From the IMG/VR virus record IMGVR_UViG_3300013132_000134, positions 1 to 33,747 of that record: a DNA stretch of 33,747 nucleotides. The stretch is one strand, 5' to 3'. Positions 1-33,747 of the stretch are shown piece by piece. The position numbers were made by a program, and so were the translations under genes. The notes beneath the pieces are model-generated. The model saw only the letters and a list, made by a program, of their open reading frames with translations. It was not told the origin of the DNA and did no database searches. Origin of the DNA: a virus. Each line of letters begins with the position of its first letter. The stretch's first letter is position 1.

Positions 1-1
1 C

Positions 2-151
2 CCGCCCAAGTCCCGCGATGGTCTCGTGTTCGTCGGGACGTGGATCCCAGCCGACCAACACCGGATCCTGAAGCAGGCCGCCAAGGAGAACCGCCGGAGC
101 CTCTGCGGTCAGGTGGCGTACGAACTCGGGCAAAAGTATGCCCAGGGGTGA
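2..151 (+). CDS. C-terminal part of a ribbon-helix-helix-like protein (5' end outside window)
   Basis: The frame is open from the first bases and stops at TGA 149-151, giving the last 49 residues. They read GLVFVGTWIPADQHRILKQA followed by KENRRSLCGQV and end in YELGQKYAQG. A short strand-like stretch (VGTWIPAD), then two helices with the pattern 'PAD.HR.LKQAA.EN.RSL...V', is the usual look of Arc/MetJ-type ribbon-helix-helix DNA-binding proteins. It lies 18 bases upstream of an excisionase-like gene, which fits a phage regulatory region. The call rests on pattern only and the N-terminus is missing. An alternative is a small plasmid or phage antitoxin of the same fold. Confidence 0.55.
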   Translation, partial: PPKSRDGLVFVGTWIPADQHRILKQAAKENRRSLCGQVAYELGQKYAQG

Positions 152-169
152 TAATCACCTTGCCCAGCC

Positions 170-394
170 ATGCAAACTGCAAACCCAAGCGAGTCCCCCG
201 TGCTCTCCCGCAAGGAGGTCGCTGCGCTGCTCGGCAAGCTCCTGCGGTCGGACGGAACCCCGCTCACAGTCCGCAGCGTCCACAACTGGATGCGGCGGGG
301 ATTGCCCCGCGTGAAGATCGGCGGCGTCGTCACCTTCCGGGAGGACGAAGTCCGCAAGTGGGTCAATGCCCACCGGGAGGGCGTGCTCCTGTGA
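170..394 (+). CDS. Excisionase/MerR-type helix-turn-helix protein
   Basis: This is a 74-residue protein. 'LSRKEVAALLGKLL' followed by 'VRSVHNWMRRGLPRVKIGG' and 'FREDEVRKWV' is the classic winged-helix HTH_17 (excisionase/AlpA/MerR-like) layout: recognition helix around residues 34-42, a wing with the K/R-I-G-G turn near 49-53, and a closing helix. Such proteins act as excisionases or as small transcription regulators in temperate phages. The start ATG at 170 is the only good one. No integrase is visible in the window, so excisionase and regulator cannot be told apart. Confidence 0.75.
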   Translation: MQTANPSESPVLSRKEVAALLGKLLRSDGTPLTVRSVHNWMRRGLPRVKIGGVVTFREDEVRKWVNAHREGVLL

Positions 395-414
395 CGCTCC
401 CCCCTCCAGCTTTT

Positions 415-520
415 CCATCGCCCCGTTACGCCAAGGCACCATCGCGGAGGTGTCCGGTCCCTGGGTGGGGATCGGATCAGGTTGTTGACTCACTCGATGC
501 CGCGGGTGGCGGGGCGATGG
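415..520 (+). ncRNA. Long-range perfect stem closing a structured RNA domain (candidate)
   Basis: CCATCGCCCCG at 415-425 is perfectly complementary to CGGGGCGATGG at 510-520 (11 bp). Just inside, CACC (437-440) and CGCGG (443-447) pair with CCGCG (500-504) and GGTG (505-508), giving nine more pairs. The whole 3' strand (500-520) is therefore almost continuously paired. No convincing reading frame crosses this stretch. Such nested long-range pairing is far better explained by a folded RNA (or, less likely, a DNA cruciform or operator) than by chance. The transcribed strand is not known; plus is assumed from the neighbours. Confidence 0.45.
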
Positions 521-529
521 ATCCCTATT

Positions 530-601
530 TGCGGGCAGGTCGGGGACCTGCACGGCCTCATAAGCCGAGCCAGCGCGGTTCAACTCCGCGGCCCGCTACC
601 A
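530..601 (+). tRNA. tRNA-Met(CAT)-like sequence with shrunken D arm
   Basis: A near-cloverleaf can be drawn. Acceptor strand GCGGGC (531-536) pairs with GCCCGC (591-596), with a U-U mismatch outside. The anticodon arm is CGGC-CTCATAA-GCCG with anticodon CAT at 559-561. The variable loop is 5 bases, and the T arm is CGCGG-TTCAACT-CCGCG (574-590). Discriminator A and an encoded CCA lie at 599-601. The D arm is only GGTC-GGG-GACC, so the total is 72 bases against the usual 76-77. A competing perfect 7-bp hairpin (GCAGGTC/GACCTGC, 535-551) overlaps the acceptor. It may be a phage tRNA-Met or Ile2, a decayed tRNA, or a tRNA-like domain of the structured RNA around it. Confidence 0.5.
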
Positions 602-1069
602 ACTTTCGACGCAAAGCCCCCGGCGACGGCCGGAACGACTGCTCGGCGTCCGGTGTGTGCGGCATCGCAGACGACCTGTTGCAACGGTCGTCCCGTGCGT
701 TCTCTCAACGTCCTGGGAACTCAATCACAGGACTGGTGCAGGCCTCACCAACCGCTTCGGCGGTCGATGGCTGGACGGCGGGAAAGACCGCAGGAGTCAG
801 GAAGCGCGGAAGCGGGGTACGGCAGTACCAAGGGCATGGAATGGCCTACAGCCCCGCAGCCAGGCGGACCAGCGCGCGAAGGGGCCACGGTGCCCAGGCG
901 CGCAACCGTTCGATGGCCACCGGTGCCGGTGTGAATCCGGCTCGTGTTCACCTGACAGCCTTCTCCCTCCATGCGGTGCGACCCGGCTGTGATACCGGGA
1001 CCGGACGAACTGCTCCGGGCACGCCGTTCCCAATCGGCGGCACCGCGCCCACCCCGAACCTCAGGCGCG
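602..1069 (+). ncRNA. Hairpin-rich stretch without a gene; candidate large structured RNA
   Basis: No frame here looks like protein: the open frames are rich in R, P and G and have no motif. Strong local hairpins follow one another. They are GACGACC/GGTCGTC (670-693), GTCCTG/CAGGAC (710-733), ACCGC-TTCG-GCGGT with a UUCG tetraloop (751-764), GCGGGG/CCCCGC (812-857) enclosing GTAC-GGCA-GTAC, GCGCGC/GCGCGC with inner GGGC/GCCC (872-903), GCCGG/CCGGC (925-941) and CCCGG/CCGGG near 982-999. With the stem at 415-520 and the tRNA-like unit this makes roughly 650 bases. High GC favours chance hairpins, so the limits and even the existence of the RNA are tentative. Confidence 0.35.
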
Positions 1070-1231
1070 ATGAACGCTGAAACCCTGACCCTTGCGGTCG
1101 GCCTGCTTGGCCTGTCCGCCTCGCTTGGGATTGGACTGCGCAGCCCGAGTCCGCCCCCAAACCAGAACCGCCGCCGCCACCGGCTCGGTCGACTCCTTCT
1201 CCTGTCGGGAAGCCTCCGGCGGGTCCGCTGA
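1070..1231 (+). CDS. Possible small membrane protein
   Basis: This is a 53-residue frame beginning MNAETLTLAVGLLGLSASLG, which would make one hydrophobic segment (about residues 5-22), followed by a Pro- and Arg-rich tail. The start ATG lacks a clear ribosome site. The +2 frame after the hydrophobic part reads a Pro/Ser/Lys-rich stretch that runs straight into the next gene at 1258. One reading is therefore a decayed or frameshifted N-terminal anchor. It may equally be a chance frame at the end of the candidate RNA. Confidence 0.22.
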   Translation: MNAETLTLAVGLLGLSASLGIGLRSPSPPPNQNRRRHRLGRLLLLSGSLRRVR

Positions 1232-1257
1232 TTTCGTCCCCTCAACCATCAAACACC

Positions 1258-2307
1258 ATGAGCGCAAAACAACCGGGTGCCTTGGCACCCATCCCACCGA
1301 ACACTGTCGCCGCCCTCTCGGAGGTCTCCGTCCGGGCAACCGCCGCCTTCGGCCAGGCGAACACTGGAGACCAGAACGTCCTGACCGCCCTCGAAGTGGC
1401 CGAGAGCGTGGACCAGCTCCGTGCCCTCCTCGACACATCCGAGGTGCGGGCGCGGATCGTCGCACTCCAGGACACCGCCATCGGGTTCCGGACCGATTCC
1501 GATCCCAAGGTCTGGAACAAGAAGAAGAACGCGTGGAACCAAGCCTACGAATGGTCCGTGGTCCGTGACTGCGCACTCGAAGCCGCCTTGCGCGGGCTCC
1601 AGTGGGTTGGAAACCAGTTCAACATCATCTCGGGGCGGATGTACTGCACGAAGGAGGGATTCGAATACCTCATCAAACGGTGCAAGACGGTCACGGAGTT
1701 CCGTCCGGTGATCAATGTACCGCGCCTCGCGAACGGCGGGGCCCTGGTCGAATGCGCGGCCTCCTGGAAGCTCAACGGTCAGCCGGTGACCTACTCGTGT
1801 TCGATCCCGGTGAAGATGGACGAGTACGCCGGCTCGGATCAGATCATCGGGAAGGCCAGCAGGAAGCTGCTGAAGCGCTGCTACGAGCAGATGTCTGGAG
1901 TCTCCGTGCCGGAGGCGGACGCGGAGGAAGTACCCGCGAGGATCGATTCCGGGGCGGAGCCGGGGCCCCGCTTCCTCGCCTCGTCCAAAGCTCCGGACGA
2001 CGATCAGGTTCCCGGAGCCGAGGTGCCTCCCGTGCCTCCGGTGGCGCCCGCAGCTTCGACTCCGACGCCTCCGCAGGCATCTACGCCGGCCTCACCCCAG
2101 GAGCAGCTCGCGAACTTCATCTGTTTCGCCGGCTTCAACTTCGACCAGTTTGTGAAGTGGGCGAAGATCGATGGCTTCCTGCCCGAGAAGGCGGAGCTCG
2201 CCGGGTTCGAGGAAGTGCCCACCCCAGTTGCCAACCGCCTGCTGAAATCCCAGCGCGGTGTCGTCTCCAACCTCCGGCAGTTCGTCGAGAAGGGAGGTGA
2301 ACGGTGA
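1258..2307 (+). CDS. RecT-like phage recombination protein (putative single-strand annealing protein)
   Basis: This is a 349-residue protein. The core (about residues 40-225) has 'QFNIISGRMYCTKEGFEYLI', a beta-rich middle and 'SDQIIGKASRKLLKRCYEQM' followed by SG. The latter resembles the 'Q..GKA.RKA..R.YE..G' ending of the DNA-binding core in RecT/ERF-type annealing proteins. A Pro/Ala-rich linker (about 235-285) leads to a small C-terminal helical domain. It sits two genes before a PD-(D/E)XK nuclease, the usual annealing protein plus exonuclease pairing of phages. ATG 1258 is chosen because upstream codons in frame offer no start. The family assignment is by pattern only; it could be an unnamed early phage family. 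Confidence 0.5.
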   Translation: MSAKQPGALAPIPPNTVAALSEVSVRATAAFGQANTGDQNVLTALEVAESVDQLRALLDTSEVRARIVALQDTAIGFRTDSDPKVWNKKKNAWNQAYEWSVVRDCALEAALRGLQWVGNQFNIISGRMYCTKEGFEYLIKRCKTVTEFRPVINVPRLANGGALVECAASWKLNGQPVTYSCSIPVKMDEYAGSDQIIGKASRKLLKRCYEQMSGVSVPEADAEEVPARIDSGAEPGPRFLASSKAPDDDQVPGAEVPPVPPVAPAASTPTPPQASTPASPQEQLANFICFAGFNFDQFVKWAKIDGFLPEKAELAGFEEVPTPVANRLLKSQRGVVSNLRQFVEKGGER

Positions 2308-2810
2308 AAGCCCGGGAAATCGTCAACTCCCTCCAGGCGGAGCTGGACCGGGCACTCGCGACGCTCGTCGCTGGCAACGTCACTGGCATCGCGACGGAGC
2401 TGATCAACGCGGACGACGGAACCCTCAGTGTCGGGTTCAGCCTCAAGCTGAACCTCTCCGGCAAGCGCGTCGCTGGTACGGGGGCTTTGTCGTACTCCCG
2501 GAAGTTCAAGGATGAGGTCGAGTTCATCACTCCCGATCCGGACCAGCCCCCGCTTCCTGGCATGGAGGTCACCCAAAGCGGTGGGGGCGCAATCTCCCAT
2601 GAGCAGGCCGAGCGCGTGTTTCGCGATGCCTCCGGGGCATTTGGCCGCACACGCCAGACCGGGGACACCGATGCGGACGGCGACAAGATGACGGGCGGCC
2701 TCAAGAAGGCGGTCCGGGCGATCGACAAGGCACTGGAGAGCGGGGCCACGGCGAAGGACGTGAAAGACGCCATCCAGGCGGTCCAGAAGTCGAAAGGGGG
2801 TGCCGTATGA
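2304..2810 (+). CDS. Conserved-looking phage early protein of unknown function
   Basis: This is a 168-residue protein starting with GTG, overlapping the previous stop (GTGA) and preceded by GGGAGGTGAAC, a strong ribosome site. Residues 1-75 form an alternating strand/helix region (MKAREIVNSLQAELDRALAT at the N-terminus, later LSVGFSLKLNLSG). The second half is charged and probably helical. I recognise no catalytic motif. Its place between the RecT-like protein and the Fe-S nuclease suggests a partner in phage recombination, for example a single-strand-binding or accessory factor. That is inference from position only. Confidence 0.6.
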   Translation: MKAREIVNSLQAELDRALATLVAGNVTGIATELINADDGTLSVGFSLKLNLSGKRVAGTGALSYSRKFKDEVEFITPDPDQPPLPGMEVTQSGGGAISHEQAERVFRDASGAFGRTRQTGDTDADGDKMTGGLKKAVRAIDKALESGATAKDVKDAIQAVQKSKGGAV

Positions 2811-3904
2811 ACGAGCGCAAAGGACTCCCGTCGGCATCCTCGGTTCATCGGTACGCGCATTGTCCAGGTTCCTACCACCTCGAGCGCCAGTTCGGGGAAG
2901 ACGAGGAAAGCAAGGACGCCGCGAGCGGCACCCGTATCCATGCCGTCCTGTATGGCGAGGCGGTCCACCCACCGCTCACCGACGAGGAAGAGCAGATCGT
3001 CGAACGTTGTCGCGCCATCGAGGCCCAGCTCGTCGAGCAGGTGTTCGGCGGGATCAGAGGGATCGGGGAGATCCGGGAAGAACGACTCTGGGCCTACGAC
3101 GAAGACCTGAAGCCCCAGTGGTCGGGCAAGCCGGACGTTCTCTTCCATGCCGGCTTCCGCGGGCTGCTGATCGATTACAAGACGGGCCGGGGAGAGGTGG
3201 AGCACGCGACCGGCAACCTCCAACTCCGAGCCTTGGCGGTGCTGGCCCACGAGACCTACGGCGTCGCCGACATCACCGTCGCCATCATCCAGCCTCTCGT
3301 TCGCCCGGAGGTCACCAGTTGCCGCTACCAACCCTCCGACATGCCCGCGGCCGTGGTGGAGATCCACGGGATCATGGCCTCCGTCGTGAAGGAGAACCAA
3401 CCGCGGGTTCCGTCGGCGTCGAGCTGTCGCTACTGCAAGGCCAAGGCGAATTGTCCCGAGGCCCAGACCCTCGTGGAGACGCTTCCCCTCCAGGTGAGTC
3501 GCGACGGACGCGAGATGGTCCTGAGTCCGGAGCGGATCGCCGAGTTCCTGGAGAAGGTGCCAGCTGCAGAAGCCGTCATCGAAGCAGTCCGCGCGAAAGC
3601 CCGGCGAATGCTCGAGGCGGATCCCGAGGCGATCCCCGGGTGGCGGCTGAAGCCTGGTTCCTGCCGGGAGGTCATCACCGAACCAAACACCGTCTTCGCA
3701 CGCTTCCTGGAGGCCGGCGGCACCCCGGAACACTTCCTCCCGTGCGTGACCCTCGCGAAGACCAAGCTCAGGGAGGCCCTCCGCGCTGCGTCCGGCAAGA
3801 AGGGCAAGGGGCTCGACGAGGCCATGGACACGCTCCTCGCCGGCTGCACCGAATCCAAACCGTCGGCTCCGTCCCTCGAACGGATCCGGGCTACCGAACC
3901 ATGA
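2807..3904 (+). CDS. Cas4/AddB-like PD-(D/E)XK nuclease with predicted Fe-S cluster
   Basis: This is a 365-residue protein. The nuclease core shows GTRIHAVL (41-48), a Glu pair (91-92), SGKPDVL with Asp110, and LIDYKTGRG with Asp123 and Lys125: the D...D-x-K signature. Four cysteines are placed as in Cas4 and AddB, one at the N-terminus (Cys19 in AHCPGSY) and three after the core (Cys207, Cys210, Cys216, in CRYCKAKANCPEA). They would hold a 4Fe-4S cluster that staples the domain. It probably acts as the DNA exonuclease partner of the annealing protein at 1258. It overlaps its neighbours on both sides by 4 bases (ATGA), so the genes are translationally coupled. DUF2800-type phage nucleases have this layout. 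Confidence 0.82.
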   Translation: MNERKGLPSASSVHRYAHCPGSYHLERQFGEDEESKDAASGTRIHAVLYGEAVHPPLTDEEEQIVERCRAIEAQLVEQVFGGIRGIGEIREERLWAYDEDLKPQWSGKPDVLFHAGFRGLLIDYKTGRGEVEHATGNLQLRALAVLAHETYGVADITVAIIQPLVRPEVTSCRYQPSDMPAAVVEIHGIMASVVKENQPRVPSASSCRYCKAKANCPEAQTLVETLPLQVSRDGREMVLSPERIAEFLEKVPAAEAVIEAVRAKARRMLEADPEAIPGWRLKPGSCREVITEPNTVFARFLEAGGTPEHFLPCVTLAKTKLREALRAASGKKGKGLDEAMDTLLAGCTESKPSAPSLERIRATEP

Positions 3905-4089
3905 GCCACTTCCTCGACTTCATTGTCCGGTGTGGCGATGTCCGGATCTCGGTTCGGGTGTCGCTCGGCGACGCTCGCCGGGATGCCTACCGGGCATCAC
4001 TCGACCCTCTTCACCAAGGCGGCCTCGTCATCGTCGAGCGCAGCGGTCGAGTGCTCGAGTGCTGGAGCCAAGGAGAACGGAAGACCTGA
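3901..4089 (+). CDS. Small hypothetical protein
   Basis: This is a 62-residue protein (MSHFLDFIVRCGDVRISVRV...) coupled to the nuclease by an ATGA overlap and to the next gene by TGATG. It has alternating hydrophobic strands and no recognisable motif. Continuous coupling on both sides and natural amino acid composition support a real gene. Function is unknown. Confidence 0.6.
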   Translation: MSHFLDFIVRCGDVRISVRVSLGDARRDAYRASLDPLHQGGLVIVERSGRVLECWSQGERKT

Positions 4090-4487
4090 TGCCACAATCC
4101 GCCCTCGAACGTCGGTTTGCGCTCTACTGGCGCGGGCTGAACGGTCCCGCTCTGGTTCAGGAGCATCGATTCGCCACCGGTCGCCGGTGGCGTTTCGACT
4201 TTGCATGCCCTGACGTCCGAGTCGCGATCGAGGTCGAGGGGGGAGAGTGGTCCGGCGGACGGCACACCCGAGGTGCCGGGTTCAACGACGACTGCGAGAA
4301 GTACAACGAAGCGACCTCCCTGGGTTGGGCCGTTTTCCGGCTCACCGGGGCCATGATCACGGTGCCGGATCTCGAACGGATCATTCGGTTCGTTCGCGCC
4401 CGGCAGGCTTCGTCCCTTTCCACAACTCCCATCCCGGCCGGGGCAACGCCGGGTCAACAAGCCCCCTCGAACCATGGCATGGATTGA
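4089..4487 (+). CDS. Vsr/restriction-endonuclease-fold small nuclease
   Basis: This is a 132-residue protein. The core reads RFDFACPDVRVAIEVEGG (Asp37, Glu48, Glu50), then a conserved 'GGRHTRGAGFNDDCEKYNEA' stretch with Lys71 and Asn73, and 'GWAVFRLT'. This is the D...E-x-E plus 'R..K.N.a...GW.v.R' pattern of small phage nucleases of the Vsr/MutH/DUF559-like endonuclease fold, often annotated as resolvase-like or HNH-free recombination nucleases. The ATG overlaps the previous stop by one base. The last ~25 residues (Pro/Ser/Gly-rich) overlap the start of the next gene by 14 bases. Likely role: processing of branched DNA during phage replication or recombination. Confidence 0.72.
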   Translation: MPQSALERRFALYWRGLNGPALVQEHRFATGRRWRFDFACPDVRVAIEVEGGEWSGGRHTRGAGFNDDCEKYNEATSLGWAVFRLTGAMITVPDLERIIRFVRARQASSLSTTPIPAGATPGQQAPSNHGMD

Positions 4488-5205
4488 ACTGCACCAGACT
4501 CTTCCGAGACATCCGAAGCTGGCGCGACTCGCCAACCGGCTCCGTATCCCCCGCGCCCAGGCAGCTGGGCACCTGACGTTTCTCTGGCTTTGGGCCCTGG
4601 ATTATTGCCCCACTGGCGATCTTTCGGCTCTCGAACCCGCAGAGATTTCGGCTGCTGCTGACTTCGGTGGGGACGCCGAGCTGTTCGCCAAGTCGCTCCG
4701 TGAAGCCGGGTGGCTCGATGAGGACGGCTGCATCCATGACTGGCACGAGTACGCCGGTCGTTTGGTTGACGAGCGTGTTCAGTCCAAGGAGCGAATGCGC
4801 GCATACCGGGAACGGAAGCGAACCGCGCAGATGGGTGCGCCCCCTGTTACGCCGAACGTTCGCGTAACGAACGGCGAACGTGCGGAGCTACCGTACAGTA
4901 CCCAACCCAACCAAGATGCCATACACACACAACGCGCGCGGGAGACCTTCCCGACGCTGGAGGAGGTGAAGGCCGAGGCGCAGCTGCGCTGCGTGCCGGC
5001 AGACGTCGCCGAGGCCTTCTGGAACCACTTCGAGTCCTCGGGTTGGGTCGATCGCCACGGCAACCCGATCCAGAGCTGGCGGCCCAAGCTGCGGAAATGG
5101 TGGACCGACGAGCAGCAGCGTCAGGCCCAGCAGCGCATCCAAGGCCGCGCTCCAGCTGGGGAGCGACGCGAGATCCAGGAGTCCGTCCAACCTCGAATCC
5201 TATGA
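4474..5205 (+). CDS. Phage replication-initiator-like protein
   Basis: This is a 243-residue protein. The N-terminus MAWIELHQTLPRHPKLARLA and the following LWLWALDYCPTGDL form the winged-helix start seen in phage replisome organiser/DnaD-related proteins ('W..l...l..hpK...la..l'). A charged linker (about 100-150) is followed by a C-terminal part with 'AEAFWNHFESSGWVDRHGNP' and a Trp- and Gln-rich tail, as in many phage replication proteins ('F..yy...gW.....GkpI.nWk..l..W'). It sits directly before the DnaC-like loader (ATGA overlap), the classic O/P-type arrangement, so it probably recognises the phage origin and recruits the loader. An AT-richer origin is not obvious inside the gene. Confidence 0.75.
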   Translation: MAWIELHQTLPRHPKLARLANRLRIPRAQAAGHLTFLWLWALDYCPTGDLSALEPAEISAAADFGGDAELFAKSLREAGWLDEDGCIHDWHEYAGRLVDERVQSKERMRAYRERKRTAQMGAPPVTPNVRVTNGERAELPYSTQPNQDAIHTQRARETFPTLEEVKAEAQLRCVPADVAEAFWNHFESSGWVDRHGNPIQSWRPKLRKWWTDEQQRQAQQRIQGRAPAGERREIQESVQPRIL

Positions 5206-5849
5206 CCTCCACCCCGGACCAGCACATGCCCGACTTCCGCGGCATCCGCATCGCGACCGAGCGGGAGTTGGAGGAGCTCCGGCGCAACGAGGCCGAGAAG
5301 GTTCGTCGGCGCGCCGTCGAGTCCGCACGGCGGGGATGGAACGTCCCGGAACGGCACTTCGCCGCCACGGTCCGCTTCGACGGGCCTTGGGTGCAGAAGC
5401 TCGCCATCATCCGCAGCGGGCTCGGTAAAGGTTCCACCTGGGCGCTGTGCGGAACCCGGGGCAACGGGAAGACCCAACTTGCCGTGCAGGCGATGATCGA
5501 GACAACGGCGGACGGGCGTCCCGCCCTGTACACGTCCGCGGTGCGATTCTTCGCCACCCTCAAGGCTACGTACCGCAAGGAGGCGAAGGAGACAGAACTC
5601 CAGGTCATCGATGCGCACCGGAAGCCTTCGCTCCTGGTGATCGACGAGATCGGGAAGCGCGGAGAAACGGTGTGGGAGGGCAACCTCCTCTTCGAGCTGC
5701 TGAACAACCGCTACGCGGACCGCACCGACACCATCGTCATCGCGAATCTCAGCCCCCAGGACCTCGCCGAGAGCCTCGGGCCTTCCATCACCTCACGCCT
5801 CAATGAGACCGGGGGCATCATCCACTGCGACTGGCCAAGCCGACGTTGA
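5202..5849 (+). CDS. DnaC/IstB-like helicase-loader ATPase
   Basis: This is a 215-residue protein. Walker A is GTRGNGKT (84-91) and Walker B LLVIDEIG (144-151), followed by 'FELLNNRYADRTDTIVIANL' with a sensor Asn and an arginine near the 'ITSRLNE' motif: the IstB/DnaC AAA+ layout. It would load the replicative helicase at the phage origin together with the product of 4474. The start ATG overlaps the previous stop (ATGA). A longer frame upstream exists but runs inside the previous gene and is not favoured. Confidence 0.88.
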   Translation: MTSTPDQHMPDFRGIRIATERELEELRRNEAEKVRRRAVESARRGWNVPERHFAATVRFDGPWVQKLAIIRSGLGKGSTWALCGTRGNGKTQLAVQAMIETTADGRPALYTSAVRFFATLKATYRKEAKETELQVIDAHRKPSLLVIDEIGKRGETVWEGNLLFELLNNRYADRTDTIVIANLSPQDLAESLGPSITSRLNETGGIIHCDWPSRR

Positions 5850-5852
5850 ACC

Positions 5853-6314
5853 ATGAAACCTGAATTCCACGAAGATCACTCGGGCCACCTCGACCCGCTC
5901 GACGGCCGCATGGGCGAGTTCGACTGGGACACGATCGAGCGCGCCCTCGGGGAGCAATGCCCCGACCTCACCGAACGTGACTACGCCGCGATGGGTATCG
6001 CGCTTCGACGCGTCCTCCAATGGATGGTCACCGTCGGACGCTGCGAGCCGAAGAAGATGGCCGAGATCATCGGTCGGCGGACCCTCGCCCTCGCCTGGGT
6101 GATGGATCCCAGCATCATCGACGGATCCCCATCGCTTTCCGCCCTTGCACGCCGCATCGGGACCAGCAAGGCGGTCCTGTCGCTGTCGTCGTCGAAGGCC
6201 TCGAAGGTGTTCGGAATCTCGAACCGGGCGCAAGCGCATGCATGGAACCGCAAGACTCGTAAAGTGCCTAATGGCAGGAATTTGAAGAGAGTCATAGGGA
6301 GATCCCCCACTTGA
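5853..6314 (+). CDS. Hypothetical phage protein with possible helix-turn-helix
   Basis: This is a 153-residue protein following the loader by 3 bases. The N-terminal half is acidic. Residues about 95-112 (SLSALARRIGTSKAVLSLSS) have the spacing of a helix-turn-helix. The C-terminus is strongly basic. Such proteins at the end of an early operon are often regulators of late transcription, but nothing here proves that. The last ~20 codons contain an AT-richer stretch and may mark the border of the next, inserted cassette. Confidence 0.55.
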   Translation: MKPEFHEDHSGHLDPLDGRMGEFDWDTIERALGEQCPDLTERDYAAMGIALRRVLQWMVTVGRCEPKKMAEIIGRRTLALAWVMDPSIIDGSPSLSALARRIGTSKAVLSLSSSKASKVFGISNRAQAHAWNRKTRKVPNGRNLKRVIGRSPT

Positions 6315-6346
6315 GTGGCTTTGACGTTCCTTGTATTCGCATGGGT

Positions 6347-7273
6347 ATGAACCTGAAAGCCTTCTCCCTTGTATTGGCAACCGCGTCCGGACTGCATGCG
6401 GACCCCGTTCAACGGCTGAAGGACATGATCTCGATGAGACCGCCCGTGGAAGGGGTGGTCGTCGAAACCAGCGGCCAGACGAACAAGTCGAGCAAGTTTG
6501 GGATTCAGGCCGGTGGAACCTGGTTCTCCCTACAGAACCAGCCCAACACCGACGACCAGACCCTGGTGGCTGCTGGCCAGTCCATGAAGATGACCTGGTC
6601 CTTCTCCGGGAACATGGTTCAGGCCATTCCCCGAGCGGACACCGTTCCCCTCCGGCTCGTCCCTGGTGCGACGGGACGCTTGGCGCCGGAGGCCACGGCA
6701 GAAAGCAGCTTGGGCTCGTTGTCCTACCGGACCCGATTTGGCCTCCACGTCGCGGAAACCAACATCCTCTGGAATGGCCTCGCGTTCGAGGCCACGGCGG
6801 AAACACCCAATTTGGCCGGGGGGAAGATCACCGGCCGGATCGAGGTCTCGAACAGTCTTCCCGTCCGCATCCACTACTCCATCAAGACGCAGGACCGAGT
6901 CTCGTCTCGGATCACCGAGCTTTCGGCGCATGACACCAATGGGTTCCCCCGGCGATGGAACCTCTCCATCGATGGGGTTCCTTCCACCCGTTCCTTCTAC
7001 TTCCAGGAGCTGTCCTTCGCTCCTCGCACTTTTCCCGATGGGGAAGGCTACACCCCATCCCTCCTGGGCGAGAACGGCCGGGAGTTCGCAATCTTCTACT
7101 CCAACCGCACTCAGCACGTCGTGGACCCGAGCGGCACCATCAGGGAAGTACCTTCACTGACGCCGATCGTGAACGCGAAGTCCGGCCCTTGGTGGATCGG
7201 GGTTGGAGTGATTGGAGTCGCCGCGGCTGTTGCCATCGCGGTGACTCGACACAAACGGCAAAAGGATCGGTAG
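6347..7273 (+). CDS. Exported, C-terminally membrane-anchored protein of unknown function
   Basis: This is a 308-residue protein. The N-terminus MNLKAFSLVLATASGLHA is a signal peptide with a likely cut after LHA. A long beta-rich outside domain without cysteines follows. The C-terminus GPWWIGVGVIGVAAAVAIAV then RHKRQKDR is a single membrane helix with a basic inside tail. It would sit in the inner membrane with its bulk outside the cytoplasm. ATG 6347 is chosen for the signal peptide; ATG 6341 and TTG 6311 are in frame upstream. It starts a four-gene cassette (6347-9900) dealing with the cell surface that is foreign to a phage early region. No known family is recognised. Confidence 0.65.
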   Translation: MNLKAFSLVLATASGLHADPVQRLKDMISMRPPVEGVVVETSGQTNKSSKFGIQAGGTWFSLQNQPNTDDQTLVAAGQSMKMTWSFSGNMVQAIPRADTVPLRLVPGATGRLAPEATAESSLGSLSYRTRFGLHVAETNILWNGLAFEATAETPNLAGGKITGRIEVSNSLPVRIHYSIKTQDRVSSRITELSAHDTNGFPRRWNLSIDGVPSTRSFYFQELSFAPRTFPDGEGYTPSLLGENGREFAIFYSNRTQHVVDPSGTIREVPSLTPIVNAKSGPWWIGVGVIGVAAAVAIAVTRHKRQKDR

Positions 7274-7280
7274 GAATCCA

Positions 7281-7649
7281 ATGAAACGATTCAAAACCTT
7301 GTTCAAGGGGTTCGTTGCCGCCGTGGCCATTCTGGCCCTCGGTGCCCCCATCCAGACGCAGGCATCCCAGGGATGCTACGTCAGCGTCCCGCAAGCCTGC
7401 TACCAGGCTCCCATCACGGTTGGGCAGTGTAACGGCCAGGATATGAAGGCGTACTGCACTCCGCTCACGACCAGCATGGCTGCCGTCGGGGGCTACTCGA
7501 GCGGTCAGCTGCATTCCACGAGTTGGACCATCACCTGTTACTTCACGTGCTGGTTCTACAATTGCGAGGACGAGTACGACGAGTTCCCGCACAACTACAA
7601 CACCCCCGCTTCGGGTGCGATCGGCTCGTCCTGCTCAACCCGCTCGTAG
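7281..7649 (+). CDS. Small exported cysteine-rich protein
   Basis: This is a 122-residue protein. Signal peptide: KRFKTLFKGFVAAVAILALG with a cut near TQASQ. The mature ~90 residues hold eight cysteines (an even number, enough for four disulfides), including a CYFTCWFYNC cluster, and many aromatic residues. It starts 8 bases after the anchored protein and lies directly before a gene with a MauE-like domain, a family linked to periplasmic disulfide chemistry. It is plausibly a secreted, disulfide-stabilised peptide whose folding or modification depends on the downstream gene. No similarity to a named family is recognised. Confidence 0.65.
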   Translation: MKRFKTLFKGFVAAVAILALGAPIQTQASQGCYVSVPQACYQAPITVGQCNGQDMKAYCTPLTTSMAAVGGYSSGQLHSTSWTITCYFTCWFYNCEDEYDEFPHNYNTPASGAIGSSCSTRS

Positions 7650-7666
7650 TCCAACCTCCGAGAACC

Positions 7667-9409
7667 TTGAGCGCACATCGGGCACTCGCGTCGGTCATCC
7701 TCTTGGCGACTGCCTCCATCAAAGCGGTCGGGCTGGTATCGGGTCCGAAGTGGATTCACCAGCCCGACACGCTCCTGGGGGGACCCAATTGGATTGTCAT
7801 CCTAGCGGCCATTTCCGCCGAGGTAGTCATTGGGCTTGCCCTCTTTCGCCCGGGCAGGACTCCCATCCTCGCACTTCGAGGCCTCACCGCTGTTTTCGCC
7901 GGGTATCACACACTTCGCCTTCTCACTGGGGCTAAGGAACCGTGCGCCTGTCTTGGCCGGCTGAGCGATTGGTCGCCCTTCTTCCGGGACCACGGCGAAG
8001 GGATCACGCTTCTGATTCTTCTGTGCCTCGCCTGGCTCTCGTCGTTCGAGGAAACCGCGGATGAGTCGAAGCCCGTCGAACGGGGCGCGATCGCCCCCGT
8101 GGTGGCTTCGAGCCTCCTCTGGGCAGTCCTGGGATCCGCCGCCATTGCCATGGGATCCGGTAGGGGCCTTGGCGGTGACGAGGGGATGGAACTCGCGAAA
8201 CTCACCCTGGTTCAGAGCCATGGCGGCATTCCTTCCGCCTGGAACGACCAGAATTGGCTCTTCACCGTATTACTTCGGGGCGTCGCCTCTTTCCATCCCG
8301 GTCTCGATTTCATCCGGGCGTTCTGTTTCTCCCTGACGCTTTCCATTCCCATCGTGGCCACGCTTCTGTGCACCCGGAAAGGCATGCCTTGGGCTGGCGT
8401 GCTCTTCCCCCTGCTCGTGTTTTCACAGGCCGGAGCCGCTGTCCTGATGCCCTCGGTCATGATGGAAGCTCCAGCCGTCGGGGTTGGCACCGCTGCGGCG
8501 ATCCCCCTTTTGATGGCCGGATCCGCGACACCCCTCCGGTGTTGGATCTCGGGTCTGATCGCGGCCCTCGCCATCACCCTCAAGCCTACGGCTGCGTTCG
8601 CTCTCGTTCCGGCGGTGGTTCTTGCCTTCCAGGGCGGCGTCTTGAGCCGGTTCCTCGTTGCCTCGGCGACCTGCGGCGCGATTTGCCTGGCAGGCTCGAT
8701 CCTCTCTGGCCTCGTCCAGCCGTCGATCTTCGCCCAATCCCACTCGGCCAAACCTCCCCACCCAATTGCTTGGGAAGCGTGGGGGGCTTCCGGTTCGGGC
8801 CTGCTGCTTCTCTGCGCCGTCGTCGGGTTGTGGTTTCGGGGTGTCGCCGTGTGGGCGTGCGGTTTGGCTTTCGCGGTCCTGGTTCTTTCCCTGCATCAAC
8901 CGGCGTGGAGCTACTACCACATCCACTTTTGGATCCCGGCGGCGGGACTGTTTGTGCTCGCCGTGCGTTCGCGGGTCGAGGTCCTGGTCGTTGGCTTGGT
9001 CTGCATCGGCCTCACCGCGCACCAGATGCGGCTCATCCGAACCGTTTCAACAAGCATTGGCGGGGTTGAGTCGGCGTGGGTTCCTGCCATCCGGGCCGCC
9101 CGCCCCACATCGATGTTCTCGGGCGAGCCGCTGCTCCACTACCTGACCGGCGTTGCTCCTCACCCTGAGTTCGCTGTTCTCCCGCTGAAGCGGACCTGGG
9201 CTGGCTACTCGGCCTCGCACTTATCGAACGACATCGTTCGGATTCGTCCGCAGGTGTTGGTCTTGTCCCGCGATCAAGTCGGCCAGATCGGGACGAATGG
9301 CTACGCCGTCATCGGCAGGCGAGGAACTTCGCTGCTGCTGGCCCTTCCCGAGCTGGGGATGGTTCCAGAACCACCCCAGCCCTCCATCCTGAAGCTGATG
9401 GGCCTGTGA
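7667..9409 (+). CDS. MauE-like membrane domain fused to GT-C family glycosyltransferase
   Basis: This is a 580-residue protein from TTG 7667 (no ATG/GTG is well placed; the frame is open further up but overlaps the previous gene). Residues about 1-130 form four membrane helices with EPCACLGRLSDW between helices three and four, the C-x-C pattern of MauE/DoxX-like proteins (redox partners of periplasmic disulfide formation). After a short charged linker, about ten more helices begin with GGDEGMELAK. This is the acidic outside loop typical of GT-C glycosyltransferases (ArnT/PMT type), which move sugars from lipid carriers onto acceptors outside the membrane. A MauE/GT-C fusion is unusual. It is coupled to GtrA by GTGA overlap. 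Confidence 0.72.
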   Translation: MSAHRALASVILLATASIKAVGLVSGPKWIHQPDTLLGGPNWIVILAAISAEVVIGLALFRPGRTPILALRGLTAVFAGYHTLRLLTGAKEPCACLGRLSDWSPFFRDHGEGITLLILLCLAWLSSFEETADESKPVERGAIAPVVASSLLWAVLGSAAIAMGSGRGLGGDEGMELAKLTLVQSHGGIPSAWNDQNWLFTVLLRGVASFHPGLDFIRAFCFSLTLSIPIVATLLCTRKGMPWAGVLFPLLVFSQAGAAVLMPSVMMEAPAVGVGTAAAIPLLMAGSATPLRCWISGLIAALAITLKPTAAFALVPAVVLAFQGGVLSRFLVASATCGAICLAGSILSGLVQPSIFAQSHSAKPPHPIAWEAWGASGSGLLLLCAVVGLWFRGVAVWACGLAFAVLVLSLHQPAWSYYHIHFWIPAAGLFVLAVRSRVEVLVVGLVCIGLTAHQMRLIRTVSTSIGGVESAWVPAIRAARPTSMFSGEPLLHYLTGVAPHPEFAVLPLKRTWAGYSASHLSNDIVRIRPQVLVLSRDQVGQIGTNGYAVIGRRGTSLLLALPELGMVPEPPQPSILKLMGL

Positions 9410-9900
9410 ACACCCTCACCCGCTTCGCCCTGGTCGGCACGCTGACCACTGCCCTCGACTTCGCCCTGTTCAACGGGGGGCTTACGCTGGGCCTTGGTGT
9501 CGGACCAGCGCACGCGGCCTCCACCTCGGTCATCCTACCGATCTCCTTCCTCGGTCAGCGGCGGGCATTCCGCTCGAGCGGTCGGCCCTGGAGCCAGGCG
9601 TTGCGCTTTGGCCTGGTGACGATCGTTGGCGCGTACGGAGTCCAGGTCGGTGTCCTGGCTGCTGCGGTCGAGCTCGTCGGCGCGGTTGCCGTCGGACCTG
9701 CGAACCTCGCCAAGCTCGCGGCGATGGCCGTCGGCATCGCGTGGAACTTCGCTCTCTTCCGCTGGTTCGTGTTCAGGCCTTCAGGACCAGCCCTGACGGA
9801 TCAAACGAGCAGGAAGGCCGCTCCCAGCGCCGGGGATGGCCGCGCAAATGCCCGCTGCGATGCGCCTGTTGATGATGGAAGGAATCTTTTTTCGCGATGA
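9406..9900 (+). CDS. gtrA: GtrA-family membrane protein (polyprenyl-phosphate sugar flippase)
   Basis: This is a 164-residue protein with a GTG start overlapping the preceding stop. RFALVGTLTTALDFALFN at the N-terminus and 'GIAWNFALFRWFVFRP' at the end of the fourth helix are hallmark GtrA stretches. GtrA proteins are four-helix membrane proteins that flip sugar-phosphate-undecaprenol, feeding the GT-C enzyme encoded just upstream. Together they resemble a phage serotype-conversion (gtr) pair, but without a GtrB-type cytoplasmic transferase. The ~40 residues after WFVFRP are unlike GtrA and are probably read-through of noncoding or antisense-coding DNA (see the gene on the minus strand). Confidence 0.85.
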   Translation: MNTLTRFALVGTLTTALDFALFNGGLTLGLGVGPAHAASTSVILPISFLGQRRAFRSSGRPWSQALRFGLVTIVGAYGVQVGVLAAAVELVGAVAVGPANLAKLAAMAVGIAWNFALFRWFVFRPSGPALTDQTSRKAAPSAGDGRANARCDAPVDDGRNLFSR

Positions 9901-9918
9901 GGCCAGCAGGTCCTTCAT
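9781..9918 (-). CDS. Possible small basic protein, antisense to the gtrA tail
   Basis: On the minus strand AAAGGTGG lies four bases before ATG (9918-9916), a strong ribosome site, and opens a 45-residue frame starting MKDLLASSRKKIPSIINRR, then IAAGICAAIPGAG. The composition (basic, with a small hydrophobic middle) looks more natural than the opposite gtrA extension in the same bases. It could be a small toxin-like or regulatory peptide, or a decayed gene. Evidence is limited to the ribosome site and composition. Confidence 0.33.
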   Translation of the reverse strand: MKDLLASSRKKIPSIINRRIAAGICAAIPGAGSGLPARLIRQGWS

Positions 9919-9960
9919 CAGACCACCTTTCGTGCGCCGGAACCGAAAATTGAAAGTCCC

Positions 9961-10791
9961 ATGAAAATTCACTGCGCCTTCACCCAGATGGTGCCGGTCG
10001 GCGACCTGAAGCCGCACCCGAAGAACCCGAACCGGCACCCGCCCGAGCAGATCGAGATGCTGTCCCGGATCCTGGAGCACCAGGGGTGGCGCGCGCCTAT
10101 CATCGTTTCGAGCCTGTCGGGCTTCATCGTGGCGGGGCACGCCCGGCGGGAAGCCGCCTTGAAGCTCGGTTTCACGGAAGTGCCATGCGACGTCCAAGAC
10201 TTCGCCACGGAAGCCGATGAGTTGGCCCACCTGCTCGCCGACAACCACATCGCCGAACTCGCTGACGAGGACGGGCAGATGTTGAAGGACCTCCTGAAGC
10301 AGCTCGACGACGCGGGCCTCGACCGCACGCTCGCGGGGATCCTGTCGGACGAGGAGGAAGCGGCGGCCGCTCCTCCGCCCGAGTACCCGATGACCCCGAA
10401 GCTCGGCGAGACCCACGACTACGTCCTCGTCTTCGTGGACAACGAGACCGACTTCCTCTTCCTCCAGACGATCTGCGGCGTCCAGATCGAGAAATCCTAC
10501 AAGAAGACCGGCGTCGGCGTCGGACGCTGTGTTCCGTTCAAGAGGTTCCTCCATGCCCTCCGTCAAAATCGTCGTTCCCTCGATGTCGCGGGCGAAGACA
10601 ATCACAACCCACCGGATGCTCCGGGAGTGCCTGGTGTGCATCCCGGAGAGCCAGGTGGAGGAGTACGCGCAGACGCTCCCGCGGAGCAGCCTGCTCCCGC
10701 ACCCCGACAGCGTTCGCGGTCTCGCGCCAAAGCTGAACTGGATCTACCACGCGATGCGGGAGGAGCCGGCGTTCATGGTGATGGACGATGA
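9961..10791 (+). CDS. ParB-like N-terminal domain protein (phage DNA-modification type)
   Basis: This is a 276-residue frame. 'VPVGDLKPHPKNPNRHPPEQ' and 'GFIVAGHARREAALKLG' (box with VAGHARREA at 57-65) are the ParB/sulfiredoxin-fold motifs. This form is common in phages, alone or in front of DNA methylases, and may bind or hydrolyse a nucleotide. A second domain (about 135-200, 'HDYVLVFVDNETDFLFLQ' to VGVGRCVPFKRF) is the tail often seen in these phage ParB proteins. After about residue 200 the sequence becomes Pro/Gly/Arg-rich and overlaps the next gene by 239 bases, so the true end of the functional protein is probably near 10560. Confidence 0.75.
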   Translation: MKIHCAFTQMVPVGDLKPHPKNPNRHPPEQIEMLSRILEHQGWRAPIIVSSLSGFIVAGHARREAALKLGFTEVPCDVQDFATEADELAHLLADNHIAELADEDGQMLKDLLKQLDDAGLDRTLAGILSDEEEAAAAPPPEYPMTPKLGETHDYVLVFVDNETDFLFLQTICGVQIEKSYKKTGVGVGRCVPFKRFLHALRQNRRSLDVAGEDNHNPPDAPGVPGVHPGEPGGGVRADAPAEQPAPAPRQRSRSRAKAELDLPRDAGGAGVHGDGR

Positions 10792-11329
10792 CGTCCTCTA
10801 CATGGCCCGGTGCTTCACCAACCTCGGGGAGAAGGCCAAGGTGGAGGATCCGGACCTCGTCCACGAGATCATCGACGGCACCGCCCGGATGGCGGCCGAC
10901 TGCGGGTGCTTCCTCTTCGGGTTCGCCCCGAACCAGACCGGCATCCGGTTCTACACCGGGCTGAAGCCGTTCGCGCTGTCCGGGTTCGTCCTCGGGGCCA
11001 CCCAGGGATTCCTTCGCGGCCACAACCTCCGGAACGACGAGCGGCTTGTCGGGAAGATGGACTACGACCTCTCGGCGCTGAACGCCTACCGGCACCGGCG
11101 CTGCTTCCGGAACGACCGCTACTGCCTGATGTTCGGCGACACGTTCACTTCCCCAGGCGGGCAGGCGGGGCAACGCAACTCCGAGACCGAGGAACGCGAC
11201 CTCCAAATCCTGACCCGGAAGTGGGGACTCGTGGAGAACGGCGGCGTCCTCAAGGTGAACTCGACCCGTGGCCTTCGGAAGGCAGACTACGCGGGCATCA
11301 CGAAGGTGACCTTGCACGTCCCGTGGTGA
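10553..11329 (+). CDS. GT-A-type glycosyltransferase (TET-associated glycosyltransferase-like)
   Basis: This is a 258-residue protein. 'KIVVPSMSRAKTI' at the N-terminus, 'CIPESQVEEY' and VMDDDV (76-81, the D-x-D metal/nucleotide-sugar site) match the general pattern of the TET/JBP-associated glycosyltransferases that phages use to add sugars to modified DNA bases. The second half ('FALSGFVLGATQGFLRG', 'MDYDLSALNAY') completes the fold. No TET/JBP oxygenase is visible in the window, so the acceptor is open: a modified base, or a protein or metabolite. The start ATG 10553 lies inside the ParB frame, making an unusually long overlap. The stop at 11329 is followed by the first leader repeat. Confidence 0.7.
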   Translation: MPSVKIVVPSMSRAKTITTHRMLRECLVCIPESQVEEYAQTLPRSSLLPHPDSVRGLAPKLNWIYHAMREEPAFMVMDDDVLYMARCFTNLGEKAKVEDPDLVHEIIDGTARMAADCGCFLFGFAPNQTGIRFYTGLKPFALSGFVLGATQGFLRGHNLRNDERLVGKMDYDLSALNAYRHRRCFRNDRYCLMFGDTFTSPGGQAGQRNSETEERDLQILTRKWGLVENGGVLKVNSTRGLRKADYAGITKVTLHVPW

Positions 11330-11352
11330 TCCCCGCACGCCCGGTTCACAAA

Positions 11353-11412
11353 GTGAACAGGGGTGAAAGATTTGGTTTTGGGCCTGCCGAGGGTGGTTGC
11401 TCGCGTCGCGTC
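11353..11412 (+). promoter_or_regulatory. Leader element copy A (in front of radC-like gene)
   Basis: This is the first of three near-identical ~60-base elements. Shared core: GTGAA(A/G)GATTTGGTTTTG, a variable stretch, TGCCGAGGGTGG(T)TGCTCGCGT, then exactly six bases to the start codon (ATG 11413). An in-frame GTG opens at 11353, so the element could also be read as an N-terminal peptide ending GGCSR. No separate Shine-Dalgarno lies between the element and the ATG. Confidence 0.7.
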
Positions 11413-11925
11413 ATGAAGACGCTGAAGATTGCCCGCCGTCGGGTCCGCGAGATCATCGTTCGTCCGGACAGTTTGGTCCTGTGCGAAACCCCTGACTACT
11501 CCACCACCCGGTTCACCCTCGATCACCCCGAAGCCGTCGCCGAGTACTGGCGGAAGAACATCGGCGCGGATCCGCTGTTCCGCTCCGGACAGGAACACCT
11601 GCACGCCATCATGCTGTCGACCCGGCGGCACGCCATCGGGCACACGCTGGTGTCGATTGGGCTTCTGGATCAGGTCGTCGTGCACGCCCGTGAGGTCTTC
11701 CGGCCGGCGATCATGGCCAACGCCCACGCGGTCGTCCTCATCCACAACCACCCCAGCGGCGACCCCTCGCCCAGTGAAGCGGACATCCGCGTAACCCGTG
11801 ACCTGATCCGGGCCGGTCACCTACTGAAGCTCGAAGTCCTCGATCACCTGATCATCGGCCAACCCGGCGGATCCAGCGTGCGGGGGTGGGTCAGCCTTCG
11901 GGAACTCGGCTACTGCCAAGTCTGA
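11413..11925 (+). CDS. RadC-like JAMM/MPN-fold protein
   Basis: This is a 170-residue protein. The metal site is complete: Glu61 (QEHLHAIML), His111 and His113 in HNHPSGDPSPSEAD, and Asp124. This is the JAMM motif of RadC proteins. Phage and mobile-element RadC proteins often lack the N-terminal HhH domain, as here. Their role is uncertain (DNA repair or recombination, or isopeptidase-like cleavage). The gene is preceded by leader copy A. A start at GTG 11353 would add 20 residues made of the repeat. It is the first of a run of small accessory genes (RadC, DUF2958, RarA-C) typical of mobile elements. Confidence 0.85.
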   Translation: MKTLKIARRRVREIIVRPDSLVLCETPDYSTTRFTLDHPEAVAEYWRKNIGADPLFRSGQEHLHAIMLSTRRHAIGHTLVSIGLLDQVVVHAREVFRPAIMANAHAVVLIHNHPSGDPSPSEADIRVTRDLIRAGHLLKLEVLDHLIIGQPGGSSVRGWVSLRELGYCQV

Positions 11926-11934
11926 GGAAAGAAA

Positions 11935-11994
11935 ATGAACACCAGTGAAGGATTTGGTTTTGGGCATGCCGCAGGTGGCTGCTCGCGTCGTGAC
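11935..11994 (+). promoter_or_regulatory. Leader element copy B (in front of DUF2958 gene)
   Basis: This is the second copy, with the same core and the same six-base distance from GCTCGCGT to the start codon (ATG 11995). An in-frame ATG at 11935 is preceded by GAGGAAAGAAA, a good ribosome site, so here translation could begin upstream and include the repeat peptide (MNTSEGFGFG...GGCSRR). In place of CGAG it has CGCA and forms GCAG-GTGG-CTGC, a small perfect hairpin. Confidence 0.75.
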
Positions 11995-12399
11995 ATGAAA
12001 AAGACTCTCGCAGCCATCCTCGACGAGCGGAAACCCCGGCTCGGCTCCACCTACCAGAACGGCGTCCGTCCCGGGCCACGGAAGCTGGCCCAGTTCCGGG
12101 AATGCCTGCGGCTCGCCCAGGTTCCGGCGCTTGGTGCCCAGGAGGGAGCGGAGGACGCCATCGTCCACGTGAAGCTCTTCGACCCGGTCGGCTCCTGGAC
12201 GTGGTACATCACGGAATGGGACGGCGCGGACACGGCCTTCGGTCTGGTCTGTGGCCTCGTCCCGGAGTTCGGCTACATCGACATCTCGGAGCTCGCGGCC
12301 CTCCAAGGCGCGTATGGCATCGGCATCGAACTCGACATGCACTTCACGCCGGCCCCGCTGTCCTCCGTTCCCCGGAACCCACCTTTCAACGCCCGTTAA
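11995..12399 (+). CDS. DUF2958 family protein
   Basis: This is a 134-residue protein from ATG 11995 (154 residues if begun at ATG 11935). 'DAIVHVKLFDPVGSWTWYIT' followed by EWDG, 'TAFGLVCGLVPEFGYIDISE' and 'GIGIELDMHFTP' form the conserved core of DUF2958. This small family is common on plasmids, integrative elements and phages next to DNA-processing genes; its function is unknown. The normal family N-terminus corresponds to the shorter start, which argues that the repeat in front is a leader rather than part of the domain. Confidence 0.8.
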   Translation: MKKTLAAILDERKPRLGSTYQNGVRPGPRKLAQFRECLRLAQVPALGAQEGAEDAIVHVKLFDPVGSWTWYITEWDGADTAFGLVCGLVPEFGYIDISELAALQGAYGIGIELDMHFTPAPLSSVPRNPPFNAR

Positions 12400-12421
12400 C
12401 TACGCTACTAGCGCACATACC

Positions 12422-13009
12422 ATGAGCAAACCATTCCAGTCATTCGGCCAGTTGCAGACCACCGGCGGCTATCAGATGAGCGAAGTCGCCTCCGCCCTCC
12501 AGAAGTGCATCCGTCGCGGTGACGAGGACGATGCCCTCTTCTGGGCCACCGAACTCGACCTCTCCGGGTACGGCGAATACGCGTTCAAGCGGCTTCGGAT
12601 CATCGCGTCCGAGGACGTTGGCCTCGGCGAGCCGGACGCGGCCGTCGTTGTGCGGTCGCTGTACGCCAACTACGCGGAGATGAAGAAGAAGGACGACCCA
12701 CACAAGCCGGAGCGTCTCTTCCTCGTCCATGCCGTCATGGCGTTGTGCCGCGCCCGAAAGAGCCGGGCCGTCGACAACGCGTGCGTCCGCTTCTACCTCG
12801 GCAAGCGGGAGCAGCGGGCCATCCCGGACGTTGCTCTGGACAAGCACACGCTCCGCGGTCGGCAGCTCGGCCGCGGTTTCGATCACTTCTTCGCGGAGGG
12901 GGCGAAGGTGACGAACGAGAATCCGGACTGCCCGGATCCGTACAAGACCGTGGCTCGCGAGATCCTCGTGAATGCCCCGGCGAAGCCCACTCAGGAGAAC
13001 CTTCTTTGA
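12422..13009 (+). CDS. Stand-alone RarA/MgsA C-terminal-domain-like protein
   Basis: This is a 195-residue protein. 'EVASALQKCIRRGDEDDALF' and 'KRLRIIASEDVGLGEPDAAV' match the C-terminal (tetramerising) domain of the AAA+ replication-recombination ATPase RarA/MgsA ('ALqKSiRgsd..aAlyw...RRL.iiAsEDiGLa.P'). The ATPase half is absent: there is no Walker motif. It may act with the separate AAA+ ATPase at 13684, or modulate host RarA at stalled forks. The gene starts 22 bases after DUF2958. Confidence 0.7.
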   Translation: MSKPFQSFGQLQTTGGYQMSEVASALQKCIRRGDEDDALFWATELDLSGYGEYAFKRLRIIASEDVGLGEPDAAVVVRSLYANYAEMKKKDDPHKPERLFLVHAVMALCRARKSRAVDNACVRFYLGKREQRAIPDVALDKHTLRGRQLGRGFDHFFAEGAKVTNENPDCPDPYKTVAREILVNAPAKPTQENLL

Positions 13010-13018
13010 GGAACGCGC

Positions 13019-13336
13019 ATGAGCTCGACCCAGGATCAGAGGTTCCTCGTCGCCGGTGTGGAGTGCGTCGTCAGCATCCTGCGGGCCCCGAAGTCCGGGG
13101 AACGCTTCGCTGAGATCCGCCGTGGCCGGGAGTGCATCCAGGTGCCCGTCGACCTCCTCGGCCTCGCCGCCGGTAAGGACGCGTGGATGCGAGACATCCG
13201 GTTCCGCTGCTCCGTGTGTCGCGAACCCTTCAAGGCCTCCGAGATGGAAGGCCAGCTTTGCCCCCGCTGCCTCGAGGAGACCGAGGCGTACAACGAACTC
13301 CTCGACCGGGGTGGCCCACCCGATGAAGGAAAATGA
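13019..13336 (+). CDS. Small zinc-ribbon protein
   Basis: This is a 105-residue protein. The first ~55 residues form beta strands (FLVAGVECVVSILRAP...). 'CSVCREPFKASEMEGQLCPR' plus one further Cys forms a C-x2-C ... C-x2-C zinc ribbon (about 64-85). It probably binds nucleic acid or a partner protein; no named family is recognised. The stop overlaps the ATG of leader copy C (ATGA, 13333-13336). Confidence 0.65.
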   Translation: MSSTQDQRFLVAGVECVVSILRAPKSGERFAEIRRGRECIQVPVDLLGLAAGKDAWMRDIRFRCSVCREPFKASEMEGQLCPRCLEETEAYNELLDRGGPPDEGK

Positions 13337-13392
13337 ATCTCAGTGAAGGATTTGGTTTTGAGGGTGCCGAGGGTGGTTGCTCGCGTGTGGAC
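13333..13392 (+). promoter_or_regulatory. Leader element copy C (in front of small gene)
   Basis: This is the third copy: same core GTGAAGGATTTGGTTTTG, TGCCGAGGGTGGTTGCTCGCGT, and again six bases to a start codon, here GTG 13393. An in-frame ATG at 13333 follows AAGGAAA. CGAG (13369-13372) can pair with CTCG (13381-13384), as in copy A. Confidence 0.75.
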
Positions 13393-13608
13393 GTGAAAAC
13401 GAGAATCGATACCGACAAATACTTCGCCTCGCACCTCAAGGCTCCGCGCGGCAATGGCCGCTGGGCCTTCTGCCCGAGCAAGGCATGGGACACCGCGAAC
13501 TACCTCGATCATGTGTTCTGGTTCAACGGGACTTATGGCGAGGCCAAGCGAGCGGCAATCGCTCATTTCTCGGCCAAGGGCGTGAAGGACGTGGTGGCCT
13601 GCCCGTAA
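13393..13608 (+). CDS. Small hypothetical protein behind leader copy C
   Basis: This protein has 71 residues from GTG 13393 (91 if begun at ATG 13333 with the repeat peptide). 'APRGNGRWAFCPSKAWDTAN' and 'GEAKRAAIAHFSAKG' suggest a compact alpha/beta protein. Small proteins with a 'PrG.G.WAF' stretch are common in phages and mobile elements, without known function. It is followed by a terminator, so it ends the transcription unit that starts at or before the ParB gene. Confidence 0.6.
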   Translation: MKTRIDTDKYFASHLKAPRGNGRWAFCPSKAWDTANYLDHVFWFNGTYGEAKRAAIAHFSAKGVKDVVACP

Positions 13609-13617
13609 CCCAACGCT

Positions 13618-13654
13618 CCGGCCTCCCACTCGCTGGGAGGCCGGGGCCCTTTCT
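13618..13654 (+). terminator. Rho-independent-type terminator
   Basis: CCGGCCTCCCA (13618-13628) and TGGGAGGCCGG (13634-13644) form a perfect 11-bp stem with a five-base loop, 9 bases after the stop of the preceding gene. It is followed by a short T-containing run (CCCTTTCT). The U-tract is weak, but stem and position are convincing. It separates the leader-element genes from the AAA+ gene. Confidence 0.8.
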
Positions 13655-13683
13655 CCAACCAAAACCGTAGACCCATCGAACGT

Positions 13684-14616
13684 ATGCCGAACGAAAACGA
13701 CGAGATTGAACTGCCTCAGGGGGAACCTGAGCGCGAATCCAACCGCAACCCGCGCCGCGGCCAACGGCCGGCTGGCCCGAGCGAGGTCGGTGTCCTGGAG
13801 TTCCCGGACGCGCGCCATGACCTCGGGACCATGATCCTGTCGGACGCGATCCGCCGCGAAGTGGAGATCGCACTCCACCGGTTCCTCGTGGCGGACCAGT
13901 TGGAGGCGGTGTGGGGCCTGTCCCGCATCGAGCCGAACGCCGGTCGTTGTGTGTTGAACTTCTACGGCCCGCCGGGGACCGGGAAGACCATGACCGCAGG
14001 AGCGATCGCCCGGCGACTGAACCGACCCCTGTTCCGCGTCGACTACTCCGCCGTGGTGTCGAAATACCTCGGGGACACGGCCAAGCATATCGTCCGCGCC
14101 TTCCGCACGGCTGCCGAGGAAGGTGCGGTCCTGTTCTTCGATGAGGCGGACAGCCTCGTGAGCAGGCGGGTGGCCTCGGGGGAATCCTGCTCGACGAGCA
14201 TCAACCAGAACCGGAACACGCTCATGGCCGAGCTGGATCGATTCAATGGTGTGGCCATCCTGACAACGAACCTCTTCCAGAACTACGACCCCGCCATGCT
14301 CCGGCGGATCTCTCGTCACGTGGAGTTCCGGCTGCCGGACTGGCAGCAGCGGGAAGCGCTGCTCCGGCTCCACCTGCCGAACGGGGAGCGCGTTGCTGCC
14401 GACCTGCGCACGCTGGCCATGGCGTCGCGGGGCCTGTCAGGGGGCGACATCCGGAACGTGTGCCTAAACGCGATCTATGCCGCGAGCATGGACCCGGATC
14501 CGGCCCAGTGGATTGTCCGGGACGCGCACCTTCGCGCGGAGATCGTCGCCATCCAGGATTCCAAGCGGGCGCATGCGCCTGTCGGCACTCCGGAACTCAC
14601 TCTGGAGGACAACTGA
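13684..14616 (+). CDS. AAA+ ATPase (classic AAA clade)
   Basis: This is a 310-residue protein. Walker A is GPPGTGKT (95-102) and Walker B VLFFDEAD (149-156). Sensor 1 is in 'VAILTTNLFQ', arginine fingers in 'MLRRISRHVEF', and a C-terminal lid has 'GLSGGDIRNVCLNAI' (sensor 2), as in FtsH/katanin/RarA-like AAA proteins. The N-terminal ~40 residues are disordered and charged (MPNENDEIELPQGEPERESN). Such single-ring AAA proteins remodel protein or DNA complexes. Its neighbours (RadC, RarA-C, amidoligase, amidotransferase) suggest a partner in the modification island, but the target is unknown. Confidence 0.85.
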   Translation: MPNENDEIELPQGEPERESNRNPRRGQRPAGPSEVGVLEFPDARHDLGTMILSDAIRREVEIALHRFLVADQLEAVWGLSRIEPNAGRCVLNFYGPPGTGKTMTAGAIARRLNRPLFRVDYSAVVSKYLGDTAKHIVRAFRTAAEEGAVLFFDEADSLVSRRVASGESCSTSINQNRNTLMAELDRFNGVAILTTNLFQNYDPAMLRRISRHVEFRLPDWQQREALLRLHLPNGERVAADLRTLAMASRGLSGGDIRNVCLNAIYAASMDPDPAQWIVRDAHLRAEIVAIQDSKRAHAPVGTPELTLEDN

Positions 14617-14654
14617 ATGGCCTTCCTGCCGAACGGGAATCGAGCGGGAAAAAT

Positions 14655-14718
14655 ATGAGTTCAGGGGCGGATTTTGATTTGTCTGGGTGTGCGCTGATAG
14701 CGCACGCGACGAGGTGTA
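14655..14718 (+). promoter_or_regulatory. Leader in front of the amidoligase; possible diverged fourth copy of the repeated element
   Basis: An ATG at 14655 is followed, as in the three repeats, by GGATTT(T)G(A)TTTG at nearly the same distance. Then comes a perfect 7-bp hairpin GTGCGCT-GAT-AGCGCAC (14689-14705) and GAGGTG just before GTG 14719. The short frame from 14655 is out of frame with the amidoligase, unlike in the repeats. Similarity outside the AT-rich core is weak, so homology is uncertain, but a structured leader is likely. Confidence 0.4.
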
Positions 14719-15717
14719 GTGAGCAACAGCAACAACGCCTCCAAGACCATGAAGAACGCAAAAATGCCCTCTGACTTCCTCGCCGAAAACATCGAGTTCG
14801 GGGTCGAACTCGAAACGATGGTTCCGGTGTCCGCTGGCATCCGTCGCGGGGGTTATCACTCCGGCCTCGCCGTCATGACCGGCACAGCCAACGGCCGGAT
14901 CGTGGAAGCCCCGCACTTCCGCGGCGCAACGTGGCGCGCCGACTCCGATGCCTCCATCCGGGCGGAGGAAGGTTACATGGCCGTCGAGTTCGTATCGCCC
15001 GTCCTCAAGGGGATCGAAGGACTGGAAGCCCTGTTGAGCTTCGTCCGGTTCCTCCACGCCATCGGAGCGAAGGTCAACGACTCCTGCGGCTGCCACATCA
15101 CCGTCGGGATCCGGAGCCTGATGCCGGGTGAGCCGGTGGACACGACGAAGATCGCGAAGTTCGTGCGCCGCCTCGCACGGTTCGCGAACAACCACCGCTG
15201 GGCCATCTACGCCCAGACCGGAACCGGCCGCCACCTGAACAACTACTCCCACCCGCTCACGGCGGAATCGAAGGCCACGTTCGAGCGGATGCTGGAGACC
15301 AGCGACGGACGCCAGCTGGTCGATCTCTGCAACATGACGGGCCGGGGCATGGTGAACTTCCGGAAGGCCTTCGCTCCAAACAACCGGGAAGCCGTCGAGT
15401 TCCGCGCCTTCGCCGGAACCCTCAGCGAGTCGAAGCTGATGCACCACCTCGCCACCGTGTTCGGGCTTTGCCGGAAGGTGGTCGCCTCCAAGGAGGTTCC
15501 TCCCTTCTTCCGCTCCGAAAAGATCGTCCGTCTCGCGAACTCGCGCGAGGCGCTCGAGCGGCTCTGGAAGGTGATGGGCTGGAGCCGTCGCACCCCGACC
15601 CACAAGTGCGCGCTCGGACTCTTCGGGCGGCTTCACGCGGAGTTTCGCCAGTACCGCACCTCGGCCCTCGCCATGGCGGAGAAGTTCGAGACCCGCTTCC
15701 CCAACGCCAACCTCTGA
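14719..15717 (+). CDS. Amidoligase (Amidoligase_2, COOH-NH2 ligase family)
   Basis: This is a 332-residue protein. FGVELETM (27-34) is the N-terminal 'fGvEiE' motif of the glutamine-synthetase-like amidoligases; 'AVEFVSPVL' (88-96), GCHITVG (124-130) and 'AVEFRAFAGT' (about 228) are further active-site-type motifs. These enzymes use ATP to join an amine to a carboxylate, and in the literature are linked by gene neighbourhood to class II glutamine amidotransferases, exactly the next gene. The substrate is unknown: amino acid or peptide, cell wall or a modified base. GTG 14719 has GAGGTG close by; ATG 14749 is an alternative start that keeps the whole domain. Confidence 0.8.
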   Translation: MSNSNNASKTMKNAKMPSDFLAENIEFGVELETMVPVSAGIRRGGYHSGLAVMTGTANGRIVEAPHFRGATWRADSDASIRAEEGYMAVEFVSPVLKGIEGLEALLSFVRFLHAIGAKVNDSCGCHITVGIRSLMPGEPVDTTKIAKFVRRLARFANNHRWAIYAQTGTGRHLNNYSHPLTAESKATFERMLETSDGRQLVDLCNMTGRGMVNFRKAFAPNNREAVEFRAFAGTLSESKLMHHLATVFGLCRKVVASKEVPPFFRSEKIVRLANSREALERLWKVMGWSRRTPTHKCALGLFGRLHAEFRQYRTSALAMAEKFETRFPNANL

Positions 15718-15731
15718 CACCCAACCCGCCA

Positions 15732-15756
15732 GGGGGCGGGCAACCGCCCCCCTTTT
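15732..15756 (+). terminator. Stem-loop with T run between amidoligase and amidotransferase
   Basis: GGGGGCGG (15732-15739), loop GCAA, CCGCCCCC (15744-15751), then CTTTTCC: a perfect 8-bp stem with a GNRA-type loop and a short T run. It lies 15 bases after the amidoligase stop and 12 before the next start, so it would reduce rather than fully stop transcription into the amidotransferase. Confidence 0.65.
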
Positions 15757-15768
15757 CCCCCTCTTCCC

Positions 15769-16542
15769 ATGTGCTGCTTGATTGTCTGCCCATCCTCGAA
15801 TCGCCCGTCGCTGCGGGCGCTCCGCCAGATCGCCGTCGTCAACCCTCACGGCCTCGGCCTCGCCTGGTCCGCGAATGGTGCCGTCCATTGGATGAAGTCT
15901 GATGACGTCAATGAGATCCACCGGCTCGCCAGACGGCTTCCGGACAGCGTCGTCATTCACGCGCGATGGGCCTCGGTAGGAGGTGTCCATCCGCAGTTGC
16001 GCCATCCGTTCCCCGTCACGGAGGAATGCTCGCTCTCCTCGCAGGGCAGCGCACCGGCAGTCCTGTTCCAGAACGGAACGTGGTTGTCGTGGGAGCGGGA
16101 GGTCGAGGCGGCGGCCGCCCAGGGTTTCACCGTTCCGTCCGGCATCCTGTCGGACGCCCGGGCGGCCGCCTGGCTGGTTCACGTCCGCGGCTCCCGCGAG
16201 TGGCTCGGGAAGAACGGATCCCGGTGGGTCCACTGGGTGGCCGGAGCAGATCCGGAACTGTTCGGCCAGTTCCACGAGTTCCGGGGGTGCCTCTACTCGA
16301 ACATGTACTGGCGCAAGGGAGGCTCGGGAACGGCCCGGAAGCCGCGCCCGGGGCCTGCCCCCCGTCCGACTCCTGGATGTGGCTCCCAGGCGAAGCCAGT
16401 GCGGGTTGCGGACGCCAGGATCCGGGAGCCTCAACCGGCGAGGCGCGAATTGCCGGACCGGATGCCGACGATGCCCTGGTTCCAACTCTCCGACGAGTTC
16501 CAGGCGACCGCCGCTCGGGTCCGTGGTCGGCAGGGGGCGTAA
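15769..16542 (+). CDS. Class II (Ntn) glutamine amidotransferase
   Basis: This is a 257-residue protein. Met is followed by Cys2, the nucleophile of Ntn-type amidotransferases after Met removal. 'VNPHGLGLAW' and 'VVIHARWASVGGVHP' match the NxxGxG and hARwaS.g motifs of the glutamine-binding site. The enzyme releases ammonia from glutamine (or acts as a related amidohydrolase) and is a natural ammonia donor for the upstream amidoligase. The last ~70 residues are Arg/Pro-rich and low in complexity, probably disordered. Confidence 0.8.
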   Translation: MCCLIVCPSSNRPSLRALRQIAVVNPHGLGLAWSANGAVHWMKSDDVNEIHRLARRLPDSVVIHARWASVGGVHPQLRHPFPVTEECSLSSQGSAPAVLFQNGTWLSWEREVEAAAAQGFTVPSGILSDARAAAWLVHVRGSREWLGKNGSRWVHWVAGADPELFGQFHEFRGCLYSNMYWRKGGSGTARKPRPGPAPRPTPGCGSQAKPVRVADARIREPQPARRELPDRMPTMPWFQLSDEFQATAARVRGRQGA

Positions 16543-16586
16543 GCTGTTTGACTCCAACGAACAAGTTTGGTGCGTTACTGACCGAC

Positions 16587-16787
16587 ATGGGCCAACGGGT
16601 ACCACAGAAGCGCAAAGACGATTTCGCCCGCCAGCTGAAGGCATGGCGGGCGGACCGTGGACTGACGCAGAGGGAGGCGGCCGAGGCGCTGGAAGTGCCT
16701 CACGCGACGCTCCGCAATTGGGAGATCGCCCGGGTCAGCCCACGGTCAACGCTCCGCCTGATGCTGGAGCGTCAGATGAAAGGATGA
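16587..16787 (+). CDS. XRE-family helix-turn-helix regulator
   Basis: This is a 66-residue protein. 'FARQLKAWRADRGLTQREAA' then EALEVPHATLRNWEIARVSP is a complete five-helix XRE/Cro-type HTH with the recognition helix at about 42-52. It would bind operator DNA, possibly controlling this accessory region. A TTGACT box (16548-16553) lies 33 bases before the ATG, but no good -10 box follows. Confidence 0.8.
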   Translation: MGQRVPQKRKDDFARQLKAWRADRGLTQREAAEALEVPHATLRNWEIARVSPRSTLRLMLERQMKG

Positions 16788-16790
16788 ACG

Positions 16791-17030
16791 ATGACGCACA
16801 TGGACTACTTGTGGAGCCGGACGCGGACTGCGCAGGAGTGTGATCCCTCGCCCGCCCACGCGATTGCCAATCCCCAACCCTTGCCGCCGGCCTCGACTGT
16901 CTGGATCTGGTACGCCGCCTTCTCCTTGATCGTCCTGATGTCCTACGCCCGGCTCCATCGCCCCCGTCGACTCCGCCGGGGTTCGATCTGGCACAACCCG
17001 GTCACCGGGAGCGCGACGCTGTATCTGTAG
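16791..17030 (+). CDS. Small single-span membrane protein
   Basis: This is a 79-residue protein with a ribosome site (AAAGGATG) overlapping the end of the XRE gene. A helix STVWIWYAAFSLIVLMSYA (about 35-53) is followed by a basic stretch (RLHRPRRLRRG), which predicts the C-terminus in the cytoplasm. Function is unknown. It could be an exclusion or anchoring protein co-expressed with the XRE regulator. Confidence 0.5.
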   Translation: MTHMDYLWSRTRTAQECDPSPAHAIANPQPLPPASTVWIWYAAFSLIVLMSYARLHRPRRLRRGSIWHNPVTGSATLYL

Positions 17031-17139
17031 AGGCCCAGAATTGCTGAGCCAATTCGACTGGCAGGGGAGGCGAGTGACGTGCTCGTCTTGAGGTTGATTA
17101 ACGTTGACACACCAATGTGCGGTCGTTTTCGTGGGTCCG

Positions 17140-17700
17140 ATGAAATCTATCCGCTTTCTGCCATTTTTGGCCTTTGCTGTCGGGTTGGCCTCGCAGATCT
17201 CTGCTCAGGGAACTCTTGTCACTCTCGTTGTTCCAAAGGCCACGACTGCGGAAGGAACTCAGGCGTCCATCGACGTTAAGACCAACCAGATCGTGACAGT
17301 GGTAGGCATTCACGGAGGGGATCCCAAGTGGCCGGGAGAGGTGCAGTTGCACTTTGCTGACGGAACCGTGGTTTCAGGTGGGAATCCCCCTAATCAAGGA
17401 TTCACCACTCCAGAAACACCGCTGGCCGTCGGGCACAAGCTGACTGGTTTGACCAAAATCGTGGCCAAAAACAGGAATGGCTTGAATGGGGTGGCCTATA
17501 CTTTTGCGATAGCTAAGCCAGGAAGTGAGCCGACAACCTTGCCCAACTCAACGGTTGTTATCCCCACTGATGCGGCTGGCCCTGTTCGAATCATCCTTGA
17601 ATCAAGTACCGATTTGGTGACCTGGGTCGAAGCCAACCCCGGCACATACTCCAAAGACCAGCCAAACAGGTTCTTTCGTCTTCGGGCGGTCAGCGAGTAG
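17140..17700 (+). CDS. Exported accessory protein with verrucomicrobial-type C-terminus
   Basis: This is a 186-residue protein. Signal peptide KSIRFLPFLAFAVGLASQIS with a likely cut after ISA; ATG 17140 is chosen for this. The mature part is beta-rich. The C-terminus (IILESSTDLVTWVEANPG, then NRFFRLRAV) is the short module that ends many exported proteins of Verrucomicrobiota. Base use is visibly richer in A/T than in the neighbours, and the gene sits as an extra between the XRE/membrane gene pair and the terminase, so it is probably a lysogenic-conversion gene of host origin. It is exported to the envelope; its role is unknown. Confidence 0.65.
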   Translation: MKSIRFLPFLAFAVGLASQISAQGTLVTLVVPKATTAEGTQASIDVKTNQIVTVVGIHGGDPKWPGEVQLHFADGTVVSGGNPPNQGFTTPETPLAVGHKLTGLTKIVAKNRNGLNGVAYTFAIAKPGSEPTTLPNSTVVIPTDAAGPVRIILESSTDLVTWVEANPGTYSKDQPNRFFRLRAVSE

Positions 17701-17753
17701 GGAATGACCGGCGTCCTGCTGATGCCCGTTGCTTGACGTGTCCCCGTTGGCGT

Positions 17754-18419
17754 ATGGCGGACCCCGCCACGCCAACGCCTGAACCCGGTACCTTCCGGCC
17801 TGAATTCCTCGACAAGGAGCAGGCCGAACTTCTGCTTCGCGCCCACAAGCGCGCCATCCTCAAGCTCGCCACCTCGGGCAAACCGCTCCCCGCGGCGACG
17901 GTCAAGCAGGTCATGTCGGTGTTGGCCGGCGGCGAGTCCACGGACCCACCCTTCGCCAAGAACCAGGTCGAGCTCGCGGGAATCCTCGGGGTGAACCGCC
18001 GGACGGTTTCCCGCTACCTGAAGGTCGAGGGGAATCCAGGCACCCGGCCCGACGGCCGGTACGACGTGGTGGCCTGGCGTCGGTTCCTGGCGGATGCCGG
18101 GGCGATCGATGATGAGGACGCCGACGCCTCCAGCCTCAAGGCCCGTCTCGTGGCGGTCCAGATCGAGAAGATCGAGCACGCCCTGGGCGTCTCGCGGGGG
18201 GAGTACTGGTCGCGGTCCGAGGTGCAGAAGTGGTGCGCCGAACTGGCTGCCGCCGTGCGGAAGGTGGTCACCCAGATCCACCTCGTCGCGCCATCCGTGG
18301 TCGGGGTGTCCGTCCCCGAGGCGGAGGCCCGGTTGAAGGACCTGGAGGACGAGATCATGCGCCAACTCCATCAGATCGGTGCCCGGGTTGGGACTCCCGC
18401 CAATGAACCCGGTAGCTGA
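17754..18419 (+). CDS. terS: Terminase small subunit (Nu1-like)
   Basis: This is a 221-residue protein. A helix-turn-helix at about 71-90 ('QVELAGILGVNRRTVSRYLK') is followed by 'GRYDVVAWRRFL' (wing, residues about 100-111) and a long helical region (125-215) for oligomerisation, as in Nu1-type small terminases. It recognises packaging sites on phage DNA and brings in the large subunit encoded by the next gene (17-base overlap). ATG 17754 is preferred over TTG 17733, which is part of a repeated upstream motif. Confidence 0.8.
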   Translation: MADPATPTPEPGTFRPEFLDKEQAELLLRAHKRAILKLATSGKPLPAATVKQVMSVLAGGESTDPPFAKNQVELAGILGVNRRTVSRYLKVEGNPGTRPDGRYDVVAWRRFLADAGAIDDEDADASSLKARLVAVQIEKIEHALGVSRGEYWSRSEVQKWCAELAAAVRKVVTQIHLVAPSVVGVSVPEAEARLKDLEDEIMRQLHQIGARVGTPANEPGS

Positions 18420-20154
18420 GTGCTTCTCCGCGAGCCTTCGGCCACCCGACCGACGACCCCCATGGCAGTGGTGCGAACAGCATGTCGTCGTCGACAACAC
18501 GTCGCCGATGCCTGGTCCGTGGCGGTCGGACTCCTCGCCGTGGGTGCGGGCGCCCATGGAAGAGTTCGCGAACAACCACGTTTCCGAGATCGCGATCCAG
18601 TGCAGCGCCCAATCCTCGAAGACGCAGACGATCATGGCGCTGGCCTGCTGGGCCATCGCGGAGGATCCAGGCCCCGGCATGTGGGTGATGGCCGCGAAGG
18701 ACGAGGCGAAGCAGTTCGTCCGGGATCGACTCGGCCCGACGTTCGAGTCCTGTGGTCCCGTGGCGGAATCGCTCCTCGCGTCCGAATCGAGCGAGTTCCA
18801 GTTCACGACCATGCCGTTCTATGTCGTCGGGGCCGGCTCCCCGTCGAAGCTCCAGTCGAAGCCGATCCGGTGGCTTTTCCTGGATGAAGTCCGCAACTAC
18901 CCACCCGGGGCCCTGGACACCGTCTTGAAACGCACGCGCGCCTTCTGGAATGCCCGAACGGTCATCATCAGCACCCCCGACCGCGAGGGGGACGCCGTGG
19001 ATCGCGCCTTCAAGGCCGGGGACCAGCGGGTGTTCCACATCACGTGCCCGAAGTGCGCCGCGCTCCAGCCGCTCGTGTGGGAACAGCTCAAGTGGGACAC
19101 CAACGAGACCACGCGCCCTGGCGGTCAGTGGGATTTCGACCGGTTGACGGCCTCGATCCGGTACGAGTGCAAGGCCTGCGGGCACGCCATCCGGGACACC
19201 CCTGCGGAGCGGCAGGCGCTCGCGCGGGGCGGTCGATATGTCGCGATGAACCCTCACGCCCCGCGGCATCGAGTGTCGTTCAAGTGGAATGCGCTCCTCC
19301 CCTGGTGGGTCCGCTGGCGTTCCCTGGTCGAGGAGTTCCTCCGCGCCCGGGCGGCCGCGAAGGCGGGGGACGTCTCCCCGATGAAGACGTTCGTGAACGA
19401 GTCGCTCGGCGAGCCCTGGCGCGACGAGTTGGGCGAGATCGAGGACTTCGAGTTTCTCCTGGAGCGTCGGGGGCAGTACCGATTCGGCGACACGTGGCCC
19501 GACGAGCTGTGCCGGTTCATGGGTGTCGATCGCCAGGCGAAGGGGGGCGAGCACTACTACTACGTCGTCCGCGCCTTCGGGCCTGGGGGACTGACGCGCC
19601 TGGTCAGCTACGGCCGGTGTAACTCGCAGATCGAGCTGGAGGCCCTCGCCCTCCATCACAACGTCCCGGCGTCGAACTGCCTGATCGATTCCGGCTTCAA
19701 GGCGTCGGACGTGTACCGCTTTTGCCGGAAGACCGGCTGGAAGCCGACCAAAGGCGACGCCGCCGATTTCTTCCTCCGGCGGGATCCCCGGACGAACAAG
19801 ACCTTCCGCAGCCTGTGGGACAAGACCCGGGTGGACCCGGCCGCCGGCACGGCCATGGCGGGACGGGGGAAGCTGCTGCCGCTGTACCGCTTTTCCTCGA
19901 ATGGAATGAAGGACCTCTTGTTCGAGTACCTGACCGGGACCTTCCCAGGCTGGTCCGTGCCCAGGGACGTCGGTCGCGACTACCTGAAGCAGCTCTCAGC
20001 CGAGCATCGCGTCGAGGAACGGGACGTCCGAGGGCACGTCCGCTACCGCTGGCACCAGCGCCACGAGGACAATCATTACCTGGACTGCGAATTGCAGGTG
20101 ATGATGGTCGGGCTGGTGACGAGGCTTGTTGGACAACCCATCCCCCGAACTTGA
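18403..20154 (+). CDS. terL: Terminase large subunit (lambda gpA family)
   Basis: This is a 583-residue protein. Walker A-like CSAQSSKT (67-74) and Walker B WLFLDEV (157-163) form the packaging ATPase. A gpA-type zinc knuckle has cysteines at 215, 218, 256 and 259. The nuclease domain includes 'CLIDSGFKASDVYRFCRK'. It cuts concatemers at the packaging site and drives DNA into the prohead. ATG 18403 overlaps terS by 17 bases; the length is normal for the family. Confidence 0.93.
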   Translation: MNPVAECFSASLRPPDRRPPWQWCEQHVVVDNTSPMPGPWRSDSSPWVRAPMEEFANNHVSEIAIQCSAQSSKTQTIMALACWAIAEDPGPGMWVMAAKDEAKQFVRDRLGPTFESCGPVAESLLASESSEFQFTTMPFYVVGAGSPSKLQSKPIRWLFLDEVRNYPPGALDTVLKRTRAFWNARTVIISTPDREGDAVDRAFKAGDQRVFHITCPKCAALQPLVWEQLKWDTNETTRPGGQWDFDRLTASIRYECKACGHAIRDTPAERQALARGGRYVAMNPHAPRHRVSFKWNALLPWWVRWRSLVEEFLRARAAAKAGDVSPMKTFVNESLGEPWRDELGEIEDFEFLLERRGQYRFGDTWPDELCRFMGVDRQAKGGEHYYYVVRAFGPGGLTRLVSYGRCNSQIELEALALHHNVPASNCLIDSGFKASDVYRFCRKTGWKPTKGDAADFFLRRDPRTNKTFRSLWDKTRVDPAAGTAMAGRGKLLPLYRFSSNGMKDLLFEYLTGTFPGWSVPRDVGRDYLKQLSAEHRVEERDVRGHVRYRWHQRHEDNHYLDCELQVMMVGLVTRLVGQPIPRT

Positions 20155-20160
20155 TGCCTC

Positions 20161-20568
20161 TTACTCCTTCACGAAGACGGTCGCAGATAGAACCCGCTTT
20201 GGAACTCCGAGTACTCTAACAGTGCCCGGAGGTCGGAGGACGATTGCATCCATTCCGATCTGCTTGCTGAACTCAATCATTTGATCGTTCACGTCAGTCG
20301 GGGGATTGTGAGTCGAGGTGATCACTCCCACCATTTTGAAGTTCTGTGCGGGCAGTTGATCGTTCCAGAAAACCTCGATCTTGGCTACGGGCGGCCGATT
20401 CTGCCCAAGTTTCGAGATCGATGGGATCAAGCTCGGATAGCTTTTGGCTACTCCCGCGTAGCTCGGGTTCTCACCTGTGAATTGGGGGTTCGGCCTTGGT
20501 GCACACCCTGCAACAAGCAGGGTGACCAAGAGGGTGGTATGCAGTCGCATCGGGGAATGCCCTTTCAC
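20161..20568 (-). CDS. Lipoprotein of accessory pair (second gene)
   Basis: This is a 135-residue protein on the minus strand. From the internal ATG at 20550, MRLHTTLLVTLLVAGC is a lipoprotein signal with lipobox LVAGC. Alternatively GTG 20568 overlaps the stop of the preceding gene (GTGA), suggesting coupling. The mature part has 'MVGVITSTHNPPTDVN' and 'KQIGMDAIVLRPPG', a strand-helix pattern ending in 'GADAI'-like sequence that recalls small lipoproteins of the RcsF/YbjQ-like kind. Reverse strand and A/T-richer base use set it apart from the late operon: an inserted gene, possibly expressed in the lysogen and acting at the envelope. Confidence 0.65.
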   Translation of the reverse strand: MKGHSPMRLHTTLLVTLLVAGCAPRPNPQFTGENPSYAGVAKSYPSLIPSISKLGQNRPPVAKIEVFWNDQLPAQNFKMVGVITSTHNPPTDVNDQMIEFSKQIGMDAIVLRPPGTVRVLGVPKRVLSATVFVKE

Positions 20569-21014
20569 TTAAAGCGAATCGCGATGACGGAAGCCGTGGA
20601 CCCAGACAACGGAACGACGTCGAGGTTGGCACCTCTGTCCCGCACCGAAACCGTTGAGAGGAACTTCGATTGACCGTCGTAAATCACCGCGTTCGCCCCT
20701 GCCTTCTTTGCTTCACGCACTGCCGACTTAAGCACCCTCCTTAGCATCTGGGTTTGGCTTTCGTGAACGAAGCCTACCTGCCACTGGTCTCCGCTGACGC
20801 TCAATGTTCCTAAGACAATGTAGGGCCGTTCTGGAAACGTTCTGTAAACTGGTATCCCTTCGATGTCCTCAGCTACGGCACCTGCTGCAACTGGCCAGTC
20901 TTCCTGTTGTCCTCGATACGGACGAAGGCCTGACGAGGTGGTGCAGCCAGTCGTTATGGCAACGATGACAAGGGTAGCTGCGACGAACTTGGTGACTCTG
21001 GTTTGCGCGGTCAT
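20565..21014 (-). CDS. Lipoprotein of accessory pair (first gene)
   Basis: This is a 149-residue protein on the minus strand. 'KFVAATLVIVAITTGC' is a lipoprotein signal (lipobox ITTGC). The mature part has 'YIVLGTLSVSGDQWQVG' and 'SAVREAKKAGANAVIYDG', the same strand...helix-GA.AV layout as its neighbour, so the two may be distant paralogues. It is transcribed against the phage late genes from the gap at 21015-21112. Possible roles are superinfection exclusion or host-surface change in the lysogen; this is inference from position and export signal only. Confidence 0.65.
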   Translation of the reverse strand: MTAQTRVTKFVAATLVIVAITTGCTTSSGLRPYRGQQEDWPVAAGAVAEDIEGIPVYRTFPERPYIVLGTLSVSGDQWQVGFVHESQTQMLRRVLKSAVREAKKAGANAVIYDGQSKFLSTVSVRDRGANLDVVPLSGSTASVIAIRFK

Positions 21015-21112
21015 TGGGATGCTTTTTCTCGACGGTATTCCTTCATGATTGGCTCATCCAGCGCGTTTCTGACTCCGCCATGGATGTTTCTCTTTGACGT
21101 CCCCCGTCCAGT

Positions 21113-21433
21113 GTGGCCATCAGCCTCACGACGTTCATCCAGGCGGCCCAACTCCGGGCGACGCAGGCCGGCACGACCGCCAAGGCGGTAATCGAGGCCA
21201 TTCTGGTCGGCCAGTTCCAGAGCTCGGTCAGCAACGGCCGCACGATCATCCAGACCGCGGAGGCGGGCGGCTCGGTGCAGTTCGCCATCCCCGACGGGCT
21301 TTCGCCGGCTGAAGTGACGGAGCTGGCCGGGCGGGCATTGCGCTGGATCGAGGCCCGTCCAGATCCCAACAACCCCGGGCTTCCCCGCGAGATCCGCCGG
21401 CTTCGGGTGACCTTCGACCGTGCGAGGAACTGA
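21113..21433 (+). CDS. gpW-like head-tail joining protein
   Basis: This is a 106-residue protein, start GTG 21113. Its N-terminal helix ('SLTTFIQAAQLRATQAGTTA') and short beta part, and above all its position between TerL and portal, match lambda gpW, which plugs the portal for tail attachment. Length is slightly above gpW (68 aa). No clear ribosome site is visible. The stop overlaps the portal ATG by one base. Confidence 0.6.
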   Translation: MAISLTTFIQAAQLRATQAGTTAKAVIEAILVGQFQSSVSNGRTIIQTAEAGGSVQFAIPDGLSPAEVTELAGRALRWIEARPDPNNPGLPREIRRLRVTFDRARN

Positions 21434-23058
21434 TGAAGCTCTTCGAACGGCTCCTTCCCAAGGCGTGGCGCAGTCCGGCGGCCCAGGCTCCGGTTCCATC
21501 GGCGCGTCCCTCCCGTCGGACCGGTGCGAGGGCGTCGTCGAACTCCAGCCCGACGATCTTCGGTGGCGGCGGATACGGGGCCTACTTCGAGGCCCTCCGG
21601 CAGAGTGCCGACCGTTCGCCCCTGACACCGTTCGGGGTGATGGCGGGCGTCCGCACCCATGTCAGCGGGGTCGAGCGGACGATGCTCTCCTCGCTGGCCC
21701 GTGCCGTGTATGACAACGGCGGCTTGCCGTCCCTGGCGGTCAACCTCCTGTCACTGTACTCGGGGCCGATCCGGCCCCAGGCAAACACCGGCGACGACGC
21801 GGTCAACGACGTCTACGAGGCCTACTTCGCGGAGTGGGCGAAGCGTGCCGACTTCTACAACCGCCCGGAGATGGACTTCTGGGCGCTCCAGTCGTCGATC
21901 TGCCAGAGCGTGGATCTCGACGGGGACGTCGGGGCCCTGATCACGGCGGAAGCCGGATTCCCGCAGCTGCAGATCATCCCAGGTTGGCGGATTGGCAGCG
22001 GATTCGAGCCGAATGACACAAAAGCCATCGATGGCGTCGCCCTCGATGCCAAGGGCAGGGTCACCGGGTACATGATCCAGGCGGAGGACTCGGAACCGAT
22101 CACAGTGCCCGCGGGCCAGATGATGCTCGTCCGCGATCCCAGCCCGTCGTCGGTCTATCGTGGAATCTCGCCTCTCCGGCGCGGGCTGAACGACATCCGG
22201 GATTCGAAGGACATCCAGGCCTTCGAGAAGCTTGCCGTGAAGCACAACGCGGCACTCCTCGGGGTGATCGAGGGGGCACCGCTGGACGATGACCACGGCT
22301 TCAACCTCTCGCCGATGGGTCAGACCGGCGATGACGAGGATGTCGGCGACGGGGCCCCGCCCGAGGACGCCACGCCCGGGGAGGAGAAGCTCTCCCGGAA
22401 CGACATGCTTGGGGGCGACATTCCGATCCTTCCCGAGGGTCGGGAGTTCAAACGAGTGGAGAGCAACCGGCCCAATGCCGGGTACATCGATTTCCTCGAC
22501 TCGCTCGCTGCGAGCTTCATCGCCGGCCTCGACCTGCCGCCGGCGTTCGTTCTCGACACCAAGCTGACCGGCCCGTCCGTGCGCGGGGTGATCGGGAAAG
22601 CCCAGCGAAAGTTCGACCAGCGGGGCGACGTGCTGTGCCGATTGGTCGAGTTCGTGTGGGTCCGGGTCATCGCCTGGGGGATCGAGTTCGACGGCCTGCC
22701 CGCGCCCCAGGGATGGCATCGGGTGACCTTCAACCGTCCCGCCAAGGCGACGATCGATGCCGGCCGTGAGGCGGCCCAGGACCGGGAGGATCAGGCGTCG
22801 GGCCTCATGACCCGATCCGAGCACTACGGCTCGCGCGGGCGGGACTGGCAGACGGAAATCGACCAGATTTTCCGGGAGGAGGAGTACGTCATTGGTCGGG
22901 CCGGCGAGATCTCGAAGGCTACCGGCATTCCGGTCGAAACGGTCCTTACCCGGTTCGGATACGCGGCCAAGGCCCCACCACCCCGACCCGAGGGAAAAGA
23001 CGGCTCCAGTGAGAAGCCAGACGGCAAAGCAAAGCCCAAGAAGGAAGAGGAAGCATGA
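21433..23058 (+). CDS. Portal protein (lambda gpB family)
   Basis: This is a 541-residue protein. 'WALQSSICQSVDLDGDVGAL', 'VRDPSPSSVYRGISPLRRGL' and 'FIAGLDLPPAFVLDTKLTGP' are typical lambda-B/phage portal stretches (wing, stem and clip regions in order). It forms the dodecameric ring for DNA entry. The C-terminus is Lys/Glu/Pro-rich. It overlaps the protease gene by 4 bases. Confidence 0.92.
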   Translation: MKLFERLLPKAWRSPAAQAPVPSARPSRRTGARASSNSSPTIFGGGGYGAYFEALRQSADRSPLTPFGVMAGVRTHVSGVERTMLSSLARAVYDNGGLPSLAVNLLSLYSGPIRPQANTGDDAVNDVYEAYFAEWAKRADFYNRPEMDFWALQSSICQSVDLDGDVGALITAEAGFPQLQIIPGWRIGSGFEPNDTKAIDGVALDAKGRVTGYMIQAEDSEPITVPAGQMMLVRDPSPSSVYRGISPLRRGLNDIRDSKDIQAFEKLAVKHNAALLGVIEGAPLDDDHGFNLSPMGQTGDDEDVGDGAPPEDATPGEEKLSRNDMLGGDIPILPEGREFKRVESNRPNAGYIDFLDSLAASFIAGLDLPPAFVLDTKLTGPSVRGVIGKAQRKFDQRGDVLCRLVEFVWVRVIAWGIEFDGLPAPQGWHRVTFNRPAKATIDAGREAAQDREDQASGLMTRSEHYGSRGRDWQTEIDQIFREEEYVIGRAGEISKATGIPVETVLTRFGYAAKAPPPRPEGKDGSSEKPDGKAKPKKEEEA

Positions 23059-23897
23059 CCATCGCGCCGAACACCGTCCGCCGACTGCTCACGGACCTCC
23101 CTTTCATGTCCGATGGCAGCCTTGCGTCGCTGGTCGCCCGCGATCTGAGCGACCTGATCCAGGCGGCGGAGCATCCGCTCTACCGGGAACTTCGCGAGGA
23201 GCTGAAGCCGAAGGTGTCCATGGCCGGCGACATCGCGGTCGTTCCGATCCACGGGACACTCGCACGGCGGCCCGATGTCGCTGAGTTGCTCTGGTACGAC
23301 TTCGAAGCCACCGAGAACATCCAGGAGATGCTCGCCGGCGTCGTTCGGAACCCGGACGTGGCCGGCATCCTCCTCGACGTGGATTCCCCTGGCGGGTTCC
23401 TTACCGGCGGCCCCGAGGTGGCCGACTTGGTGCGGCGTGCGGCGGCCAAGAAGCCCGTGATCGCATGGACGGGCGGCATGATGGCAAGTCTCGCGTACTG
23501 GATCGGCAGTCAGGCCAGCGAAGTCATCGCCTCACGCAGCGCCATTGTCGGCTCCATCGGCGTCTTCGCCGGCATGTACGATTACTCGAAGGTGTTCGAG
23601 GAGGCCGGCATCAAGGTCGAGCTGTTCAAGAATCGCGAGGCCATGTTCAAGGCGGCTGGCTTTCCCGGGACCAGCCTGAGCGAGGAGCAACGTGGCCAGA
23701 TCCAGTCGTCGATCCAGGCCACCTTCGCCGAGTTCCGGGACGCCGTCGTGTCGGCCCGGCCGGGGCTCTTGGACGACTCCATGCAGGGACAGAAGTTCAC
23801 CGGGCGCGAGGGGGTGTCGCGTGGGCTGGTGGATCGGGTTGGGGATCGAGAGTTCGCGATTGGGGTGCTGCGGGCGATGGGGAGGCGGAACCCTTGA
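23055..23897 (+). CDS. S49 (SppA-like) prohead protease, gpC family
   Basis: This is a 280-residue protein. 'VAGILLDVDSPGG' (102-114), 'GGMMASLAYWIG' with the probable nucleophile Ser145, 'IVGSIGVFAGMYDYS' (164-178) and Lys199 in the AMFKAAG region match the S49 active site of phage gpC proteases. It trims scaffold and portal during head maturation. In lambda-like phages a scaffold follows in frame or nearby; here a ~1 kb insertion separates it from the scaffold-like gene. The last ~20 residues (DRVGDREFAIGVLRAMGRRN) have a diverged second copy at 24862-24942. Confidence 0.9.
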   Translation: MTIAPNTVRRLLTDLPFMSDGSLASLVARDLSDLIQAAEHPLYRELREELKPKVSMAGDIAVVPIHGTLARRPDVAELLWYDFEATENIQEMLAGVVRNPDVAGILLDVDSPGGFLTGGPEVADLVRRAAAKKPVIAWTGGMMASLAYWIGSQASEVIASRSAIVGSIGVFAGMYDYSKVFEEAGIKVELFKNREAMFKAAGFPGTSLSEEQRGQIQSSIQATFAEFRDAVVSARPGLLDDSMQGQKFTGREGVSRGLVDRVGDREFAIGVLRAMGRRNP

Positions 23898-23924
23898 CGC
23901 TCGCAGCAGAGGCTGATTGCCAGT

Positions 23925-24234
23925 AGGTACAGTCCGGCTCAAGTGGTGAAGACAGACCGCACCGTGATTGCTGGAATGCCCGACGTGAACCGGATCTGCA
24001 CGACCCATATCGAAAGCAGAACCCCACCCTGCGGAAGCACTGCCGCCGGCTGACACGATTAACCAACATCTTTTCAAATAAGCTGGAACACTTCGAGGCT
24101 GCGATCGCGCTGAACTTCGCCAACTACAACCTTTGCATAACGCATAGCAGGATACGCATTCACCCTCTCAACCGGCGGGAATCGAACCCAGCGCGTGGAC
24201 CGTCTCCGAACTCATTGAAAGCTATTGGGAGTAG
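23925..24234 (+). pseudogene. Broken transposase C-terminal fragment
   Basis: Three pieces in two frames read together. First is 'YSPAQVVKTDRTVIAGMPDV' to 'ICTTHIES'. After a shift comes 'RKQNPTLRKHCRRLTRLTNI', then 'FSNKLEHFEAAIALNFANYN'. After another shift comes 'PAGIEPSAWTVSELIESYWE' with a TAG stop. This matches the C-terminus of a family of DDE transposases ('ERQNLTMRM..RRFTRLTN.FSKK.EN....aL.F..YN..RiH.tLRvTPAMaAG'), often labelled IS1-like. At least two frameshifts and no N-terminus: a dead remnant, strongly suggesting that the insertion was captured from a bacterial chromosome. Confidence 0.72.
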
Positions 24235-24241
24235 GGGATAC

Positions 24242-24520
24242 ATGGAACGTATCCAGATGGCGGTGGAGCATTTCCACGGGTGTTCCGCTGTTCACAGCGC
24301 ATCCAACCACGTCAAAATGGTATGCCGCGGAGAAACGATACCGTAGGATAAGGGGAAGGTATTTGATCTCACCGGCCACCCAAAGGCCCGTCGATGCTAC
24401 GCGTGGGCGTACGGCGAACCGGAGGAGTTCATTACAATCCTTCAGCTTTCACCGGTGCGCCCCGCACTGAAGGCCGTGAAGGTCGGAGTAGCGTACCAAT
24501 TGAGAAAAGGTAAATCATGA
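24242..24520 (+). pseudogene. Small conserved-looking protein with internal TAG stop
   Basis: ATG 24242 opens a frame of 93 codons ending at TGA 24518-24520 that contains one TAG at 24344-24346. On both sides the sequence looks protein-like and continuous: 'MERIQMAVEHFHGCSAVHSA' before the stop and 'KVFDLTGHPKARRCYAWAYG' then EPEEFITILQLSPV after it. It resembles a small bacterial protein family ('AVe..HgC.A.H...V.E...GE..W.G.V..FdL.GHPkA...YAW') found near transposases and catabolic genes. A single nonsense change is the simplest reading. The end overlaps the next ATG (ATGA). Confidence 0.55.
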
Positions 24521-24723
24521 GCACGGGATGGAAGCGGCTCTTAATCAGTATCAACATTATCATGGCCCTGGTGGTCTTTTTCGTGGGCGGAGAGACCTCG
24601 AACAACCTAAATGTTGCAATTGGGTACGTTGTAGTGTTCACCGTCGCCTTCTGGGGAATTGTCGGGCTTGTGAGATGGGTGATCCTTGGATTCAGGGCCG
24701 ACCGTGATTCACGGCAAGAATAG
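24517..24723 (+). CDS. Small two-helix membrane protein
   Basis: This is a 68-residue protein. Two membrane helices (about 8-24, 'LLISINIIMALVVFFVGG', and 34-58, 'VAIGYVVVFTVAFWGIVGLV') end in a charged tail. The ribosome site AAAAGG lies seven bases upstream, and the ATG overlaps the stop of the broken gene before it. Base use is A/T-richer than in phage genes. It is part of the ~1 kb insertion between protease and scaffold. It might be a holin-like or exclusion protein, but nothing proves it. Confidence 0.5.
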   Translation: MSTGWKRLLISINIIMALVVFFVGGETSNNLNVAIGYVVVFTVAFWGIVGLVRWVILGFRADRDSRQE

Positions 24724-24861
24724 GACACTACCTGCCGATCACTTTCGCTCAGGCTCTTGCCTTTGATCCATGGGACTCGCCTTGGCGCTTCGCTCTGAAC
24801 GCCATGGTTGGCGGTCAGATCTTGATCAATCTCGTTTTCATCCAGTGAGTGGTCAGCACAA

Positions 24862-24942
24862 GCTTCGCTGGCGGACCGGGTCGGGGATCGGGAGTTCGCG
24901 ATGGGGGGGCTGCGGGCGAAGGTGCGGCGGCGGGCGTCCTAG
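24862..24942 (+). pseudogene. Second, diverged copy of the S49 protease 3' end
   Basis: The frame reads ASLADRVGDREFAMGGLRAK followed by VRRRAS and TAG. The intact protease ends GLVDRVGDREFAIGVLRAMG plus RRNP. The match continues past the stop as CCCTTGACG(T/C)TC. So the protease 3' end and its downstream flank occur twice, at both borders of the ~1 kb A/T-richer insertion. The copies differ at many bases, so this is not a fresh duplication. It more likely reflects recombination with a related phage or an old insertion. Confidence 0.75.
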
Positions 24943-24945
24943 CCC

Positions 24946-24991
24946 TTGACGTTCCCCCAGTGGTGACGCGCGAACCAGCACGCACCACGCC
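24946..24991 (+). promoter_or_regulatory. Shared upstream element of late genes, copy 1
   Basis: The 46 bases before the scaffold-like gene start TTGACGTTC, contain a TGG(T)G block and CGAAC, and end in ACC.CGCC directly before ATG. The same spacing and blocks precede the tail tube gene (29097-29142). GTTC (24951-24954) and GAAC (24972-24975) are inverted. Promoter, operator or leader cannot be decided. Confidence 0.45.
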
Positions 24992-25390
24992 ATGAGCAAA
25001 CCCAGCCAGGACGACATCATTGCCGAAAACACCCGCCTGACGGCGGACCTCACCGCAGCCCAGGGGGAGGTCACTCGACTGAAGGCGGAGAACGCCCGAT
25101 TGCTCGCAGAACGCGACGCTGAGGCGTCGACGGTCCAGAGCCTCACCACCGAGCGAGACGCGCTGAAGGGAGAGCGTGACAAGCTCGCCGCAGCCGACCG
25201 GGACTTCGAGCGCCGCGTGTCTGCCGAGCTGGCCCAGCACGGGATCCGGAAGGAGGGCGTCGCTACGCCTGCCGCTGCGGGTCCGACGGACCTCGTCGCC
25301 CAGTACGAGGCCATCACCGATCCCAAGGTGAAGGCGGCCTTCGTTGTGAAGCACGAGAAGGAGCTTCGCTCCCTCATCAAGCAGGCTTGA
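24992..25390 (+). CDS. Coiled-coil protein, scaffold-like
   Basis: This is a 132-residue protein. Residues about 5-75 are a continuous heptad-rich coiled coil (IIAENTRLTADLTAAQGEVT and on). An Ala/Gly/Pro-rich linker and a short helical C-terminus ('KVKAAFVVKHEKELRSLIKQ') follow. Position between the protease and major capsid genes and the coiled coil point to a head scaffold or delivery protein. Length is short for a scaffold but similar to small phage scaffolds; a head-decoration role is less likely. Confidence 0.6.
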   Translation: MSKPSQDDIIAENTRLTADLTAAQGEVTRLKAENARLLAERDAEASTVQSLTTERDALKGERDKLAAADRDFERRVSAELAQHGIRKEGVATPAAAGPTDLVAQYEAITDPKVKAAFVVKHEKELRSLIKQA

Positions 25391-25428
25391 GCGCGCGTCC
25401 CCACCATCACCCCTGATCCTCGATTCCC

Positions 25429-26343
25429 ATGCCCATCACCATTCCTGCCGCCCTCAAGCGCGACGTCCTTCTCCGGACCGCCATGCGCGCCTTCAAGAAC
25501 CGCATCGTGCCCATCATGGCCTTTGCCCGGAAGTTCGAGAACGTCCCCCTGGAAGGGACCGACAAGGTCGTCGTGCCGTACTTCCCGCTCGCGACCGGCA
25601 ACTCGACGCTCTTCAACCCCGCCAACGGCTACAACACCGTCAACAACCAGGCGTTGCAGACCAAAGAGCTGACGGTCGACAAGCGCCGCTACCGCGCCAT
25701 GTCCCTCTCTTCCGCGGAATGGAATCGGCAGCCGTTCCTCTCCCAGGAGGAGTTCGTCACCATCGAGGCCGAGAAGCTCGCTGACGAGGTGCTGGCCGAC
25801 ATCTTCTCGGTCGTCACCGCCGCCAACTTCCCAGGCACGACCATTGGTGCCCTGGGCGCCACCGCGTTCGACCTCGACGAGGTCCTCACCCTCCGGCGCC
25901 TCTGCGGGGAGGCCAACTGGCCGACCGCGCCCCGCGGGCTCGTCCTCGACGGCACCTTCATGGAAAACCTCCTGAAGGACAGTCGCGTCGGAAACCAGAA
26001 CTACGGCAGCCCCGACGCCGTCCGCGAAGGCCGGGTTCCCCGGGTGGGTGGGTTCGACACCTACGAGGTCCCGCTCCTCCCCACCAACGGCACCGAGAAG
26101 CTGGCCGGCATGGCCGTCTATCCGTCGGCCTTGGCTGTCGGCTTCGCGCCGATCCGTCCGCACCCCGTCCTCACCCAGACCGTCCTCATGTACCAGGTGG
26201 TGACCGATCAAGACACCAACCTGTCGCTGGAGTACCGCATGTTCGCCGATGCCAAGATGGACAACGTCACCGAGGTCATCGAGTGCAACTACGGCTACGC
26301 GCCACTCGAAGTCGCCGCGCTCAAGCGCATCGTGACGCCCTGA
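25429..26343 (+). CDS. Major capsid protein (HK97-like fold expected)
   Basis: This is a 304-residue protein. An N-terminal arm with 'FARKFENVPLEGTDKVVVPY', an extended-loop/spine-helix region ('SLSSAEWNRQPFLSQEEFVT'), and C-terminal strands with 'DTNLSLEYRMFADAKMDNVT' and 'CNYGYAPLEVAALKRI' are typical of phage coat proteins. It lies exactly where the coat gene is expected, after protease and scaffold. It forms the head shell; I infer the HK97 fold from gene order and length. Confidence 0.8.
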   Translation: MPITIPAALKRDVLLRTAMRAFKNRIVPIMAFARKFENVPLEGTDKVVVPYFPLATGNSTLFNPANGYNTVNNQALQTKELTVDKRRYRAMSLSSAEWNRQPFLSQEEFVTIEAEKLADEVLADIFSVVTAANFPGTTIGALGATAFDLDEVLTLRRLCGEANWPTAPRGLVLDGTFMENLLKDSRVGNQNYGSPDAVREGRVPRVGGFDTYEVPLLPTNGTEKLAGMAVYPSALAVGFAPIRPHPVLTQTVLMYQVVTDQDTNLSLEYRMFADAKMDNVTEVIECNYGYAPLEVAALKRIVTP

Positions 26344-26367
26344 TCCTGAGCTTCCATCCCCGACGCC

Positions 26368-26766
26368 ATGCGAACGGCCATCACTATCGGCATCCATCAC
26401 GGCGGCGAGATCGTCGAGCTTCTCGCTGCAACGCCAACGCCCCTGGACGAACAGCGTCGGGCGTTCAAGGCATTGCGGGCGGCCACGTCCCACGAAAAGT
26501 TCGAGAGCATCGAGTTCTGGGACAGCGGAGCCGGGCGCATCCTGCGGCACCGCTTCAAGGGCACGGCTCCCGAGGCCGTGGCCCCTGCTTCGACCACGCC
26601 GCCGGTGGTGGTGCCACGGCCGGAGGGGGAGTCGACGTCCGAGCCGGCCCCTGAAGAAGTTCCACCGGCCCCTGAACCAGCTCCGGATCCGGGTCAGCCG
26701 GATGATGCCCCTGACGATGTCGACGGCTTCCAGGTCCGCAAAACGAGGAAAAAGAAGGGAACGTGA
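26368..26766 (+). CDS. Virion-region hypothetical protein with disordered Pro/Glu tail
   Basis: This is a 132-residue protein. A short alpha/beta N-terminal domain ('FKALRAATSHEKFESIEFWD') is followed by a Pro/Ala/Glu-rich tail (about 70-120) and a basic end (RKTRKKKGT). It is placed right after the capsid gene and overlaps the next gene by 4 bases. Small proteins here usually serve the head (decoration, completion) or are accessory. Function is unknown. Confidence 0.6.
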   Translation: MRTAITIGIHHGGEIVELLAATPTPLDEQRRAFKALRAATSHEKFESIEFWDSGAGRILRHRFKGTAPEAVAPASTTPPVVVPRPEGESTSEPAPEEVPPAPEPAPDPGQPDDAPDDVDGFQVRKTRKKKGT

Positions 26767-27092
26767 CTCCGACCCAGCAGGCACGGGTTGAAGGCTTCCT
26801 CGCGTCCCTCGTGGCCCGAGGTGTCGGCCTGACGTTGCTGCGCACCGGCGAGGCCGTGACGGCTCTGGTCGAGAAGGACGCGCCGGATGGCCAGGAGTTC
26901 CGGCATGGGGAGGCGGAAGCCCTCGGGGATCGGATCCATGTCCTGCGCTCCCAGGCCCCGGCTGGTGCTGGCGTCGGAGACGTCTTCCAGGATGCGGCGA
27001 GCGGGTTCACCTACCGGATTGTCGAGGTCGAGAACCGGCCTTCGAACATCGCGATCGTCTACCGATGTGAAACGGCGGAGGTGGCACCATGA
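26763..27092 (+). CDS. Head-tail joining/head completion protein (putative)
   Basis: This is a 109-residue protein, GTG start overlapping the previous stop. The beta-rich sequence ending 'YRIVEVENRPSNIAIVYRCE' has the size, order and 'D.......yrI..V......' pattern of small head-tail connector proteins (lambda FII/HK97 gp7-like). It overlaps the next gene by 4 bases. Confidence 0.5.
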   Translation: MTPTQQARVEGFLASLVARGVGLTLLRTGEAVTALVEKDAPDGQEFRHGEAEALGDRIHVLRSQAPAGAGVGDVFQDAASGFTYRIVEVENRPSNIAIVYRCETAEVAP

Positions 27093-27817
27093 ATCCGACC
27101 CTCCACGTTCCCGAGTTGGCCGACTTCCAGGAGGCGATTGTCCGCTACGTCCGCGACATCGGTCAGGACTCCAAGGTTGTCATGCGCCGCCAAGGACGCC
27201 TCCTCCTGCGTGAGGCGATGCACCTGACGCCTCCCCGGACCCGCGGCGAAGGACGGAAGCTGGTGAAGGCCGAGATTCTTCGGTCGGTTCGCCCGCTCAA
27301 GGCTTCGGAGTTCGAGGATCGACGCCTGCGGAAGCTGGTGCGTGCCCGGGACCACGTCCGCCTCCAGGCAGCCCTCGACGAACTCGCGGACGGCCCGCTG
27401 GCTGGGAAGCGGGTGGTTCCCTTCGCGCCAAGTCTTCACCAGGAAGCGCGGAACGCTCGCGGTCGGGTACCTGCCAAGTACGAACCCGTCCTCACTCTCG
27501 ATCACGAGGCCCTCTCGGCGTACATCCGCGGTGCCCAGGACCGTGTGGGGCGCGCCAAGCGCGGATGGGCTGCCGGCGTCCTGGCCTTGGGCGGCACGGT
27601 GCCCGCGTGGGTCTCGGGTGGTCCGAGGACCGGCGACTTCGTCGACCGCCTCGACAACCCGGTGCTGGCGTACCTGCGCGCGGACAACGAATCGGAATGG
27701 GCACGCCGGGGCGACGACGATCGGGTGCTGGCTCGCGCCATTTCCGGCCGCGCCAAAGCCATCCTCGGGGACATCGAACGGAAGCTCGCCCAGGCGGCAG
27801 AGGAGGCCTTCGCGTGA
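27089..27817 (+). CDS. Tail completion protein (putative, gpZ-like)
   Basis: This is a 242-residue protein. 'KVVMRRQGRLLLREAMHLTP' plus PRTRGEGRK near the N-terminus is the 'l...a......tPv.TG.Lr.s' type opening of HK97-gp10/lambda-Z tail completion proteins, followed by a long helical and basic part. Position between the connector and tail terminator agrees. It would help join tails to filled heads. The C-terminal ~80 residues are helix-rich and unrecognised. Confidence 0.6.
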   Translation: MNPTLHVPELADFQEAIVRYVRDIGQDSKVVMRRQGRLLLREAMHLTPPRTRGEGRKLVKAEILRSVRPLKASEFEDRRLRKLVRARDHVRLQAALDELADGPLAGKRVVPFAPSLHQEARNARGRVPAKYEPVLTLDHEALSAYIRGAQDRVGRAKRGWAAGVLALGGTVPAWVSGGPRTGDFVDRLDNPVLAYLRADNESEWARRGDDDRVLARAISGRAKAILGDIERKLAQAAEEAFA

Positions 27818-28278
27818 ACCTCGAAGCAATCCAGGCCTACGTGGCGACCCGTCTCTCGGCGGCTGCCTCGCTTTCTGGCGTCCCCGTCGTTAAGGAGGAT
27901 GGCACGTACCCGAAGACCCCGGCCCGCGAGGAGCAACTGCGGACCAAGGGCCTGCTCCTGATTGTCTGGCAGATCGAGCCGGGCACCGTGGTCGACTCCT
28001 CGCCCACGGGCGCGGCCGTCGTCGAGGTGTACGTTCCCGTGATCATCGAGGAGAACGTGAAGGTGAACCGCGCCCCGGGTGGCACGGGCATCCATGCGGA
28101 GCAGGCTGTCCGTCACGTCATCCAGGCCGTGACCGGCCGGCCAGATCCGCGCGTCGGAGCCCATCGCGGTTTCGAGCTGCTCGATCCGTGGTTCCGGAAC
28201 TTCGGCTGCACCGGTGGCGTGCAGCGCTTCGTCGTCAACCTCTCGATCCAGATCACCCTCATCCCGGTGCAACCATGA
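27814..28278 (+). CDS. Tail terminator-like protein (gpU-like, putative)
   Basis: This is a 154-residue protein from GTG 27814 (GTGA overlap). Its opening 'NLEAIQAYVATRLSAAASLS' and alternating strands ('LLLIVWQIEPGTVVDSS', 'AAVVEVYVPVIIEENVKV') match small tail-terminator proteins that cap the tail tube. The order after the completion protein fits. The next three genes, however, are not tail genes. Confidence 0.6.
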   Translation: MNLEAIQAYVATRLSAAASLSGVPVVKEDGTYPKTPAREEQLRTKGLLLIVWQIEPGTVVDSSPTGAAVVEVYVPVIIEENVKVNRAPGGTGIHAEQAVRHVIQAVTGRPDPRVGAHRGFELLDPWFRNFGCTGGVQRFVVNLSIQITLIPVQP

Positions 28279-28472
28279 GCGACCAGGAGATGCGCGACCG
28301 GCTGATCCGGTTGGAGACGATCATCGGGGACGAGAACCGCGGGCTGCTTGCCGAGCTCCAGGCGGTGAAGAAGTCCGTCGACGAACTGAAGGCTTTTCAG
28401 CTCCGAGCCATGGGCGCGTTCGGAGTCATGGCCATTGGCGCCCAGATCATCATCCAACTCGTCCTCAAATGA
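28275..28472 (+). CDS. XhlA-like holin candidate
   Basis: This is a 65-residue protein. An N-terminal amphipathic/coiled-coil half ('QEMRDRLIRLETIIGDENRG' with heptad spacing) is followed by one C-terminal membrane helix ('AMGAFGVMAIGAQIIIQLVL') and a terminal Lys: the layout of haemolysin XhlA/phage holin-like proteins. It would make or regulate the lysis pore. It overlaps the terminator gene and the next lipoprotein gene by 4 bases each, so all are translated together. Confidence 0.6.
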   Translation: MSDQEMRDRLIRLETIIGDENRGLLAELQAVKKSVDELKAFQLRAMGAFGVMAIGAQIIIQLVLK

Positions 28473-28720
28473 AGCGCATCAAGCTCGTTGCACTCGTCGC
28501 CGCCTCGGCCGCCCTGGTCGTCGGCTGCACCTCCATCAAGTCCCCGGCCGGCTGGGAGTATCGATCGACGATCTTCCAGAAGCAGATCGACGGCATTGAA
28601 CTCACCGGCAACACCAACGGGGCCTACGCCCTCAAGGTGAAGGGCTACCGTTCCGAAGCGGCCTCGCTCGCGGAATCGGTTGCCGCCGGCGTCGCCAAAG
28701 GTCTGAATCCGGTGCCGTGA
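28469..28720 (+). CDS. Small lipoprotein, possible spanin component
   Basis: This is an 83-residue protein. 'KRIKLVALVAASAALVVGC' is a lipoprotein signal (lipobox VVGC). The mature part is ~65 residues, beta-rich, not proline-rich. It sits between the holin-like gene and the DUF1353 gene with ATGA/GTGA overlaps. An outer-membrane lipoprotein next to a holin suggests an o-spanin-like role in lysis, but no matching i-spanin is seen; superinfection exclusion is the alternative. Confidence 0.55.
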   Translation: MKRIKLVALVAASAALVVGCTSIKSPAGWEYRSTIFQKQIDGIELTGNTNGAYALKVKGYRSEAASLAESVAAGVAKGLNPVP

Positions 28721-29100
28721 CGAATCTCGGAGCCATTCCGGCGTTCTGGACTCCGCTCGTGGTGGAGAAGGTCGGCCCGCGCACCTGGCGGTTGGCAAAG
28801 GACCTTCTCTACGCCTCCGCGGTCGAGGGCGCGCCGCCTTCGATCCTGGTGCCGGCCGGCTTCGAGACGGACTTCGCGAGCGTGCCCCGCGGGCTGTGGA
28901 ACCTCTTCCCGCCCGACGGGAGCTACACCGCCGCTGCCGTCGTCCACGATTGCCTATATCGGGAGGGCGTCGCCAAACGCGCAGCGGCGGATGCCGTTTT
29001 TCTCGAAGCTATGGTGGTGACAGGGACGGGACGGTTCACGCGCATCTGCATCTGGGCCTCGGTTCGATTGTTCGGCTGGATGCACTACAAGCGCAATTGA
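28717..29100 (+). CDS. DUF1353 family protein
   Basis: This is a 127-residue protein, GTG start. 'VPAGFETDFASVPRGLWNLF' and 'AAVVHDCLYREGVAKRAAAD' with FLEAM are the signature of DUF1353, a phage family often found next to tail or lysis genes. The conserved Asp, His and Asp pattern (TDFAS, HDCLY, ADAVF) suggests a metal-dependent enzyme, possibly acting on the cell wall, but the activity is not established. The C-terminus has a hydrophobic stretch (FTRICIWASVRLFGW). Confidence 0.8.
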   Translation: MTNLGAIPAFWTPLVVEKVGPRTWRLAKDLLYASAVEGAPPSILVPAGFETDFASVPRGLWNLFPPDGSYTAAAVVHDCLYREGVAKRAAADAVFLEAMVVTGTGRFTRICIWASVRLFGWMHYKRN

Positions 29101-29142
29101 CGTTCGAGCTTTGGCGGAGCGCTCGAACAAGACGTACCCGCC
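29097..29142 (+). promoter_or_regulatory. Shared upstream element of late genes, copy 2, with perfect 8-bp hairpin
   Basis: It begins TTGACGTTC (overlapping the DUF1353 stop), has TGGCG and CGAAC, and ends ACC-CGCC before ATG 29143, aligned with 24946-24991. Here GTTCGAGC (29102-29109) and GCTCGAAC (29121-29128) are a perfect inverted repeat with an 11-base loop. It may be a leader hairpin of the highly expressed tail tube gene, or an operator. Confidence 0.5.
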
Positions 29143-29688
29143 ATGCCTCTTCCCCTCGCACCCGTCGTCATTGGTACCCAGGCCCGGTTCTTCCGGGATG
29201 GTCCGTTTACGCTGCCGGCTCCCGGTACTGCCGGACGCGGCGTGAAGCCTGGCGCAGGCGATCCCAAGTGGGTCACGCTTGGTGTCATCGCCGAGGCGGG
29301 CTCAAATCCCCAGCAGGAGGAGATTGAGGTCTGGGCACCGAATCCGGGCCGGAAGGTCCTGTACGACGTCATCCACACGAAGGGCCAGACGACGATCAAG
29401 CTGACCCTCCAGGAGTTCGGTCCGTTCGTCCTCGAAATGATCGAGCGGGCTGCTGCGTTGGACGACGCCTCGACGACGTTCGCCCCGCTTGAATCCCTGA
29501 CCAAGCGGGGTTGGCTGGAGCTGAAGCTCTACAACCACGCCGACGCTGTCATCACCGAGGCCTACTACTACGTCGTCCTGAAGGTGGCCAGCGAGGTGAA
29601 CTACGGCGACGCCCTCGTCACGGTCCCGATCGAGGCCCGTGTTCTCCACAGCCCGATCGACGGGGGATCGGTTGGCCCCGCTGCGTGA
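29143..29688 (+). CDS. Major tail tube protein
   Basis: This is a 181-residue protein. Beta-rich, with 'WVTLGVIAEAGSNPQQEEIE' followed by VWAPNPG, 'GQTTIKLTLQEFGPFVLEMI' and 'EVNYGDALVTVPIEARVLHS': the usual order for tail tube proteins (lambda gpV-like), with a late 'g....v.ipvear....' strand pair. It is located directly before the chaperone/tape-measure genes. It polymerises around the tape measure into the tail tube. Confidence 0.8.
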   Translation: MPLPLAPVVIGTQARFFRDGPFTLPAPGTAGRGVKPGAGDPKWVTLGVIAEAGSNPQQEEIEVWAPNPGRKVLYDVIHTKGQTTIKLTLQEFGPFVLEMIERAAALDDASTTFAPLESLTKRGWLELKLYNHADAVITEAYYYVVLKVASEVNYGDALVTVPIEARVLHSPIDGGSVGPAA

Positions 29689-29697
29689 TTTCAGACC

Positions 29698-30096
29698 ATG
29701 AGCGCGAAACCTGAATCCGGACCGACCACCGCCGAGATCCTCAACGGCGGCATCCAGAACCTCGACGCCGTCCTGTGGGACGGATCGATCGAACCAATCA
29801 CCCTCCGCATGCTGCCCGTGCGCGAGTACGAGGCCTTCGCCCGGGTGCTCGAGAACGAGCCGCGCATGGCGGAGATCCTCTGCGGCAAACCCGAGGGCTG
29901 GGGTGACACTCTTCGCCCTGATTCCCTTGGGCGCATCGTGACGGAAGGCGAGCGGATCAACGCCGATTTTTTCGTTCCCTGGTTCCAGCGTCGGGCCGAG
30001 CGCATGGAACGTCTCGTCCCGGGCAGCGTCGTTCGGCAGGCGGGCGGATCTCCCTCGCCGAGTTCGTCGCCCAGGTCTGCTTCCGTACCGGCCTGA
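29698..30096 (+). CDS. Tail assembly chaperone, upstream frame (gpG-like)
   Basis: This is a 132-residue protein. 'EPITLRMLPVREYEAFARVL' and 'ADFFVPWFQRRAERMERLV' are typical of small acidic/helical chaperones that coat the tape measure. The last ~20 residues (Ser/Pro-rich) look unnatural, whereas the -1 frame continues protein-like to 30290: the G/GT arrangement of lambda. Position between tube and tape measure agrees. Confidence 0.75.
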   Translation: MSAKPESGPTTAEILNGGIQNLDAVLWDGSIEPITLRMLPVREYEAFARVLENEPRMAEILCGKPEGWGDTLRPDSLGRIVTEGERINADFFVPWFQRRAERMERLVPGSVVRQAGGSPSPSSSPRSASVPA

Positions 30097-30290
30097 CCCG
30101 GGAACAGGCATTGGGCGAGTCGCTCGCCTGGCTCCATCTCCTCGATGCTGCCGCCGTCCGCGATACGGCAGAGAAGGCGATGATCCAGACCAACGCCATC
30201 GTGGCCGCCGTGGCCCCCATGGTCTCCCGCCAGGGCGAATCGGTTTCCCGGCGGATTCAGAAGGAGTTCCGCCGCATGGCGGGGATGTGA
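29973..30290 (+). CDS. Tail chaperone -1 frameshift extension (gpT-like part)
   Basis: In the -1 frame, 'GGRISLAEFVAQVCFRTGLT', then 'EQALGESLAWLHLLDAAAVR' and 'VAPMVSRQGESVSRRIQKEF' run to TGA 30288-30290, two bases before the tape measure ATG. No usable start codon precedes GGRISLAEF, so it must be made by frameshifting from the upstream frame. TTTTTTC at 29967-29973 is in the right phase (T-TTT-TTC) and is a canonical slippery heptamer; a shift near 30042-30048 would give a more natural junction. The fusion product would recruit tube subunits to the tape measure. Confidence 0.7.
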   Translation, partial: RSLVPASGRAHGTSRPGQRRSAGGRISLAEFVAQVCFRTGLTREQALGESLAWLHLLDAAAVRDTAEKAMIQTNAIVAAVAPMVSRQGESVSRRIQKEFRRMAGM

Positions 30291-30291
30291 C

Positions 30292-32748
30292 ATGGCCACC
30301 CAAAAACTCACGATCCAGCTCGGTCTCGACGGTGTCGGGCGCGTGACCGGCGGCCTCCAGGCCGTTTCCGGTGTTGCCCAGTCAACGATTGGGTCGCTGG
30401 GACGACTGGCGGGGCCCCTGATCGCTGTCGGAGCGGCCGCGGCGGGGCTGAAGTCCATTGCTTCGGGCTTGTCCGAGGTGATCGAGGATAGCGGTCGGCT
30501 CGTCGACACTGCGAAGGCTACCGGGGTTGCCTTTCAGCGCATGGCGAGACTTCGCGCGGTTTTCGCGGAAGCCGGGAGCGGTGCGGATCAGGTGCTGCCC
30601 ACGTTCGCGAAACTGGAGAAGGCGCTGTTTGAAGCGGCGCAGACGGGGGGTGCTTCCGCCGAAGCCTTCAAGCAGATTGGGCTGAATGTGGGCGACCTGC
30701 TGAATCTCAGCCCGGACGAACGCCTCCTGGCCGTTGGGAAGGCCCTGCACGGGATTGAGGATTCGACCACGCGCGCCGGTTTGGTCATGGAGGTCTTCGG
30801 CAAGAGCGGCCTCGATCTCTTGCAGATCTTTGATGCGCTCGGGGACACTTCCAGGACGGATCGCGCCCTTGGCAGACTTCCCGAAGTCCTTGGAAGAAAC
30901 GCGGAGGTCCTCGATGCCATCGGCGACGGGTTCAGCCAGCTGAAGCTGAAGGGCCAGCAGTTCTTCGCGGGGATCCTCGACCAGCTGGCTCCGACACTTG
31001 ATGCGATTGTCCAGGGATTCGCCGGAGTCGACCTCACGGCCGCCGGGCAGAAGGCGGGGGCCTTCGTGCGGATCGCCCTCGACTACTGGGAGGCAGGCCG
31101 GTTCGACGAGTTCATCGGCCTCACCATCCAGGCGGGCTTCGAGCTGGGGCAGCTGGGCGCGCGAAGGACCTTCCGTGCGCTCCTCGATTGGCTCGCCGGA
31201 CCCGGCCTGTGGAGCGGGATCGGGAACGCGCTCCTGACCACGATCAACAGCAGCATGAAGCTGGCAGGGCGCGGCGTGGTTTCGGTGTTCGAGATGCTGG
31301 CCCAGGGGGCGCTCCGCGTCATGGACCAGGTGGCCCAGGGAATGGTGATCTCGATCAACTGGGTGGCCGGCAAGCTGGAGGATGTGATCAACGCCGAGAT
31401 CAAGGCGGTGAACACGCTCTTCGGGACCAACCTTGGTCTCGTCCAGGTCGGCCGGGTGGCCTACGACGAGAAAGCCCTCGGCGATTCGACGGCCAAGATC
31501 GAGGCGGCCGCCGAGGCCTCGAAGCGCTGGCTCGACGGATTCTTCGACCAATCCACCCAGGCTGGCCGGAGCCTCATGGGGATCGCTCCGGGTGGCGATG
31601 ACCTGACGGCGCTGAACGAGCTTTCGGCGCGGATGCGCGAGATCCTCGAAGCCCGGGAGGCGACTGCCGAAGCGGAGAAGCGGGTGGCCGACGGCATGAA
31701 GCCCCAGGTGCCGATTGCCAATGCCCTCGCGGACCTCCGTCGCCTGGAGGCGGAGGCCGCGGGCCGGCTGACGGAGTTGGAGCGGCAGCGGGCGATGATC
31801 GAGGGCGACTTCCGTCTCAACGACGCAGAGAAGTACGCCCAGAAGCTGGCCCTCCTGCGTCAGGAACGCGCCGAGATCGAGCGGATCATCGCGTTGCTTC
31901 AGCAGAGGGCCGCCGCGCCGGGGCTGACCGAGCAGGAACGGGAGCAGATCGGCCAGCGCGTCGACGGCTTCCAGGGGCGTCTCGGGAGCGTGAACACGGC
32001 CATCGGCACGGCCGGAGCGGATCCGAACTCAGTCAGTGACCAAGTCACGGCAACGATCACCGGCCTCGAAAACCAGTTCGGCACGACTGCCCAAGCCATC
32101 GGCCGATCCTTCACCTCAGTCATCGGGACGGCGGTCGACTCGGTGTCCGGCGGACTCCAGAAGCTGATCGGGGACACGGAATACTGGTCCTCGCGGCTGG
32201 GCTCGATCGCGGGGCCGATCATGGGCGCGGTCACGGCGGCCATTTCGCGGATGTTCACGGAGTGGATCACCAAGCGGGCGCTGATGGCGGCGAAGAACAT
32301 GTTCTGGTCGGCGAAGGAAGGGGCCGTCGATGCGACAGCGAAGGCCCCCGGGGCCATCCTCACCTCCATCTCTTCCTTCGGCGTCGCCGCAGCGGTCGGT
32401 CTCGCGGCCGTCATCGCGGCGGTCGCGGCCTTCGGCGGGTTCGCCCAGGGCGGCTACACGGGCGACATGCCCGCGAGCCAGGTTGCCGGCGTGGTTCACG
32501 GACGCGAGTACGTGTTCGATGCCGCTTCAGTCTCCCGCATTGGCCTCGAAAACCTCGAAGCCTTGCGGTCGGGCCAGGGAGTGGCCTCGGCACCGGTGGC
32601 CGCGGCCGCGGGTGGCGGATCCACCCAGGTCAACGTGGCCACGTTCGACAGCCGGCAGGATGCCCGACGCTGGGCGGGTTCCCAGGAGGCCGAAACCTGG
32701 TTCGTCGACATGGCCAAGCGCACCTCCCACCGGTGGTCGAAGACATGA
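30292..32748 (+). CDS. Tape measure protein
   Basis: This is an 818-residue protein. Long helical regions with Ala/Gly-rich repeats, a phage tail 'LIQLG.DG..R...GL.......' type opening, several hydrophobic segments (about 35-60, 690-720) and a coiled coil (about 440-560) are typical. The C-terminal stretch ending in 'VVHGREYVFDAASVSRIG' plus LENLEALRSG is the short module often found at tape-measure ends. It sets tail length and travels with DNA on ejection. The product length would predict a rather short tail. Confidence 0.9.
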   Translation: MATQKLTIQLGLDGVGRVTGGLQAVSGVAQSTIGSLGRLAGPLIAVGAAAAGLKSIASGLSEVIEDSGRLVDTAKATGVAFQRMARLRAVFAEAGSGADQVLPTFAKLEKALFEAAQTGGASAEAFKQIGLNVGDLLNLSPDERLLAVGKALHGIEDSTTRAGLVMEVFGKSGLDLLQIFDALGDTSRTDRALGRLPEVLGRNAEVLDAIGDGFSQLKLKGQQFFAGILDQLAPTLDAIVQGFAGVDLTAAGQKAGAFVRIALDYWEAGRFDEFIGLTIQAGFELGQLGARRTFRALLDWLAGPGLWSGIGNALLTTINSSMKLAGRGVVSVFEMLAQGALRVMDQVAQGMVISINWVAGKLEDVINAEIKAVNTLFGTNLGLVQVGRVAYDEKALGDSTAKIEAAAEASKRWLDGFFDQSTQAGRSLMGIAPGGDDLTALNELSARMREILEAREATAEAEKRVADGMKPQVPIANALADLRRLEAEAAGRLTELERQRAMIEGDFRLNDAEKYAQKLALLRQERAEIERIIALLQQRAAAPGLTEQEREQIGQRVDGFQGRLGSVNTAIGTAGADPNSVSDQVTATITGLENQFGTTAQAIGRSFTSVIGTAVDSVSGGLQKLIGDTEYWSSRLGSIAGPIMGAVTAAISRMFTEWITKRALMAAKNMFWSAKEGAVDATAKAPGAILTSISSFGVAAAVGLAAVIAAVAAFGGFAQGGYTGDMPASQVAGVVHGREYVFDAASVSRIGLENLEALRSGQGVASAPVAAAAGGGSTQVNVATFDSRQDARRWAGSQEAETWFVDMAKRTSHRWSKT

Positions 32749-33747
32749 TCCAGACCACCTACCAGTCGCGTCCGCTCTGGATCCTCGACCTGCCGCACGA
32801 TGGTCGCGGGCCGTTCCGCTGCGAGTTCGAGGTGATGGCCCACGTCGAGACCGGACTGTCGAACCGCGAGGAACGGCGGGCGTTGGCCTGCCACCTCCGC
32901 ACCCGGACCAGCTTCGGGCTGATCGCCCAGGACGGTGACGCTCGACGCCTTGAGGCCGCTCTCCACGCCTGCGGCAAGGACCGAGTGGCGGTGCCCCTTT
33001 GGCCGGCGGCCGTCCTCTGGGGCGCTCGCGCCAGCGCCCGGATCCGGGGTGGCCTCCAATTGGTGTTTCGCGGGGACTGGTCGCAGTGGGAAGTGTTCGA
33101 GGACGCGGAACCTGAGTGGCCGATGCCGACGGACACCGTGGTTCCGCTGGTGGTCGGGCGGCTGGAGGAGCGGACGCTCCGCTGGATCCATCCCGACGCC
33201 TGCGAGTTCACCGTCAATCACGTCGAGGCCTCGCCGGCCCTGTGGTCGCTGCGGGTCGCCGGGGTGGAGTGGCAAGCCGGGCCGGTGCCGGCCGGGTATT
33301 CCCAGGCTCCGCGACTGTTCCCCCTCGGGGCCCAGTTTGATCAGCCCTCCGGGACGGTGACCGTGTCCATTGCCCGCGAAGAGATCGGCTTCGGTCGCGA
33401 GCCGATCGAGGAGTCCTACCAGGACATCGGGGCGATGCAGCGGGAGTCGGGAAGCATCGAGGTGGGCGAGCAGATCGCGACCGCACTCCGCTGGACCCTC
33501 GATCACGCAGCCGGGCGGTCGTTCTGGATGCCCCGGCCCACGAGTGCCCTCCGGATCCCGGACGGGATGTTCGACGGCCAAACGGCGGCCATCGCGACCG
33601 ACACCTACGGAGTCCGCCCAGGGGATTGGGTGGCATTCCTGGATGCCGGCATGCGGGTGCGGTCCTTCAGCCAGATTGCGTCGACCGCCGGCTCGATCGT
33701 CCGTTTCACGACGCCGCCTGGTGTCGTGCGCCCGGATGACTTCATCA
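32745..33747 (+). CDS. Distal tail/tail-tip protein (cut by window end)
   Basis: ATG 32745 overlaps the tape measure stop (ATGA), and the frame stays open to the last base, giving at least 334 residues. Beta-rich, Trp-rich sequence (e.g. 'RPLWILDLPHDGRGPFRCEF', 'GDWSQWEVFEDAEPEWPMP') with no membrane segment. Its place after the tape measure is that of a distal tail or baseplate hub protein. No family is recognised with certainty, and the C-terminus is missing. Confidence 0.75.
   Translation, partial: MIQTTYQSRPLWILDLPHDGRGPFRCEFEVMAHVETGLSNREERRALACHLRTRTSFGLIAQDGDARRLEAALHACGKDRVAVPLWPAAVLWGARASARIRGGLQLVFRGDWSQWEVFEDAEPEWPMPTDTVVPLVVGRLEERTLRWIHPDACEFTVNHVEASPALWSLRVAGVEWQAGPVPAGYSQAPRLFPLGAQFDQPSGTVTVSIAREEIGFGREPIEESYQDIGAMQRESGSIEVGEQIATALRWTLDHAAGRSFWMPRPTSALRIPDGMFDGQTAAIATDTYGVRPGDWVAFLDAGMRVRSFSQIASTAGSIVRFTTPPGVVRPDDFI

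Follow-up and report, generated by a model that had tools for sequence, protein, structure and literature searches.

A putative start-site control element gained and lost with accessory genes in a small group of probable Verrucomicrobiota siphophages

Actinobacterial phages are known to carry start-associated repeats, for which a function has yet to be proven more than 10 years after their description. The nearest described counterparts of the element reported here are the SAS and ESAS of Cluster K mycobacteriophages and the SAS-like motif of Microbacterium Cluster EF phages; SAS copies are found 3 to 9 nt from the starts of non-structural genes of different families, with a consensus for each lineage (PMC3203893, PMC11373665, PMC7302621). 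The SAS consensus, GGGATAGGAGCCC, contains an AGGAG core able to pair with the 3' end of 16S rRNA, and SAS is not common in the host genome. ESAS consist of 17-bp imperfect inverted repeats with a putative SigA-like promoter (PMC11373665).

The window, by which we mean the whole stretch of DNA analyzed, is IMG/VR record IMGVR_UViG_3300013132_000134 at its full length of 33,747 bases, a siphophage segment carrying replication genes together with genes for terminase, portal, protease, major head protein, tail chaperone, and tape measure. Its terminase is 97 to 98% identical to contigs of two Verrucomicrobiota MAGs and about 56% identical to those of many phages and prophages in other Verrucomicrobiota MAGs, here called sister phages; these matches support a host in this phylum. 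One relative, IMGVR_UViG_3300032315_002372 (46,957 bp), is largely collinear with the window, with DNA 71 to 88% identical. It also carries an operator-like palindrome, GGTGATAATCACC, in three copies at reverse-complement positions 1402, 1632, and 1789.

Three copies of an element of about 60 nt, starting at 11353, 11935, and 13333, stand in front of three unrelated genes, as an earlier note on this DNA had claimed; the pattern GTGAANGATTTGGTTTTGNNNNTGCCGNNGGTGGNTGCTCGCGT has exactly three matches in the window and none in 100 dinucleotide-preserving shuffles with up to 3 mismatches allowed. The features concerned are as follows.

11353..11412, + strand: element copy 1, before the RadC-like gene; starts with GTG, with no Shine-Dalgarno-like sequence upstream
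11363..11416, + strand: +1-frame mini-ORF of copy 1 (VKDLVLGLPRVVARVAS, then stop), GTG to TGA; stop overlaps the RadC ATG
11398..11406, + strand: 3' block TGCTCGCGT of copy 1, followed by the free 6-nt spacer and the start codon
11413..11925, + strand: RadC/JAB-domain gene, probable start ATG 11413 (PF04002, E=1e-34; phrog_10276, E=9e-34)
11935..11994, + strand: element copy 2, before the DUF2958 gene; GAGGAAAGAAA precedes its ATG
11945..11998, + strand: +1-frame mini-ORF of copy 2 (VKDLVLGMPQVAARVVT, then stop); stop overlaps the DUF2958 ATG
11980..11988, + strand: 3' block TGCTCGCGT of copy 2
11995..12399, + strand: DUF2958 gene, probable start ATG 11995 (PF11171, E=2.4e-13)
13333..13392, + strand: element copy 3, ahead of the small orphan gene; the ATG that opens it shares bases with the stop codon of the previous gene (ATGA)
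13343..13396, + strand: +1-frame mini-ORF of copy 3 (VKDLVLRVPRVVARVWT, then stop); stop overlaps the GTG of the next gene
13378..13386, + strand: 3' block TGCTCGCGT of copy 3
13393..13608, + strand: small orphan gene, 71 aa from GTG 13393; no counterpart follows the equivalent copy in the relative

The last conserved base of TGCTCGCGT lies 6 bases before ATG 11413, ATG 11995, and GTG 13393, and in all three copies a GTG or ATG stands 60 nt before the downstream start, in the same frame and with that frame open; both the spacing and the open frame had been noticed earlier and are borne out, as is the identity of the three genes. On the 5' side, the copies remain similar for about 10 nt more (AAA-RTGAA; in most copies GAGGAAA-like), and a second open frame (+1) opens with a GTG at position 11 and closes with a TGA that overlaps the downstream start codon, where the upstream ATG is position 1 of the element.

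The cargo genes are of accessory type. DUF2958 may be linked with anti-restriction loci; no such link was found in the literature searched, and DUF2958 was not found in the MAGs searched. In the two closest MAGs, the RadC homologues are of the ordinary chromosomal type, and those read carry no element. The small orphan gene (13393..13608) had no match in PHROG, Pfam, or PADLOC. Polyvalent conflict proteins of phages and mobile elements can contain RadC domains (PMC5512222). Around the cluster, a ParB-like/methyltransferase-like protein adjoins a TET-associated glycosyltransferase (PF20691) at 9961 to 11329, a possible DNA hypermodification pair, and directly downstream (13684 to 16542) come, one after another, an AAA ATPase, an amidoligase (PF12224), and, from a weak match (E 0.18), a possible MbnB/TglH-like protein. 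At 12400 to 12421, a short gap before an MgsA_C-like gene, AACTACGCTACTAGCGCACA (dyad CGCTAcTAGCG) is identical in both phages and is a candidate operator or promoter.

The relative has four copies of the element, R1 to R4, which makes seven known copies over the two phages, all on the gene strand and six of them followed by a gene, with 3 to 4 copies per phage within about 2 to 2.5 kb. R1 precedes RadC and R3 precedes DUF2958, whereas R2 stands before an extra 96-residue gene that the window lacks, and R4 is an orphan copy at the site of the window's third cassette, with no cargo gene behind it. In R4, frame 0 stops at once (..VA, then stop), CTG replaces the downstream ATG, and the spacer lacks one base (5 nt); this copy retains the Shine-Dalgarno-like sequence, the ATG, and positions 1 to 33. 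All six gene-bearing copies keep the RTG start and the N6 spacer; the orphan does not. Thus, the element is gained and lost as a unit with the gene behind it, in line with the cassette movement that the earlier note had envisaged: one such unit is present in the relative and not in the window, and R4 lost its gene or never had one. Local duplication alone, offered there in case no other occurrence should be found, is ruled out by the four copies in the second phage. No further copies were found on either strand of the window phage or the relative; a weak likeness in the relative, GATTTGG..TGCTCGCG at reverse-complement position 38919, was judged to be chance. The element was not found in other viral contigs, where the core pattern gave 22 chance matches without the rest of the element, and had no match in the genomes of 84,980 prokaryote species; phage and plasmid records yielded chance matches only. 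Nor was it found in 16 Verrucomicrobiota MAGs. The two MAGs with the 97 to 98% identical terminase had no copy, but their phage contigs measure 6 to 8 kb and end short of the region.

Such turnover could mean that the element has no regulatory role and is a recombination linker, a block of homology for the exchange of single-gene cassettes among phages. R2 and R3, which flank the extra gene of the relative, differ at 3 of 60 positions, and at the sites where they differ, window copy 2 matches R2 at -4 and 9, R3 at 16 and 45, and neither at -3; this mosaic, R2-like at its 5' sites and R3-like at its 3' sites, fits loss of the extra gene by an R2 x R3 crossover, with four sites deciding. Recombination between repeats that deletes genes has been described for Cluster O phages (PMC4351075). 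However, the copies within one phage have diverged and hence are not kept alike by frequent exchange alone, and a linker needs no fixed spacing to a start codon. The latter point is brought out by the way in which conservation is distributed. Between window and relative, the RadC copies are 17% identical at -40 to -11, 90% at -10 to -1, 100% at 1 to 27, 83% at 28 to 45, 100% at 46 to 54, which is TGCTCGCGT, and 33% at 55 to 60 (copy 1 and R1 being 88% identical as a whole), and the first 120 nt of the RadC gene are 63% identical in an ungapped comparison. For the DUF2958 copies, the figures are 40, 80, and 93% at -40 to -11, -10 to -1, and 1 to 27, followed by 83, 100, 33, and 82% at 28 to 45, 46 to 54, and 55 to 60 and in the first 120 nt of the gene. 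Conservation is therefore arranged in sharp-edged blocks, from about -10 to 27 and at 46 to 54, with TGCTCGCGT invariant in 7/7 copies; the spacer is unconserved in sequence, yet exactly 6 nt long in 6/6 gene-bearing copies. A spacer that is free in sequence and fixed in length is as expected of a signal that is recognized jointly with the start codon downstream, and we consider a mere linker improbable.

The open frame raised a further possibility, namely, that the 20 in-frame residues (M/V-N-x-S/G-E-G/R-F-G-F-x-x-A-x-G-G-C-S-R) form an N-terminal protein signal, for example, one for capsid targeting or injection. The frame is open and of fixed length in all gene-bearing copies, and a Shine-Dalgarno-like sequence (GAGGAA or AAGGA) precedes the upstream ATG in 5/7 copies, from which translation would read in frame into the gene; RadC-domain proteins are also among the phage polyvalent proteins, a class for which packaging and injection are predicted in many cases (PMC5512222). 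The substitutions run the other way. In frame 0 of the orthologous copies (copy 1 with R1 and copy 2 with R3), the changed codons comprise 0 synonymous and 9 non-synonymous cases, compared with 84 synonymous and 93 non-synonymous in the RadC and DUF2958 gene bodies (Fisher P=0.004), even as more codons are identical in the element (31/40) than in the gene bodies (124/301; P=2e-5); together, these two results indicate that the element is not a conserved N-terminal peptide. Replacements are radical (mean BLOSUM, -1.49), and variable columns over positions 10 to 54 number 5, 5, and 2 at frame-0 codon positions 1, 2, and 3, the opposite of what a conserved peptide would give and the answer to a codon-position check suggested with the original observation. 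TTT-GGT-TTT is invariant in all 7 copies although the phage avoids TTT (2.4 versus 33.7 TTC per 1000 codons), and GC3 in frame 0 is about 0.44 (0.38 to 0.50), atypical against 0.82 phage-wide. No PHROG or Pfam library match covers the tag, and the RadC copy has no Shine-Dalgarno sequence at its upstream GTG. The tag was rejected on substitution pattern and codon use, and it is the least probable of the readings considered here. We conclude that selection acts at the nucleic-acid level, as the earlier note had argued from the invariant T-ending codons in a GC-rich genome.

The main rival retained is a leader in the +1 frame, a 17-codon peptide (VKDLVL-x-x-P-x-V-x-ARV.., then stop) whose translation would be coupled to, or would control, that of the gene whose start its TGA overlaps. 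The GTG at position 11, the open frame, and the overlap of TGA with ATG or GTG are present in 6/6 gene-bearing copies, and the frame has a higher GC3 (0.62 to 0.75) and milder replacements (mean BLOSUM, +0.03) than frame 0. Nevertheless, its synonymous fraction of 0.27 is close to the 0.24 of a random-placement null, and under the same null the BLOSUM excess, as a sign of protein-level constraint, is not significant (P=0.11). Moreover, no Shine-Dalgarno sequence serves its GTG, and any ATG-A start makes a TGA in the +1 frame. We hold the leader to be unlikely.

Searches for known signals within the element were largely negative. RNAalifold gave 0 compensatory pairs over the 7 copies, so that the covariation check suggested in the earlier note gave nothing, and no Rfam family matched at the element; the earlier interpretation was thus supported in part, for nucleic-acid selection and cassette behavior. 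A duplex of the element with the whole 16S rRNA was no better than with shuffled sequences, and pairing with the 16S 3' tail (P 0.04 to 0.07) involved bases that are not conserved across copies; 16S complementarity was rejected as unconvincing and unconserved. The element could instead be a transcriptional site, an ESAS-like phage promoter or operator giving mRNAs that are leaderless or have very short leaders. Its size and position resemble those of ESAS plus SAS (about 50 + 13 bp), ESAS hold putative SigA-like promoters (PMC11373665), and copy 1 overlaps a short dyad, GTTCACaaaGTGAAC. No sigma-70-like promoter was found in 11200 to 13700, however, no dyad or inverted repeat is common to all copies, and the genes form a compact same-strand run in which starts and stops overlap or nearly touch; we regard a transcriptional site as quite unlikely, and control at the level of translation is more likely than control of transcription.

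We suggest that the element is a lineage-specific, SAS-like start-site control signal of a small group of Verrucomicrobiota siphophages, which moves with accessory genes, and we give this reading a probability of roughly one half. Control of the gene start is the most likely function, and a small control signal is proposed because the letters are kept as DNA or RNA and because the element comes and goes with the genes behind it. The true gene starts would then be the downstream ATG or GTG codons, and the 3' block would act where a ribosome-binding site normally lies, given that most genes of this phage have no Shine-Dalgarno sequence: among 28 window gene starts checked, 10 have such a sequence and 18, at the listed start, do not, so that a downstream start without one is not unusual here. 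The 5' block may be what a phage or host factor (a protein or an RNA) recognizes in order to switch the accessory genes together; such joint switching is modelled on the proposal for SAS and ESAS, itself unproven. Homologous recombination between similar copies would also exchange units of element and gene. Counting against this start-site signal, translation may begin at the upstream ATG in the five copies that have a Shine-Dalgarno-like sequence, and the exact 60 nt without indel in gene-bearing copies fits an in-frame extension as well. The evidence base for the element is seven copies in two phages, read from their sequence. If the downstream start is the one in use, gene annotation would make each of these proteins 20 residues too long.

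A different short element, (TGAAGCGT)AACGTTCC, usually within TGAAGCGTAACGTTCC(C/G), surfaced in the sister phages while diverged copies were being sought in related loci. Over about two dozen loci, some of them closely related to one another and not independent, 62 copies lie on the gene strand and 2 on the opposite strand (sign test, 2e-16). The start of a long ORF lies within 40 nt of 26 of the 62 (42%, versus 26% for random positions), at a distance of 8 to 11 nt in 18 of these 26, and in loci L122 and L126, 5/5 copies are found 8 to 27 nt before starts (terL, portal, and neighbors). The copies in L122 are placed as follows.

L122, positions 4972, 9968, 12540, 14386, and 15228: copies of TGAAGCGTAACGTTCC; likewise in L126, L125, L054, L106, and L128

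In L038, a variant, CGAACGTCGCC, with motif CCGAACGTCGCC, precedes 4/4 starts (768, 7786, 9638, and 10479) by 7 to 16 nt. The distance from the TTG of the element to the terL start is 26 or 27 nt, and since its frame relative to the gene varies, the sister element is not a peptide. This bears on the leader in the +1 frame also: before the portal gene, the AACGTTCC element likewise forms a mini-ORF with a GTGA overlap, but neither start codon nor frame of the mini-ORF is conserved among the sister phages. A likeness of the sister element to the 16S sequence GTGAATACGTTCCC was judged to be chance, and no description of the TGAAGCGTAACGTTCC repeat was found in the literature. In L140 (604 to 1042; same contig as L179) and L177 (1505 to 2144), 3 to 4 copies of AACGTTCC occur within 0.4 to 0.7 kb, apparently before very small genes, in compact, cassette-like arrays that recall the window.

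Like the element of the window, the AACGTTCC element is lineage specific, co-oriented, and near start codons; unlike it, it is shorter, has another sequence, and stands at structural genes (terL, portal, and neighbors), and the window phages do not have sister elements at the same genes. No homology between the two is claimed; what the sister element shows is that lineage-specific repeats tied to gene starts occur more than once in this phage clade. A bolder proposal, doubtful but worth stating, is that Verrucomicrobiota siphophages use lineage-specific, non-Shine-Dalgarno start signals (TGCTCGCGT-N6 plus the 5' block in one group; TGAAGCGTAACGTTCC about 9 nt before starts in the other), read by a phage-encoded factor, such that genes landing behind a signal would join a virus-only translation programme.

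In summary, independent cases in another bacterial phylum suggest that phages repeatedly use start-linked repeats to mark genes for control as a group, and a lineage-specific sequence that turns over with accessory genes supplies natural pairs of orthologue and orphan copies for testing; no such elements were found in the literature for Verrucomicrobiota phages. In common with coupled leader peptides and upstream ORFs, the window element has a short ORF that ends overlapping the gene start, but it has no significant peptide conservation, leader Shine-Dalgarno sequence, or conserved RNA structure. The 17-bp dyad repeats of Cluster O mycobacteriophages are similarly phage-group specific, with genes apparently gained or deleted through the repeat; they are, however, palindromic, number more than 30, and have no tie to starts, whereas the window element is asymmetric and start linked (PMC4351075). 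As with SAS, the element lies 6 nt before the start in 6/6 gene-bearing copies, if the downstream start is used, is asymmetric and in one orientation before unrelated non-structural genes (RadC, DUF2958, and orphans), is restricted, among the sequences searched, to a single phage group, and has a putative function. Its sequence (TGCTCGCGT plus the 5' block) is unrelated to GGGATAGGAGCCC and has no AGGAG core or conserved 16S pairing; in contrast to ESAS, it is a single 60-nt unit without inverted repeats and with no sigma-70 site in the region; and it differs from both in having only 3 to 4 copies in about 2 to 2.5 kb and in turning over with its gene as a unit. By this comparison, the element stands outside the SAS family and is SAS-like in its anatomy.
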